Shown here piece by piece: positions 1 to 64,000 of a stretch of DNA of 64,000 nt; the stretch's first letter is position 1, and every line of letters begins with the position of its first letter. The notes under the pieces are model-generated. The model was not told where the DNA came from, did no database searches, and was given only the letters and a program-made list of their open reading frames with translations. Source of the stretch: Enterobacteriaceae endosymbiont of Donacia marginata (GTDB taxonomy: Bacteria > Pseudomonadota > Gammaproteobacteria > Enterobacterales > Enterobacteriaceae). The stretch spans positions 398,407 to 462,406 of the forward strand of contig NZ_CP046184.1 in NCBI RefSeq assembly GCF_012567685.1. Reading direction: 5' to 3'. A program made the translations under genes and the position numbers.

Positions 1-98
1 AATTAGTTGAAATCACACCAAAATCAATTCGTATTAGAAAAAAATATTTAAAAAAATCCCAGCGTAAATTTAAAAAATTTAAAAACATTAAAAAATAA
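1..98 (+). CDS. typA: GTP-binding protein TypA/BipA, C-terminal end (partial)
   Basis: Only the last 31 codons are in the window; the reading frame begins at base 3 and stops at 96-98. The tail reads LVEITPKSIRIRKKYL followed by lysine-rich residues, which matches the end of BipA/TypA, a ribosome-associated GTPase of the EF-G family that helps 50S assembly at low temperature. The GTPase domain lies outside the window, so its integrity cannot be judged. It is convergent with the tmRNA gene, with only four bases between them. The call rests on a short but characteristic C-terminal motif. Confidence 0.8.
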   Translation, partial: LVEITPKSIRIRKKYLKKSQRKFKKFKNIKK

Positions 99-102
99 TT
101 AT

Positions 103-462
103 TGGAGCTGGGGGGATTCGAACCCCCGTCCAAAATTACTACACTTTCGGAACTACATGTTTAGTTTTATCTTTTGAAAAATTATTAATATAAACTGATA
201 AAACAAAGTTTAATATTATATAGTCTAATAATTCTTTAATATATAATTTTTAGACCAATTATATACGATCTCTTTTATTTATGACCTATTTACTTTTTAT
301 CAAAGAGAAAAATAATAAGCAATAGGGCTTTTACAGTTTTTTATGCTGCTAAAGCATAGTTTTGATTATTTGCAACTATTTTGTACGGTTTTTTTACAAG
401 GCCTACCGTTCCTTGACATGCTCCTAGAGTTTTATAACCTTGTCAAATCCATAATCAGCCCC
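103..462 (-). ncRNA. ssrA: tmRNA (transfer-messenger RNA)
   Basis: Read on the minus strand, the RNA starts GGGGCTGATTATGGATTTGA and ends with a T-arm and acceptor (GGGGGTTCGAATCCCCC, then AGCTCCA), the ends that form the tRNA-like domain. CCA is not encoded: the next bases are AAT. The tag frame, at 373 down to 341, reads ANNQNYALAA then TAA, preceded by AATAGTT as in enterobacteria. It rescues stalled ribosomes with SmpB, whose gene lies just upstream. The pseudoknot region is AU-rich, but a continuous RNA of about 360 nt fits the one-piece tmRNA of gammaproteobacteria. Confidence 0.97.
341..373 (-). other. tmRNA tag-peptide reading frame (ANNQNYALAA)
   Basis: This is the resume codon GCA through the stop TAA inside ssrA. 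The encoded degradation tag is ANNQNYALAA. Compared with the E. coli tag ANDENYALAA it keeps the ClpXP/ClpAP-recognised YALAA end, but the two acidic residues at positions 3 and 4 are replaced by Asn and Gln. Confidence 0.92.
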
Positions 463-469
463 ATATATT

Positions 470-862
470 TTAAAGATTTTTTTTTAAAAAACGTAATTTA
501 TTAAAATTCCATTCTTTATTTTTTAATATATTTCTTTTATCGTATTTTTTTTTACCTTTAACAATTGCAATTTTTAATTTACACCAAGATTTTTTCCAAA
601 AAAGGCCCATTACAACAACTGTAAAACCTTTTAAATTTATATAGTTTTTTAATAATTCTATTTCTTTTTTTTTTAATAACAATTGTTTTTTTCTATTATT
701 ATCATATTTAATATGACTACAAGTGGTGATTATAGGACTAATATTCAAATTAAATACAAAAACTTTATTATATACAAAACTTATATAACTATTAATAATA
801 GTCACCTTATTTAATCTTAAAGATTTTACCTCCCAACCTTCTAAAACAAGGCCTGCATTCAT
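470..862 (-). CDS. smpB: SmpB, tmRNA-binding protein (N-terminus displaced by a frame break)
   Basis: The 130-residue open frame contains the SmpB signature GWEVKSLR (residues 9-16), the beta-barrel core and the basic C-terminal tail (GKKKYDKR, residues 103-110). SmpB binds the tRNA-like part of tmRNA and carries it to the stalled ribosome. About 20 residues expected before this ATG are encoded in the same frame upstream (863-922: an IIFNKK...FFIKEK stretch aligning with E. coli IALNKR...YFIEEE), but that stretch has no in-frame ATG. The nearest ATG (927-925) is separated by a run of ten A and is one base out of frame. The true start is therefore not at 862. Tyr107 replaces the His136 of E. 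coli SmpB. Confidence 0.88.
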   Translation of the reverse strand: MNAGLVLEGWEVKSLRLNKVTIINSYISFVYNKVFVFNLNISPIITTCSHIKYDNNRKKQLLLKKKEIELLKNYINLKGFTVVVMGLFWKKSWCKLKIAIVKGKKKYDKRNILKNKEWNFNKLRFLKKNL

Positions 863-927
863 TTTTTCCTTAATAAAAAAATTATAAAAAATTTTTTTAT
901 TAAAAATAATATATTTTTTTTTTCCAT
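863..927 (-). other. Conserved N-terminal coding stretch of smpB with A10 frame break
   Basis: Read on the minus strand, an ATG at 927-925 is followed by GG-type codons and ten consecutive A (923-914). In the ATG frame the product would leave the SmpB frame. If one extra A were read in the tract, the sequence M-E-K-K-K-Y-I-I-F-N-K-K would run straight into the SmpB frame. Possible explanations are transcriptional slippage on poly-A, a sequencing miscount, or a non-ATG start such as ATT at 910 or 907. Confidence 0.7.
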
Positions 928-1154
928 TATAAAATATTAAATATTAAATATTATTAATTATAATAAATTTATGTAATAATTTCAATATATTATAAAATAA
1001 TATATATTTTTTAAAAAAAAAATTTTAAATTATATTTTATTTTATTATTATTTAATAAATTTGTAATATTTATTATTTAAATAATAATATATTATTATTT
1101 ATAATAAGTGTTTATTTTTAAAATTTTTTATAAAAAATTATATAAGGATAATAT
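928..1154. other. Intergenic region between smpB and grpE
   Basis: This almost pure A/T spacer lies between the divergently read smpB and grpE. It must hold promoters for both directions. I see no heat-shock (sigma-32) type sequence and cannot single out a -35/-10 pair from background. A usable Shine-Dalgarno (AAGGA at 1144-1148) stands before grpE. Confidence 0.5.
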
Positions 1155-1820
1155 ATGAAAAATAATCAATCATTAAATGATATAGAAAAAAATAATATAG
1201 AAAAAAAAGAGAATAATAATAAATTAAACAATTTAAAAAAAAATAATAATATAAAAAATGAAGAATCTATAAATAAATATAAACAAAAAAATACTATTGA
1301 ATATTTTAAAGAAAAAAATGATAGTTATAAACTTGAAATTATTAAATTTAAAACTAAATTAAAAAAATATAAAAATGACATATGGGATTTAAAGTTACGT
1401 TCTCAAGCTGAAATTGAAAATATTAGACATAGATCTTTACTAGAAATAGAAAAAGCCTATAAATTTTCATTAGAAAAATTTATCAATGAATTACTACCTG
1501 TAATAGATAATTTAGAAAGAGCTATTAATTTAAAAATAATACAAAAAAATAAAATTAATTCATCTATAATAGAAGGTATTAAGTTAACTTTAAAATCACT
1601 TTTAATATTAATTAAAAAATTTGGTGTTAGTATTATAGATGAAATTAATATACCTTTTGATCCTTCTAAACATCAAGCAATGTCTCTTATTGAATCAGAT
1701 ATTATTAAAGAAAATTATATTATAGAAATTTTACAAAAAGGATATTTTCTTAATAATAGATTATTAAGACCAGCTATGGTTATAGTATCAAAAATTAAAA
1801 AAATTGAGAAGCATAATTAA
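1155..1820 (+). CDS. grpE: GrpE, nucleotide exchange factor of DnaK
   Basis: The protein has 221 residues against about 197 in E. coli. The extra length is an Asn/Lys/Glu-rich low-complexity head (residues 1-50). Residues 50-105 form the long coiled-coil helix, followed by LPVIDNLERAI (114-124), the beta-domain motif FDPSKHQAMS (168-177) and RLLRPAMV (202-209). GrpE releases ADP from DnaK during protein folding; dnaK/dnaJ are not in the window. The gene follows the smpB region as in E. coli, where grpE lies a few genes from smpB-ssrA. The start is supported by AAGGA seven bases upstream. A strong hairpin follows the stop. Confidence 0.95.
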   Translation: MKNNQSLNDIEKNNIEKKENNNKLNNLKKNNNIKNEESINKYKQKNTIEYFKEKNDSYKLEIIKFKTKLKKYKNDIWDLKLRSQAEIENIRHRSLLEIEKAYKFSLEKFINELLPVIDNLERAINLKIIQKNKINSSIIEGIKLTLKSLLILIKKFGVSIIDEINIPFDPSKHQAMSLIESDIIKENYIIEILQKGYFLNNRLLRPAMVIVSKIKKIEKHN

Positions 1821-1830
1821 TATTTATTTT

Positions 1831-1875
1831 AATAATATGTTCATATACTATTAAATAGTTTATGAACATATTATT
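1831..1875 (+). terminator. Hairpin after grpE
   Basis: Perfect 15-bp arms, AATAATATGTTCATA (1831-1845) and its complement (1861-1875), flank a loop that itself contains the small palindrome ACTATT-A-AATAGT. It lies between grpE and rpmB. The stem is nearly all A-U and no clean U-run follows, so it could equally be an mRNA 3'-end stabiliser. Confidence 0.6.
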
Positions 1876-1922
1876 TATATAAATATATTTTAAAAATTTA
1901 TAAAAAAATAAGGTATTAATAA

Positions 1923-2147
1923 ATGACTAAATTTTGTCAAATAACAGGTAAAAAAACTATAAAGGGTAATAATCGTTCTCATGCAATGAATGCTACTAAA
2001 AGAAAATTTTTACCTAATATTCATTACCATAAATTTTGGTTAGAAAAAGAAAAAAGATTTATAACTATAAGAACATCTGCAAAAGGGATAAGATTAATAA
2101 ATAAAAAAGGAATAGAAAATACTTTTTTATATAAAAAATTAAGGTAA
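1923..2147 (+). CDS. rpmB: 50S ribosomal protein L28
   Basis: 74 residues (E. coli 78). The N-terminus [22 protein letters not shown] matches L28 throughout, and [14 protein letters not shown] marks the conserved C-terminal half. It is a structural protein of the large subunit near the E-site. It is followed four bases later by rpmG, the usual rpmB-rpmG operon. The start is preceded by an AAGG at about 1911. Confidence 0.96.
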
Positions 2148-2151
2148 TTTT

Positions 2152-2316
2152 ATGGCAAAAAAAACACGTGTTATAATAAAATTAATTTCATCAGCTAAAA
2201 CTGGTCATTTTTATACTATTACTAAAAATAAAAAAAATATAAAAAAATTAGAAATTAAAAAATTTGACCCTTATATTAGAAAACATATATTATATAAAGA
2301 AAAAAAAATTAAATAA
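2152..2316 (+). CDS. rpmG: 50S ribosomal protein L33
   Basis: The 54-residue small protein begins [20 protein letters not shown] and contains [15 protein letters not shown], the L33 pattern. The cysteines found in zinc-binding L33 variants are absent, as in the E. coli C-minus form. It lies four bases after rpmB, and translation is probably coupled. In E. coli mutM follows this pair; here mutM is about 40 kb away (42351-43169), so that link has been broken. Confidence 0.96.
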
Positions 2317-2350
2317 AAATAAATTTTATTTAATTAATAATTAATTATAT

Positions 2351-2395
2351 ATTAATCAATAATGTTATCTTAATAATTAACCATTATTGATTAAT
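2351..2395. terminator. Bidirectional terminator between rpmG and rpmE
   Basis: Perfect 14-bp arms, ATTAATCAATAATG (2351-2364) and its complement (2382-2395), are followed by TTTTTT on the plus strand. It sits between two convergent genes, so it can serve both. Confidence 0.7.
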
Positions 2396-2408
2396 TTTTT
2401 AAAAAATT

Positions 2409-2630
2409 TTATTCAAATATTTTAGAATTTTTAAATCTTTTCTTAAATTTTTCTACACGTCCTTTAGTATCTGTTATTTTTTGTTTCCCTGTATAAAAAG
2501 GATGACATAAATTACAAACATCTAAATTAAATTCTTTATTATTTTTTAAAGTTGATCTAGTATTAATAATATTACCACAAGAACATTTCATAGTAATTTT
2601 ATTATATTGAGGATGAATATTTTTTTTCAT
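2409..2630 (-). CDS. rpmE: 50S ribosomal protein L31 (zinc-binding type)
   Basis: 73 residues (E. coli 70). It starts MKKNIHPQY and carries the full C-plus zinc ribbon: Cys16, Cys18, Cys39 and Cys42 (CSC...CNLC). The region [24 protein letters not shown] is typical of L31, a bridge protein between subunits. It is divergent from priA, the same arrangement as the rpmE-priA pair of E. coli. Confidence 0.97.
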
Positions 2631-2728
2631 AAATTACCAATAATATTTTTTTAAAAAACTATTATTTATTTTATAAATAAATTTTTTTATTACAAGGTTA
2701 TTTTATAAAAAAATAAAAATATTAAATT

Positions 2729-4762
2729 ATGAAAATCATTAAAGTAGTATTTAATAATGCTATTATTTATAAAAAATTTGATTATTTATTATCTAAAAAT
2801 ATACCAATCTATATTGGATGTAGAGTAATAGCACCTATAAAAAAAAAGAATTATATAGGAATAGTCATAAAAATACAAAATAATTCTAAAATATCTATAA
2901 AAAAATTAAAATTTTTACATAAAATTTTAGATAAAACATCACTTTTTAATTCTTTAATTTTAAAATTTGCAAGTAAAGTTTCTAAATATTATCAATTTCC
3001 TATTGGATTAATTTTATTTCAAATATTACCAATTTTTTTGAGAAAAAAAAATAAATATGTTTTAAATTTAAAAAATAATTTGCAATTTAATAAAATTAAT
3101 ATGATAAATAATAATAAAATAATAAAATTATATAATAATAAAAATAAAAAAAAATTTATTATTAATAATAAAAAAAATAATATATTAAATTTTTTTCAAA
3201 AAAAATATTTTCAACCAAATTTTTTTGTTTGGATTACACAAGATAATATTATTTTTCTTGAAAAAATAAATATTTATTTAGATCTTATAAAAATTATTTT
3301 ATCTCAAAAAAAACAAATTTTAATAATAGTACCTCAAGAATATAATTTACTAAATTTATATCAATATTTTATGTCTAAATTAGATATTTTAATCTGTTTA
3401 TTATATTCAAATTTTTCAAATAAAAAAATATTATCAATTTGGGAAAATATAAAAAATGGGACAATATCAATTATTATTGGTACAAAATTTACTATTTTTA
3501 CACAATTTTTAAAATTAGGATTAATTATTTTAATAGAAGAACATAATTTTATATATAAAAAAACAAACATATTTAAATATAATATACGAGATATTGCTAT
3601 TTTAAGAGCAAAAATAGAAAATATTCCCATAATACTATGCTCTAAAACATTAAGTTTAGAAACATTATATAATATTAATATAGGGAAATTTAAATTATTA
3701 TTTCAAAATAATAAAAAAATATTATATAAAAATTTTTTTAAATTTAAAATATTGGATATAAATAAACAAATATTACAGTTACAATTATTTTCTAAAATTT
3801 TAATTAAAAATATACAAGTATGTATTGAAAATAATGAACAAATTATTATTTATAATAATCATCAAGGTTATTCAAAATTAGTTTTCTGTTTCTTTTGCAA
3901 AAAACCATTAAAATGTATTAATTGTAATACAAATTATATTTTTTATAAAAAATTATGGAAATTATATTGTATATATTGTAAAAAAAATATTAGTATGTTA
4001 GATTACTGTCCTTTATGTAAAAAAAATTTTTTTATACCAATTGGTATTGGAAATGAAAAATTAATTGAGTTTTTAAGGAAATTATTTCCTAATATATTAC
4101 TTTTAAATATTACCAATAAGAATTTTATAAAAAAAACTTTATTAATTAAAAATAATAAACCAGCTATAATAATAGCTTCTCAAATTTTATATAAAGAATA
4201 TTTTTCTTTTTTAAAAAATAATTTAATTATTATTTTGAATATAGATAGTGTTTTTTTTTCAAAAAATTTTAGAGCAATAGAATATTTTTCACAATATATT
4301 TTTAATATATTAAATAATCATTTAGATATAAAAAAAAAAACAATTATTATTCAAACACATTATCCGCAAAATAAAATTATTAAAAAAATTTTTAAAAAAT
4401 ATAATACATATTTTGATATATCAAATTTTCTTTTAAAAGAAAGAGAAATGATGTTATTACCACCTTTTACTAATCATATTATTTTAATATTAGAATCTAA
4501 TGATAAAAAAATTTTATTAAATTTTTTAAATATTTTAAAAAAAAAAATTATATTTAAGTATATAAATGAAAAAAATTTTTTTATTATTGGACCTTTATCA
4601 TTAATACAAAATAAAAGGAAAGGATTATTTCGAAAACAAATTATTTTACAACATATTTTTAAAAAAAAATTACAAATTATTATAAAATATATTATTTCTA
4701 TTTTTAAAAAAATTATAAATTCTAATAAAATAAAATTGATAATTAATGTTGATCCAACATAA
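2729..4762 (+). CDS. priA: PriA primosome protein, apparently helicase-dead
   Basis: 677 residues (E. coli 732) in one uninterrupted frame. PriA recognises stalled forks and loads the primosome. The 3'-DNA-binding domain (about 1-105), the helicase-fold landmarks (IPIIL...LETL, about 299-313), the FRAIEYFSQ segment (514-522) and the C-terminal domain (LLPPFTNHIIL) can all be aligned with E. coli. All eight zinc cysteines are kept (387, 390, 396, 399, 414, 417, 427, 430). The ATPase motifs are gone: the Walker A site GVTGSGKT reads NIIFLEKI (173-180), DEEH reads IEEH (269-272), NRRG reads NHQG, and the QVAGRAGRAG motif reads FNILNNHLDI (525-534). It may act only as a scaffold. Identity is secure from neighbours and alignment. 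Confidence 0.88.
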   Translation: MKIIKVVFNNAIIYKKFDYLLSKNIPIYIGCRVIAPIKKKNYIGIVIKIQNNSKISIKKLKFLHKILDKTSLFNSLILKFASKVSKYYQFPIGLILFQILPIFLRKKNKYVLNLKNNLQFNKINMINNNKIIKLYNNKNKKKFIINNKKNNILNFFQKKYFQPNFFVWITQDNIIFLEKINIYLDLIKIILSQKKQILIIVPQEYNLLNLYQYFMSKLDILICLLYSNFSNKKILSIWENIKNGTISIIIGTKFTIFTQFLKLGLIILIEEHNFIYKKTNIFKYNIRDIAILRAKIENIPIILCSKTLSLETLYNINIGKFKLLFQNNKKILYKNFFKFKILDINKQILQLQLFSKILIKNIQVCIENNEQIIIYNNHQGYSKLVFCFFCKKPLKCINCNTNYIFYKKLWKLYCIYCKKNISMLDYCPLCKKNFFIPIGIGNEKLIEFLRKLFPNILLLNITNKNFIKKTLLIKNNKPAIIIASQILYKEYFSFLKNNLIIILNIDSVFFSKNFRAIEYFSQYIFNILNNHLDIKKKTIIIQTHYPQNKIIKKIFKKYNTYFDISNFLLKEREMMLLPPFTNHIILILESNDKKILLNFLNILKKKIIFKYINEKNFFIIGPLSLIQNKRKGLFRKQIILQHIFKKKLQIIIKYIISIFKKIINSNKIKLIINVDPT

Positions 4763-4765
4763 TTT

Positions 4766-4797
4766 AAAATATTAAAAATAGATCTATTTAGTATTTT
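4766..4797. terminator. Hairpin between priA and mnmG
   Basis: A perfect palindrome AAATAGATCTATTT (4776-4789) is flanked by a second matching pair, AAAATA (4766-4771) and TATTTT (4792-4797). It starts directly after the priA stop and ends about 25 bases before the mnmG start. It could end priA transcripts or structure the mnmG leader. Confidence 0.4.
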
Positions 4798-4821
4798 ATA
4801 CTTAAATAAGGTAAATATTGT

Positions 4822-6705
4822 ATGTATGATTTTAATAAATTTGATGTAATAGTTGTAGGTGGAGGACATGCTGGAACAGAAGCTGCTATCGCTAGTGCAA
4901 AAATGAAAAAAAAAACGCTCTTAATTACAAATAATTTAGATACAATAGGGCAAATGTCTTGTAATCCAGCAATAGGTGGGGTTGGTAAAAGTCATTTAGT
5001 AAAAGAAATAGATGCATTAAATGGGATAATGGCCACAGCAATTGATTATTCTGGAATTAATTTTAAAATACTTAATAGTAGTAAGGGTCCCGCAGTTCAA
5101 TCAACAAGAGCACAAGCGGATAGAGAAATATATAAATCTCAAATTAAATTACTTTTAAGTAAAGAAAAAAATTTATTTTTTTTCCAACAAGAAGTAAAAA
5201 AAATAATAATTAAAAATTATAAAATAATAGGTATTCTTACTAAAAATAATGATATTATAAATGCAAAAGTTGTAATTTTAACTACTGGTACTTTTTTAAA
5301 TGGTAAAATTTTTATTGGATTAAATAATAAATTTAATGGTGGTCGAATTAATGATTCCTCATCTACAGACTTAGCCAATTTTTTAAATGAATTACCCTTA
5401 AAAAAGGGAAGATTAAAAACAGGTACTCCTCCTAGAATTGATAAAAGAAGTATTGATTTTTCTAAATTAGAAATACAAAATAGTGATATTCCTTTACCTT
5501 ATTTTTCTTTTATCGGTAATGCTGAACAACATCCTAAACAATTACCTTGTTATATTACATATACTAATAAAAATACACATCAAATAATAATAGATAATAT
5601 TATTCAAAGCCCAATATATGCTGGGTTAATTAAAAGTAAAGGGCCTAGATATTGTCCTTCTATTGAAGACAAAATTATTAAATTTCCTAATAAAGATCAA
5701 CATCAAATATTTTTAGAACCAGAAGGTATATTTAGTTATGAGATATATCCTAATGGTATTTCTACTAGTCTTCCTTTTGATATGCAGTTTACTATTATAA
5801 AATCTATTAAAGGTTTAGAAAATGCATATATTACAAGACCAGGATATGCTGTAGAATATGATTTCTATGATCCTAAAGGATTAAAACCTACAATGGAAAG
5901 TAAATTTATAAAAGGATTATTTTTTGCAGGACAAATTAATGGTACTACTGGGTACGAAGAAGCTGCGGCACAAGGATTAATAGCTGGATTAAATGCTTCT
6001 CTTTTAATTGATAAAAAAAAAAACTGGTATCCATTAAGAAATCAAGCATATATTGGAGTATTAATAGATGATTTATGTACTTTAGGTACAAAAGAACCGT
6101 ATCGGATGTTTACTTCTAGAGCAGAATATAGATTACTTTTAAGAGAAAACAATGCAGATATCAGATTAACAGAAATAGGATATAAATTAGGTTTAGTTGA
6201 TAATTTACGTTGGCAAAAATTTAATGAGAAATTAGAAAATATTGAAAAAGAATATCAAAAAATTAAAAATTTTTATCTTAATTATAATGACAAAAAAAAT
6301 ATTAAAAAAATTAATCTTTTATTAAAAAATCCTATTAAAAATAATATAAATGGTATAAATTTATTAAAACGTTCTGAAATTAATTGTTTAGATTTAATAA
6401 AATTAAATATTTTTAATTTTAAAATAAAAAATTTAGAAACTATTAAGTATATTGAGACAGAACTAAAATATCAAGGATATATAAAAAGACAAGAACAATT
6501 TATAAAAAAATTTAAAAAAAATGAAAAAATATTAATACCAATAAATATTAAATATTTTAATATAAAAAGTTTATCAAATGAAGCAATAGATAAATTTAAC
6601 TTATATAAACCTTTTAACCTTGGCCAAGCTTCTAGAATACCTGGTATAACACCTGCCGACATTTCAATACTTTTAATTTATTTATTAAAAACTAAAAATA
6701 ATTAA
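4822..6705 (+). CDS. mnmG: MnmG (GidA), tRNA uridine-34 carboxymethylaminomethyl modification enzyme
   Basis: 627 residues (E. coli 629). The N-terminal FAD-binding motif GGGHAGTE is at residues 13-20, followed by [32 protein letters not shown] (catalytic Cys) and [12 protein letters not shown], all intact. With MnmE (43175-44539) it makes the cmnm5 modification at the wobble uridine using methylene-THF and FAD. In E. coli it is followed by rsmG and the ATP synthase operon; here a glmU remnant follows directly. The start ATG has AAGG eleven bases upstream. Confidence 0.97.
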
Positions 6706-6810
6706 TATATTTAAATTTAAAAAAGTAATTAAAAATATTTAATTAAATTTAATAATATATATAAATAAAACTTATTATTAAATATTTAAATTTAATTAAA
6801 AGAAATACAT

Positions 6811-7845
6811 AATGTATGTTAAAAAAAAATTTCAATCTCTAGATATTAGTATTCTTACTACTTTCCAAAGGAAATCGTATATATTTTACTTTATCTAGAG
6901 TATTATATACTTTAACTTTATATAGAAAACTTTAATTCAATATATTCTTGAAACATTAAAAAATATTAATAATTTAATTAACAATATACCATATCGTATA
7001 TGGTTTTGATAAAGAAAAACTTAATAAGTTTTTAAAAAATGAAACATATATTAAATGGATATATTAACTTTGGAGGTACTGTAAAATAATTTTTGTTAAA
7101 TTTTAATAAAAATAAAGATATTTTAATATTATATAGAGATGTTCCTCTAATTTTAAAAAAACAATAATATAATTATTATAATGAAAAACCTAAAAAAGGT
7201 ATTTCTGTATTTTCAGTAACAATAAATAATTCTAAAGAATATGGTAAAATTTATGTAACAAAAATAGAGATATAATTGGTATTATTAAACATATAGAAAC
7301 AAATTAAAAAGAATTAAAAATATTAATACTGGGATATTGATTATTAATATTATTTATTTAAAATAAATAAATTAATAGAATTAATAATAATAATTTAAAA
7401 TCAGAGTTTTATATTATTGATATTATTAATTTATCTTATAAAGATAAAAAAAATATTAGATGTATAAATTTTAAAAATTTAATAGAAATTAAAGATATTA
7501 ATAATAATCAATTAACACAATTAGAAAAATTATATCAAAAAAAACAAATTAAAAAATTACTTATTAATGAACTTAAAATTTTAAGTACAAATAGATTTAA
7601 TTTATAAGGTTCTTTAAAATATTGATTAGATATTATAATAGAAGAATATGTATTAATTAAAAATTTTGTGAAATTAGGAAATAGAGTAATAATAAGTAAA
7701 AGGTGTATACTAAAAAATAATATTCTTACAAACGATTATAGAATACTTCCTATTCAATAATAGAAAATATAATTTTAAATAAAAAATATCAAATTAATTC
7801 TTTTAGTTGTATAAATCAGAATCATAAAATAGATAAAAAATAACA
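6811..7845 (+). pseudogene. glmU: glmU pseudogene (bifunctional UDP-GlcNAc pyrophosphorylase / GlcN-1-P acetyltransferase)
   Basis: No long open frame exists, but fragments in shifting frames follow GlmU in order. Around 7095-7150 KDILILYRDVPLI aligns with EDILMLYGDVPLI. Near 7200 there is GISVFSVTINNSKEYGKI. Near 7400 there is LKSEFYIIDIINLSYK, aligning with QGEYYITDIIALAYQ. Near 7530 there is QLEKLYQKKQIKKLL. Then come the start of the left-handed beta-helix (LGNRVIISKRCILKNNI, near 7675) and IIENIILNKK (about 7764). Stops and frameshifts are scattered throughout. The opening nucleotide-binding motif has also lost its AAGKGTR. The second half of the acetyltransferase domain is not recognisable. 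In E. coli glmU follows the atp operon next to mnmG, so position supports the call. Confidence 0.9.
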
Positions 7846-8962
7846 TTATTAATTTCATAAATAAAAAAATGATTTTTTATAAAAAATTAAAAATAATAGT
7901 TTTATTTATATAAAGTTCAAAATGAATAATTTTATTAAAAACTATAATTATAAGTTAATTATAATAAAATTAATAAATAATAAAGTTTAAAAGAAATATT
8001 AATTGTAATATTATAATTAAAAAATTTTTCATTTATAAAATTAAATTAATATGATCTTAATATGATGTTATAAATTATTTTAAAAAACATAAATTTAATT
8101 TATAAAAAAATTAAAAAATTTACATTAAAAATCATATTTAAAAATTACATATAGAAATATTTATTTTTATTTTTTACTGAAAAAATTTAAAAATAATAAT
8201 TTTTATAAAATAAATAATAGAAAACATCTATTAATAAATAGAAAATTATTAAAAAATAATTTACATAATAAAAAATTATTTTAAATACAATTTTATATAT
8301 TCAATTTTTTATTAAAATAATAAAGATTATTTAATTTATTATAATTAATAAAAATTATTTATATTAGTTATTTTAAAATAATAAATAATTACTAACAATT
8401 TTTGTTCTAAAATAGAAAAATATAATAATATATATTAAAATATAAAAAAATATTTTATTTAATTAAATTTATATTTAATTTTATAAAAAAAAAATTATTT
8501 TTAGAAAATAATATATGTAATTAAAAAATTTAATTAAATAATATTAGTTTAATTAATAATTTTAATTTTTATAAATAATTTTTAAAAAAATTAAATCTAA
8601 TATATAAAATATTTATATTTTAATAGATTATAATAATCTTTATTAATAAATATTTTAAGTTTTGTAAAATAAATAATAATTTTATCTGATAAAAAATAAT
8701 ATATATATTTTTTTATATAAAAATATAATATTATTATAATTTATATTATTTATTATACTTTTATTAAAAAAAATAATGATATAAATAATCTAAAAAATTT
8801 AGTAAAATCTATTAATTTTAAATAAAAATCTTATTAAAGATAAAGATCTTTTTTTTTTGTTTTTTTTAAATTAACTAATTTTTTCTAAAACGAATTTTTA
8901 TTAAATTATATTTTTAAATTTATTAATAAATATTATTAATATTTTTTTAAAAGGTTTTATAT
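7846..8962. other. Decayed non-coding block before nrdA
   Basis: Roughly 1.1 kb of almost pure A/T with stops in every frame. It probably contains the eroded end of glmU and perhaps one further lost gene, but I could match nothing in it to a family, including glmS, the usual next gene. The last part must contain the nrdA promoter; an AAAAGG ribosome-binding site lies at about 8949-8954. Confidence 0.6.
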
Positions 8963-11245
8963 ATGAAACAAAATTTATTTGTTATAAAAAGAAATGGTTA
9001 TAAAGAATTAATAAATATAAATAAAATAAATTTACTATTATCACGGGCGGCAAAAAATTTACAAAAAATATCTTTATCACAAATAAAAAAACAATTATAT
9101 TTACAATTATATAATGAAATTAATACAACAAATATTCATAATATTTTAATTAAAATTACAGCAGATTTTATTTCAGAAACAAATCCTGATTATCAATATA
9201 TGGCAGCTAGATTAGCTATTTCATATTTGAGAAAAGAAGCGTATGGGACATTTATTCCTCCAAAATTATATGTTCATATTAAAAAAATGGTACATTTAAA
9301 AAAATATGATAAATTTCTTTTAAAAGAATATACAAAAAAAGATTTTTATTTAATGGAAAATTTTATTGATCATAATCGTGATATGAACTTTTCATATGCG
9401 GCAGTAAAACAATTAGAAGGAAAATATTTAGTTAAAAATAGAATTACAGGGAAAATATATGAAAGTGCACAATTTTTATATATATTAATTGCAGCTTGTT
9501 TATTTGCTAAATATCCATCTAATGAAAGAATAAATTATATAAAATTTTTTTATGATGCTATTTCTAAGTTTAAAATTTCTTTACCTACCCCAATTATGTC
9601 TGGTGTTAGAACATGTACTAAACAATTTAGTTCATGTATTTTAATTGAATGTGGAGATAATATTGATTCAATTAATGCTACCACTAGTAGTATAGTAAAA
9701 TATGTTTCTCAAAAAGCAGGTATTGGTATTAATGCAGGCCGAATTCGTGCAGTAGGTAGTCCAATTAGAAATGGAGAAGCATTACATACTGGATGTATTC
9801 CATTTTATAAACATTTTCAAACAGCAATTAAATCTTGTTCTCAAGGAGGTGTTAGAGGTGGAGCAGGAACATTATTTTATCCTTTATGGCATTTAGAAAT
9901 TACTAATTTATTAGTTTTAAAAAATAATAGAGGCATTGAAACTAATAGAGTTAGACATCTTGATTATGGAGTACAAATTAATAAATTATTATATCAACGT
10001 TTAATTAATGGAGAAATAATTACTTTATTTAGTCCTTCAGATGTTCCTGATTTATATGAATATTTTTTTTCAAATCAAAAAAAATTTAATGATCTTTATG
10101 AAAAATATGAAAAAAATATTAAAGTTAGAAAAAAAAAAATTAGTGCTGTAAATTTATTTTCGTTAATGATGCAAGAACGAACCTCAACAGGAAGAATATA
10201 TATTCAAAATGTTGATCATTGTAATACTCATTCTGCATTTAATCCTAAAATAGCTCCAATAAGACAATCAAATCTTTGTTTAGAAATTACTCTTCCTACA
10301 AAAATTTTACATAAAATTGATGATCCTAATGGCGAAATAGGATTGTGTACATTAGCTGCTATCAATTTAGGACAAATTAAAAATTTAAAAGAAATAAAAA
10401 AGTTATCAGATTTAATAGTAAGAGCATTAAATTGTTTATTAGATTATCAAAAATATTTAATTCCTGCTGCAAAAAATTCTGCCTTAGGTCGTAGGCCATT
10501 GGGTATAGGAGTAATTAATTTTGCATATTATTTGGCAAAAAATAATGTACGTTATTCTGATAATAGTGCAAATAATCTAACACATAAAACTTTTGAAACT
10601 ATACAATATTATTTATTAAAAGCATCTAATAATTTAGCTAAAATTAAAGGATCTTGTCCTTTATTTAAAGATACAAATTATTCAAAAGGAATATTACCTA
10701 TTGATACTTATAAAAAATTTATTGATAATCTTCATACAGAAAAATTACATTATAATTGGGAAAAATTAAGAAAAAATATAAAAAAATATGGATTACGTAA
10801 TTCTACCTTATCAGCTTTAATGCCATCTGAAACTTCTTCTCAAATATCTAATGCCACTAATGGTATTGAACCTCCCAGAGGATTTATTAGTATAAAAACA
10901 TCTAAGAATGGTATTTTAAAACAAGTAGTCCCTGAATTTTTAAAATTAAAAAAAAAATATGAATTACTATGGAATATACCTAATAATAACGGATATTTAA
11001 ATTTAATAGGAATAATGCAAAAATTTATTGATCAATCTATTTCTTCAAATATAAATTACGATCCTAGTCGTTTTAATAAAAATAAAATACCTATGCAACA
11101 ATTATTAAAAGATTTACTATTTTCATATAAATTAGGAATTAAAACTTTGTACTATCAAAATACTAGAGATGGAGCTAAAGATAATCAAAATGAAAACATA
11201 TTACAAAGTAATAATGGATGTGTAAATGGATCTTGTGTAATTTAA
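8963..11245 (+). CDS. nrdA: Ribonucleoside-diphosphate reductase 1, alpha subunit
   Basis: 760 residues (E. coli 761), closely matching from start to end. Class Ia reductase large subunit, which reduces NDPs to dNDPs. The N-terminal ATP-cone (about 1-95), the catalytic cysteines in QFSSCILIECGD (about 225), NLCLEITLP (about 439) and GLCTLAAINLG (about 462), the tyrosine pair in LYYQNTRDGA and the C-terminal shuttle cysteines 753 and 758 (GCVNGSC) are all present. It is followed by nrdB 34 bases later, one operon. The iron-sulfur protein YfaE that follows in E. coli is missing. Confidence 0.98.
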   Translation: MKQNLFVIKRNGYKELININKINLLLSRAAKNLQKISLSQIKKQLYLQLYNEINTTNIHNILIKITADFISETNPDYQYMAARLAISYLRKEAYGTFIPPKLYVHIKKMVHLKKYDKFLLKEYTKKDFYLMENFIDHNRDMNFSYAAVKQLEGKYLVKNRITGKIYESAQFLYILIAACLFAKYPSNERINYIKFFYDAISKFKISLPTPIMSGVRTCTKQFSSCILIECGDNIDSINATTSSIVKYVSQKAGIGINAGRIRAVGSPIRNGEALHTGCIPFYKHFQTAIKSCSQGGVRGGAGTLFYPLWHLEITNLLVLKNNRGIETNRVRHLDYGVQINKLLYQRLINGEIITLFSPSDVPDLYEYFFSNQKKFNDLYEKYEKNIKVRKKKISAVNLFSLMMQERTSTGRIYIQNVDHCNTHSAFNPKIAPIRQSNLCLEITLPTKILHKIDDPNGEIGLCTLAAINLGQIKNLKEIKKLSDLIVRALNCLLDYQKYLIPAAKNSALGRRPLGIGVINFAYYLAKNNVRYSDNSANNLTHKTFETIQYYLLKASNNLAKIKGSCPLFKDTNYSKGILPIDTYKKFIDNLHTEKLHYNWEKLRKNIKKYGLRNSTLSALMPSETSSQISNATNGIEPPRGFISIKTSKNGILKQVVPEFLKLKKKYELLWNIPNNNGYLNLIGIMQKFIDQSISSNINYDPSRFNKNKIPMQQLLKDLLFSYKLGIKTLYYQNTRDGAKDNQNENILQSNNGCVNGSCVI

Positions 11246-11279
11246 TTTTAAATAAATTTATTATTATTCGGATAATTAA

Positions 11280-12410
11280 ATGAGTTATACTACTTTTTCA
11301 AAAAAAAAAAATAATCAATTAAAAGAACCTATGTTTTTTGGTCAATCTGTAAATATTGCACGTTATGATCAACAAAAACATTATATATTTGAAAATTTAA
11401 TTGAAAAACAATTAAGTTTTTTTTGGAGACCTGAAGAAATAGATATATCATATGATCAGATCCACTATCAAAATTTACCAAAAAATGAAAAACATATATT
11501 TATTAGTAACCTAAAATATCAAACTTTATTAGATTCAATTCAAGGAAGAAGTCCTAATATAGCATTACTCCCCCTTGTTTCTATTCCAGAATTAGAAACG
11601 TGGATAGAAACATGGTCTTTTTTTGAAACAATACATTCTAGATCATATACACATATAATTAGAAATATCGTAAATGATCCATCAATAATTTTTGATGATA
11701 TTGTTACTAATAATAATATTATTCTTCGTACAAATGATATTATTAAATATTATGATGAATTAATTAAAACAACTAATTATTGGCATTTATTTGGTGAAGG
11801 TCATTTTATATTTGATAAAAAAAAAATAAATATTAATTTATATGATTTAAAAAAAAAATTATATTTATGTTTAATGAGTGTTAACATTTTAGAAGCTATA
11901 AGATTTTATGTAAGTTTTGCATGTTCATTTGCTTTTGCTGAAAGAGAATTAATGGAAGGTAATGCTAAAATTATTAGGTTAATAGCACGTGATGAATATT
12001 TACATTTAATAGGAACTCAATATATTATAAATATAATGCAAAAGGGTGAAGAAGATAAAGATATGGCAAAAATTGCAATTGAATGTCAAAAACAATGTTA
12101 TCAATTATTTCTTGATGCATCAATACAAGAACAAAAATGGGCAGAATATCTTTTTTGTAATGGATCAATGATTGGATTAAATAAAAATATTTTATGTAAA
12201 TATATTAAATATATTACTAATATTAGAATGGGAAAAGTTGGGTTAAAAAGTCCATTTTCTATAAAAAAAAATCCTATTCCATGGATTAATTCTTGGTTAA
12301 TATCAGATAACGTCCAAATGGCACCTCAAGAAGTAGAAGTAAGTTCTTATTTAATTGGACAAATTGATTCTACAGTAGATATTAAAAAATTTAAAAACTT
12401 TAAATTGTAA
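11280..12410 (+). CDS. nrdB: Ribonucleoside-diphosphate reductase 1, beta subunit
   Basis: 376 residues, the same length as E. coli NrdB. It houses the di-iron centre and tyrosyl radical. Visible elements are the radical tyrosine in [11 protein letters not shown] (about 122), the iron ligands in [26 protein letters not shown] and [12 protein letters not shown], and the C-terminal tail that docks on NrdA. It is the second gene of the nrdAB operon. A hairpin terminator follows. Confidence 0.98.
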
Positions 12411-12424
12411 TTTTATTATTATTT

Positions 12425-12460
12425 TATGACTGTTATTTTATAAGTTATATAACAGTCATA
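12425..12460. terminator. Bidirectional terminator between nrdB and the antiporter gene
   Basis: Perfect 12-bp arms, TATGACTGTTAT (12425-12436) and its complement (12449-12460), with a 12-base loop. It lies between two convergent genes and can end both transcripts. Confidence 0.65.
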
Positions 12461-12476
12461 TTGTACTTTATTATCA

Positions 12477-13868
12477 TTATCTCATTAAAAAATATAAAGA
12501 ATAAAAAGATACTAATAATAAAATAAAACAAAAAAACTTTTCTATTTTATTTAAAAATAAAATATTTGGATTATTAATTTTAGTTAATACTAAAAATATT
12601 AGGCCAGGAATATATAAGACTAACGATAATAATAAATTTAAAAATCCTGCTGCATATAATAACCATATAGAATATATACAAGAACCTAATCCTATAAAAA
12701 TATTAAATTTATTTTTTTTTATAAAAGATATTTTTAATAAATATGCACCTACTAAAAAATATGGTACTAATATCATTTCAGATGCAATAGTTAATAATTT
12801 ATTATAATCTATTTTAGATATCCAGATTAATATTAAACATATTTGCATACTAATATTAGTAAACCATAAAGCATATGATGGCGCATTATTATCATTTTGT
12901 TTAGATAATATATTAGGAAATATATTATTTTTAGAAGCGATCCATGGAACTTCAGCTGCCATAATAGTCCAGCTTAAATAAGCTCCACATACTGATATAA
13001 TAAGTCCCATTGCAGTAAATAAATTACCAAATTTACCAATTAAAATTGTCATTATCCCTGCTATTGAAGGATTTTTCATGCTTGCTAGATCTATTCTATT
13101 CATAATCCCAAAAGATAATATAGTTACTAACAAATATATAAATAATGCAATAATTACTGCTAATAAAGTAGCTTTCCCTACATCATTTTTATTTTTTGCT
13201 CTAGATGATAAAATAACAGCACCTTCTACACCAATAAATACCCATAAAGTAATTAACATTGTATCTTTAATCTGTTTTAAAAGAGAATTATTTAAATAAT
13301 ATCCCATTAAATCTATTTTAAATGTTTTAAAATTAAAAACAACAAAAGATAAAATTATAAAGATACTTAAAGGTATTAATTTACATAATGTAGTTATTAT
13401 ATTAATAATAGATGCAGTTTGTGTTCCATTAAGTAATAAAAAATGAATTAACCATAATAAAATTGATGCTCCTAACATAGATTGCCATGTATTACCATTA
13501 CTAAAAATGGTATGTTTTGGCGTGTCAATAAAAAAACTAATAGCAGAAAAAACAATAACTAAATAAGAAACATTTGCAATAACAGCACATAACCAATATC
13601 CCCATGCTGAATAAAATCCAATTAAGTTGCCAAAACCATCTTTTGCATATGAAAAAATTCCTCCTTGAAGATTAGGTTTTATTTTATTTAATAATAATAA
13701 TGTTGTAGCCAAAAAAATAATACCAATCCCAGTAATTCCCCATCCTATTAATAAAGCAAAAGGTCCAGCAATAATAGCCATATTTTGGGGTAAACTAAAT
13801 ACTCCAGCTCCTAACATAGAACTAAGAACTAATGATGTAAGTGATATTAAATTTAATTTTTTATTCAA
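12477..13868 (-). CDS. arcD: Arginine/ornithine antiporter family protein (ArcD-like, APC superfamily)
   Basis: 463 residues with about twelve hydrophobic membrane segments. The first contains SSMLGAGVFSLPQNMA, the APC substrate-binding helix. The stretch IGFYSAWGYWLCAVIANVSYL and the LWVFIGVEGAVILSSRAKNKNDVGKAT region match ArcD/YdgI arginine:ornithine antiporters very closely. It probably exchanges external arginine (or another basic amino acid) for internal ornithine across the inner membrane. It stands alone and convergent with nrdB; no arginine deiminase genes lie nearby, so the arcABC context is lost. Exact substrate is inferred from family resemblance only. Confidence 0.85.
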   Translation of the reverse strand: MNKKLNLISLTSLVLSSMLGAGVFSLPQNMAIIAGPFALLIGWGITGIGIIFLATTLLLLNKIKPNLQGGIFSYAKDGFGNLIGFYSAWGYWLCAVIANVSYLVIVFSAISFFIDTPKHTIFSNGNTWQSMLGASILLWLIHFLLLNGTQTASIINIITTLCKLIPLSIFIILSFVVFNFKTFKIDLMGYYLNNSLLKQIKDTMLITLWVFIGVEGAVILSSRAKNKNDVGKATLLAVIIALFIYLLVTILSFGIMNRIDLASMKNPSIAGIMTILIGKFGNLFTAMGLIISVCGAYLSWTIMAAEVPWIASKNNIFPNILSKQNDNNAPSYALWFTNISMQICLILIWISKIDYNKLLTIASEMILVPYFLVGAYLLKISFIKKNKFNIFIGLGSCIYSIWLLYAAGFLNLLLSLVLYIPGLIFLVLTKINNPNILFLNKIEKFFCFILLLVSFYSLYFLMR

Positions 13869-13966
13869 AATAATTCCTTTTTTATAAAATTATTAATTTT
13901 AATTAATTATTTTTTAAATTTAAATTAGAAATTAAAAATTTAGTTAAAAATAAAAAATATTATTTT

Positions 13967-14716
13967 TTATACTGGATTAGGTATATTAATAAAATTAGCA
14001 TTTAATTTAAATTTTTTTTTTAACCAATTACCTAACATAATAACACCACCTTTTTCAGTTGCATGATGACCAGCACTAATAAAATGAATTTTATTTTCGT
14101 TAGCAATATGAAAATTCATTTCAGATACTTCTCCTGTAATAAAAACATCTATATTATAGTTTATAACTTCTTCTAAAAATTTTTGTCCTGCTCCACTGCA
14201 CCAAGCAATTTTATAAATTTTTTTTGGCGCATTTTCTCCAAAATGTAATGGAGTTCTATTTAATTTATTTTTTATAATAAAAAGAAATTCTTTTATACTA
14301 ATTTTATTTTTTAAATATCCATAAAAAACAAAAGGATTAATTTTACCTTTAAAATTTATATCTAAAATTTTAGATAAATAAATATTATTTCCTATTTTGT
14401 GATTAATATCTAAAGGAAGATGCCAACTATATAAATTAATATTATTTTTTAAAATTGTAAATATTCTTTTTTTTTTAGATCCTTTAATTATTAAAGATTC
14501 ATTATTCCAAAAATATCCATGATGAACTATAATAGCATCTGCTTTAAATTTTACAGCAATATCTAATAATTTTTGACAAGCACTAACACCCATTATAATA
14601 TTTTTTATATATTTTTTGCCTTCTATTTGTAATCCATTCGGTATATAATCTTGTATACTAAAATTAGTATTTAATTTATTATTAATAATAATTTCTAATT
14701 CTTTATTTTTTATCAT
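13967..14716 (-). CDS. ybgI: YbgI, NIF3-family metal-binding protein
   Basis: 249 residues (E. coli 247). It matches the toroidal di-metal NIF3/DUF34 family throughout: DYIPNGLQIEG, the metal-binding HHGYFW (near 66), SWHLPLDINHKIGNN, DVFITGEVSEMNFH and AGHHATEKGG near the C-terminus. The biochemical role is unsettled; the family is often labelled GTP cyclohydrolase 1 type 2 without proof. Persistence in such a reduced genome suggests an important housekeeping role. It is transcribed away from ffh, with a divergent A/T-rich promoter region between. Confidence 0.95.
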   Translation of the reverse strand: MIKNKELEIIINNKLNTNFSIQDYIPNGLQIEGKKYIKNIIMGVSACQKLLDIAVKFKADAIIVHHGYFWNNESLIIKGSKKKRIFTILKNNINLYSWHLPLDINHKIGNNIYLSKILDINFKGKINPFVFYGYLKNKISIKEFLFIIKNKLNRTPLHFGENAPKKIYKIAWCSGAGQKFLEEVINYNIDVFITGEVSEMNFHIANENKIHFISAGHHATEKGGVIMLGNWLKKKFKLNANFINIPNPV

Positions 14717-14846
14717 TTTATTTTATGAAAATTTATTTTATTTTTAAAATAAATTTATGTTTTTTAGTCTTAGGAAATTAATAATTAATTTTTTAAATTA
14801 AAACAATACTTTTTGAAAAAAAATAAAATTTATGTGAGGAATGTAA

Positions 14847-16220
14847 ATGTTTGAAAATTTAAGTAATAAATTATCTAAAATATTATCAAGAATTAGAAAT
14901 TATGGACGTTTAACAGAAAAAAATATTAAAGATACTTTAGATGAAATATATATTAATCTATTAGAAGCTGATGTTGCATTAGAAGTAACTAAAGATTTTA
15001 TTAAAAAAATTAAAAAAGAAGCTATTGGTAAAAAAATTAATAATAATTTTACTCCAGGACAAGAATTTATAAAATTAATACATAAGAATTTAATAAAAAT
15101 AATGGATTCTTCTGATAAAAATATTAATCTTGCAATTCAACCTCCCGCGGTAATATTATTTATCGGACTACAAGGTGTAGGTAAAACAACGAGTGTTATA
15201 AAATTAGCATATTTTTTAAAAAAAAAATATAAAAAAAAGGTCTTAGTAGCATCAACAGACATATATAGACCAGCTGCGATACAACAATTAAATATTTTAG
15301 CACAAAGTGTAAAAATTAATTTTTTTAAAATAAATTCAGATATGTCTCCAATAGAAATATCTAAAAATGTATTAAATTATGCTAAGACAAACTTTTATGA
15401 TATTCTAATTATAGATACAGCAGGTAGATTACATATTGATAATAAAATGATGAAAGAAATAAAAAATATTTCTAATTTATTATCTCCTATAGAAATTTTA
15501 TTCGTTATAGATGCAATGACAGGACAAGATTCAATTAATAGTGCTAAAAAATTTAATGAATTATTACCAATAACAGGAATTTTTTTAACTAAAGCAGATA
15601 GTGATACTAGAGGAGGAGCTTTTTTATCTACAAAATATATTATAAAAAAACCTATTAAATTTGTTGGTAATGGGGAAAAAATAAATAATATTGCAATATT
15701 TTCCCCTGAAATAATTGCTGCTAAAATTTTAGGCATGTCTTCTGAATTAAATATTATTGAGAATATTAAAAAAAAAATTAATTTAAAAAAAAATCAAGAA
15801 ATAATTAATAAATTAAAAAGTAAAAAAACATTAAATTTAAAAGATTTTTTAGACCAATTAGAACAAATAAAATCAATAGGTAATAAAAATATTTCGTTTT
15901 TATTAAATAAAATGAAGATAAATAATATTCAGTATCCTATAAATCCTATAATTAATATTATGAATATAGATAATTCAACTATAAATAATATTAAAGCAAT
16001 AATGCAATCTATGACTACTCTAGAAAAAGAAAATGTCGATATACTTAATTACTCTAGAAAAAAAAGAATATCATTAGGATCAGGAGTATCTATTTTAAAA
16101 ATAAATGTTATACTAAAACAATATAATCAAATGAAATTAATTAATAAAAAAATGAAAAAAAATAATAATATTAATAAAATAATAAAATATGTAAAAAATT
16201 TTTTTAATTTTAAAAAATAG
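14847..16220 (+). CDS. ffh: Signal recognition particle protein Ffh
   Basis: 457 residues (E. coli 453). N and G domains are intact: GLQGVGKTTS (P-loop), DIYRPAAIQQL, DTAGRLHID and the TKAD specificity motif. It binds 4.5S RNA and signal sequences of nascent inner-membrane proteins. The M domain is present (RKKRISLGSG for RNA binding), but its methionine-rich groove segment is changed: E. coli GGMASLMGKLPGM corresponds to GNKNISFLLNKMKI, and the Met-rich tail is Asn/Lys/Ile-rich. It is followed by rpsP eight bases later, first of the ffh-rpsP-rimM-trmD-rplS cluster. GAGGAATG precedes the start. Confidence 0.96.
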   Translation: MFENLSNKLSKILSRIRNYGRLTEKNIKDTLDEIYINLLEADVALEVTKDFIKKIKKEAIGKKINNNFTPGQEFIKLIHKNLIKIMDSSDKNINLAIQPPAVILFIGLQGVGKTTSVIKLAYFLKKKYKKKVLVASTDIYRPAAIQQLNILAQSVKINFFKINSDMSPIEISKNVLNYAKTNFYDILIIDTAGRLHIDNKMMKEIKNISNLLSPIEILFVIDAMTGQDSINSAKKFNELLPITGIFLTKADSDTRGGAFLSTKYIIKKPIKFVGNGEKINNIAIFSPEIIAAKILGMSSELNIIENIKKKINLKKNQEIINKLKSKKTLNLKDFLDQLEQIKSIGNKNISFLLNKMKINNIQYPINPIINIMNIDNSTINNIKAIMQSMTTLEKENVDILNYSRKKRISLGSGVSILKINVILKQYNQMKLINKKMKKNNNINKIIKYVKNFFNFKK

Positions 16221-16228
16221 GAATAAAT

Positions 16229-16468
16229 ATGATTAAAATTAGATTATCTAGAAAAGGAATAAAAAAAAAACCTTTTTATAAAATAATTGTTACTGATAGT
16301 AGAAATTCTAGAGATGGCCGTTTTATAGAAAAATTAGGTTATTTTAATCCTTTTAACTCTAAAAAAAATTCTAAAAAAAAAATAATAACATTTAATAAAG
16401 ATAGAATTAATTTTTGGTTATCTAAAGGTGCTATTCTCTCAAAAAGAGTACATAGTTTAATAAAATAA
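16229..16468 (+). CDS. rpsP: 30S ribosomal protein S16
   Basis: 79 residues (E. coli 82). It starts MIKIRLSRKGIKKKPFYKI, with VTDSRNSRDGRFIEKLGYFNP, the classic S16 core, and ends with the FWLSKGAILSKRV segment. It assembles early into the 30S body. It is tightly packed between ffh and rimM, as in E. coli. Confidence 0.97.
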   Translation: MIKIRLSRKGIKKKPFYKIIVTDSRNSRDGRFIEKLGYFNPFNSKKNSKKKIITFNKDRINFWLSKGAILSKRVHSLIK

Positions 16469-16484
16469 ATTTATAAATTTATTC

Positions 16485-17003
16485 ATGAATCTTTTAAATA
16501 AAAAAATAATTTTAGGTAAATTTGGTAAAATTTATGGTATTAAAGGATGGATTAGATTATTTTCTTATACTGAAGACAAAAAAAATATTTTTTTATATAA
16601 AAAATTATTTATTATTAATCATATGAAAGATATTTTTTTTATAAAATTTAATAAATATAAAAATAAAAAAAAATATTTTATTGTTCAGATTAATAATCTT
16701 TATAAAAATCAAGATACTATTAAATTTATTAATCATAAAATTTATATTTTTAAAAATGAATTAATAAAATATAAAAAAAAAAAAGAATATTATTGGCATG
16801 ATATAATTGGATGTTATATATTAAATAATAAAATTTATTTAGGTAAAGTTATCAATATAGTGACGACCAAATTATATGATATACTTATTATTCAACCTAA
16901 TAACTTATATATAAAAAAAAAAATATTAATTCCTTTTATTGAACCTCATATAATTAAAAATATAGATTTAATTAATAATATTATTAAAGTAAATTGGAAT
17001 TAA
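16485..17003 (+). CDS. rimM: RimM, 16S rRNA processing / 30S maturation factor
   Basis: 172 residues (E. coli 182). The N-terminal RimM domain is marked by ILGKFGKIYGIKGWIRLFSYTE, and the C-terminal PRC-barrel by EYYWHDIIGCYI...LGKVINIV and ILIPFIEPHIIK. It binds S19 during head assembly of the 30S subunit. The middle is Lys/Asn/Ile-rich but no motif is missing. Third gene of the rpsP-rimM-trmD-rplS operon. Confidence 0.94.
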   Translation: MNLLNKKIILGKFGKIYGIKGWIRLFSYTEDKKNIFLYKKLFIINHMKDIFFIKFNKYKNKKKYFIVQINNLYKNQDTIKFINHKIYIFKNELIKYKKKKEYYWHDIIGCYILNNKIYLGKVINIVTTKLYDILIIQPNNLYIKKKILIPFIEPHIIKNIDLINNIIKVNWN

Positions 17004-17030
17004 TAATTTTAAAACAAAAAAATAACAATT

Positions 17031-17789
17031 ATGTGGATTAGTATTATTAGTTTATTTCCAGAGATGTTTAAAACATATATAAAATATGGATTAATTAATA
17101 AGAGTATAAAAAAAAAATTACTAAATATTAGTTTTTGGAATCCTAGAGATTTTATAAAAAATAAATTTAGTAAAATAGATTCTAATATTTATGGAGGTGG
17201 GGGAGGAATTATATTAAAAGCAGAACCATTAATAAAATCTATTTATAAAGCAAAAATAGAGATGAAAAATAATGTTAAAATAATTTATCTATCTCCCCAA
17301 GGTAAAAAAATTAATATTTCTTATATTAAAAAATTATTATCATATAATAAAATGATATTTATTTGTGGAAGATATAAAGGGATAGATGAACGGGTTATTA
17401 ATAATTTTGTAGATGAAGAAGTATCTATTGGTGATTATATTTTAAGTGGAGGAGAATTACCTGCGATGATATTATTAGATACAATAGTAAGACAAATACC
17501 AGGTGTATTAAATAATATGTCATCTAGTCAGACTGATTCTTTTTTTAATAATGGTTTATTAGATGCTCCTAATTATACTTATCCGAAAGTACTTAAAAAT
17601 TTAAAAAAAAATACTGTACCATCTATATTATTATCAGGAAACCATAAAAAAATAAAAGAATGGAAATTACAACAATCTTTAGGAATAACTTGGTTAAAAA
17701 GACCTGATTTATTAAGAAAAAAAAAACTAACAAAAAAAGAAAAAATTTTATTTCAAAATTTTAAAAAATATTATTTTAAAAACAAATAA
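17031..17789 (+). CDS. trmD: tRNA (guanine-37-N1)-methyltransferase
   Basis: 252 residues (E. coli 255). It starts [13 protein letters not shown]. The knot that binds S-adenosylmethionine is clear in [24 protein letters not shown] and [15 protein letters not shown]. The catalytic Asp lies in GLLDAPNYT and the partner Arg in VRQIPGVL. It methylates G37 next to the anticodon, preventing frameshifts, and is essential in most bacteria. Member of the rpsP operon; rplS follows immediately. Confidence 0.97.
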
Positions 17790-17805
17790 TTTTATGGAGT
17801 TAAAA

Positions 17806-18162
17806 ATGAATAATATCATTTCTTATGTAGAAAAAGAACAAATAAAAAATTATAATAAATATCCTATATTTAGATCTGGAGATACATTAGAAATAAAAAT
17901 TTGGGTTGTTGAAGGTTTAAAAAAAAGACTTCAAACTTTTGAAGGTATTGTTATTTCTTTAGTTAAAAGAAATAGTTTTAATTGTTCTTTTACAATTAGA
18001 AAATTATCCAATGGTATTGGAGTAGAACGAGTTTTCCCTTTATATTCTAAAATAATTAATTCTATTATAATAAAAAAAACAGGTCATGTAAGAAAAGCAA
18101 AGTTGTATTATTTACGAAAATTAACAGGTAAAGCAGCTAGAATTAAAGAAAGATTACTTTAA
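17806..18162 (+). CDS. rplS: 50S ribosomal protein L19
   Basis: 118 residues from the chosen start (E. coli 115). I prefer ATG at 17806 over the in-frame ATG at 17794, because 17806 aligns with the family start ([14 protein letters not shown]) and has GGAG at 17796-17799. Core motifs are [34 protein letters not shown] and the C-terminal [20 protein letters not shown]. It lies at the 30S-50S interface. Last gene of its operon, convergent with recD. Confidence 0.96.
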
Positions 18163-18182
18163 AAAATTTAAAATAAAACAAA

Positions 18183-20051
18183 TTATAAATAACTATTTTC
18201 TAAATAGTTAATTATTTTTTTTTTAATATTAGAAAATCTTTTAATTTTTGATTTTATTGCTTTATAAAAAATTGATTTATGACTATAAATATTTATTTTT
18301 TTTTTAGCTCTTGTAATTGCAGTATAAATTAATTCTCTAGTTAAAATAGGATAAAATTTATTTGGTAATACTAATGATATATTTTCAAATTCTGATCCTT
18401 GAGCTTTATGTGTAGTTATTGCATAAGCTATATCATAAGATGGTAAATTTTTAATAGATATTATTTGATATTTACTATTAGATAATAAAAATTTGACTTT
18501 TAATTTTTTATCATTTTCATCAAAAAAAGTAATTCCAATATCTCCATTAAATAAATTTAAAAAATTATTATTTTGATTAATAATAATAGGTCTACCTATA
18601 TACCAATTATTATAAAAAATATTATTTATTAAAAATTTTTTATTAAATAATTCTTTTTCTATAATATTATTAATTATTTTTGTACCAAAGAAACCATGTT
18701 TAATTGCACATATAATTTGATAAGAATTAAATTTTCTTAAAATATCTTTGTGATTATTATTTTTTTTTAAAAATATAAAATATTTTTTATACTCATTAAT
18801 AAATGAGTTAATCATTAATTTATATTTTTTTTCATTCAAAATATTAATATAATTAATATCAGTATATTTTTTTAATAAAAATAATTCTTTAATTTTTTTA
18901 ATATCTCCATTTTTAATCATTAAAGCTAATTTATTAATACCAGAACTATTTAAATATCTATAATTATGTTGTAGTACAGTAATAAAATTACGGAAAAAAA
19001 ATTTTGGGATATTATTATTTTCTTGTAATTTATTATTATTTATCATATTTAACCATATAAAATATTCTTTTGTAAAAAAAAAATTTTTAAAATAGCATAA
19101 ATCTTTAAACATATTACCATATTCTATTGAAGGTAATTGATATTCATCTCCTAATAATATTAATTTGGTTTTTTTAGATAAAGATTTTAAAATAATAGAC
19201 ATTAAATTAACATTAATCATAGATGCTTCATCTATTATTAATAGATCTAAATCTAATTTATTTTGATGATTATATAGAGTTTCTTCAGTATAAATTTTCA
19301 TTTTTAATAAATTATGTATAGTAGTTGCTTTACTAGGAATATTTTTTTTTTCATTTTTATTTATTAAATTTAAAGATATTTTTTTAAAAAAATTATTTAT
19401 AGATTGGGTTAGCCTTACAGAAGCTTTGCCAGTAGTGGCCGCAACCCTAATTTTAAAAGGATAATTAAAAATTTTTATAAATGTAAAAATTATTTTAGAT
19501 ACTATACTTGTTTTCCCGGTACCTGGAGAACCACTAATAATACTAATCTTATGTGTTAAAGCAGCACAAATAGCTTGTTTGTGAAAAAAATCATTTTTAT
19601 TATTATTAATAAATAAAAATTTTAATATATTTTTAATTTTATCTTGGTTTATAAGTATAAATTTATTTTTAAGAAAATTTTTTACTATTGTATTTTCTTC
19701 ATCCCATAATTTATATAAATAAAGACAATTATTTTCTAAAATAATAGGGGTAATTTTTTTACCATTACTAATAATTTCTTTATTTTGATATAATATGTTT
19801 TTCCAATTTGTAATTTGATTTATTTCTTTTATTTTTTTTATAAAAAAGATATTTTTTTGATTTTTAATATCAATATTTAAATATAATTTAGATATTGGTA
19901 AACAAATATTACCTTTACTAATACTATTACTAAGTAATGTAATTGAATATTTTAAATATTTTTGTTCTTCTGGTATTAATATAGATGCTAAATAAAAATC
20001 AATTAATCTAATAATACCTATTTCACATAATTTTTTAAAAAAATATTGCAT
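18183..20051 (-). CDS. recD: Exodeoxyribonuclease V (RecBCD) alpha subunit RecD
   Basis: 622 residues (E. coli 608). Superfamily 1B, 5'-3' helicase of RecBCD. Walker A GSPGTGKT lies at 174-181, Walker B LLIDEASMI in the middle, then LLGDEYQLPSIEYG (motif III), and near the end THKAQGSEF (motif V) and YTAITRAK (motif VI). Helicase motifs look complete. It is the last gene of the leftward recC-recB-recD run; argA, the next gene in E. coli, is absent here. Confidence 0.96.
   Translation of the reverse strand: MQYFFKKLCEIGIIRLIDFYLASILIPEEQKYLKYSITLLSNSISKGNICLPISKLYLNIDIKNQKNIFFIKKIKEINQITNWKNILYQNKEIISNGKKITPIILENNCLYLYKLWDEENTIVKNFLKNKFILINQDKIKNILKFLFINNNKNDFFHKQAICAALTHKISIISGSPGTGKTSIVSKIIFTFIKIFNYPFKIRVAATTGKASVRLTQSINNFFKKISLNLINKNEKKNIPSKATTIHNLLKMKIYTEETLYNHQNKLDLDLLIIDEASMINVNLMSIILKSLSKKTKLILLGDEYQLPSIEYGNMFKDLCYFKNFFFTKEYFIWLNMINNNKLQENNNIPKFFFRNFITVLQHNYRYLNSSGINKLALMIKNGDIKKIKELFLLKKYTDINYINILNEKKYKLMINSFINEYKKYFIFLKKNNNHKDILRKFNSYQIICAIKHGFFGTKIINNIIEKELFNKKFLINNIFYNNWYIGRPIIINQNNNFLNLFNGDIGITFFDENDKKLKVKFLLSNSKYQIISIKNLPSYDIAYAITTHKAQGSEFENISLVLPNKFYPILTRELIYTAITRAKKKINIYSHKSIFYKAIKSKIKRFSNIKKKIINYLENSYL
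18190..18210. terminator. Small hairpin at the rplS/recD convergence
   Basis: Nine-bp arms TAACTATTT (18190-18198) and its complement (18202-18210) with a 3-base loop, followed by an A/T run on the plus strand. It lies inside the last codons of recD and just past rplS, so it may end rplS transcripts. Confidence 0.45.
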
Positions 20052-20081
20052 ATATTTTGTCTTAATATTTTACAAATAAAT

Positions 20082-23000
20082 TTAAATGAATAGCTTATTT
20101 AATTCATTAATTAATTTTAAAGATGGTTTTGTTATCCAAATACCATTTTGATTTTTTTTATTATTAATACCTCTAATGTAGAGGTATATTACTCCTCCAA
20201 AATGTTTTTTATAATTATAATTACTAATACGATATTTTAAATATTTATGTAAAGCTAAAGAGTAAATTTGATATTGTATATCATAACGATTTAAACATAT
20301 ATCATTTTGAATATATTTTTTTTTATATTTTTTATGATCATTACCTAACCAAGTAGATTTATAATCTATAATATAGTATTTTTTTTCCCATAAAAAAATT
20401 AGATCAATTATACCTGATAAAAATCCTTCTATTACTTTAAATTTTAATTTATATAAATTATAAGAAATTATATCATATTTACTTATACAATTATTATATT
20501 TTGTGGATGAAAATGTTTTTTTTATAGATAAATAAAATTTAAATTCTGTTTTTTTATTTTTATTATCTATTTTATTTAAAATAATATTTTTATTACTTAT
20601 TGGTTTTTTTAAAATATTATTAAACCAATTAGTTAACATAATATGCCAGGTAAAATTAATGTTTTTTTTTATTAATTCTTCTTTAATAAATTTTCTAGAG
20701 ATTATTTGGGTAAAATCTAATTTTTCTAAAATCTTATGTAATATAATACCTATTTTTTTACCATGTGGAAAATTATATTGTGTTTTTTTAAATTGATTTT
20801 TATTTGGATTTATAAATATATTTTTTATATTATTTAAATAATTAAAATTAATATTTTGTTGTTTTTTTATTTTAGAAAAATTAGATATTATTTTATTTTT
20901 AAAAAAGAAATTATTAATTTTATGTGTAAATAATAATTTTTTTTTTGGTTTTTTTAGAATTTTATCATCTATTTTTATTAAGTTTTTTTTTTTTATTATT
21001 TTAATTGAAATATCATTATTTTTTAAATTATTTAAAATTTTTTCCAATTGTATATTGGAGATATTATTTTTTTTTTTAAGTAAAAAATCTAAAGCATTAA
21101 AATATTTTAAATATAAATTTAATTTTTTTAAATTAAAAAATTTGATATTAGCAATTCCAATACTACAATGGAAAATTGATCTTGTTAATGAAACGTATAA
21201 TAGTCTTAAATTTTCAGCAAGTGATTCTTCTAAAAAGAAGATTTTACTTTCTTTATCTTTTTTAAAATCTAAAATTGATTTAAAATTTTTTCTGTCATGA
21301 TAAATAACTGCATCTTTATTTATAGAATCTATAATATTTGAAGAAATAAATGGTAACCAAACAATAGGAAATTGTAATCCTTTTGATTTATGTATTGTCA
21401 TAATTTTTATTTTATTAACATCATAATGTAATTTTACTTGTTTATTTAATAAATTTTTATTAGTATTTACAATTTGTTGTGATAACCATTCTATAATTTG
21501 CTTGCAATTTATCATATTTATACATGATATTTGAATTAATTCTCCTAAATATAAAATATTTTTTATTTTTTTTTCTATAAAATTATTAATAGTATTTTTT
21601 TTATAAAAAAGAACATCTTTTATAAATATTGTTTCTAACATAGTTAAAATACCATATTTTTCCCAAATAGATTTATAATTAATAAATTTATCAATTATTT
21701 TTTTTATATAATTTTTTTCTTTATTCTCTATAAAAAAAGATAAATTAACATTAAATAATGTACTTGATAAAATATTAATAATTTTTTGTTCTTTATTTGG
21801 TTTTAAAATAGTTTTTAATAATAGAATTAATTCCTTTGTTTCCTCTTTTTCAAAAATATTATCTGTATCAGATAAATAAATAGAAGGTAGTTTAAATTTA
21901 ATAAATTCTTTTTGTAAAATAGAAGCTTCAAAACGATTTCTTACTAAAACTGTTATATCTGAAATTTTAATTTTTTGATTTTTATAATTTTTTTGAAAAA
22001 ATACTTTATTTTTTTCTCCCAAAATTATTAATTGACATATTTCATATGCACATGTATATGCTATTTTTTGTTTATATGCATTAATATCAATAGTTTTATT
22101 AATAAACCAGAAAGTTATACCAGGTATAATTTTTTTATTAATAATAAAATTATAATTTAATTTTTTAGTTGTATATCTAAGGGGATAAAAAATAATATTT
22201 TTAAATAAAAAAGGATAAGATCTATTAGAAAAAATTTTATTTATACTATTTACCATAGTTCTAGAAGAACGCCAGTTATTTTTTAATGTATAACATTTTT
22301 TTATTTCAAATGAAGCTTTTAAATAGGTAAAAATATCAGCTCCTCTAAAAGAATAAATAGCTTGTTTAGGATCACCAATTAGTATAATTATACTATTTAA
22401 TTTATTAATATAAATTTTTTTTAGAATATTATATTGTTGTATATCTGTATCTTGAAATTCATCAACTAATATTACAGGAAATAATTTTTTTATATCTTTT
22501 GCAATTTTTATACCAAATGGGCTATTTAATCCTTTATTTAAAATAATTAATAAATCATTAAAACTTATCTCATTTTTAATTTTTTTTTTTTTTGTGGTAT
22601 ATTTATTTATATATTTTATAGCTTTTAAAATTATTAAAAATTTTAAATCATTAAATTTTTGCAAAAAAATATCTATATATTTAAATAATATATATTTTGG
22701 TATTTTAGTATTATTAATTGTATTATTAATTAAAAATTTTTGAGAAAATTTAGATAATTCCTGAGGATAAAAATTATCTTTACTTTCTGTAAAAGTCCAT
22801 AAATCAATAATATTTATCCATTTATTTATTAATTTCTGATTATAAATATGTTTATTTACACTAGAATTAGTAATAATATTAAATATATTATTTTTATATT
22901 TTATCCAATATTTTTTTATTATTTTAATATATTTTATATTTTTATAAAATTGTATATAAAAATCTTTATTTTTAATTAAATTTTTAATTTTTGGAAAAGG

Positions 23001-23624
23001 TTTTTTTAATAAAAAAGGGGTTAATGTATTTAATAAATCAAAAGGATTTTTCCAATAAGAAAAAATTATTCTTGCTATTTTTTTTGGTAAATTATAAAAA
23101 TATTTTCTCCAAAAATTAACAGAAGCTTCTTGCTGTAAAATTGATTCATCACTAATAATTTTTTTATTAGAAAAAAAATCATAAATTTCATAATTTTTAA
23201 AATTTAAAATTTTTTGACAAAAAGAATGTATTGTATAAATAGATGCATTATGCATATTTAATTCAGCTTTTAATAATAAATTATGAGCTATTTTATGATC
23301 TTTAATTTTTTTAATAAAATAATTTATAATATCATATTTACTTTTTTTTTCTAAACATCCCTTTCTTAAGATACGAATACTTTTTTTAATTCTTTTACAT
23401 AAATCTTGTGTTGCAATATCAGTAAAAGTTACTACTAAAATTTGTTCCACAGTTAATGGAAGTCCATTATAATTTTTTTGATGTAAACCTAAAAGCATTC
23501 TTAAATATAAAATAATAATAGTAAATGTTTTTCCAGTACCAGCAGATGCTTCAATAAGATATTGTCCTTGTAAATTTTCTTTAAACGGATCAAATTCTTT
23601 TAATTTTATTATTTTTTTTATCAT
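20082..23624 (-). CDS. recB: Exodeoxyribonuclease V (RecBCD) beta subunit RecB
   Basis: 1180 residues, the same length as E. coli RecB. It is the 3'-5' helicase and nuclease of RecBCD. Walker A ASAGTGKT is at 26-33, followed by VVTFTDIAT, ILVDEFQDTD, LIGDPKQAIYSFRGAD, NWRSS, TIHKSKGLQFPIVWLP and LLYVSLTRS. The C-terminal nuclease site is intact: Asp1074 (GIIDL), Asp1087 and Lys1089 (IIDYKS). The frame is unbroken over 3.5 kb despite extreme A/T content. It starts 15 bases after recC; ptrA, which separates them in E. coli, is gone. Confidence 0.97.
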   Translation of the reverse strand: MIKKIIKLKEFDPFKENLQGQYLIEASAGTGKTFTIIILYLRMLLGLHQKNYNGLPLTVEQILVVTFTDIATQDLCKRIKKSIRILRKGCLEKKSKYDIINYFIKKIKDHKIAHNLLLKAELNMHNASIYTIHSFCQKILNFKNYEIYDFFSNKKIISDESILQQEASVNFWRKYFYNLPKKIARIIFSYWKNPFDLLNTLTPFLLKKPFPKIKNLIKNKDFYIQFYKNIKYIKIIKKYWIKYKNNIFNIITNSSVNKHIYNQKLINKWINIIDLWTFTESKDNFYPQELSKFSQKFLINNTINNTKIPKYILFKYIDIFLQKFNDLKFLIILKAIKYINKYTTKKKKIKNEISFNDLLIILNKGLNSPFGIKIAKDIKKLFPVILVDEFQDTDIQQYNILKKIYINKLNSIIILIGDPKQAIYSFRGADIFTYLKASFEIKKCYTLKNNWRSSRTMVNSINKIFSNRSYPFLFKNIIFYPLRYTTKKLNYNFIINKKIIPGITFWFINKTIDINAYKQKIAYTCAYEICQLIILGEKNKVFFQKNYKNQKIKISDITVLVRNRFEASILQKEFIKFKLPSIYLSDTDNIFEKEETKELILLLKTILKPNKEQKIINILSSTLFNVNLSFFIENKEKNYIKKIIDKFINYKSIWEKYGILTMLETIFIKDVLFYKKNTINNFIEKKIKNILYLGELIQISCINMINCKQIIEWLSQQIVNTNKNLLNKQVKLHYDVNKIKIMTIHKSKGLQFPIVWLPFISSNIIDSINKDAVIYHDRKNFKSILDFKKDKESKIFFLEESLAENLRLLYVSLTRSIFHCSIGIANIKFFNLKKLNLYLKYFNALDFLLKKKNNISNIQLEKILNNLKNNDISIKIIKKKNLIKIDDKILKKPKKKLLFTHKINNFFFKNKIISNFSKIKKQQNINFNYLNNIKNIFINPNKNQFKKTQYNFPHGKKIGIILHKILEKLDFTQIISRKFIKEELIKKNINFTWHIMLTNWFNNILKKPISNKNIILNKIDNKNKKTEFKFYLSIKKTFSSTKYNNCISKYDIISYNLYKLKFKVIEGFLSGIIDLIFLWEKKYYIIDYKSTWLGNDHKKYKKKYIQNDICLNRYDIQYQIYSLALHKYLKYRISNYNYKKHFGGVIYLYIRGINNKKNQNGIWITKPSLKLINELNKLFI

Positions 23625-23639
23625 TTTATTAAATTTAAA

Positions 23640-26600
23640 TTAATTATTATAATATAATAAATCATTCATCCATTTTTTTATTATTTTTGTAATTCTTATC
23701 CATTCTTTTTCATTTAAATCAAAATTTAATTTTTTAAAATATGGATCATTATTTTCATTAATAAAGTTATTATTATTCCAATAATAAAAAAAATTTTTTT
23801 TTGCTTGTTTTTGTATGAATAAATCATTATTAATACATTTTTTTATTTTATCATAACAAGTATTTATCCAAATCCAAGAACTTTTCATAGGTAAAAAAAT
23901 AGGATGATTTATACCAGATAAATAACCATTTATATATTTTTCTAATAAAAAAATAGCTTTATTTTTTTTTAAAAATTTGAAATTATATTTGGTTTTTTTA
24001 AAACCATAAATAAATAAATTTATTTTTTCATTATCAATATTATTTGCACATAAAATTAAATGTTTAAGCCAAAGACTAATAATAGTTTTAATATCTATTA
24101 TTTTAGGTTCAAATTTAATTAAACCTTTTTTATATTGAAAAAATTTTATTTTTCCTCTTAAAAAAATATTTAAAATTTTTAAATTAATTATATAAGTTTT
24201 TTCTATATATTTATATTTTTGAAATTTATAATTAAATATTTGATTAATTTTATATATTTTTTCCTCCCACCATATTTCTCCATAATACCCATAAGGCAAA
24301 ACTCCATTATTTAAATAAAAATAATATAAATCATTAATATTTTCATTTAAAATTAATGTACGTAATATTTTTTTATTTATAATATATTCTTGTAAATAAT
24401 TAATTGTAAATGGTTCCGTATTAGATACTTTTATTTGATTTAAATTTTTTAAATATATTTTTAATTTTTGATTAAAAAATCCTTTGATTGGATGTTTCCA
24501 AAAATTAATAAGATTATTAATTTTTAATTTATTAATTTTTATAGGTTTTTTAACAATAATATTGTTAATAACAATATTATTATTAAATTCTTTTTTATTA
24601 AAAAAATGAATATATTTACTTTTATAATCCCGATTAAAATATTTAATAATATTATTATTAATTATTTTTTTTTTAAAAAAATAATTTTTAGAAATATATA
24701 ATAATAATTTTTTTACTATACTAGATATATTATTATTAATTTTATTGTTATCAGTATAACTAATAAATAATTTATTTTCTGTAGAAATAATTATTTTTAA
24801 AAATAAATTTTTTTCTTTATCTAAATAATTATTTTTATAAATATTATTTTTTAATAAATCAAAAATAATAGGATATTTTTTTTTTGGAAAATAATCATTA
24901 TTCATTCCAATTAGAAAAATTTGTTTAAAAAATATATTTTGAAATATGTTTAAAGAACAAAAATTAAGTTTATTTATAGAAAATAAAAAATTTTTATGTT
25001 TTTTTTTGATAAAAAATTGAACTTTTTTTATAATTATTTCAATTGAAATTTTTTTTTTATATTTTAAATTAATACCTTGATCAAGAAATAAAAAAATTTT
25101 CTTTATAATGAAATATATATTTTTATCTATAAATTTATTTTTAGGAAAAAAATTTTGATAAAGTTTTAATAAAATATTTTTCCATTTTTTTAAAAAATAT
25201 TTTTTATTAAGTTTATTTTTCCATTTTTCTAATTGAATTAAAAAATAAAGAAATTTGCCTATTAATTCTTTTGATAATCCAAGAGATATATTATATGGAA
25301 TTAAATTTTTCCATTTACCTATATTTTGATTTAAAACAAAACCTAAAAAAATACGATAAATACCTAATTTCCATGTATATTGATCTTTAGGTAAATTAAT
25401 ATTATGAAAATTTTTTATATTTAAACCATATTTAATTCCTAAATCTTTTATCCAATAATGTAAATATTCTAAATCATCTTTATTTAAAAAAAATTTATTA
25501 GATATATAATAATCATCTAATAAAAAAAATATTTCTTTAGGAGTTAGATTTTTATATGGTATTTTTAATAAGAATAAAAATTTATTTAAAATATCTAAAT
25601 TTTTTATTTTATCTCGGTTAGAATATATATTAATAGGTATATTAATATTTTTAAATATTGCATTAATATATGGAACATATAATTCTAAATTAGGTGATAC
25701 AACGATAATATCGTGTAAAAAATAATTTGGATTTTTTTTTAAAATATATAATATATTGTTATATAATAATTTTGTTTCAGTATAAAGATCTTCACAGATA
25801 TTTACCTGAATAGATTTATCTAAAGAATTAATTTTTTTTTTATATTTTAAATTATTTTCATTTAAATACAAGATATCATTTTTTATATTATCTAATAAAC
25901 TTAGATTTTTATTTTCTATATAAGTTTCAATATATCTAGATGATAAATTTATTAATTTATTTATATTATTTAAACAATAATTACCCCAAGAAAATAATAA
26001 TCTATTAAAATTAATATTTTTTTTTTTATTTAGATTAATATTTTCGGAAATATTACCCCAATAGTATTTAGAAGGATTACATATTAAAATATGTATTTCT
26101 ACATATTTTTCTATTTTTTTTAATAAATTTAAATATATTAAAGGAATATTTTGTATATCTAATACAAAAATTCTTTCTGGAATTAAATTATATTTAAATA
26201 ATATTTTTTTTTTATAATTTTCATAAAAAAAAAATAATTTACTACAATACCATAATTTTTTATTAAGATTATTTTTATAATATTTTAATATTTCTCTCCA
26301 TAATTTAGCTTGCCATATTTGATGTTCATTATTTAAAGATGAAAAAATTTTATTTTTTTCCCATAAAAATAATAATTCTGGTTGATATTTTTGATAATCA
26401 TTATATAAATTAGAAATTTGAGTAGATATTTGAAATAAATAATCAAAATTTCTAATTTTAGATCCAAATTTTTTTTTAAAATTTATAAATTCTTGAGTAG
26501 CTATTAATTTAGGAATTAATAATAATATTAGCCAAGTAATATTTTCTTTATATAAAATATTATTTTTAGATATATTAGGTATAATTTTTATAAAAGTATT

Positions 26601-26813
26601 CCAAATAAATTTATCAAAAGAAATAAATTCAATATTACTATATATTCCTAAAATTTTTGAAAAATAAATCTTAATTAATTTAGAAAAATTTTTATGTTGA
26701 TCAAATAAAATTATTTCTGGAGTTAAAGGATTTTTTAAAGGGTTTTTTTTAATTTGTATTTTTATTATATCTAATAAAATATTAATATTATTCGAATAAT
26801 AGCTTGTAAACAT
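23640..26813 (-). CDS. recC: Exodeoxyribonuclease V (RecBCD) gamma subunit RecC
   Basis: 1057 residues (E. coli 1122). The least conserved subunit, which splits the duplex and reads Chi in E. coli. Recognition rests on the RecC-like N-terminus, on segments such as FLIGMNNDYFPKK and INNLINFWKHPIKGFFNQKLKI, and on position directly before recB. Very rich in Ile, Lys, Asn, Phe and Tyr. Whether the Chi-recognition channel is preserved cannot be judged by eye. First gene of the recC-recB-recD run. Confidence 0.9.
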   Translation of the reverse strand: MFTSYYSNNINILLDIIKIQIKKNPLKNPLTPEIILFDQHKNFSKLIKIYFSKILGIYSNIEFISFDKFIWNTFIKIIPNISKNNILYKENITWLILLLIPKLIATQEFINFKKKFGSKIRNFDYLFQISTQISNLYNDYQKYQPELLFLWEKNKIFSSLNNEHQIWQAKLWREILKYYKNNLNKKLWYCSKLFFFYENYKKKILFKYNLIPERIFVLDIQNIPLIYLNLLKKIEKYVEIHILICNPSKYYWGNISENINLNKKKNINFNRLLFSWGNYCLNNINKLINLSSRYIETYIENKNLSLLDNIKNDILYLNENNLKYKKKINSLDKSIQVNICEDLYTETKLLYNNILYILKKNPNYFLHDIIVVSPNLELYVPYINAIFKNINIPINIYSNRDKIKNLDILNKFLFLLKIPYKNLTPKEIFFLLDDYYISNKFFLNKDDLEYLHYWIKDLGIKYGLNIKNFHNINLPKDQYTWKLGIYRIFLGFVLNQNIGKWKNLIPYNISLGLSKELIGKFLYFLIQLEKWKNKLNKKYFLKKWKNILLKLYQNFFPKNKFIDKNIYFIIKKIFLFLDQGINLKYKKKISIEIIIKKVQFFIKKKHKNFLFSINKLNFCSLNIFQNIFFKQIFLIGMNNDYFPKKKYPIIFDLLKNNIYKNNYLDKEKNLFLKIIISTENKLFISYTDNNKINNNISSIVKKLLLYISKNYFFKKKIINNNIIKYFNRDYKSKYIHFFNKKEFNNNIVINNIIVKKPIKINKLKINNLINFWKHPIKGFFNQKLKIYLKNLNQIKVSNTEPFTINYLQEYIINKKILRTLILNENINDLYYFYLNNGVLPYGYYGEIWWEEKIYKINQIFNYKFQKYKYIEKTYIINLKILNIFLRGKIKFFQYKKGLIKFEPKIIDIKTIISLWLKHLILCANNIDNEKINLFIYGFKKTKYNFKFLKKNKAIFLLEKYINGYLSGINHPIFLPMKSSWIWINTCYDKIKKCINNDLFIQKQAKKNFFYYWNNNNFINENNDPYFKKLNFDLNEKEWIRITKIIKKWMNDLLYYNN

Positions 26814-26825
26814 ATTAATTTATAT

Positions 26826-27680
26826 TTAATTAAATGATTTTTTTTTTATAAATAAAATTATTCCACTAATTATCATAATTATTGAAAATAATTGATCAAT
26901 AGTTAAAATAATATAATTTTTAAATAAATTAAATTGAATATCTGGTTCTCTAAAATATTCAATAAAAAATCTTATTATACCATAAAAAAGTAGGAATAAA
27001 ATAGATTTATATCCTGTAAATATATTTTTTTTAAAAATTATATTTAATATTAAAAATAACATTATACCTTCTAATAAAGATTCATAAATTTGTGTTGGAT
27101 GTCTAGGTAAATTACCATATTGTATAAAAATTTTTTTATATTTTAAATTTTTTTTTAGATAAATTAGATCTTTTTTAATTGAATTAGGAAATATAATAGC
27201 CCATGGAACATTTGTTACTTTTCCCCATAATTCACTATTAATAAAATTTCCTATTCTTCCCATTCCAATACCAATAGGTATCATAGGTACTATAAAATCT
27301 GTAATTTGTAAAAATTTTTTTTTTTTTATATAAGAAATATAAAATATAACTATAATAGTTCCTATTAACCCACCAAAAAATGACATCCCTCCTGTCCAAA
27401 CTTTTATTAAAATAATTGGATTTTTTATAAAAAAATGTGTATTGTATAATAATACACATCCTATCTTACCTCCTAATAATAAACCTAAAAAACAGAAACA
27501 TAATAAATTATTAATTTCTTCTTTTTTCCAGAAATTATTATTTTTATTTCTTATATAAGAAATTTTTTTTACTAAAATAAAACTAAGAAAATACATAATT
27601 CCATACCAGTAAATATTTATTTTATTTATTTTTAAAAAAATTGGGTTTATGTTTGGAAATAAAAAATATTTTTTATACAT
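26826..27680 (-). CDS. lgt: Prolipoprotein diacylglyceryl transferase
   Basis: 284 residues (E. coli 291) with about seven membrane segments. It transfers diacylglycerol from phosphatidylglycerol to the lipobox cysteine. Landmarks are IYWYGIMYFLSF, GGKIGCVLLYN, the signature GMGRIGNFINSELWG (Arg and Asn of the active site), LPRHPTQIYESLLEG and FFIEYFREPD. At residue 102 the segment reads GGMSFFGG where E. coli has His103 (GGMSFHGG). A run of 13 A (27315-27327 on the opposite strand) is read in frame. It lies between recC and mutH, echoing the recC-thyA-lgt-mutH order of E. coli. Confidence 0.95.
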   Translation of the reverse strand: MYKKYFLFPNINPIFLKINKINIYWYGIMYFLSFILVKKISYIRNKNNNFWKKEEINNLLCFCFLGLLLGGKIGCVLLYNTHFFIKNPIILIKVWTGGMSFFGGLIGTIIVIFYISYIKKKKFLQITDFIVPMIPIGIGMGRIGNFINSELWGKVTNVPWAIIFPNSIKKDLIYLKKNLKYKKIFIQYGNLPRHPTQIYESLLEGIMLFLILNIIFKKNIFTGYKSILFLLFYGIIRFFIEYFREPDIQFNLFKNYIILTIDQLFSIIMIISGIILFIKKKSFN

Positions 27681-27754
27681 TTTAATATAGATTAATTGAT
27701 TTTATTAATATATTATACAACATATTTATTTATAAATATAATTTATGTTAAAAT

Positions 27755-28432
27755 ATGAGAGAAATTTTTTCTACTTTTATTCCTAATGAAAATATTTTGT
27801 TTTTAAGAGCAAAATTAATAACAGGATATTATATAATAGATATTGCAAGATGGTTAAATTATAAAATATCTGATAATACTAAAAAAGATAAAGGAATAAT
27901 AGGAAAATTAATAGAATTTTATTTAATAGGTAAAAAAAAAAATAATTTATCTAATCAAGATATACCATATCTTGGTATAGAAATTAAAACAATAACTATT
28001 AATTTAAATAATAAAAGTATAAATAATAGTTTTATTTGTTCTTTACCTTTAGTGAATAAAAATCTTTTTTACTTTTATAAAAGTAAATTATATAATAAAT
28101 TATCTAAAATTTTATGGATACCTATTATTATTAAAAATATAAATACTCCTATTCTTAAAAGAAGAATAGGTAAACCATTTTTTTGGATACCAACTATAGA
28201 TGATAAAATAAAATTAAATTATGATTGGTCTAATTTAATAAAATTATTAATTTTAGGAAAAATAAAAAATATAAATTCTTATAATGGTTATATTTTATTA
28301 ATAAAAAATAAAGGTAAAAAAAAATCTTTTACTAAAACTATAAATAATTTAGGTAAAACTATATCTGTTCCTCCAAAAGCTTTATATTTTAAAAAAAATT
28401 TTTTAAATTCTTTATTAAAGAATAATTATTAA
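27755..28432 (+). CDS. mutH: DNA mismatch repair endonuclease MutH
   Basis: 225 residues (E. coli 229). It nicks the unmethylated strand at hemimethylated GATC sites when activated by MutL. The catalytic triad is present: Asp69 (NQD), Glu76 and Lys78 (LGIEIKT). Other matches are KDKGIIGKLIE, LSKILWIPIII, RRIGKPFFWIP and the C-terminal PPKALYFKKNF. mutS, mutL and dam are not in this window. It is divergent from lgt and ends nine bases from the convergent lysA. No strong Shine-Dalgarno is visible, but the start fits the family. Confidence 0.95.
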   Translation: MREIFSTFIPNENILFLRAKLITGYYIIDIARWLNYKISDNTKKDKGIIGKLIEFYLIGKKKNNLSNQDIPYLGIEIKTITINLNNKSINNSFICSLPLVNKNLFYFYKSKLYNKLSKILWIPIIIKNINTPILKRRIGKPFFWIPTIDDKIKLNYDWSNLIKLLILGKIKNINSYNGYILLIKNKGKKKSFTKTINNLGKTISVPPKALYFKKNFLNSLLKNNY

Positions 28433-28440
28433 AAATTTTT

Positions 28441-29712
28441 TTAAAATAATTCTAAATTAATTAATTCCTGTATTTTCTGACGACGTCTAATAATTTTAGG
28501 AATATTATTTTCAATCAAAATTTCAGGTATTAAAGGTCTACTATTATAATTAGAAGACATTGATGCACCATATGCACCAGTATCATGAAAAATTAAATAA
28601 TCACCTAAATTAACTATAGGTAACATAAAATATGAAATTTCACCATTATCTAATTGTGTAAATATATCTCCTGATTCACATAAAGGTCCTGCGACAATAG
28701 TATTAATTTTTAAATCATTAGACATATCTTTACCTTTAGAAGAAATTGCAGATATATAATGATAACTACCATACATTACAGGTCTAATTAAATCATTAAA
28801 ACCAGCATCTACTATAACAAATCTTTTTTTTTTTATATTTTTTATAGCACATACTTGACAAATTAAAATACCTGATTCTGCTACTAAAAATCTTCCTGGT
28901 TCAATTTCTAATTTTATATTTTTTTTAAAAAAATTATTAATAATATTTCTTGTATTATTCCATAATTTAAAATAATGATCAGTATTTACTTTTATATCTC
29001 TTTCTTTATAAGGTATAGATAACCCCCCTCCGGCTGAAATTATATCAATTTTTGGCATATAAGGTTTTAATACATTATTTAACATTGAGTTACATACTTT
29101 TTGTAAATGATAATAATCAACTCCTGAACCTATATGCATATGTATTCCAATTAAATTGAGATTATATTTTTTTATCAAATAAATTGATTTTTTTAAATCT
29201 GTATACCAAATTCCATGTTTACTTGTTTCCCCCCCTGTATTTGTTCTTTTATTATGACCATGTCCAAAACCAGGATTAATCCTTAACCATATGTTATGAC
29301 CTTTAGAAATACTACCTAATTGATGTATCATATCTATTGACCCAATATTTACAGTAATATTTAGATCAATAATACGTTTTAATGTTTGTTTATCAAAAAT
29401 ATCAGATGTAAACACAATATCATTATTTTTTTTAGGATTATAACCAGCAGTTAGAGCTCTTTCTATTTCTCCTAATGAAATAGCATCAACTTTAACACCT
29501 TCATATCTCATAATTTTTAAAATATTTATATTAGAACAAGATTTTTGTGCAAATCTTATTGTATCAAATTTTTTTAATTGTAAAATTTTATTTTTTATAT
29601 TTTCAGCACAATATAACCAAAATGGTGTTTTATATTTTTTTATTAAAAATAAAATTGTTTTAATTGAAATATTATTTTTATTAAATTTTTTATCAAAAAT
29701 TTGCATTTTCAT
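28441..29712 (-). CDS. lysA: Diaminopimelate decarboxylase
   Basis: 423 residues (E. coli 420). PLP enzyme of alanine-racemase fold that converts meso-diaminopimelate to lysine. The PLP lysine is Lys57 in RFAQKSCSN; HMHIGSGVDY, EIEPGRFLVAESG, PLCESGDIF and HDTGAYGASMSSNYNSRP complete both domains. The chosen ATG (29712) has AAGG about eight bases upstream; a second ATG two codons in is an alternative. Retention implies the cell or its host uses lysine made here. It is the only amino-acid biosynthetic gene in the window. Confidence 0.97.
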   Translation of the reverse strand: MKMQIFDKKFNKNNISIKTILFLIKKYKTPFWLYCAENIKNKILQLKKFDTIRFAQKSCSNINILKIMRYEGVKVDAISLGEIERALTAGYNPKKNNDIVFTSDIFDKQTLKRIIDLNITVNIGSIDMIHQLGSISKGHNIWLRINPGFGHGHNKRTNTGGETSKHGIWYTDLKKSIYLIKKYNLNLIGIHMHIGSGVDYYHLQKVCNSMLNNVLKPYMPKIDIISAGGGLSIPYKERDIKVNTDHYFKLWNNTRNIINNFFKKNIKLEIEPGRFLVAESGILICQVCAIKNIKKKRFVIVDAGFNDLIRPVMYGSYHYISAISSKGKDMSNDLKINTIVAGPLCESGDIFTQLDNGEISYFMLPIVNLGDYLIFHDTGAYGASMSSNYNSRPLIPEILIENNIPKIIRRRQKIQELINLELF

Positions 29713-30086
29713 ATAATAACCTTATAAATAAACTATTTTACAATATTAAAATAAATATTTTAACAATTACACATATAATTATTCATATTTATTTTTTATA
29801 AAATAAATAATAACTTATATTCATAATATATATTTTAAATTTTATTAAAATATTTTTTATATTAAAATCTAGATCTATATTATTAGTAATAACAAATAAA
29901 ATAGATAATATATTTATCTTAATAAATTTAGTAGCCAAGATAATCTATCTATGTTATTTATAAAATAAAATTTTTAAATATATAAAAATTATTTACTAAT
30001 ATAAATTTTATTTATTTGATAAATTAAAAATTAATATTTTAAATATTATATATTTATTTTAAATATATTAAAATTAGGGAAAAATA
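29713..30086. other. Intergenic region lysA-ptsH
   Basis: 374 bases between divergent genes, almost all A/T. I found no tRNA, no open frame with homology and no clear GC-containing motif apart from one slightly richer patch (TAGTAGCCAAGATAATCTAT, near 29927-29946). It must hold the promoters of lysA and of the pts operon, but they cannot be picked out by eye. Confidence 0.5.
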
Positions 30087-30341
30087 ATGTTACAAAAAGA
30101 AATTATTATTCATAATAATCATGGATTGCATACCCGTCCAGCAGCACTTCTTGTAAAAGAAGCTAAAAATTTTATATCAGATATTACAATTACATCTAAA
30201 GGAAAAACAGTAAATGCTAAAAGTTTATTTAAAATTCAAACTTTAGGGTTAACTAAAGGAACTTTAATTATTTTAAAAACTTCAGGAATAGATGAAAAAA
30301 ATGCTATAGAACATTTGACTAAAATTATTCAAAAATTATAA
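30087..30341 (+). CDS. ptsH: Phosphocarrier protein HPr
   Basis: 84 residues (E. coli 85). The phosphorylated His15 is in HGLHTRPAA; Ser46 lies in NAKSLFKIQTLGLTKG. It passes phosphate from Enzyme I to sugar-specific EIIA proteins in the PTS. First gene of ptsH-ptsI-crr. GGGAAAAATA precedes the start. Confidence 0.98.
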   Translation: MLQKEIIIHNNHGLHTRPAALLVKEAKNFISDITITSKGKTVNAKSLFKIQTLGLTKGTLIILKTSGIDEKNAIEHLTKIIQKL

Positions 30342-30479
30342 AATAATTTTTTAGTTTTATAATAAAAAATATAATTTATAAATATTTTATTAATAAAATA
30401 AATTATTAATTTAGTAAAATTATTTAAATTATTATTTCAGTAATATTGATATAAAATTATTATATAATAGAGGTAAAAT

Positions 30480-32198
30480 ATGATTTCAGGAATTTTAGCT
30501 TCTCCTGGTATTTCTTTTGGTAAAGCTTTTTTATTAAAAAAAAATAATATTATTATTAATCGTAATAAAATTACTGATAATCAAATAAATATAGAAATAA
30601 AAAAATTTTTAGATAGCCAAAAAAAATCTATAGAACAATTAGAATATATAAAAAAAAAATCATTAAGTAATTTAAATTCTGAAAAAGACTTAATTCTTGA
30701 TGGTCATCTTCTTTTTTTAGAAGATGAAGAAATGACTAAAGAAATTATTTTTTTAATAAAAAATAATTTATTTTCAGCAGATGCTGCTGTAGATTCAGTA
30801 ATAAAATCTCAAATCAAAACATTAGAAAATTTAGATGATACATACTTAAAAGAAAGAATTATTGATATAAAAGATATTGGAGATCGATTAATAAAAAATA
30901 TTTTAAATTTAAATATTATAAATTTAGATGAAATAAATCAAAAAGTAATCTTAATTTCAAAAGATCTTACACCTTCAGAAACAGCTCAATTAGATCTAAA
31001 AAAAATTTTAGGTTTTATTACTGATTTAGGAAGTAATACTTCTCATACAGCGATAATGGCACGTTCATTAGAAATACCCGCAATTGTTGGGACAGGTAAT
31101 ATAACAACTAAAGTTAAAACAAATGATTATATTATTTTAGATAGTATTAATAACTTAATTTATATAAACCCCTCTATTAATATAATTAAAGAAAAAAAAA
31201 TATTATTTAATCAATATATAATTGAAAAAGAAAAATTAAAAAAAAATAGTAATTTACCAGCACAAACTAAAGATCATTTTAAAATAAAAATATGTGCTAA
31301 TATAGGATCATTAAAAGAGTTAAATAATATTGAAAAAAATGGAGCTGATGGTATTGGTTTATATAGAACAGAATTTTTATTTATGAATCGGGTTTCTTTA
31401 CCTACAGAAGAAGAACAATTTAATATTTATAAAACTGTTGCTATAAATATGCGTAATAAATCAGTTATTATTAGAACTATGGATATCGGAGGTGATAAAA
31501 AAATACCATATATGAATTTACCAAAAGAAGAAAATCCCTTTTTAGGTTATAGAGCCATTAGAATAAGTATGGATCGTAAAGATATTTTACATACACAGTT
31601 AAGAGCTATTTTAAGAGCATCTTTTTTTGGTAAATTATATATAATGTTTCCTATGATTATTTCAATAGAAGAAGTTTTATTTTTAAAAGAAGAGTTAAAT
31701 TTTTTAAAAAAACAACTGCAAAAACAAAAATATAATTTTAATAAAAATATTCCTATAGGAATAATGATAGAAACTCCAGCATCAGCTATAATTGCTCATC
31801 ATTTAATAAAAGAAATCGATTTTTTTAGTATAGGTACTAATGATTTAACTCAATATACATTGGCAGTAGATAGAGGTAATGATTTAATTTCACATCTATA
31901 TAATTCTATTCATCCCGCTATACTTTTTTTAATAAAAAAAGTTATAGATGCATCACATGAAGAGGGAAAATGGACAGGAATGTGTGGAGAATTAGCAAGT
32001 GATGAAAATTTTATTCCTATATTATTAGGAATGGGACTAAATGAATTAAGTATGAATTCTATTTCTATTCCAAAAATTAAAAATATTATTCGTAATATAG
32101 AAATGTCTCGAGCAAAAGAATTAGCTAATAATGTTTTATTACAACCTACAATTAAAAAGATTAAAAATTTATTATTAGAATTTAACAAAAAAAAATAA
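30480..32198 (+). CDS. ptsI: PTS Enzyme I (PEP-protein phosphotransferase)
   Basis: 572 residues (E. coli 575). The active His189 is in GSNTSHTAIMARSLEIPAIVGTG; the PEP-binding C-terminal domain has GLYRTEFLFM, IRTMDIGGDKK, GIMIETPASA, FFSIGTNDLTQY and the catalytic Cys in WTGMCGELA. It takes phosphate from PEP and gives it to HPr. It is separated from ptsH by 138 bases, and AGAGG precedes the start. Apparently fully functional. Confidence 0.98.
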   Translation: MISGILASPGISFGKAFLLKKNNIIINRNKITDNQINIEIKKFLDSQKKSIEQLEYIKKKSLSNLNSEKDLILDGHLLFLEDEEMTKEIIFLIKNNLFSADAAVDSVIKSQIKTLENLDDTYLKERIIDIKDIGDRLIKNILNLNIINLDEINQKVILISKDLTPSETAQLDLKKILGFITDLGSNTSHTAIMARSLEIPAIVGTGNITTKVKTNDYIILDSINNLIYINPSINIIKEKKILFNQYIIEKEKLKKNSNLPAQTKDHFKIKICANIGSLKELNNIEKNGADGIGLYRTEFLFMNRVSLPTEEEQFNIYKTVAINMRNKSVIIRTMDIGGDKKIPYMNLPKEENPFLGYRAIRISMDRKDILHTQLRAILRASFFGKLYIMFPMIISIEEVLFLKEELNFLKKQLQKQKYNFNKNIPIGIMIETPASAIIAHHLIKEIDFFSIGTNDLTQYTLAVDRGNDLISHLYNSIHPAILFLIKKVIDASHEEGKWTGMCGELASDENFIPILLGMGLNELSMNSISIPKIKNIIRNIEMSRAKELANNVLLQPTIKKIKNLLLEFNKKK

Positions 32199-32218
32199 TT
32201 TTTCTAAAAGGAAAATAA

Positions 32219-32725
32219 ATGAATATTTTTTCTAATTTTTTTAAAAAAAAACAAAAAAAAATTGAAATTACTAAAATATTTGCTCCTATTTCAGGTAGTA
32301 TAATAGATATAGAAAAAGTTCCTGATATTGTTTTTTCAGATAAAATTGTAGGAGATGGGATTGCAATTAATCCAACTGGAAATATAATTGTTTCTCCTAT
32401 TGATGGAATAATTGGTAAAATATTTGAAACTAATCATGCTTTTTCAATAAGAACATTAAATAAGATAGAATTATTTGTACACTTTGGAATCGATACAGTT
32501 AAATTAAAAGGAAAAGGATTTATAAGAAAATTTAATTTTGAAAAAAATAATATAGTAAAAAAAGGAGAAATAATTATTGAATTAGATTTAAATTTTTTAA
32601 AAAAAACTGCTAAATCTATATATACTCCAGTAATAGTATCTAATATTGAAGATATTAATAAAATAAAAAAATACTCTGGAAATGTAATTGCTGGTATTGA
32701 TCCTATATTAGAAATTTATAAATAA
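32219..32725 (+). CDS. crr: PTS glucose-specific EIIA component
   Basis: 168 residues (E. coli 169). The two active-site histidines are His73 (ETNHAFS) and His88 (LFVHFGIDTV). FAPISGSIIDIEKVPD and KGKGFIRKF are conserved. It phosphorylates the membrane EIIBC of glucose-type PTS systems. No EIIBC gene is in the window; its sugar partner must lie elsewhere. Last gene of ptsHI-crr, followed by a hairpin and then the convergent ruvC. Confidence 0.97.
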   Translation: MNIFSNFFKKKQKKIEITKIFAPISGSIIDIEKVPDIVFSDKIVGDGIAINPTGNIIVSPIDGIIGKIFETNHAFSIRTLNKIELFVHFGIDTVKLKGKGFIRKFNFEKNNIVKKGEIIIELDLNFLKKTAKSIYTPVIVSNIEDINKIKKYSGNVIAGIDPILEIYK

Positions 32726-32743
32726 AAAATTTTATATTAAAAG

Positions 32744-32781
32744 CATTTTTTAATAATTAATTTGTTTATTATTAAAAAATG
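32744..32781. terminator. Bidirectional terminator between crr and ruvC
   Basis: Perfect 14-bp arms, CATTTTTTAATAAT (32744-32757) and its complement (32768-32781), with a 10-base loop, between convergent crr and ruvC. The stem is almost wholly A-U. Confidence 0.6.
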
Positions 32782-32827
32782 TAATTTAAATATTTATTTT
32801 TTTAAATAAAAATTTTTAATAACTTTT

Positions 32828-33301
32828 TTATACATAAAGACGACTATGTGTAATTGCAATTGCTAATGCATCAGCAACATCTTTTTGGGGATAAAAAGAT
32901 AATTTTAATAACATGAATACTGTATCTTGTACTTGTTTTTTTTTTGCATTACCAATACCAGCTACAATCATTTTTACTTTACTTGCTGAATATTCAAAAA
33001 CAGTAAGATTATGATTTACAGCTGATACTATTGCAGCACTTCTTGCATGTCCTAATTTTAATGCAGAATTTGCATTTTTAGACATAAAAATTTGTTCTAT
33101 AGCAAAATTATCAGGTTTAAATTTTTTTATTATTTTACTTATATTTTTATAAATTATTTTTAATCTTGTAGGAAAATCTTTAATTTTTAAAGTTAAAATA
33201 CATCCACTATCAATATAAATTATTTTATTATTCTTAAGCTTTTTAATCAACCCATATCCTGTAATTCTAGATCCTGGATCTATACCTAAAATTATTGTCA
33301 T
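32828..33301 (-). CDS. ruvC: Holliday junction resolvase RuvC
   Basis: 157 residues (E. coli 173; the shortening is at the C-terminus). The four acidic catalytic residues are all present: Asp8 ([12 protein letters not shown]), Glu69 (AIEQIF), Asp141 and Asp144 (QKDVADALA). It cleaves Holliday junctions made during recombination. ruvA and ruvB are not adjacent. It lies downstream of yebC and aspS, as in the E. coli aspS-nudB-yebC-ruvC order. Confidence 0.97.
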
Positions 33302-33338
33302 AATATCTTATCTTTTAAATTATATAAAAAAATGTTTG

Positions 33339-34052
33339 TTAAATCTCAGCATCATGATAAATATTTTTTATGTCTTCATTTTCTTTACATAAAGATAAAA
33401 AAATAGATAATTTATTTTTCGTAAAAATATCAATTTTTTTTTTTATAAATGGTTCAATAAATAAATTAATTTCTATTGGTTTAATTTTAAAATTTTTTAT
33501 TTCCTTAGTAAGGAGTTTATATTTTTTTTTTGAAAAAATAATTTTAATATTTTCTTTATTATAAAGAATATCATCTGCTTTTAATTTTTCTGCTATATCA
33601 ATAATATTATCTAGATTATTTTTACATGAATATGAAACAAAAATTTGTTTTTTAAAAATATAATTAACAGCACCTTTTTGTTTTAAACTACCTCCAGTTT
33701 TATTAAAAATATTACGTATTAAAGAACTAGTTCTATTATTATTATTAGTTAAACATTGAATCATTAATGCAATATTATTTGGACCATATCCCTCATAATA
33801 AATTTCTTTTAATGTATTATTATTTTTTTTTTTTTTTTCTAAAATATTATTAATTGTTGATCTACTCATATTAAATGATAATGCTTTTTCTATAACTAAA
33901 CGTAATTTAGAATTATATTGTGGATTTATATGTCCTCCTTTTTTTAAGGCTGTATTCAATTCTTTAATAATTCTAGAAAAAATTTTATCTTTTTTATTAT
34001 CTTGTAATTTTTTACGATGACGTGTATTAGCCCACTTACTATGTCCAGACAT
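33339..34052 (-). CDS. yebC: YebC/PmpR-family protein
   Basis: 237 residues (E. coli 246). It begins SGHSKWANTRHRKKLQDNKK and contains IYYEGYGPNNIALMIQCLT, NRTSSLIRNIFNKTGGSL and ends near IKNIYHDAEI, all family hallmarks. YebC proteins have been linked to transcription control and to relief of ribosome stalling; which applies here is not known. It carries an uninterrupted run of 16 A in the coding strand (33838-33823), read in frame as Glu-Lys4-Asn. Lies between aspS and ruvC in a leftward run. Confidence 0.95.
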   Translation of the reverse strand: MSGHSKWANTRHRKKLQDNKKDKIFSRIIKELNTALKKGGHINPQYNSKLRLVIEKALSFNMSRSTINNILEKKKKNNNTLKEIYYEGYGPNNIALMIQCLTNNNNRTSSLIRNIFNKTGGSLKQKGAVNYIFKKQIFVSYSCKNNLDNIIDIAEKLKADDILYNKENIKIIFSKKKYKLLTKEIKNFKIKPIEINLFIEPFIKKKIDIFTKNKLSIFLSLCKENEDIKNIYHDAEI

Positions 34053-34096
34053 AAAAATTATATTCCTTTTATTATTATTTATTTTTACTAATATAA

Positions 34097-35842
34097 TTAG
34101 GATAACGATAATCCTAAATCTTTTAAAAGATTAAAATCAATTTTATTAGGAGCTTGAGTTAATAAACAATTTGCTGATGTAGTTTTTGGAAAAGCAATAA
34201 CATCGCGAATATTATTAGTATTAGTTAATAACATAATTAATCGGTCTAATCCTAAAGCTATTCCTATATGTGGTGGAGTTCCAAATTGTAGAGCTTCTAA
34301 AAAAAAACCAAAATTTTTTTTTTGAACTACTTCATTTATTCTAAGAAAATTAAATATTTTTTTTTGTATTTTATAATTATTTATTCTTGAAGAACCACTT
34401 CCTATTTCATAGCCATTAATAACTAAATCATATGAATCAGATAATATCTGATGAGGGTTTTCTTTTAAAAAATTATCTATATTATTAATAAATTCTTTTT
34501 TTGGAGATGTAAATGGATGATTCATAGGAATTAATTTACCTATTTTATTTTTTTTAAATAAAGGAAAATCAATTATCCATAATGGACACCATTTATTATT
34601 TTTAATAAGGTTGAAGTCTTTTCCTAGTTTTTTACGTAAATATCCCATAGAAGATATATTATCATTAATAGTTTCTGTTCCAATGAAAATAATGTCATTA
34701 TTATGACAATTATTTTTATAAATAATATCTTTGATTTGATCATTATTTAAATTAATAATAAAATTATTTTTTGTATTTAAAATATTTATTAATTTATTAT
34801 TATTTACTTGGAATATATTTAAGTCATTTGTATTATATTTTTTAATATAAGAAATATATTTACTTAAACCTTTTATATTAAAATTAGATAAATATTTATT
34901 TTTGATGGAAATAGAAACTATTCTATTTTTATTTTTTTTAATAAAAAAATTACTTAAATCTATTAATTTTAATTTATTTCTTAAATCAGGTTTATCTGTC
35001 CCAAAATATTTCATTGATTTTTTAAAAGTTAATATTTTAAATTTATCTAAAAATATATTTTTTATGTTTTTCCATATATTAAATATCATTTTTTCTATGA
35101 AATATCGTAATATTTTTGATTTTGTAAAAGATATTTCTATATCAATTTGGGTAAATTCTGGTTGTCGATCAGAACGTAAATCTTCATCCCGAAAACATTT
35201 AGCAATTTGATAATAACGATCTAATCCAGCAATCATTAATAATTGTTTAAAGATTTGTGGAGATTGAGGTAGTGCATAAAAATTATGTTTGTGAATTCTA
35301 CTTGGAACTAAATAGTCTCTTGATCCTTCTGGAGTTGAATTTGTTAATATAGGAGTTTCAATATTTAAAAAATTATTTTTTTCTAAAAAATTTCTGATAT
35401 AACTTATTATTATAGATCTTTGTTTTAAAATTTTAGTCATTTTTATTTGTCTTAAATCTAAATATCGATATTTTAATCTCATTTCTTCTGTATTAATCAT
35501 ATTATTATCAATAGGTAATGGTTTAGATTTATTAAGTATAAATATATTAAATACAATAATTTCTATTTCTCCGGTTATTAAATTAAAATTTTTATTTTTT
35601 TGAGTTCTTTCTACTATTTTCCCTTTCACTTTTACACAAAAATTATTACGTAATGTAATAGCTACATTATAAGCTATTTTATATTGTGGTTTAAATACCG
35701 CTTGAATAACACCTTCTCTATCTTTTATATTAACAAAAATTAATTTTCCTAAATTTCGATAATTATCAATCCATCCATAAAGAATTATTTCTTTATTTAT
35801 ATATTCTTTATTTATTTCACCACAATAAATTTTCTTTTTCAT
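34097..35842 (-). CDS. aspS: Aspartyl-tRNA synthetase
   Basis: 581 residues (E. coli 590). The N-terminal OB fold reads the anticodon (WIDNYRNLGKLIFVNIKDREG); the class II catalytic core has FLNIETPILTNSTPEGSRDYLVP (motif 1 area), FRDEDLRSDRQPEFTQID (motif 2) and GIALGLDRLIMLL (motif 3). The bacterial GAD insertion between motifs 2 and 3 is present but divergent. First gene of the leftward aspS-yebC-ruvC run. Confidence 0.97.
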   Translation of the reverse strand: MKKKIYCGEINKEYINKEIILYGWIDNYRNLGKLIFVNIKDREGVIQAVFKPQYKIAYNVAITLRNNFCVKVKGKIVERTQKNKNFNLITGEIEIIVFNIFILNKSKPLPIDNNMINTEEMRLKYRYLDLRQIKMTKILKQRSIIISYIRNFLEKNNFLNIETPILTNSTPEGSRDYLVPSRIHKHNFYALPQSPQIFKQLLMIAGLDRYYQIAKCFRDEDLRSDRQPEFTQIDIEISFTKSKILRYFIEKMIFNIWKNIKNIFLDKFKILTFKKSMKYFGTDKPDLRNKLKLIDLSNFFIKKNKNRIVSISIKNKYLSNFNIKGLSKYISYIKKYNTNDLNIFQVNNNKLINILNTKNNFIINLNNDQIKDIIYKNNCHNNDIIFIGTETINDNISSMGYLRKKLGKDFNLIKNNKWCPLWIIDFPLFKKNKIGKLIPMNHPFTSPKKEFINNIDNFLKENPHQILSDSYDLVINGYEIGSGSSRINNYKIQKKIFNFLRINEVVQKKNFGFFLEALQFGTPPHIGIALGLDRLIMLLTNTNNIRDVIAFPKTTSANCLLTQAPNKIDFNLLKDLGLSLS

Positions 35843-36537
35843 TTATAAATCCTTTATTTAAAATAAATATCTTTTATATAACTAAATTATTTATATAAAA
35901 TATATTTAATATAAATTAAATTTTAATATATATTAATTTATATTAAAATTATTTATTATTTTACATAAAAATTATTTATTAAAATATTAATAAAATATTT
36001 TTTAATAAATTTATTTATAGAATAAATAAAAATTTAATATATTATTAATATAATAAAAAATATCTTTATATATGTAAAATATATAATTAATTTAAATTTA
36101 AATATAATTTTATATAATAATTAATTATTATTTTTAATAAAAAAGAAAAACATAAATAATTTTATATTATTATTTTTTAATATATTTATTTTATCTTTTG
36201 ATAAAAAAATTTAATTTTTAATTTATTACATTTCATAAATGTAATTTATTATTATAAATAATAATTAAAAATTATAATTATATTAATTAAATAAAAAATT
36301 GTTTTTTAAAACAAAAATATTATATTAATTGCATAATATTATTAATTTATTTTAATTTAATATTTTAAAGTAAAAAATAATATAATTAAATTTAATTAAT
36401 AAAATATATTTATAAATATAAATAAAAAAATTAATCTATATATTTTTAAAATAAAATATTTATTTTTTCGAAACGTATTTATAAAATAAAAATAAGTATT
36501 TATATATATCATTTTAAATAATAAAAAAGAAAAATAT
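35843..36537. other. Long A/T spacer between aspS and argS
   Basis: 695 bases without a gene, nearly all A/T and full of stops. It is the longest spacer outside the glmU block and probably the remains of deleted genes; in E. coli several genes including cmoA/cmoB lie between aspS and argS. No fragment is recognisable. It contains hairpins at 36225-36245 and 36299-36314. A slightly GC-richer patch, TTTTTCGAAACGTATTTA, sits at about 36464-36481, some 60 bases before argS. Confidence 0.6.
36225..36245. repeat. Hairpin in the aspS-argS spacer
   Basis: Perfect 9-bp arms ATTACATTT and AAATGTAAT with loop CAT. A second, smaller one (TTGTTTT, then its complement) lies at 36299-36314. They might be terminators of lost genes. 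Confidence 0.45.
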
Positions 36538-38268
36538 ATGAATATAAAAAAAATTCTTTCAAAAAAAATTCATGAATCTATGATAAAAGTAGGTATTCCA
36601 GAAAAATATGATGTTATATTACGTTCATGTAAAAAAATAGAACTAGGACATTATCAAATTAATGGTATTATTTCTGCAGCTATTTATTTAAAAATTAATC
36701 CTAATGATTTAGCTACTAAAGTAGTAAAAAATTTAAATATAAAAAAAATAATATCTAAAATTACAATATCTACAGCAGGATTTATTAATCTTTTTGTTAA
36801 AAAAAAATGGTTATCAAAACAAATTAATTTATTAATCACTTCTAAAAAGTTAGGATTAACGAAAAAAATTATATCAGAAAATATTGTTATTGATTATTCA
36901 AGTCCTAATATAGCTAAAGAAATGCATGTTGGTCATCTAAGATCTACAATTATAGGAGATTCTATTGTAAGAATTTTATCTTTTGTTGGGCATAATGTTA
37001 TTAAATCCAATCATATTGGAGATTGGGGGACAAATTTTGGGATACTTATAGCTTTTTTAAAATTAAAAAGTAAAAAAAAAAATTTGTCGCTTTCTGATAT
37101 AGAAAAATTATATAAACAAGCTCAAAAAAAATATACTCAAGATATAAATTTTGCAAAAAAAGCTAGATTATACGTAGTTAAATTACAAAATAAAGATATT
37201 TCTTGTTTAAGAATATGGAAAGAAATAGTTAATATTACAATGAATTATAATTATCAACTATATAATAGACTTAATATTAAACTTACATATCTTGATACTA
37301 TGGGAGAAAGTACATATAATGATATGTTATCAAATATAATTATAGATTTAAAAAAAAAAGGAATAGCCATTAATAATAATGGAACTATTATTATCCCAAT
37401 AGAAGGAATAAAAAATATAAAAGGAGAATTAATGGCAGTTATTGTTCAAAAAAAAGATGGAGCTTATCTTTATGCTACGACAGATATTGCATGTATTAAG
37501 TATCGTTATGAAAAATTTAAAGCAAATAGAATTATTTATTATGTAGATGCACGTCAAAATCAATATTTAAAACAAATTTTTCAAATAGTTAAAAAAGCAA
37601 AATATGTACCTTCTAATCTAAAATTAGAACATCATATGTTTGGGATGATTTTAAATCATAAAAATAAACCTTTTAAAACACGAGAAGGAAAAAATATAAA
37701 ATTAAATGATTTAATTAATAAATCTATTTTAAAAGCTAAAAATATAATTCTACAAAAAAATCCTTTTATAAAGAAAGATATATTAAAAAATTTGTCTTAC
37801 CATATTGGTATTGGAGCAATAAAATATGCTGATTTATCTAAAAATAGAATAAATAATTATATTTTTAATTGGGATAAAATGTTATCTTTAAATGGTAACA
37901 CAGCTTTATATATACAATATGCTTATGTCAGAGCTATATCTTTATTAAAAAAATCTAATATTGATTTAAAAAATTTTTTAGATTTAGAAATTAATTTTAT
38001 AAATCATTATGAATTTAATCTTGCTATATTATTCCTAGATTTTGAAGAAATTATTCTAAAAATTGTTGAAAAAGGGACACCACATATATTATGTAATTGG
38101 TTATATAAAATTACAGTATTATTTACTTCATTTTATGAAAACTGTAATATTTTAAATTTAAAAGATAAAATATTAAAAATTAGCAGATTAAAAATAGTTT
38201 TTTTAACATCATTATTTTTAAAAAAAGGATTATATTTATTAGGAATAAATACTATAAAAAAAATATAA
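36538..38268 (+). CDS. argS: Arginyl-tRNA synthetase
   Basis: 576 residues (E. coli 577). Class I enzyme: an N-terminal Add1 domain, then SSPNIAKEMHVGHLRSTIIGD with the HIGH box as HVGH, HIGDWGTNFG, YATTDIACIKYR and KPFKTREGKNIKL. As in many ArgRS the KMSK box is not obvious. The C-terminal DALR domain ends in GLYLLGINTIKKI. Stands alone, divergent from aspS. No motif appears lost. Confidence 0.96.
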   Translation: MNIKKILSKKIHESMIKVGIPEKYDVILRSCKKIELGHYQINGIISAAIYLKINPNDLATKVVKNLNIKKIISKITISTAGFINLFVKKKWLSKQINLLITSKKLGLTKKIISENIVIDYSSPNIAKEMHVGHLRSTIIGDSIVRILSFVGHNVIKSNHIGDWGTNFGILIAFLKLKSKKKNLSLSDIEKLYKQAQKKYTQDINFAKKARLYVVKLQNKDISCLRIWKEIVNITMNYNYQLYNRLNIKLTYLDTMGESTYNDMLSNIIIDLKKKGIAINNNGTIIIPIEGIKNIKGELMAVIVQKKDGAYLYATTDIACIKYRYEKFKANRIIYYVDARQNQYLKQIFQIVKKAKYVPSNLKLEHHMFGMILNHKNKPFKTREGKNIKLNDLINKSILKAKNIILQKNPFIKKDILKNLSYHIGIGAIKYADLSKNRINNYIFNWDKMLSLNGNTALYIQYAYVRAISLLKKSNIDLKNFLDLEINFINHYEFNLAILFLDFEEIILKIVEKGTPHILCNWLYKITVLFTSFYENCNILNLKDKILKISRLKIVFLTSLFLKKGLYLLGINTIKKI

Positions 38269-38349
38269 AAAATATTAATAATAAATATATTTTTAAAATA
38301 ATTTTATTAAATTAATTCTTATCAAAATTTTATATTTATATATAAATAT

Positions 38350-39450
38350 ATGTTTAAAAAAAAAGTAATAATTGCAATGTCTGGTGGTATTGATTCTTCT
38401 TTTTCTGCCTGGTTATTAAAAAAACAGAACTATCAGGTAGAAGGATTATTTATGAAAAATTGGGAAGAAGATGATACAAACAATATTTGTAATATCGAAA
38501 AAGATTTATATCATGCAGAAATTATTTGTAAAAAATTAAAAATTCCTTTACATAAAATTAATTTTTCATATGAATATTGGAAGTATGTTTTTACAAACTT
38601 TCTTTCTGAATATAAAAAAGGATATACACCAAATCCTGACATTTTATGTAATAAAATTATTAAATTTAAATATTTTATGAATTTTGCTATTAATAATTTA
38701 GGAGCTGATTTTATCAGTACAGGTCATTATGTACGGTGTAAAAAAATAAAAAATAAATTTTTTTTATTAAGAGGTATTGATGATAATAAAGATCAAAGTT
38801 ATTTTTTATATACAATAAAAGAAAAACAATTAAAAAAAATTTTATTCCCTATTGGAGGGTTAAAAAAAACAGAAGTAAGATATTTTGCAAAAAAACTTAA
38901 ATTTATTAATGCTAATAAAAAAGATTCGACAGGAATTTGTTTTATAGGTGAAAGAAATTTTCCTAAATTTTTAAATAAATATATATCTTCTTCATCAGGA
39001 AATATAGTAAATATTAATGGAGAAGTTATAGGAAAACATAAAGGATTAATAAATTATACTATAGGACAAAGAAAGGGTATTGGCTTAGGAGGTTCTATTT
39101 TTTATGAAAATAAACCATGGTATGTTTATAATAAAAATATAAAAAAAAATATTTTAGTTACAATTCAAGGCAGAGAAAATTTATATTTATATTCTATTGG
39201 CTTAATAGTTAAAAAAATTAATTGGATAAGTTATATACCAAAAAATATAAAAAAAAAATGTACAATTAAAACTAGATATCGACAAAAAGATGTAAAATGT
39301 AAAATTATTTTTTTAGGTAATAATAGAATTAAAGTATATTTATATACCCCTATTTCTAGTATTACAAAAGGACAATCAGCTGTATTTTATTATGGAAGTA
39401 TTTGTTTAGGAGGTGGAATTATTGAAAAAGAAATTCCATTAATTAACTAA
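38350..39450 (+). CDS. mnmA: MnmA, tRNA uridine-34 2-thiolase
   Basis: 366 residues (E. coli 368). PP-loop ATPase: MSGGIDSSFSAWLL near the N-terminus, MKNWEEDD, and the two catalytic cysteines Cys100 (NPDILCNK) and Cys197 (DSTGICFIGE). It puts sulfur on the wobble uridine of Lys, Glu and Gln tRNAs, completing the modification made by MnmE/MnmG, both also encoded here. The sulfur relay proteins are not in the window. Upstream of potA, consistent with E. coli neighbourhood. Confidence 0.97.
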   Translation: MFKKKVIIAMSGGIDSSFSAWLLKKQNYQVEGLFMKNWEEDDTNNICNIEKDLYHAEIICKKLKIPLHKINFSYEYWKYVFTNFLSEYKKGYTPNPDILCNKIIKFKYFMNFAINNLGADFISTGHYVRCKKIKNKFFLLRGIDDNKDQSYFLYTIKEKQLKKILFPIGGLKKTEVRYFAKKLKFINANKKDSTGICFIGERNFPKFLNKYISSSSGNIVNINGEVIGKHKGLINYTIGQRKGIGLGGSIFYENKPWYVYNKNIKKNILVTIQGRENLYLYSIGLIVKKINWISYIPKNIKKKCTIKTRYRQKDVKCKIIFLGNNRIKVYLYTPISSITKGQSAVFYYGSICLGGGIIEKEIPLIN

Positions 39451-39560
39451 AATAAATTTTAATTGTTATTAAAAAATAAATTTAAATATTTAAAATTATT
39501 TTTTAGTTACATAAATTAATAATTAAATAAAAATAATATTTTATTAAATAGAGTATTATT

Positions 39561-40688
39561 ATGGAAAAAAAATCTTTTAAAAAAATTTTAATTAAATTAA
39601 TTAATATTAATAAATCTTTTGCAAATAAAAAAATTATTTATAATTTAAATTTAGAGATAAATGATGGAGAATTTATTACTTTATTAGGTCCATCTGGTTC
39701 TGGTAAAACAACGATTATACGTTTAATAGCAGGTTTAGAAAAAGTAGATAGTGGTTCTATTTTTCTTAGTGGAAAAGAGATAACAAAATATCCAGCAGAA
39801 AAAAGACAAATAAATACTGTTTTTCAAAGTTACGCATTATTTCCCCATATGTCTGTGTTTGATAATATAGCTTTTGGCTTAAGAATGCAAAAAAAAACAG
39901 AAAAAGAAATAATTAAAAAAGTTGAAAAAATTTTAGATATAGTTCAATTAAAAAAATTTATAAATAGAAAACCTCATGAATTATCTGGAGGACAACAACA
40001 AAGAGTTGCTATAGCAAGAGCTGTAATTAATCAACCTAGATTATTATTATTAGATGAACCCTTATCTGCTTTAGATTATAGATTACGTAAAAAAATGCAA
40101 AATGAATTAAAAGCATTACAAAGAAAATTAGGTATTACATTTATATTAGTTACACATAATCAAGAAGAAGCTTTAAGTATATCAGATCGTATTATTTTAT
40201 TACGAAATGGAATAATAGAACAAGATGGTTCACCAAGAGAAATATATGAAGAACCTAAAAATTTATTTGTTGCTAATTTTATAGGAGATATTAATATATT
40301 TAATGCTTTAATTTTAAAAAAATTTAATTCTAATCAGGTATTAGCTAATTTAGAAGGATACATATGTAAAATACAAGTTCCATTCAATATTATTGAAGGA
40401 GAAAAAATACATGTTTTATTAAGACCAGAAGATTTAAGAATTAAAGAAATTAATAATAAAACTAATTTAAATACAGGTTTAGTTGGTTATATAAAAGAAA
40501 AAAATTATAAAGGTATGACTTTAGAATCTACTTTAAAACTTAATAATGGTAAAATTATTATTGTAAGTGAATTTTTTAACGAAAATGATCCTTATGTTGA
40601 TCATTCTTTAAATCAAAAAATGTTAATAAACTGGGTTGAAACATGGGAGGTTGTATTACCTTATGAAAAAGGTAATGGAATATTTTAA
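39561..40688 (+). CDS. potA: Spermidine/putrescine ABC transporter ATP-binding protein
   Basis: 375 residues (E. coli 378). Walker A GPSGSGKT (43-50), Q-loop [10 protein letters not shown], signature [14 protein letters not shown], Walker [13 protein letters not shown] and the switch histidine in [10 protein letters not shown] are intact. The C-terminal TOBE-like domain has [10 protein letters not shown]. It powers polyamine import through PotB and PotC. First gene of potABC; the end overlaps the potB start. Confidence 0.96.
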
Positions 40689-41529
40689 AAAAATTATAAT
40701 TTTTATAATTATTAGTTGGTTATTATTATTTATTTTATTACCTAATATAATTATAATTATAATTAGTTTTTTAAAAAAAGATAATGATAATTTAATTATT
40801 TTAAAATTTTCTTTTAATAACTATCTAAATTTATTAGATTTTTTATATATTAGAGTATTTATAAATTCTTTATTTATTTCATTTATTACCACAATAATAT
40901 GTCTTTTAATAGGTTATCCATTTGCATGGTGTTTAACAAAAATCTCTAATAAAAAAAAATCTTTGATGTTATTTTTTTTATTTTTACCATTCTGGGTAAA
41001 TTCATTAATTAGAATATATTGTCTTAAAATATTTTTAGGAATTAACGGATGGTTTAATAATATTTTAATGTATTTTAAAATTATTAACTCTCCTATTCAT
41101 ATTATTTATACTCCTATTGCTGTAATAATAGGATTAGTATATATTTTATTACCTTTTATGATAGTTCCAATATATTCTAGTTTTGAAAAACTAGATCAAT
41201 TATGGATAGAAGCTGCAAAAGATTTAGGAGCAAAATCTTGGAAAATATTTTTTTATATAATAATACCTTTAACTACTTCAGGAATTATAGCAGGATGTCT
41301 TTTAGTTTTTTTACCTAGTATGGGGATGTTTTATATTTCTGATTTAATGGGAGGATCTAAAAATTTATTAATAGGTAATATTATTAAAAATCAATTTTTG
41401 AATATTAGAGATTGGCCATTAGGAGCTGCGACAAGTACCATAATAACATTATTTACAGGTATTTTATTAATATTATATTTTAAAACTATTAAATTTTTAA
41501 ATAAAAAGGAATTTAAAAAAAATGTTTAA
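40675..41529 (+). CDS. potB: Spermidine/putrescine ABC transporter permease PotB
   Basis: About 284 residues from ATG 40675 (MEYFKK), chosen because it fits the family start and has AAAGG just upstream; ATG 40663 is a possible alternative and the longer frame from 40636 is unlikely. Six membrane segments. [39 protein letters not shown], the [14 protein letters not shown] coupling loop and [17 protein letters not shown] match PotB. It overlaps potA by 14 bases and potC by 8 bases, so translation is probably coupled. Confidence 0.95.
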
Positions 41530-42325
41530 ATATATATGTAGAATAATTTTCATAAATTTCATTTATTTCTGTTTTTATATACCTATTATTTTATTAATAA
41601 TTAACTCTTTTAATAAATCACGTTTTAGTATTATATGGCAGGGTTTTACAATTAAATGGTATCAGTTAATTATCCATAATTCTTCTTTATTAGAAGTTAC
41701 ATATCATTCTCTATTTATTGGAATTATTACCGCAACTTTTACAACCCTATTTGGATTATTAACTGCATTATCATTATATCATTTTAATATACATATTAAA
41801 TCTTTTATAAATACCCTATTATTTATAGTAATTATTTCTCCTGATATTGTAATGGGTATTTCTTTATTATTATTATTTATTTTTTTAAATTTATCTTTAG
41901 GTTTTTGGACTTTATTATTTGCACATATTACATTCTGTTTTCCATATGTAGTTATTACGATTCATTCTAGATTACAAGATTTTGATAATCGTATGATAGA
42001 GGCGGCAAAAGATCTAGGTGCTAGTGAAATCGTTATTTTAACAAAAATTATACTTCCTATCATATTTCCTACTATTATTTCAAGTTGGTTATTAAGTTTT
42101 GCTTTATCTATGGATGATATAACAATATCAACTTTTGTAACAGGTCCAGAATATGAAATACTCCCATTAAAAATTTATTCAATGTCTAAAATAGGTATTA
42201 CTCCTGAAATTAATGTTTTAGCCACAATATTAATAACTATATCTTTATTTTTAGTAATAGTAAGTAGGATAATATTAGGTAGATATAATAAAACATGTAA
42301 TCAAATTACATCTTTATTAGATTAA
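41522..42325 (+). CDS. potC: Spermidine/putrescine ABC transporter permease PotC
   Basis: 267 residues (E. coli 264). Six membrane segments; FNKSRFSIIWQGFTIKWYQLI, SPDIVMGISLLLLF, the coupling loop [20 protein letters not shown] and LSMDDITISTFVTGPE match PotC. It forms the channel with PotB. In E. coli potD, the periplasmic binding protein, follows; here the next gene is the convergent mutM, so potD is absent from the operon. Confidence 0.96.
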   Translation: MFKYICRIIFINFIYFCFYIPIILLIINSFNKSRFSIIWQGFTIKWYQLIIHNSSLLEVTYHSLFIGIITATFTTLFGLLTALSLYHFNIHIKSFINTLLFIVIISPDIVMGISLLLLFIFLNLSLGFWTLLFAHITFCFPYVVITIHSRLQDFDNRMIEAAKDLGASEIVILTKIILPIIFPTIISSWLLSFALSMDDITISTFVTGPEYEILPLKIYSMSKIGITPEINVLATILITISLFLVIVSRIILGRYNKTCNQITSLLD

Positions 42326-42350
42326 TTATTTTATTTTAAATTTAAATAAC

Positions 42351-43169
42351 TTATTTTTGACATTTACAACAAAAAAATGTGCTTCGATTCCTTTGTATTT
42401 TTCTAATAATCTGTGTCTTACATATTTTACATAGTTTATTTTTTCTTCCATATACAAGAAAATATTGAGAAAAATTTCCAATATTATGATTAGGTAATTT
42501 ATAATTACTAATAGTAGATCCTCCATATTTTATTGATCTATATAAAATAGATTTAATATTTCTAGTTAAAATTGTAATTTCTTTTATATTTAAAGTGTTA
42601 GATATACGAAACGGAGAAATCTTTGATAAAAATAAAGATTCATTAGCATATATATTTCCTATACCAGTAACAATACTATTGTCCATTAATAATATTTTAA
42701 TGTAAATATTTTTTTTTTTTGTATAATTATACAAATATAAACTATTAAAATTATTTTCTAATGGTTCAGGACCTAATTTTTTTAAAAATATATTTTTTTT
42801 ATAATTTTTGTTTTCCCATAACCAAAATCCAAATTTTCTTATATCAGTATATCTTAAAGTAAAATTATTATTTATAATTAAATCTATGTGATCATGTTTA
42901 TGATAAAAAATATTATTTTTATTATTAATAATAGATAATATTCCAGTCATACCTAAATGTATAATAATTGTATTTTTAAATAAAATTATTATAATATATC
43001 TACCTCTTCTTTTAACATCTAAAATTTTTTGATTTTTTATTTTAAAAATATTAATAGGTATCATATATCTTAATTTTTTAGTTCTAATTATAGAATAATT
43101 AATTATTTTTCCTTTTAGAAAAGGTTTTATAACATTTTTAATTACTTCTACTTCAGGTAATTCTGGCAT
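42351..43169 (-). CDS. mutM: Formamidopyrimidine-DNA glycosylase MutM
   Basis: 272 residues (E. coli 269). It removes 8-oxoguanine. The catalytic N-terminus PELPEVEVI (Pro2, Glu3), helix-two-turn-helix GIGNIYANESLF and C-terminal zinc finger (CKIC...CKC) with the Arg of RSTFF are present. Position 57 is Arg (KRRGRY) where E. coli has Lys57. It lies six bases downstream of mnmE and is convergent with potC; in E. coli it follows rpmG, so the locus has moved. Confidence 0.96.
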   Translation of the reverse strand: MPELPEVEVIKNVIKPFLKGKIINYSIIRTKKLRYMIPINIFKIKNQKILDVKRRGRYIIIILFKNTIIIHLGMTGILSIINNKNNIFYHKHDHIDLIINNNFTLRYTDIRKFGFWLWENKNYKKNIFLKKLGPEPLENNFNSLYLYNYTKKKNIYIKILLMDNSIVTGIGNIYANESLFLSKISPFRISNTLNIKEITILTRNIKSILYRSIKYGGSTISNYKLPNHNIGNFSQYFLVYGRKNKLCKICKTQIIRKIQRNRSTFFCCKCQK

Positions 43170-43174
43170 AAATT

Positions 43175-44539
43175 TTATTTACCAACACAAAATTGAGAAA
43201 AAATATTATTTAATAAATCTTCAGAATAAAATTTTCCAGTAATAGAATCTAATTCTTTTTGTATTAATCTAATATCTTCAGATAATAGTTCTATAGAATT
43301 TGTATTTAAAAAATTATTTTTTCCTTTTATAAGATATTTATAAATAGAATTTAAAATATCTAAATACCTTTCTCTAGCTGAAAATTGATTTTCATTTGTA
43401 TTTTTATTTAAAATCTTTTTTTTTATAAAATTCATTAAATTTAATATTCCGATTTTTTTTTTAATTGATATTTTTATTATTGTATAATTACTACTATATA
43501 TTATAGTAGGAATATTATTTGTTAAATCTATTTTATTACGTATAATGATAATAGGAATATTTTTTATAAAATTTTTTAAATATTTTTTTATAATTTTAGA
43601 TAAATTATTTTCTGACATTTTATCTTCTATAACTAAAAATAAATAATTAGAATTTTTAATTTCTTCAAAGGTCTTTTTAATACCTAATATTTCAATTTTA
43701 TTACTAGTCTCTCTAATACCCGCAGTATCTATTATTTCTATAGGAACTGAATCTATATAAATATTTTCATGTAAAATATCTCTAGTCGTTCCAGGGATAT
43801 CAGTGACTATAGAAATCTTTTTATCAGTAATTAAATTCATTAAGCTAGATTTACCAGAATTAGGTGGCCCAATTAATGTTATTTTTATCCCTTCTTTAAT
43901 TCTAATACCATTTTTTACATATTTTATAATATTTATTAAAAATTTTATTAATTTTTCTAATGTTATTAAAATTTTTTTACAAAAAATAGTAAAATTTATT
44001 TTATAATCAAATTCAAGAAAAGATTCTATTTTTACTCTTAATTTAATAATGATTTTTGTGAATTCTGTTAATAATAATGATAATTTTCCATTCATTAAAT
44101 TCATTGCTGAAAATATAGCTGCTTGTGAATTAGCTGAAATTATATCAGCAATTGCTTCTACTTGAGTTAAATCAAATTTTTTATTTAAAAAAGCTCTTTT
44201 AGAAAATTCTCCTGGATCTGCCATCCTAATTCCTGGAATATTTAAAATATTATTAATTAATAAATCTAATAAAATAGAATTTCCATGACATTGTAATTCT
44301 AAAACATCTTCTCCAGTAAAAGAATTAGGTTTTGGAAACCATAATGCTATACCTTTATCTATAATTTTATTTTTATAAAAAAAAGGTAAATAATGCGCAT
44401 ATCTTGGTTCAAGAGAATTTAATTTTAATGTATATTTTATTACATCTATCGATTTATTACCAGATATTCTTATTACTCCTATACTTCCTTGTCCTGTAGG
44501 AGTTACTTTAGCTATTATTGTATTTTTTTGTTTTTCCAT
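43175..44539 (-). CDS. mnmE: MnmE (TrmE), tRNA-modifying GTPase
   Basis: 454 residues, the E. coli length. The N-terminal folate-binding domain (TPTGQGSIGVIRISG), helical domain and inserted G domain are visible: GPPNSGKSSL (G1), DIPGTTRD (G2), DTAGIRE (G3), NKID (G4). The C-terminal catalytic motif FCVGK is intact. Works with MnmG on wobble uridines. Lies between yidC and mutM in the leftward run that starts at rpmH, as in E. coli (yidC-mnmE). Confidence 0.97.
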   Translation of the reverse strand: MEKQKNTIIAKVTPTGQGSIGVIRISGNKSIDVIKYTLKLNSLEPRYAHYLPFFYKNKIIDKGIALWFPKPNSFTGEDVLELQCHGNSILLDLLINNILNIPGIRMADPGEFSKRAFLNKKFDLTQVEAIADIISANSQAAIFSAMNLMNGKLSLLLTEFTKIIIKLRVKIESFLEFDYKINFTIFCKKILITLEKLIKFLINIIKYVKNGIRIKEGIKITLIGPPNSGKSSLMNLITDKKISIVTDIPGTTRDILHENIYIDSVPIEIIDTAGIRETSNKIEILGIKKTFEEIKNSNYLFLVIEDKMSENNLSKIIKKYLKNFIKNIPIIIIRNKIDLTNNIPTIIYSSNYTIIKISIKKKIGILNLMNFIKKKILNKNTNENQFSARERYLDILNSIYKYLIKGKNNFLNTNSIELLSEDIRLIQKELDSITGKFYSEDLLNNIFSQFCVGK

Positions 44540-44555
44540 AATTTAATTATCATAT

Positions 44556-46178
44556 TTAATAATATTTATTATTTATTTTATAAAAAACCCATTTTTGTTG
44601 TAAAATAGTTATTAAGTTATTTATTATATAATAAAGAACTAATCCAGAAGGTAACCATAAAAAAAATAAACTAAAAATAATGGGTATAATATATATAAAT
44701 TTTTCTTGTTCAGAATTATTCTCAAAATTATTTTGAGAAATTTTTTGTATTATTAACATAGTAATACTCATTATAATTGGTAAAATATAATATGGATCTT
44801 CTGATGATAAATCTTTAATCCAAAAAATAAATGGAGCATGTCTTAATTCGATAGAATTAGTTAACATATAATATAAAGCTAAAAAAATAGGCATTTGTAT
44901 AATAAAAGGGATAAATCCCATTAATGGATTTAAATTTTCTTTTTTATATAATAAAATTATTTCTTTACTAAAACGTTCTTTATCATTAATAAATTTTTCT
45001 TTTATTTTTTTAATTTTTGGTTGTAAAACATTCATTTTATTTATAGCAATAAATTGCTGTTTAGATAATGGATATGTTATAAATCTTATAATGAGAGTAA
45101 TTACAATTATAGCAAAACCCCAATTTCCTATTAAATAAAATAATAAATTTAACAAATTAAATAATGGTTTAGATAAGAATCTTAAAAAACCATAATCTAT
45201 AGTTAAATCTAAAAAAGGTGCTATTTTAGACATTTTATTTTGAATTTTAGGCCCTATCCATATTTTAGATAAAAAATTATATTTTTTTTTTGGTAAAATT
45301 GAATAATAAGCAGATCTAAAACCAGCACTAATAGTATTATGAAAATTTTTTTTTATATATATATTATTTTTTTTAGAAAAATTAGGAATAATCCAAGCTG
45401 AAGTAAAATATTGTTGTAATACAGCTATCCATCCATTATTAGTATAAATATTAATTTTTTTTTTTTTTAATATTTTAGAAAATTTATATTTTTTAAATTT
45501 GTTATAATCTGTAGAAATAGCTACACCATCAAATGTTTTAATAGAAATACTATTATGTTTTTTATCTAAATACTTTTTAGGAGTATTAATAGACTTATCT
45601 ATTTGTCCAAATATGCTTACTTTAATAGGTTTTAAACTTTTATTAAAAATTTGATGATTAATATTTATTAAATAATCCCCTCTTTTAAATGAGAAAATTT
45701 TAACATATAAAATGTTTTTTTTTATAAAAAATAAAGGTATTTTTAAAATATTTTTATTTTTTTCTAATTTAAAATTATATGATTTTGAAAAAAATTTATT
45801 ATTTTGATTAAAATATTTATTTTTTTTAAAATTATCTTTTTGAATTATACCACTTTTTATTTGATAAATAAAATTATTATTTTTTCTTAATAAAGTAAAA
45901 AAATTTTTAGAATTTAGTTTCTCAAAATAATCTAATAATTGTATTTTTTCAATAATACCTCCATAAGGATTAATATATAAAAAAAATTTATCAGTTTTAA
46001 TTAAAATATTTTTATTTCTAATAATATTAGGGATAAATTGATATTTATTATTTATGTTTTCATTAATAATTTGTTTTTTATAATTTTTTATATAATTATG
46101 TATTTTTTGCCAATTACCTAAAATAATAAAAAAAAATAAACAAAAAATAATTATAAAAATATTATTTTTTGAATTCAT
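44556..46178 (-). CDS. yidC: Membrane protein insertase YidC
   Basis: 540 residues (E. coli 548). An N-terminal membrane anchor, a Lys/Asn-rich, diverged periplasmic P1 domain (about 60-330), and a conserved five-segment C-terminal core: DYGFLRFLSKPLFNLLNLL, GNWGFAIIVITLIIRFITYPL with the conserved Arg, QQFIAINKMNVLQPKIKKIKEKF and PLMGFIPFIIQMPIFLALYYML. It inserts inner-membrane proteins, partly with SRP/Sec. Between rnpA and mnmE; yidD, normally between rnpA and yidC, is missing. Confidence 0.96.
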   Translation of the reverse strand: MNSKNNIFIIIFCLFFFIILGNWQKIHNYIKNYKKQIINENINNKYQFIPNIIRNKNILIKTDKFFLYINPYGGIIEKIQLLDYFEKLNSKNFFTLLRKNNNFIYQIKSGIIQKDNFKKNKYFNQNNKFFSKSYNFKLEKNKNILKIPLFFIKKNILYVKIFSFKRGDYLININHQIFNKSLKPIKVSIFGQIDKSINTPKKYLDKKHNSISIKTFDGVAISTDYNKFKKYKFSKILKKKKINIYTNNGWIAVLQQYFTSAWIIPNFSKKNNIYIKKNFHNTISAGFRSAYYSILPKKKYNFLSKIWIGPKIQNKMSKIAPFLDLTIDYGFLRFLSKPLFNLLNLLFYLIGNWGFAIIVITLIIRFITYPLSKQQFIAINKMNVLQPKIKKIKEKFINDKERFSKEIILLYKKENLNPLMGFIPFIIQMPIFLALYYMLTNSIELRHAPFIFWIKDLSSEDPYYILPIIMSITMLIIQKISQNNFENNSEQEKFIYIIPIIFSLFFLWLPSGLVLYYIINNLITILQQKWVFYKINNKYY

Positions 46179-46287
46179 TATTTTATACTCATTTTAATTT
46201 ATTTAATAATAAAAATTGATTATAACTTAAAATTAATAATTAGTTTAAATTTTCTTAGGAAAGAAATATAAATTTTATTTAAAATAA

Positions 46288-46635
46288 TTATTTTATTTTG
46301 AAAATATTCCATATTTTTTCTAAATATTTTTTAAAATAAAAATTGTTTATTTTTAAAATATTTTTATTATTTATTATAATAATATAATCCATATTAATAA
46401 ATAAATATTGATTTAAACGAAAATATTCACGAATAATTCTTTTAAATTTATTTCTAATATTTGTTTTATTAATTATTTTTTTGGGGATAATTATACCTAT
46501 ACGAGAATATTTTATTCTATTTTTTTTACTTAAAAGAGAATAATATTTATTATGTAATTTAATAGGTTTATTAAACACTAAATTAAAATTTAGTGAAGTT
46601 AAACGTTTTTTTTTTGAAAAATTAAAATATTTCAC
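46288..46635 (-). CDS. rnpA: Ribonuclease P protein component
   Basis: 115 residues (E. coli 119). Very basic. The RNR-type motif is seen as NIRNKFKRIIREYFRLNQ, and the N-terminus has KKKRLTSLNFNLVFNKP. Cofactor of the RNase P RNA that trims tRNA 5' ends; the RNA gene rnpB is not in the window. Seven bases after rpmH, the usual pair. Confidence 0.94.
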   Translation of the reverse strand: MKYFNFSKKKRLTSLNFNLVFNKPIKLHNKYYSLLSKKNRIKYSRIGIIIPKKIINKTNIRNKFKRIIREYFRLNQYLFINMDYIIIINNKNILKINNFYFKKYLEKIWNIFKIK

Positions 46636-46642
46636 TTTTTTT

Positions 46643-46795
46643 TTATTTAAATTTTTTATCTGATATACTTAAATATATACGATGTTTAGCGCGACGACGA
46701 TTTATTATTTGTCTTCCATTTTTTGTTTTCATTCTATTTCTAAAACCATGAGATCTGTTTTTTTTTAATACAGAGGGTTGAAAAGTACGTTTCAT
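46643..46795 (-). CDS. rpmH: 50S ribosomal protein L34
   Basis: 50 residues. It reads [20 protein letters not shown], then [17 protein letters not shown], which is L34 almost residue for residue; the tail is about four residues longer than in E. coli (46). It starts the leftward rpmH-rnpA-yidC-mnmE-mutM run and is divergent from dnaN. Confidence 0.97.
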
Positions 46796-46963
46796 AAAAT
46801 TATACTTATAAATATTTTATAATATATTAATTATTACATAATTTTTATATTTAATAAAATATTTTTATCAATTTTTTATATTAAATTTTAGTAATTAAAA
46901 ATTTAATTATGTTATAATTATAAGTAAAGATTTTTTGTTATAATTTTTTCTAAAAATAAAAAA
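46796..46963. other. Divergent rpmH-dnaN spacer, site of the missing dnaA
   Basis: 168 bases, nearly pure A/T. In E. coli this interval is occupied by dnaA. Here there is no dnaA fragment and I see no DnaA-box-like TTATNCACA. The element TGTTATAATT occurs twice (near 46911 and 46936) and contains TATAAT, so at least one is a plausible -10 for dnaN. Gene direction flips here (leftward on the left, rightward on the right), making it a candidate origin zone, without proof. Confidence 0.45.
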
Positions 46964-48088
46964 ATGATAGAAAATAATATTATTATTAGTCGTGAATTAT
47001 TAATTAAACCATTAAAATATGTAACAAATATTATTAATAATAAATCTATATATCCAAATATTAGTAATATTTTAATAGATATGTTAAATAATGGTTCAAT
47101 TTTTTTTAAAAGTACTAATTTAGAAATTGAAATCTCATCATTTATTAAAAATATAAGTAATATAAAAAAATATTCAATTATAATTGAAGGAAAAAAATTT
47201 TATAATATATGTCGTAGTTTACCTAAAAATCATGATATAAATATATCATTTAGTAATAATCAAGCTATTATATCATCACAAAATTGTTGTTTTAATATAG
47301 CTACCTTACCAGCAAATAATTTTCCTACTATAGATTTTATAAAATCTGATATAGAATTTAATCTTAAACATAAAATAATAAAAAAATTTATATATGCTAC
47401 TTATTTTTCAATAGCAGATAATGATGTCAGAAAATATTTAAATGGATTATTATTACAAATTAAAAATAATATTTTAAATATTGTATCAACTGATGGACAT
47501 AGATTATCCATTTATACTTATTCAATAAATAAAAATATTATTAATTATTATGCTATAATTCCTAAAAAAAGTATTCTTGAGTTATCTAAATTACTTAATA
47601 ATACTAATGAATTAATTAATATTAAAATTAATAAAAATAATATTTGTTTTATTTTTAATAATTTAACATTTATATCTAAATTAATTGAAAATAATTTTCC
47701 TGATTACGAACAAATTATACCTAAATTTTTTCATAAAGTCATAAAAATTAATCGTATAGAATTTAAAAATTCTTTAAATAGAATTTCTATTCTAGTTAAT
47801 GAAAGAACTAAAGGAGTAACTTTATTATTTAATAATAATTATTTAAAAATATTCAGTAGTAATATAAATAATGAAAAAGCAGAAGAAATATTAAAAATAG
47901 AAAAACATAATAATGAAAAAAAATATAATATTAATATATCTTTTAATATTAATTATTTAATTAATGTAATTAATATATTAGAAAGTGAAATAATTAAAAT
48001 TTCCTTTATTGATAATATTTCTAGTATTAAGATAGAAGATTATTATAAAAAAAATAAAATTTATTTAATAATGCCAATGAAAATATAA
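46964..48088 (+). CDS. dnaN: DNA polymerase III beta subunit (sliding clamp)
   Basis: 374 residues (E. coli 366). The three clamp domains can be followed: ISRELLIKPLKYV at the start, ATLPANNFPTIDF, the middle-domain SIADNDVRKYLNGLLLQ and TDGHRLSIYTY, and the C-terminal YLIMPMKI matching the YVVMPMRL end. It tethers polymerase to DNA. Followed 36 bases later by gyrB; recF, which lies between them in E. coli, is absent. Confidence 0.97.
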   Translation: MIENNIIISRELLIKPLKYVTNIINNKSIYPNISNILIDMLNNGSIFFKSTNLEIEISSFIKNISNIKKYSIIIEGKKFYNICRSLPKNHDINISFSNNQAIISSQNCCFNIATLPANNFPTIDFIKSDIEFNLKHKIIKKFIYATYFSIADNDVRKYLNGLLLQIKNNILNIVSTDGHRLSIYTYSINKNIINYYAIIPKKSILELSKLLNNTNELINIKINKNNICFIFNNLTFISKLIENNFPDYEQIIPKFFHKVIKINRIEFKNSLNRISILVNERTKGVTLLFNNNYLKIFSSNINNEKAEEILKIEKHNNEKKYNINISFNINYLINVINILESEIIKISFIDNISSIKIEDYYKKNKIYLIMPMKI

Positions 48089-48124
48089 AATTATATTTTT
48101 TCTATAAAAAAATGAGAGTGAAAT

Positions 48125-50539
48125 TTGACAAATAAATATTATAATGCATCAAGTATTCAAATTTTAAAAGGATTAGATGCAGTAAAAAAAAGACCAGGAA
48201 TGTATATTGGAAACACAGATGATGGAACAGGATTACATCATATGGTTTTTGAAGTTATAGATAATGCTATTGATGAATCTCTTGCTGGTTATTGTAAAAA
48301 TATAAATATAATTATTCATAATGATAATTCTATATCTATTATTGATGATGGAAGAGGAATACCAACAGATATACATAAAGAAGCTCAAATTTCAGCAGCT
48401 GAAGTAATTATGACTATATTACATTCAGGAGGTAAATTTAATAATAAGTCATATAAATTATCAGGAGGATTACATGGAGTAGGAGTTTCAGTAGTAAATG
48501 CTTTATCTAAGAAATTAGAATTAGTAATTAAAAGAAATGGAAAATTATATAAACAATTATATTATTATGGGGTCCCTCAAAATAAATTACAAAATATTGA
48601 TAGTAGTACTACTACAGGTACTCATATTAGATTTTGGCCTAATTATAATATTTTTAAAAATATTCAATCTTTTAATTATAAAATTTTATCTAAAAGATTA
48701 AGAGAATTATCATTTTTAAATTCAGGATTATTTATTTCAATAAATGATAGAAGAAATAATAAATTTAAATCATTTCAATATCATGGGGGTATAAAAGAAT
48801 TTATTAAATATTTAAATAAAAATCAGAATATTATTCATAATAATATTTTTTATTGTTATAAAAAAAATAAAAAGATAAATATAGAAATTGCTATGCAATG
48901 GAATGATTCTTTTAAAGAAAAAATATATTGTTTTACAAATAATATTCCTCAAGAAAATGGCGGTACTCATTTATCTGGATTAAAAACAGCTATAACACGT
49001 ACAATTAACTTGTATATAGATAAAGAAAAATATAATAAAAAAAAAAAACATATTCACATTACAGGTGAAGATACTAGAGAAGGATTAATCGCTCTTATAT
49101 CTATTCAGATTTCAAATCCTAAATTTTCTTCTCAAACTAAAGATAAATTAATTTCATCAGAAATAAAATCTTTAGTAGAATGTTATGTTAATCAACAATT
49201 AATGTTTTTTTTATTAGAAAATCCTAATGATTCAAAAAAAATAATAGAAAAAATTATATATGCAGCAAAAATCAGAGATGTAACAAGAAAAACAAAAGAA
49301 ATAATAAAGAATCAAAACACTTTTAGTATATCTAGATTGCCAGGTAAATTATCTGATTGTCAAGAAAATAACCCAAAATTATCTGAAATCTATTTAGTAG
49401 AAGGAGATTCGGCTGGAGGATCAGCAAAACAAGGAAGAAATAGAAAAAATCAAGCAGTATTGCCATTAAAAGGTAAAATTCTTAATGTAGAAAAAGCTGG
49501 ATTTAATAAGATCATATCTTCACAAGAAATTATTACATTAATTACTGCTTTAGGTTGTTATATTAATAAAAATGAATATAGTATAGATAAATTAAGATAT
49601 CATAATATTATTATTATGACAGATGCAGATGTAGATGGCGCGCATATTCGTACTTTATTATTAACATTTTTTTATCGTCAAATACCTCAAATAATAGAAA
49701 AAGGATATGTATATATTGCACAACCTCCATTATATAGAATTAAAAAAGGAAATAAAAAATTATATATTAAAAATAATGAAGAAATGGAAATTTTTACATT
49801 TAATATAGCTTTTAATAAAGCTATATTTTTTTTTAAAAATTCACAAAAAATTTTATCTGATAAAAAATTATTAATATTAGTGAATAAATATAATTATATT
49901 AAAAAAATTATAAAATTTTCACAATATATTTTTTCCGATAAAATATTATTTGCATTATTATATAATTCAAAATTAGAAAAATTAAATGATTATAATAATG
50001 TAAATTTATGGTTAAATAATTTATTATTATTTTTAAATAAAAAATATATTAATATTAATTTTACAGGAAATATAAATAAAAATATAAAACAAAATATTTT
50101 TGAACCAATAGTTTATGAAAATAAATATGGTAATATAGATAAATATTTATTAAATTATGATTTTTTTATTAGTAATGAATATAAAAAAATATGTTTATTA
50201 GGAAAAAAATTACTCTCTTTAAAAGAGAGAAAAATTTTTCGTGTAGAAAAAGGAGAAAAGTATAAAAATATTAATTCTTTTGAAGAAGGTATTGAATGGT
50301 TATTAAAAGAATGTAAAAAAAGGTTTACTATACAAAGATATAAAGGATTAGGTGAAATGAATCCAACCCAATTATGGGAAACAACTATGAATCCTTTAAC
50401 TCGTAATATGTTACAAGTAACAATTAAAGATGCAAAAAAAGCAGATAAATTATTTTCAACTCTTATGGGAGATCAAGTAGAACCTAGAAGGTTATTTATA
50501 AAAAATAATGCATTAAAAGCCATTAATATTGATATTTAA
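48125..50539 (+). CDS. gyrB: DNA gyrase subunit B
   Basis: 804 residues, the E. coli length. Starts with TTG (48125), supported by GAGAGTG ten bases upstream and by perfect family alignment from NKYYNASSIQILKGLDAVKKRPGMYIG. The GHKL ATPase motifs (DNAIDES, DDGRGIP, GGLHGVGVSVVNALS), the TOPRIM motif EGDSAGGSAKQGRNR and DADVDGAHI are intact, and the enterobacterial insert in the TOPRIM half is retained though diverged. With GyrA (not in the window) it introduces negative supercoils. Confidence 0.97.
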   Translation: MTNKYYNASSIQILKGLDAVKKRPGMYIGNTDDGTGLHHMVFEVIDNAIDESLAGYCKNINIIIHNDNSISIIDDGRGIPTDIHKEAQISAAEVIMTILHSGGKFNNKSYKLSGGLHGVGVSVVNALSKKLELVIKRNGKLYKQLYYYGVPQNKLQNIDSSTTTGTHIRFWPNYNIFKNIQSFNYKILSKRLRELSFLNSGLFISINDRRNNKFKSFQYHGGIKEFIKYLNKNQNIIHNNIFYCYKKNKKINIEIAMQWNDSFKEKIYCFTNNIPQENGGTHLSGLKTAITRTINLYIDKEKYNKKKKHIHITGEDTREGLIALISIQISNPKFSSQTKDKLISSEIKSLVECYVNQQLMFFLLENPNDSKKIIEKIIYAAKIRDVTRKTKEIIKNQNTFSISRLPGKLSDCQENNPKLSEIYLVEGDSAGGSAKQGRNRKNQAVLPLKGKILNVEKAGFNKIISSQEIITLITALGCYINKNEYSIDKLRYHNIIIMTDADVDGAHIRTLLLTFFYRQIPQIIEKGYVYIAQPPLYRIKKGNKKLYIKNNEEMEIFTFNIAFNKAIFFFKNSQKILSDKKLLILVNKYNYIKKIIKFSQYIFSDKILFALLYNSKLEKLNDYNNVNLWLNNLLLFLNKKYININFTGNINKNIKQNIFEPIVYENKYGNIDKYLLNYDFFISNEYKKICLLGKKLLSLKERKIFRVEKGEKYKNINSFEEGIEWLLKECKKRFTIQRYKGLGEMNPTQLWETTMNPLTRNMLQVTIKDAKKADKLFSTLMGDQVEPRRLFIKNNALKAINIDI

Positions 50540-50544
50540 AATAA

Positions 50545-50578
50545 TTTTTATAAAAAAATAGTTATTTTTTTATAAAAA
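50545..50578. terminator. Hairpin between gyrB and rpoZ
   Basis: Perfect 16-bp A/T arms (50545-50560 and 50563-50578) with a 2-base loop between convergent gyrB and rpoZ. All A-U, so a weak but palindromic terminator candidate for both strands. Confidence 0.5.
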
Positions 50579-50579
50579 A

Positions 50580-50831
50580 TTAGTAATTATCTAAATCAAT
50601 AGATTGAAATTTTTTATCTATGTTTTTTTCATAATTATCTATAGTTTTTTTATTTATTAAACCTTGTTCAATTTCTCGTAATGCTAAAATAGTTGTTTTA
50701 TCATTTTTTTCTGATAATAAAGGAATTTTACCTCTAATTTGAATTTGTCTAGCTCTTTTAGCCGCAATTATAACTAAATCAAATCGATTACCTATTTTTT
50801 TAACAGCTTTTTCTACAGTAACTCTTGCCAT
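50580..50831 (-). CDS. rpoZ: RNA polymerase omega subunit
   Basis: 83 residues (E. coli 91). It starts [20 protein letters not shown], then [13 protein letters not shown] and [10 protein letters not shown], the omega core that clasps the beta-prime subunit. The tail is short and variable, as usual. Its E. coli partner spoT is not next to it. Confidence 0.96.
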
Positions 50832-50986
50832 AAAAAATATACCATTTTTATATTAAAATAAATAAATTAATTTATTAATTTTATTTAAATAATAATAGTA
50901 TTATACATATTAATTATAATATCATATATTTTAAAATTATAATATTTTATATAAAATATATTTTTTATATGAAAGGAAATTATTAT

Positions 50987-51529
50987 ATGAATTTAAATTG
51001 TGTGCCTTCTGGAGAAAATATTCCTAATGATATTAATGTTATTATTGAAATATCTTCTAATTCTAATCCAATAAAATACGAAATTAATAAAAAATATGGA
51101 ATATTATTTGTAGATCGTTTTATTAATATACCTATATTTTATCCATGTAATTATGGATATATAAATAATACATTATCATTAGATGGTGATTGTTTAGATG
51201 TAATGGTAATAACAAAATATCAAATTATGCCAGGATCTGTAATTAGATGTCGTCCTATAGGTTTATTAAATATGATAGATGAATCTGGAGATGATAAAAA
51301 AATAATTGCAGTCCCACATGATAAAATTTCTCAAGAATATACTTTTATTAAAAGTATAAAAGATTTATCTATTTTTTTACAAAAACAAATTATATATTTT
51401 TTTAAACATTATAAAGATTTAGAACAAAATAAATGGTGTAAAGTAAATGATTGGGGAAATGTTGCCCAAGCAGAAAATGAGATTTTACTTTCTATTAAAA
51501 GATTTAAAACAAAAAATGATAATTATTAA
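50987..51529 (+). CDS. ppa: Inorganic pyrophosphatase
   Basis: 180 residues from ATG 50987, chosen over the in-frame ATG at 50969 because GAAAGG lies just before it and the E. coli start aligns here. Type I enzyme: the EISSNSNPIKYEINKKYG segment, FYPCNYGYINNTLSLDGDCLDVMVI with catalytic aspartates, DESGDDKKIIAVP and HYKDLEQNKWCKV are present. It hydrolyses pyrophosphate from biosynthesis and is normally essential. Confidence 0.97.
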   Translation: MNLNCVPSGENIPNDINVIIEISSNSNPIKYEINKKYGILFVDRFINIPIFYPCNYGYINNTLSLDGDCLDVMVITKYQIMPGSVIRCRPIGLLNMIDESGDDKKIIAVPHDKISQEYTFIKSIKDLSIFLQKQIIYFFKHYKDLEQNKWCKVNDWGNVAQAENEILLSIKRFKTKNDNY

Positions 51530-51638
51530 TATTTTAATTAATTTAATTAAAAAAATAATTTTTAAAATTTTAATATATTTTTTATAAAAAATTTTAGTAA
51601 AATATTATCTACAGTCTAAATTTTATTAAAGGAAAAAA

Positions 51639-52886
51639 ATGTCTAAAATAAAAAAAATAATAGGTAGAGAAATTCTTGATTCTAGAGGTTATCCAACTAT
51701 TGAAGCAGAAGTTCATTTAAACAATAACATAATTGGAAGTGCATCTGTACCCTCTGGAGCATCTACAGGATCTAAAGAAGCAATTGAATTGCGTGATGGA
51801 GATAAAAAAAGATTTTTAGGAAAAGGAGTTTTAAAATCAGTTAAAATAATTAATAATATTTTTAGTAAATATTTAATTAATCAAAATTCATTAGATCAAG
51901 AAAATATTGATAAAATTATGATTAATTTAGATAATACTGAAAATAAATCTAATTTTGGAGCTAACACTATTTTAGCAGTTTCACTTGCTAATGCTAGAGC
52001 GGCGGCTCTATATAAAAAAATACCATTATTTCAATATATTAGTGATATTAATAATACAAAAGAAAAATTTTTTATGCCATTACCCATGATTAATATTATT
52101 AATGGCGGAAAACATGCTGATAATAATTTAGATATACAAGAATTTATGATACAACCTATTAGTGCAAAAAATATAAAAGAAGCTATACGTTATGGTGCTG
52201 AAATATTTCATCATTTATCATTAGTACTTAAAGAAAAAAAATTAATTACTTCAGTTGGAGATGAAGGAGGATATGCTCCAAATTTAAATAATAATAGCGA
52301 AGCCTTTGATATGATATCAAAGGCAGTTTACAATGCAGGATTTATTCTAGGTAAAGATATTACCTTTGCTATTGATTGTGCTGCTTCAGAATTATTTTAT
52401 AATAAAAAATATCACTTAGAAGGTGAAAAAATAAATCTTTCTTCAAAAGAATTTACAAATTTTTTATCTAATCTAGTTAAGAAATATCCTATTACTTCAA
52501 TAGAAGATGGATTAGATGAATCTGATTGGGATGGATTTATATATCAAACAAAAATATTAGGTAGTAAAATTCAATTAGTAGGAGATGATTTATTTGTTAC
52601 AAATCAAAAATATTTAAAAAAAGGAATTAAATATAAAGTAGCTAATGCAATTTTAATAAAATTAAATCAAATAGGTTCTCTTACAGAAACATTATCTACT
52701 ATTAAAATAGCTAAAAAAGCAGGATATAAAATTATTATTTCACATAGATCTGGAGAGACAGAAGACACCTTTATTTCAGATTTAGCTGTAGGGACAAATG
52801 CTGATCAAATTAAAACTGGTTCTATGAGTCGTTCTGATAGAAATGCAAAATATAATCAATTAATTAGAATTGAAGAAAAATTATAA
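51639..52886 (+). CDS. eno: Enolase
   Basis: 415 residues (E. coli 432). [35 protein letters not shown] (acid residue), [22 protein letters not shown] (catalytic Lys) and SHRSGETED are intact, so the active site is whole. The last 15 or so residues found in E. coli after RIEE are missing; part of that tail contributes to RNase E contact region only indirectly, and activity should not need it. Converts 2-phosphoglycerate to PEP, which feeds Enzyme I. Confidence 0.98.
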
Positions 52887-52895
52887 AAAATTTAT

Positions 52896-52927
52896 TACTA
52901 TGTTGTATATTTTTTCAACATAGTAAA
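52896..52927 (+). terminator. Hairpin terminator after eno
   Basis: Perfect 11-bp arms TTACTATGTTG (52896-52906) and its complement (52917-52927) around a T-rich loop, ten bases after the enolase stop and 29 bases before cydD. Confidence 0.65.
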
Positions 52928-52956
52928 ATTATTATTTAAATAAATTTTAATTTAAA

Positions 52957-54678
52957 ATGAAAATATATACAGAAGAAAAAATAATTTTTTGGTTAAAAAA
53001 ACAAAGTTTTTTTGCTAAAAATCTATTAATAATTTCTTATTTGTTAAATTTTATTAATATATGTTTATTAATAATACAAAATTGGATATTATCTAAACAA
53101 ATACAAACTTTTTTTTTTAAAGAAAATAAAAATAAAATTTTTCATTATTATATAATATTATTTTTATGTTTTATTATAAAAATATTTATAACTATTTTAA
53201 TAAATAAAATAAATTTTTATTATAGTGAAATAATAAAAGTTTCTATTAGGAAAAAAGTTTTAAATAAATTAACATCTAGATATTATGAAAGATTAAAAAA
53301 TCAAACAACTGGCTCTGATATATCATTAATTATAAATCAAGTAGAAAATTTACAAGATTATTATAATGAATATATACCTCAATTTTTTAGGATAAAAATA
53401 TCATCATTAATAATTTTAATTACTATATTTTTTATTAGTTGGATTATAGATTTAATTATAATTATTATTAGTATAATAATTATTTTTTTTATAATTTTAA
53501 TTGGGAAAAAAACTACACAAAAAAATAAAAAAAATTTTAAAATTTTATCACTTTTAAATGGATTATTTTTTGATAGACTAAAAGGTATAGAAACTATTAG
53601 ATTATTTAATCTTCGTAAAATAGAAATAAAAAAAATTTCTTTTTATATTGAACAATATAGAAAAAAAAATATTGAGATATTAAAAATTATTTTTTTAACT
53701 TCAGCTATCTTAGAATTTTTTTCTTCTGTTTCTTTAGCTTTTATTATTATGTATTTTAGTTTTACATATTTACATATAATAAATTTTGGTTTTTATAATA
53801 AAAATATTAAAATATTACATAGTTTTTTTATATTGATGTTAATTTCTGAATATTTTCAAAATTTTAGTAATTTAGGAAAATTATATCATATTAAATCTAA
53901 AGCTATCGGAGCAGCTGATAATATTATAAAATTATTAAATAATAAAATTTATATTTTAAAAAAAAAAGAAGAATTTTTTTTAAAAAATAGCAATAAATTA
54001 GAAATAATAGCAAAAAATTTAATAATTAAAAATAAAAAAGGGAATATATTAATAGGACCTATATCTTTTAAGATATTTTCTGGACAAAATATAGTTATTA
54101 TTGGTGCTAATGGATGTGGGAAAACAACATTATTTAATGTTCTTTTAGGTCTTTTACCATATCATGGATCATTAAAAATTAATAATATTGAATTTAAAAA
54201 TATAAATTTATATAGTTGGTATGAAAAAATATCATATGTTAAACAAAATCCTAAATTACCTGCTATAACAATTAGAAAAAATTTATTTTTTAATAAAAAT
54301 ATAAATATTTCTAAAATAGAAAAAATTATTAAAGAAATTGGTATAATAGATTTTTTAAAAAAATTACCTCATGGGATAGATACTTCTTTATATAAAGAAG
54401 ATATATATTTATCAGTTGGACAATTACAAAGAATAGCTATTGCTAGAGCTTTAATTAAAGATCATTTAATATTATTATTAGATGAACCAATATCTAATAT
54501 TGATATTAAAAGTCAATATGATATTATTAAATCAATAAAAAAAAATAATTCATCTTTTAAAATTAGTATAACAATTACACATAAAATATATCAAATAAAT
54601 TATTATAATGTAATATGGTATATGGAAAATGGTAAAATTGTTAAAAAACATATTTTAAAAATAAAAAAAAACAAATAA
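52957..54678 (+). CDS. cydD: ABC exporter CydD (half of CydDC)
   Basis: 573 residues (E. coli 588). An N-terminal domain of about six membrane segments is followed by an ATPase domain with Walker A GANGCGKTT, signature LSVGQLQRIAIARAL and Walker B LILLLDEPISNID. CydDC is a heterodimeric inner-membrane transporter needed for cytochrome bd assembly and tied to thiol/haem handling in the periplasm. It is directly followed by cydC, then infA, in the E. coli order (cydD-cydC-aat-infA, with aat deleted). Confidence 0.94.
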   Translation: MKIYTEEKIIFWLKKQSFFAKNLLIISYLLNFINICLLIIQNWILSKQIQTFFFKENKNKIFHYYIILFLCFIIKIFITILINKINFYYSEIIKVSIRKKVLNKLTSRYYERLKNQTTGSDISLIINQVENLQDYYNEYIPQFFRIKISSLIILITIFFISWIIDLIIIIISIIIIFFIILIGKKTTQKNKKNFKILSLLNGLFFDRLKGIETIRLFNLRKIEIKKISFYIEQYRKKNIEILKIIFLTSAILEFFSSVSLAFIIMYFSFTYLHIINFGFYNKNIKILHSFFILMLISEYFQNFSNLGKLYHIKSKAIGAADNIIKLLNNKIYILKKKEEFFLKNSNKLEIIAKNLIIKNKKGNILIGPISFKIFSGQNIVIIGANGCGKTTLFNVLLGLLPYHGSLKINNIEFKNINLYSWYEKISYVKQNPKLPAITIRKNLFFNKNINISKIEKIIKEIGIIDFLKKLPHGIDTSLYKEDIYLSVGQLQRIAIARALIKDHLILLLDEPISNIDIKSQYDIIKSIKKNNSSFKISITITHKIYQINYYNVIWYMENGKIVKKHILKIKKNK

Positions 54679-54707
54679 TTTTTTTTTTAAAAAAAGAGTT
54701 TTTTAAA

Positions 54708-56453
54708 ATGTTTTATGTATTTTATTTTTTAAAAAATTATAAAGGTTATATTAAAAAAATTTTTTTGGGAATTTTTTTATCTATAATAAATAATTTAATG
54801 AATTTGTTTTTATCTATAATTTCTGGATATTTATTAACTTATACTTTTTTATTAAGTATGAAAGATAATCTAATTGATTATAATTATATTATCCCTTCAA
54901 CTATTATTCGATTAATTTCAGTAATAAAAATTATTACTAAATATTTTGAAAAAATAATTCAACATAATAATACTTTATATTTTTTAAAAAAATTAAGAAT
55001 TCTTCTTTTAAAAAAGATATTTCCTTTATATCCATCTAATTTAATTTCTATTCATAATATTGAAATATTAAATATATTAATTTCAGATATTGAAATATTA
55101 GATTTTTTATATTTACAAATAATTACACCTTTTTTAATTATTATAATTATAATTTTACTAGTTTTAATTTATCTAAGTATATTTAATACATTTTTTTTTA
55201 TAATTTTATTTATTAATATATTAATATTAACTATATTTTACCTTTTTTATTTTTATAAAAAAGGTAAAATAATAGGAGAAAAAAATATAAATATAAAAAA
55301 AAAATATTATTATTTAATAAATAATTTTTTATCATATTATACAGAATATAAAATATTTGAAGGTATAAAATATATATCTAATAGAATTAATATTCTAGAA
55401 TTAAAATTACAAAAAATACAACTCATAAAAAATAATAATAATATTTATTCACAATTATTAATGAATATTATTACTGATATAAACATAATAATAATATTAT
55501 TATATACTCATATATATTTTAATAATATAAAATTACAATATAAAATAATATTATTTTTATTATTTTTAATAACATTTTCAAAAATATTATTTCCTTTAAA
55601 TAATATTTTTCAAAATATTCATGAAATATTTTTTTCAGCTAAAAAAATTTTTAATATTATAAAAAAAAAACCAATTATTACTTTTATAAATAAAGAAAAA
55701 ATTAATAAAAATTATTATCTAAAATTAGATATAAAAAATCTATCTTTTTACTATAAAAAAAACTATCCATATATATTAAAAAATATATCTTTACATATAA
55801 AAAAAAAACAAAAAATAGCTATTACTGGGCATAATGGTTGTGGAAAAACAACATTATTTATGTTATTAACTAGAGCGTGGGATCCAATAAAGGGAGCAAT
55901 TTATTTAAATGAATGTGATTTGAATAAATGGAATTTATCTTCATTAAGAACCAGTATAAGTGTTTTACCTCAAAAAATATATTTATTTAGTGATACATTA
56001 AAAAATAATATTTTATTAAATAATCAAAATAATATCAACATTAGTAATGAATATTTAATAAAAATTTTAAAATTAGTTGGTTTAAAAAAATTACTAGATA
56101 AAAAAAATAATTTGGATATATGGATGGGAGAGGGAGGAAGAACACTTTCAGGAGGTGAATTAAAAAAATTAGGAATAGCAAGAATTATATTTCATAATGG
56201 GGATTTAATTTTATTAGATGAACTTACAGAAGGATTAGATGCGATTTCATCTACTAAAATTATTAATTTAATTTTATCAATTTTTCAAAAAAAAATAATT
56301 ATATTTATTACACATAATATTGAGATTATGAAAAAAATGGATTGTATTTATTTTATGGATAATGGATTTTTAGTTGAAAAAGGGAAGTATGACTATTTAA
56401 TAAATAAAAAAGGATATTATTGGAATTATATAAAAAATAATATAAAATTATAA
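54708..56453 (+). CDS. cydC: ABC exporter CydC (half of CydDC)
   Basis: 581 residues (E. coli 573). Six membrane segments, very Ile/Leu/Phe-rich, then an ATPase domain: Walker A GHNGCGKTT, signature LSGGELKKLGIARI, Walker B LILLDELTEGLD with Leu for the usual Pro after DE, and the switch His in FITHNIEIM. Partner of CydD. The cytochrome bd genes cydAB are not in this window. Confidence 0.93.
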   Translation: MFYVFYFLKNYKGYIKKIFLGIFLSIINNLMNLFLSIISGYLLTYTFLLSMKDNLIDYNYIIPSTIIRLISVIKIITKYFEKIIQHNNTLYFLKKLRILLLKKIFPLYPSNLISIHNIEILNILISDIEILDFLYLQIITPFLIIIIIILLVLIYLSIFNTFFFIILFINILILTIFYLFYFYKKGKIIGEKNINIKKKYYYLINNFLSYYTEYKIFEGIKYISNRINILELKLQKIQLIKNNNNIYSQLLMNIITDINIIIILLYTHIYFNNIKLQYKIILFLLFLITFSKILFPLNNIFQNIHEIFFSAKKIFNIIKKKPIITFINKEKINKNYYLKLDIKNLSFYYKKNYPYILKNISLHIKKKQKIAITGHNGCGKTTLFMLLTRAWDPIKGAIYLNECDLNKWNLSSLRTSISVLPQKIYLFSDTLKNNILLNNQNNINISNEYLIKILKLVGLKKLLDKKNNLDIWMGEGGRTLSGGELKKLGIARIIFHNGDLILLDELTEGLDAISSTKIINLILSIFQKKIIIFITHNIEIMKKMDCIYFMDNGFLVEKGKYDYLINKKGYYWNYIKNNIKL

Positions 56454-56488
56454 TTATAATATTTTATTTATTTATATAAGGTATAGTA

Positions 56489-56707
56489 ATGTCAAAAGAG
56501 GAAAATATAGAAATGCAAGGTGTTGTATTAAATACATTACCAAATACTATTTTTCATGTAAAATTAGAAAATGGACATATAATAACAGCACATATATCTG
56601 GTAAAATGAGAAAAAATTATATTCGTATATTAACAGGAGATAAAGTTACTGTAGAATTAACACCATATGATTTACAAAAAGGTAGAATTATTTTTCGTAG
56701 TCGTTAA
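56489..56707 (+). CDS. infA: Translation initiation factor IF-1
   Basis: 72 residues, the E. coli length and nearly identical: [37 protein letters not shown] and the final GRIIFRSR. It binds the A-site during initiation. It follows cydC by 35 bases and has AAGG upstream. Its strict conservation contrasts with the loose drift of the flanking cydC gene. Confidence 0.98.
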
Positions 56708-56800
56708 TAATTTTAATTAATTTAAATAAAATAATTATTTTTTTTACTAATTTATTATTTAGTTATGATTATTGATCTTTTTTAAAGAATTAATTATTTA

Positions 56801-57766
56801 TTAGTAATTTTTATTCAAAAACTTTTGTGCATCTAATGCAGCCATACATCCTGTAGCTGATGATGTAATAGCTTGTCTATAAGTATTATCCATAACATCA
56901 CCAGCAGCAAAAATTCCAGGGATATTTGTTTCTGTAAAACAAGAATTATTTAATTTATCTCTATTAGTAATAATATAACCGTTTTTATCTAATTTTAATA
57001 TTTCTTTAAATAAAACACTATTAGGGATAGTACCAATTAATATAAATATACCATATAATGGTAGTATTTTAACATTTTTATTAGATAAAGAATAAATTTT
57101 TATACCTGTTACTCCAATATTATTTCCTAATATTTCCTTAACTATATAAGGAGTATGTAATACTATTTTATTATTTTTTATTAATATTTTTAATTTTTTA
57201 AGTAATATTTTTTCAGCAGTAAAATTATTTTTTCTATGAATTAAGTGTACTTTAGAAGCAATTTCTCCTAAATATAATGCTTCTTCTATTGCAGAATTAC
57301 CTCCTCCTATGATAGCTACTACTTTATCACGATAAAAAAAACCATCACAAACAGCACATGAAGAAACTCCTTTACCTATAAATTTTTTTTCAGAATCTAA
57401 ACCTAAAAATTTTGGATAAGACCCAGTAGCAATAATTATACTGTTACAAATATATCTAAATAAATTACCTTCTACAATAAAAGGTGATTTATCAAAATTA
57501 ATAATTTTTATTATCGTATCATTTATAATACTAGTATTAAAATATAAAGCATGATTATATAATTGATCCATTAATTTTTTTCCAGTTATATTTGGAAAAT
57601 TTCCCGGCCAATTTTCTATATTAAATGTTTTTGTTAATTGTCCTCCAATATGATTACCTGTTACTATAATAGGATGTAAATTAGCTCTTGCAGCATATAT
57701 TGCTGCTGTATAACCAGCAGGACCAGATCCTAAAATAAGGAGTTTTGTTTTTTTTAAATTTTTCAT
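56801..57766 (-). CDS. trxB: Thioredoxin reductase
   Basis: 321 residues, the E. coli length. FAD motif GSGPAGYTAAIYAARA near the start, redox pair Cys137-Cys140 (SCAVCDGFF), NADPH motif GGGNSAIEEALYL and the terminal FAD contact FAAGDVMDNTYRQA. It reduces thioredoxin, the likely electron donor for NrdAB in this cell. Between infA and serS as in the E. coli cydDC-trxB-serS stretch. Confidence 0.98.
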   Translation of the reverse strand: MKNLKKTKLLILGSGPAGYTAAIYAARANLHPIIVTGNHIGGQLTKTFNIENWPGNFPNITGKKLMDQLYNHALYFNTSIINDTIIKIINFDKSPFIVEGNLFRYICNSIIIATGSYPKFLGLDSEKKFIGKGVSSCAVCDGFFYRDKVVAIIGGGNSAIEEALYLGEIASKVHLIHRKNNFTAEKILLKKLKILIKNNKIVLHTPYIVKEILGNNIGVTGIKIYSLSNKNVKILPLYGIFILIGTIPNSVLFKEILKLDKNGYIITNRDKLNNSCFTETNIPGIFAAGDVMDNTYRQAITSSATGCMAALDAQKFLNKNY

Positions 57767-57899
57767 ATAATAAACTTATTATTTTAATATTTAAAATATC
57801 AAAATTAAATACTAATATTTAATTTTTTAAAAATTAAAATTTATATAAAATAAATTTACATTATATAATATATTTTTTATTTAATATAGAGGGAAAATT

Positions 57900-59183
57900 A
57901 TGTTAGACGTAAAATTATTACGTAATAATATTGATTATGTATATTCAATTTTAAAAAAAAAAAATTTTTTTTTAGATATTAATACAATAAATCAATTAGA
58001 AAAAAAACGTAAAGATATACAAATAAGAATAGAAAAATTACAAATTAAAAAAAATCAAATATCTAAAATTTTATCAAAAAAAAATATTAACAATATATTT
58101 GAATTAAAGAAAAAAGTAATTAACATTAATAAAAAAATTTTAAAAGAAAAAATTATATTTAATGATATAAAAAAAAATATAAATAATATTTATACTTCAA
58201 TACCTAATTTACCATTAAATGATGTACCTTTAGGAAAAAATTCAAAAGGAAATAAAGAAATAAAAAAATGGGGGGAAAAAAATAAATATAATTTTACTAT
58301 ACGCGATCATGTAGAATTAGGTTATTTAAATAAAGGTATTGATTTAGAAGCAGGAGTTAACTTAAGTGGTTCAAAATTTTTTGTATTAAAAGGATTAATT
58401 GCTTATTTATATAGAATACTTATTCAATTTATGTTAAATACTCACATTATTAACCATAACTATACAGAAGTTTATGTCCCTTATATAGTAAATAAAAGAG
58501 CTTTATATGGTACTGGACAATTGCCTAAATTTAGTAAAGATCTTTTACATATAAAAAATTTTAAAAATTCTGATATATGTGAAGAATTTTTAATTCCTAC
58601 TGCCGAAGTGCCTTTAACAAATTTAGTATATAATAAAATTATTGAAGAAAAAAATTTACCAATTAAATTAGTTGCTCATAGTCCATGTTTTAGATCGGAA
58701 GTTGGTTCATATGGTAAATATAATAAAGGATTAATACGTACACATCAGTTTGATAAAGTAGAATTAGTACAATTAGTTAAACCTAAAAATTCTATTATCG
58801 CTTTAGAGCAAATTACTGATCATGCAGAAAAAATATTACAATTATTAAAATTACCATATAGAAAAGTATTATTATGTACAGGAGATATGAGTTTTGCATC
58901 AAGTAAAACTTATGATTTAGAAGTATGGTTTCCTTCAAAAAATAAATATTATGAAATTTCTTCATGTTCTAATATGTGGGATTTTCAATCTAGAAGAATA
59001 AAAGCAAGATATAGAAGAATAACAGATAAAAAAATTGAATTTATACATACTTTAAACGGTTCTGGATTAGCAATTGGTAGAACATTAGCTGCAATTATGG
59101 AAAATTATCAACTTAAAAATGGAAATATTAAAATACCTAAAATTTTAAGGACATATATGAATGGATTAAAATATATAAGATAA
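57900..59183 (+). CDS. serS: Seryl-tRNA synthetase
   Basis: 427 residues (E. coli 430). An N-terminal coiled-coil arm (about 30-100), then a class II core: FLIPTAEVPLTNL, FRSEVGSYGKYNKGLIRTHQFDKVE (motif 2) and NGSGLAIGRTLAAIMENYQ (motif 3). Near the start the gene holds an A12 run followed directly by T9 (57953-57973), kept in frame. It is convergent with argR, 24 bases away. AGGG before the start. Confidence 0.97.
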   Translation: MLDVKLLRNNIDYVYSILKKKNFFLDINTINQLEKKRKDIQIRIEKLQIKKNQISKILSKKNINNIFELKKKVININKKILKEKIIFNDIKKNINNIYTSIPNLPLNDVPLGKNSKGNKEIKKWGEKNKYNFTIRDHVELGYLNKGIDLEAGVNLSGSKFFVLKGLIAYLYRILIQFMLNTHIINHNYTEVYVPYIVNKRALYGTGQLPKFSKDLLHIKNFKNSDICEEFLIPTAEVPLTNLVYNKIIEEKNLPIKLVAHSPCFRSEVGSYGKYNKGLIRTHQFDKVELVQLVKPKNSIIALEQITDHAEKILQLLKLPYRKVLLCTGDMSFASSKTYDLEVWFPSKNKYYEISSCSNMWDFQSRRIKARYRRITDKKIEFIHTLNGSGLAIGRTLAAIMENYQLKNGNIKIPKILRTYMNGLKYIR

Positions 59184-59207
59184 AATTTTTTATAAATCTT
59201 ATTTATA

Positions 59208-59687
59208 TTAAAATTTTTGTTCAAATAAATTTTGTATAGAATTATATAAATGAATAGTTTTAAATAAACGAGTAGGTACTACAAAAATAGTATCATCACC
59301 AGCAATTGTACCTAATATCCCCTCTGATTTACCTAAAGAATCTAATAATCTAGCTATTAATTGAGCAGCTCCAGGACTAGTGTGAATAATAATTAAAATA
59401 TCATTATAATCAATATCTAATACTAAATTTTTTAATGGACTAGTTGTATTTGGCACTCCTAATTCTAAAGGAAAACAATATACCATTTCCATTTTAGTAT
59501 TTCTAATTCTTACAGCTCCAAATTTTGTTAACATTCTAGATACTTTAGATTGATTTATATTATTAAACCCTTCTTCTTGTAAAGCACGTACAATTTCTAT
59601 TTGTGTACTAAATTTTTCTTGTTTTATTAAATTTTTAAATATTTTAATTAAATTAGCTTCTTTTTTTTTTGTAGAGATTAGATTCAT
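59208..59687 (-). CDS. argR: Arginine repressor ArgR
   Basis: 159 residues (E. coli 156). N-terminal winged helix ([23 protein letters not shown], about 31-53) and C-terminal hexamer/arginine-binding domain with GTIAGDDT (126-133). It represses arginine genes when arginine is plentiful and also assists Xer recombination in some bacteria. One of the few dedicated transcription regulators in such a small genome. An inverted repeat sits 36-62 bases upstream of its start. Upstream of rplM as in E. coli, with mdh and other genes removed. Confidence 0.96.
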
Positions 59688-59722
59688 AAAATCACCAAAA
59701 AAATAAAATAAAAATATTATTT

Positions 59723-59749
59723 ATTTAAAATAAAGATTTTATTTTAAAT
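59723..59749. repeat. Inverted repeat upstream of argR
   Basis: Perfect 12-bp arms ATTTAAAATAAA (59723-59734) and TTTATTTTAAAT (59738-59749) with a 3-base centre. It lies in the argR-rplM divergent region. It does not match the ARG-box pattern (TGAATNNNNATTCA-like), so it may only be a structural A/T palindrome. Confidence 0.4.
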
Positions 59750-59906
59750 ATAATTCAATGTGTAATATTAAAATAAAAAAGACTAATTGCATTTATAATA
59801 TAACTATATTATCATATTTTTAATAAAAATTTATATTTTTTTATAAAAAAATTAAAAATAAATAAATTACATAATTTTATTACTTAATCATATTTTGGAT
59901 ATATAT

Positions 59907-60329
59907 ATGAGTATTTTATTAAAAAAAAAAATTCATCGTCAATGGCATCTTGTAAATGCAAAAAATAAAATTTTAGGAAGATTATCAAGTATAATTGCAT
60001 ATTATTTAATGGGAAAACATAAAATTTCTTATTTGCCTTATACTGATATAGGCGACTATATTATAATTATAAATGCTAATAAAATTAAAATTACAGGAAA
60101 TAAAAAAAAAAATAAATTTTATTTTAATCATAGTGGTTATTCTGGAGGATTAAAAAAAATTTCATTTGAAAAATTAATTAAAAAAAATCCTTGTAAAATA
60201 ATTCAACATTCTGTTAAAGGAATGTTACCTAAAAATAAAATAGGAATCTTAATGTTAAAGAGATTAAAAATTTATTCTAGCTCAACACATAAACATATGG
60301 CACAAAAACAAAGTATTTTAAATATTTAA
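59907..60329 (+). CDS. rplM: 50S ribosomal protein L13
   Basis: 140 residues from ATG 59907 (E. coli 142). An in-frame TTG at 59895 would add four residues but contains the GGA that best serves as ribosome-binding site, so ATG is preferred. RQWHLVNAKNKILGRLSS, GDYIIIINANKIKITGNK, SVKGMLPKNKIG and the HKHMAQKQ end match L13. Early 50S assembly protein. Forms an operon with rpsI, 24 bases on. Confidence 0.96.
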   Translation: MSILLKKKIHRQWHLVNAKNKILGRLSSIIAYYLMGKHKISYLPYTDIGDYIIIINANKIKITGNKKKNKFYFNHSGYSGGLKKISFEKLIKKNPCKIIQHSVKGMLPKNKIGILMLKRLKIYSSSTHKHMAQKQSILNI

Positions 60330-60353
60330 TCATATTATTAAGGATATAAATTA

Positions 60354-60752
60354 ATGAAAAAAACTAATTATGATTATAATGCAACAGGAAGAAGAAAAAG
60401 TTCTTCTTCTAGAGTATTTATTAAAAAAGGAAATGGTAATATTTTAATTAATAAAAAAAGCATAAATATTTTTTTTTCTAGAAAAACATATCATTTTATG
60501 ATAATGAAACCTTTAGAATTAATAAAAATGAATAATAAATTAGATTTATATATTACTGTAAAAGGGGGTGGTACTTCAGGACAAGCAGGGGCTATTAGAC
60601 ATGGGATTACAAGAGCATTAATAAAATACGATAATTTTTTCAGAAAAGATTTAAAAAAAGCAGGATTTGTAACACGTGATGATCGCAAAGTAGAACGTAA
60701 AAAAGTAGGTTTTAAAAAAGCTAGACGTAGTCCTCAATTTTCTAAACGTTAA
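60354..60752 (+). CDS. rpsI: 30S ribosomal protein S9
   Basis: 132 residues (E. coli 130). [19 protein letters not shown] at the start, [23 protein letters not shown] and the invariant C-terminal tail [12 protein letters not shown] that reaches the P-site tRNA. Second gene of rplM-rpsI; AAGGA precedes the start. Confidence 0.98.
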
Positions 60753-60872
60753 AATTAAATTTTATTGGTTAATTTTTTACAAAATTAATTAAAAAGATTA
60801 TTTATCTTAAAAATTTATAAAATATTAAAATTTATTATATTTTAAAATTTTATTAGTATTTCAGAGTAAAAA

Positions 60873-62129
60873 ATGGGTAAATTTATAATAAAAGGTCCAG
60901 TGAAACTAAAAGGAGAGATTAATATTTCTGGATCTAAAAACGCAGCTTTACCAATTTTATTTGCATCACTTTTAATAAAAGAAGTAATCGAAATTAAAAA
61001 TATTCCTAAATTAAAAGATATAGATATAGTGATAAAATTATTTTTACATTTAGGAGTAAAAATTAAAAATGGTAAATCATTAATAATTAATGCAAGTAAT
61101 TTACATACTGATTTTAATTTTCCACAAAATTTAATAAAATCAATTAGAGCTTCTATTTGGTTAGTAAGTCCTTTATTAGTACGTTTAAAAAAAATACACA
61201 TGTCTTTACCAGGAGGTTGTTCTATTGGTATGAGACCTATTGATTTACATATTAAATATTTACAAAAATTAGGTGCTAATATTTATATAAAAAATAATTG
61301 CATTATTGCTTCTATAGATAAAAAATTTAAAGGGTCTCATATTATAATGGAAAAAAATAGTGTAGGAGCTACTATTAGTATTATTTTAGCTGCAATTTAT
61401 GCTAAAAATATAACTATTATAGATAATGCAGCAAAAGAACCGGAAATAAAAGATTTAATAAATTTTTTAAATATTATGGGAGCTAAGATTAAAGGAGCAG
61501 GAACTAAGAAAATAATAATTCAAGGTGTCTTAAAACTAAAAGGAGGTATTTATACAATTATGGATGATAGAATAGAAACAGGGACTTTTTTAATAGCAGC
61601 TGCAATATCAAAAGGATATATTATATGTAAAAATACTAATCCTAAAAATTTAAAAATAGTTCTAAAAAAATTAGAATATACAGGAGCAGAAATTAAAACA
61701 GGTAAAAATTGGTGTAGTATTAATATGAATAATAAAAGACCTAAAGCTGTTAATATTATAACTGGACCATATCCTAATTTTCCTACAGATATGCAACCCC
61801 AATTTACTTTATTAAATTGTATATCCTCAGGATATAGTATAGTACAAGAAACTATTTTTGAAAACCGTTTTTTATATATACATCAATTGAATAAAATGGG
61901 GGCAAAAATTCTTATAGATAATAATAAAGTATTTTGTCAAGGAGTTACATCACTTTATAGTTCAACTATGAAAGCTACAGATTTAAGAGCATCAATTAGT
62001 TTAGTTTTAGCTGCATGTATTGCAACTGGGATCACTACTATTGATAATATTGATTATATTGATAGAGGATATGAAAATATAGAAAAAAAATTAATTTCTT
62101 TAGGTGCAAAAATTAAAAGAATAAAATAA
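60873..62129 (+). CDS. murA: UDP-N-acetylglucosamine enolpyruvyl transferase
   Basis: 418 residues (E. coli 419). The first committed step of peptidoglycan synthesis: transfers enolpyruvate from PEP to UDP-GlcNAc. Lys22 in SGSKNAALP, the catalytic Cys116 in LPGGCSIGMRP, NSVGATISI, DRIETGTFL, FPTDMQPQFT and the C-terminal Arg in DRGYENIEKKL are all in place, so it should be active. Its substrate supply is in doubt because glmU (6811-7845) is a pseudogene. Neighbour of rplU as in E. coli, with several genes deleted between. Confidence 0.97.
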   Translation: MGKFIIKGPVKLKGEINISGSKNAALPILFASLLIKEVIEIKNIPKLKDIDIVIKLFLHLGVKIKNGKSLIINASNLHTDFNFPQNLIKSIRASIWLVSPLLVRLKKIHMSLPGGCSIGMRPIDLHIKYLQKLGANIYIKNNCIIASIDKKFKGSHIIMEKNSVGATISIILAAIYAKNITIIDNAAKEPEIKDLINFLNIMGAKIKGAGTKKIIIQGVLKLKGGIYTIMDDRIETGTFLIAAAISKGYIICKNTNPKNLKIVLKKLEYTGAEIKTGKNWCSINMNNKRPKAVNIITGPYPNFPTDMQPQFTLLNCISSGYSIVQETIFENRFLYIHQLNKMGAKILIDNNKVFCQGVTSLYSSTMKATDLRASISLVLAACIATGITTIDNIDYIDRGYENIEKKLISLGAKIKRIK

Positions 62130-62226
62130 AAAGATTAATTACATAAAAATTATTAAATAATTAAAATTAAATTATATTTTTTATATAATTAATTATTTTT
62201 AAAATATTTTATGAGGATAATAATAA

Positions 62227-62544
62227 ATGTATGCTGTTTTTGATAGTTGTGGGAAACAATATAAAGTTGTTCAGGGTCAAACTATTAAAGTAGAAAAAAT
62301 GATAGGTAATATTGGAGATAAAATTGAATTTAAAAATGTTTTAATAATATATGATAAAAATCAAATTAATATAGGTAATCCTATTATTCCTGGAGCTAAA
62401 ATAATAGCGCAATTAATTTTACATGGTAAAAATAAAAAAATTAAAATAATTAAATTTCGTCGAAGAAAACATTATCGAAAAACACAAGGACATCGTCAAT
62501 TATTTACTGATATAAAAATTCTTAAAATTCAATATTTAATATAG
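62227..62544 (+). CDS. rplU: 50S ribosomal protein L21
   Basis: 105 residues (E. coli 103). [34 protein letters not shown] and the basic motif [16 protein letters not shown] are typical. Ten bases before rpmA, the usual rplU-rpmA operon leading into obgE. Confidence 0.97.
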
Positions 62545-62554
62545 GAAAATATTT

Positions 62555-62812
62555 ATGGCACATAAAAAAGCTGGAGGTTCTTCTAGAAATGGTAGAGATT
62601 CCCATTCTAAAAGATTAGGAATTAAATGTTTTGGAGGTGAAAAAGTAAAACCAGGATATATTTTAATAAGACAAAGAGGGACTAAATTTCATGCTGGAGA
62701 TAATGTAGGATGTGGTAAAGATCATACTTTATTTTCTAAAATACATGGAACTGTTAAATTTACTAATAAAGGGATAAAAAAAAAAAAATATATTAATATT
62801 ATGATTATTTAA
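62555..62812 (+). CDS. rpmA: 50S ribosomal protein L27
   Basis: 85 residues, the E. coli length. [20 protein letters not shown] is the flexible N-terminus that reaches the peptidyl-transferase centre; [30 protein letters not shown] follows. A run of 12 A (62776-62787) near the end encodes four lysines in frame. Between rplU and obgE. Confidence 0.98.
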
Positions 62813-62886
62813 TTTCAAATTCTAATTAATAAAAAATAACTAATTTTTAATTAATAAAATATTTTTTTTTATAAAATGGAGTTATA

Positions 62887-63906
62887 ATGAAATTTTTTGA
62901 TGAAGCTATTATATATATTAAGGCAGGTAAAGGAGGTAATGGATGTATTAGTTTCCATCATGCAAAATTTATCCCTAAGGGGGGGCCTGATGGCGGTAAT
63001 GGAGGAAAAGGGGGAGATATATATTTTATATCTGACAATAATATTAATAACTTAAATAATTTTCATCGTAAAAATAATTATATATCCCAAGATGGATTTA
63101 AAGGCCAAAATTATCAATGTACAGGGAAAAATGGTAAAAATTTATTTATTCGTGTGCCGATAGGCACAAATATTATTGATATAAAAAAAAATATAATTAT
63201 TATTTCATTAAAAAAAAATAAACAAGTTTTTTTAGCAGCAAAAGGAGGTAATGGAGGATTAGGGAATATTAATTTTAAATCTTCTATAAATAGAACTCCA
63301 TATAAAAGAACTGAAGGTGTCTTAGGAGAAAAAAAAAAAATAAAATTAGAATTTATTATAAAAGCTGATGTAAGTGTATTAGGTTTACCTAATTCAGGGA
63401 AATCAACATTTATAGAAAAAATATCTTCGGCTAAAACTAAAACTGGGGATTATTTTTTTACAACTACAAAACCTATTTTAGGAATTATTAAAAATAAATT
63501 AAATAATTCTTTTATTTCTATATTAGATGTTCCTAGTATTATTAATAAATCTTCTCTTGGGAAAGGTTTAGGATTAAGTTTTATTAAGCATTTTAAATAT
63601 TGTAATTTATTATTACATTTTATAGATGTATCTTTAATTAACATTAAAAATAATTTGTCTCTATCTAATATTATAAATATTATTAATTATGAAATTAAAA
63701 AATATGATAAAAAAATTCTTTTAAAAGAACAATGGCTTATTTTAAACAAAATTGATTTATTATATAATAAAGATGATTTAATTTATTACAGTAAAAAAAT
63801 TTTAAAAGAATATAAATTTATAAGTAAATTTTATTTTATTTCGTCTAAAAAAAATATTGGGATAAAAAAATTATCTTTAGATCTTTTAAAATATTTAAAT
63901 AAATAA
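62887..63906 (+). CDS. obgE: Obg-family GTPase ObgE/CgtA, altered switch II
   Basis: 339 residues (E. coli 390; the acidic C-terminal tail is missing). The Gly-rich Obg fold (AGKGGNGC, GGPDGGNGGKGGD, AAKGGNGGLGN) covers about 1-158. The G domain has GLPNSGKST (166-174), FFTTTKPILG and NKID (287-290). The G3 motif, DxPG in the family, reads Asp214-Val-Pro-Ser217: a single GGT-to-AGT type change removes the invariant Gly, and the following LIEGA is IINKS. It acts in 50S assembly. The frame is intact, and GGAG precedes the start. GTP hydrolysis may be impaired. Confidence 0.94.
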   Translation: MKFFDEAIIYIKAGKGGNGCISFHHAKFIPKGGPDGGNGGKGGDIYFISDNNINNLNNFHRKNNYISQDGFKGQNYQCTGKNGKNLFIRVPIGTNIIDIKKNIIIISLKKNKQVFLAAKGGNGGLGNINFKSSINRTPYKRTEGVLGEKKKIKLEFIIKADVSVLGLPNSGKSTFIEKISSAKTKTGDYFFTTTKPILGIIKNKLNNSFISILDVPSIINKSSLGKGLGLSFIKHFKYCNLLLHFIDVSLINIKNNLSLSNIINIINYEIKKYDKKILLKEQWLILNKIDLLYNKDDLIYYSKKILKEYKFISKFYFISSKKNIGIKKLSLDLLKYLNK

Positions 63907-64000
63907 AAAAATTATAATATAAAATTATTTTAATAAAAAAATTATATTGTTTTATTCCAAAATTATATTAAATTAAATTTTATTTAATTTGGATTTTAAA
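63907..64000. other. Non-coding end of the window
   Basis: 94 bases of A/T-rich sequence after obgE. No gene, tRNA or clear hairpin terminator is seen. Confidence 0.5.

Follow-up and report, generated by a model that had tools for sequence, protein, structure and literature searches.

In Escherichia coli, PriA is reported to recognise forks and D-loops by their structure, to close a pore round the lagging-strand single-stranded DNA, and to present PriB and DnaT and thereby DnaB/DnaC (PMC10175261, PMC12871339); PriB in turn stimulates its unwinding activity (PMC3179954). The ATPase-dead protein K230A loads DnaB in vitro with PriB, DnaT and DnaC (PMC10175261), and K230A or K230R (priA300) supports viability (PMC10175261, PMC4504706). 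The motor motifs are described as conserved in nearly all bacteria and E. coli as viable without the activity, and the reason for keeping the motor is presented there as inferred, not demonstrated (PMC4504706). The PriA of Deinococcus radiodurans has poor Walker A and B motifs and displayed no ATPase or helicase activity in vitro (Lopper et al. 2015, PMC4504706); it is reported to bind single-stranded DNA, forks and DnaB, and its genome to have no clear priB or dnaT (PMC4504706). A putative, smaller and very divergent ortholog has been described from actinobacteria (PMC1193525).

Here, we analyze the priA gene of the Enterobacteriaceae endosymbiont of Donacia marginata, located in a 64,000-nucleotide stretch of DNA (the window; positions 398407-462406 of the main contig), and compare it across 24 reed-beetle symbiont genomes, the window genome and 23 congeners, which we refer to as the genus. 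We consider it probable that the product is a pseudohelicase, in which the motor motifs are broken while the zinc cysteines and a predicted fork-binding fold are maintained by selection, and that it is a platform likely helping DnaB placement without unwinding. The PriAs of 16 of the 23 congeners are identical to proteins named Enterobacteriaceae endosymbiont of Donacia, Plateumaris or Neohaemonia, and the nearest named PriA, from the symbiont of Donacia fulgens, is 89% identical to that of the window.

The frame opens with an ATG at 2729, closes with a TAA at 4760-4762 and runs for 677 codons with no internal stop, as an earlier note on this DNA had read it. Its product is a PriA, scoring 274.9 bits against NCBIfam TIGR00595 (cut-off 230.35) and matching the PriA structure 6dcr_A in the PDB at 9.9e-91. 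Pfam places the 3'-DNA-binding domain (PF17764) and the C-terminal domain (PF18074) above their cut-offs, and no helicase domain of the 677-residue protein exceeds the Pfam cut-off (Table 1). The AlphaFold model has the fold of fork-bound PriA, which places the protein among the PriA folds, with the former P-loop unordered. A second intact priA, which the earlier note had named as a reason for doubt, was not found in the 467,604-bp, two-contig genome. A contig scan for PriA returned two Mesonia PriAs and nothing else. Closer kinship to Mfd, RecG or viral helicases (all on the VIA list) was considered and rejected, as these have only the SF2 fold in common with it.

Table 1. Coordinates in the window of priA, its retained and former parts, and the recBCD genes.
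Feature	Position	Strand	Evidence
priA frame, 677 aa, predicted pseudohelicase	2729..4762	+	TIGR00595, 6dcr_A; single copy
3'-DNA-binding domain, aa 1-105, retained	2729..3043	+	PF17764 66.9 bits
Eroded winged-helix/linker, aa 106-156	3044..3196	+	Alignment gaps vs E. coli; pLDDT <50 at 109-156
Former Walker A GVTGSGKT, now NIIFLEKI, aa 173-180	3245..3268	+	Alignment; mean pLDDT 55, residues 171-180
Former DEEH (motif II), now IEEH, aa 269-272	3533..3544	+	Alignment
Former NRRG (motif IV), now NHQG, aa 377-380	3857..3868	+	Alignment
Cysteine-rich region, all eight zinc cysteines, aa 385-432	3881..4024	+	
Former motif V GTQMLAKG, now ASQILYKE, aa 481-488	4169..4192	+	Alignment
Former motif VI (ERFAQ...RAGRAG), now EYFSQYIFNILNNHLDI, aa 518-534	4280..4330	+	Alignment
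PriA C-terminal domain, aa 579-676, retained	4463..4756	+	PF18074 35.8 bits
recD, P-loop GSPGTGKT intact	18183..20051	-	TIGR01447 457.9 bits
recB, P-loop ASAGTGKT intact	20082..23624	-	TIGR00609 914.7 bits
recC	23640..26813	-	TIGR01450 511.9 bits, below cut-off 582.9

Alignment with E. coli K-12 PriA bore out the five motif replacements listed in the earlier note: NIIFLEKI where Walker A has GxxGxGKT, IEEH for DEEH, NHQG, ASQILYKE, and FNILNNHLDI at the RAGRAG position (residues 525-534). With no GRxGR in addition, the protein lacks the marks of an active helicase, and judging from these residues it probably has no useful ATP binding or hydrolysis left. All eight zinc cysteines that the note had counted are present (C387, C390, C396, C399, C414, C417, C427 and C430), and they are kept 8/8 in all 24 genus PriAs. 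The window protein does not have the winged helix of PriA, this part being eroded and unordered at residues 109-156. The same erosion is seen in the Donacia-type PriAs nearest the window, across most of the Donacia branch, and the domain is recognisable in the more distant congeners shown; its erosion appears from these alignments to be a second, later step. Retention in the winged helix is 72% in eight Buchnera-type rows versus 23% in the genus.

To place these losses we used a reference set of 37 PriA rows (36 genes, one of them twice) from free-living or large-genome relatives. Every one of these rows has Walker A GK[ST], DEEH and motif VI intact (37/37), compared with none in the genus (0/24), and relatives of the kind that would have made the window gene a recent casualty, with an intact Walker A, are thus missing from it. 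At 324 positions near-invariant in the reference rows, mean retention in the genus is 8% in motif I, 27% in motif V and 15% in motif VI; outside the motifs it is 58% at the other positions of the 3'-DNA-binding domain, 53% in the C-terminal domain and 100% at the zinc-cysteine positions. Without its cysteines the cysteine-rich region keeps 14%, the lowest among the non-motif domain sets. Pooling all motif positions gives a modest contrast, with 28% kept versus 41% elsewhere in the lobes (rank test p 0.017). This is due to individual residues of motifs Ic, II, III and IV that mostly stay, namely the EEH of DEEH, the I-GT of Ic, the S/T of III and the G of IV. The claim that every helicase hallmark is lost was therefore slightly too strong as regards these residues, and stands for Walker A, DEEH and motifs IV to VI as broken motifs. 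The contrast is reversed where small-genome symbionts have an intact PriA: the 15 examined keep 96% of motif positions and 88% of other lobe positions.

The kept residues raise the prospect that the lobes bind ATP through a rearranged site. E322 is found in 24/24 genus PriAs, the EEH of motif II in most, and a lysine aligns to K230 in 13/24. However, the P-loop glycines G224, G227 and G229 occur in 0/24, the arginine finger is absent in 24/24, and the P-loop region is unordered in the model, which together make such a cryptic ATPase hardly credible.

We determined by codon models whether the gene is under selection and found strong purifying selection. The frame is open and stop-free in 24/24 genus genomes, and whole-gene dN/dS across them is 0.142 (lnL -22033.5 versus -22909.8 at a value of 1), with 0.143 for the three closest. 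For smaller partitions we used a likelihood grid (kappa fixed at 3.8, 17 data sets) in place of free IQ-TREE optimisation, which in 8 of 19 data sets returned 1.000 with a likelihood below that of the fixed run. The comparison by domain proposed in the earlier note yields values between 0.07 and 0.20: 0.13 in the 3'-DNA-binding domain, 0.10 in lobe 1, 0.07 in the cysteine-rich region, 0.13 in lobe 2 and 0.20 in the C-terminal domain. The eight stretches of the former motifs give 0.10, and motifs I and VI alone 0.13. Neutrality (dN/dS = 1) is rejected in each domain and in the broken motif columns. All members of the genus carry the motif loss, and the values consequently describe evolution after it. 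A pseudogene, including a young one, is thereby rejected, dN/dS lying far below 1 and all 24 frames being open.

A slower decay, in which an outgoing gene has been neutral since it lost the motor and its frame has survived by chance, would fit several features of the locus. PriA is less constrained than the neighbouring core gene mnmG, our control (dN/dS about 0.14 versus about 0.03), the winged helix has eroded as described, GC is low (0.130), and 21 of 149 family genomes yield no PriA match above the cut-off, at least three of these carrying a sub-cut-off PriA. However, the rejection of neutrality, dead motif columns included, already largely refutes it, and 24 open frames with eight cysteines each argue the same way. 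A neutral branch leading to the window gene would hold about five stops: random placement of the 68 substitutions on that branch, taken as one half of the 136 differences from its relative L002, produced a mean of 5.3 stops and left the frame stop-free in 0.3% of 2,000 runs. Moreover, the adjoining true pseudogene, glmU, is reduced to fragments, in keeping with the earlier note, which had cited it as an example of an unused gene that rots. Only two tblastn pieces (7102-7251 and 7398-7751) were detected in a stretch of 2,257 bp directly downstream of mnmG (6706-8962) that has 9.6% GC and no ORF of 40 aa. We regard slow decay as very improbable.

To find the proteins with which a motorless PriA could work, we ran profiles against 76 genomes (against 51 in the case of PriC). 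DnaB and RecA are present in 24/24 genus genomes, while DnaA, DnaC, DnaT and PriC matched in 0/24 each. PriB was over its cut-off in 0/24; sub-cut-off matches in 23/24 lie in frames of 172-242 aa, which by their length we take to be SSB. The dead PriA is the sole helicase-recruiting protein left among those searched for (PriA, PriB, PriC, DnaT, DnaC and DnaA), and no helicase loader was identified among them. The earlier note had argued from the E. coli K230 mutant that a DNA-binding scaffold could be selected without unwinding. Our results support a helicase-dead scaffold held by selection; the assembly route of E. coli on which that argument drew is nevertheless unavailable here, PriB, DnaT and DnaC not having been found in the 24 genomes, and the PriB/DnaT binding test proposed with it is left without a known partner.

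The surface of the protein suggests what it may still hold. D17 is kept in 22/24 and K61 in 23/24 genus PriAs (E. coli numbering), residues which we take to line the 3'-end pocket. Four residues of E. coli PriA are described as docking PriB, D438, S481, T482 and H483 (PMC10175261); in line with the missing PriB they are mostly gone from the genus, being found in 0/24, 6/24, 1/24 and 1/24 respectively, and PriB-bearing symbionts with intact PriA have D or E at 438 in 12/12 examined. The SSB-tail pocket described in PMC5531588 (E. coli numbering one higher) is half kept, with Y87 and K371 in 24/24, R698 as R or K in 23/24, Q702 in 13/24 and W83 in 0/24. As far as its residues tell, the symbiont protein retains the part that reads and holds DNA; its motor, its docking site for PriB and the partners that we looked for are missing.

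Recombination genes are in place: RecBCD is encoded in the window (Table 1), a result for the window genome rather than its 23 congeners. We rejected a general decay of all helicases, as RecD and RecB retain their P-loops and DeaD of the same genome is whole in its motifs (AQTGSGKT, DEAD, RTGRAGR). GC skew as a sign of a fixed origin was also rejected, since the skew tracks gene strand; GC3 skew is only slightly higher in presumed leading-strand genes (0.31-0.35 versus 0.20-0.28).

With the E. coli-type DnaB-loading partners that we looked for missing, PriA binding may no longer lead to its usual outcome, and the body could instead protect 3' ends, SSB-coated DNA or the nucleoid, with no part in loading DnaB. 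The retained 3'-DNA-binding domain and partial SSB pocket would suit such a protein. We nevertheless find this unlikely: constraint extends across the whole body, lobe 2 and the C-terminal domain included, RecA and RecBCD are kept and their D-loops need restart, and D. radiodurans PriA binds DnaB with neither PriB nor DnaT.

We favor a platform for DnaB. The symbiont PriA is predicted from its modelled fold to bind forks and D-loops, and would read the structure of D-loops and abandoned forks without unwinding them. By analogy with D. radiodurans PriA it may contact DnaB, directly or via SSB, and DnaB would be placed on D-loops and forks with its help. That precedent leads us to propose a restart system made up of PriA and DnaB, perhaps with SSB between them, and linked to RecBCD/RecA, so that the protein would serve recombination-linked restart, perhaps even initiation. 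Many reduced symbionts are reported to lack DnaA, which has been interpreted as host control of replication (PMC3620526). With DnaA not found in the genus, the same PriA system may have to start replication there. The strongest form of this idea, that the chromosome has no initiator of replication other than motorless PriA, acting at RecBCD/RecA D-loops (or R-loops) with DnaB handed straight to DNA, is tentative, and we would sooner doubt it than assert it.

To learn whether the motor was lost elsewhere, we extended the search to 149 genomes of the family, 128 of which have a PriA match above the cut-off, and took 33 PriA loci from small or low-scoring genomes, a sample that favors odd ones. 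Seventeen are intact, three have Walker A and lack motif VI (L076, L077, L085), and 13 lack both GK[ST] and motif VI (L066-L075, L078, L084, L086). Loci were read from the first ATG, hence some N-terminal ends (L067-L069) are uncertain. Neither of the two named Buchnera PriAs (P0025, P0026) has an intact Walker A GK[ST], DEEH or motif VI, and among other database PriAs P0021, P0029 and P0034 lack Walker A and P0020 has Walker A and lacks motif VI. The eight cysteines are kept in all 11 read (six Buchnera-like, the two named Buchnera, L078, L084 and L086). Genome size alone is not decisive, as intact PriAs also occur where the main contig measures between 353 and 628 kb. Motor decay begins at different places, given that one locus (L075) has lost motifs I and VI and kept IV and V. 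A tree of rpoB from 40 genomes, made by a quick method and weakly supported (8 of 37 inner branches starred), requires a minimum of 3 switches between the dead and the intact state of PriA; under irreversible loss it gives 6 losses, or 10 with degenerate PriAs, a count that is unreliable.

Six dead-PriA genomes (G137, G120, G077, G138, G166, G099), which judging from size and gene set are probably Buchnera-like, have DnaT and DnaC in the profile search and no PriB over its cut-off, PriC or RecA. Two of the six, G077 and G099, have no DnaA match above the cut-off and seem to have lost DnaA, yet keep the dead PriA, DnaT and DnaC; the dnaC of G099 has one in-frame stop. In two other genomes (G148 and G162) PriA is open end to end only with TGA read as tryptophan, at 598 aa (L078) and 673 aa (L086), and is then helicase-dead or degenerate with eight cysteines. 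In-frame TGA codons number 1 and 2 in PriA and 2 and 1 in DnaB of G148 and G162, respectively, with 1 in RecA and 2 in DnaA of G148; both genomes may read TGA as tryptophan. The L084 frame (G170:C1:364300-367300), of 555 aa, starts about 50 residues before motif I, which is lost, and contains no 3'-DNA-binding domain. In G110, recA lies in two frames (G110:C1:380744-381696; model positions 2-88 and 80-319), reflecting either a recent break or a sequencing error. Three frames of 688-697 aa (L162, L163, L164) are Mfd-like, L163 and L164 being judged by likeness alone. L162, from G137, scores 862.6 bits against the mfd model from position 296, its N-terminal part missing; its identity as RecG was rejected on this match in favor of a shortened Mfd.

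Since PriB stimulates PriA unwinding, the motor may no longer have been needed once PriB was lost: PriB-stimulated unwinding would have ceased to matter, the motor would have decayed, and the DNA-binding body would have stayed under selection. Counted by genus, PriB is absent with 15/16 dead or degenerate versus 6/20 intact PriAs (Fisher p 1.3e-4), and the association persists within reduced genomes (p 0.002; G148 left out of the count). As a demonstrated driver of motor loss, however, PriB loss was rejected, the association being significant by genus and not once kinship is allowed for (2-3 independent pairs).

Motor loss could also have been positively favored. With RecG/RuvAB function reduced, PriA unwinding would destroy D-loops and start forks backwards; E. 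coli priA300 (K230R) is reported to suppress both the loss of D-loops in recG ruvAB mutants and the defects of recG mutants (PMC4752480), and PriA helicase activity is reported to be required for the origin-independent over-replication of recG mutants (PMC4631800). A RecG match is absent from 224 kb (48%) of the window chromosome. But symbionts that have a dead PriA and no RecA would hardly feel such pressure, and we give this account little weight.

The loss of PriA helicase motifs in these bacteria amounts to a natural experiment: the motor was lost more than once with the body under selection, and similarly sized relatives kept it. It separates the tasks required of PriA, reading forks and holding DNA, from an optional one, unwinding. 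With motorless PriA as the only DnaB-recruiting protein found, the question of how forks start becomes testable with two or three purified proteins, and if PriA did prove to be the sole initiator, this would be the smallest known bacterial replication-starting system, reached by repeated independent motor loss in insect symbionts. The database label "replication restart helicase" on some of these PriAs is likely wrong. We found no report of PriA helicase-motif loss in insect symbionts in the open-licence literature, and neither Reis 2020 nor the 2025 paper on reed-beetle expression mentions priA in its main text.

Deinococcus-Thermus already provides one example of a natural PriA pseudohelicase; new here are its occurrence in Enterobacterales symbionts, the deeper motif loss, the recurrence and the loss of known partners. 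Like D. radiodurans PriA, the symbiont protein combines broken Walker motifs with a selected gene, PriB and DnaT not being found (here from sequence). For the D. radiodurans protein the emphasis is on an R that replaces the K of the Walker GKT; the symbiont protein has lost Walker A and motif VI entirely, and it belongs to an Enterobacterales symbiont in whose genus DnaA, DnaC and PriC were not found either. The E. coli K230 mutants carry one engineered change with PriB, DnaT and DnaC present, whereas the symbiont has undergone a natural motor loss with none of the three found. Actinobacterial PriA, which to our knowledge has no Walker motifs, can be likened by description only, as another divergent PriA-like protein. 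The six Buchnera-like genomes differ from the genus in that DnaT and DnaC are present and RecA was not found; their PriAs, with those of the other loci that lack both motifs and of named Buchnera, resemble the genus in having lost GK[ST] and motif VI while keeping the cysteines in those read.
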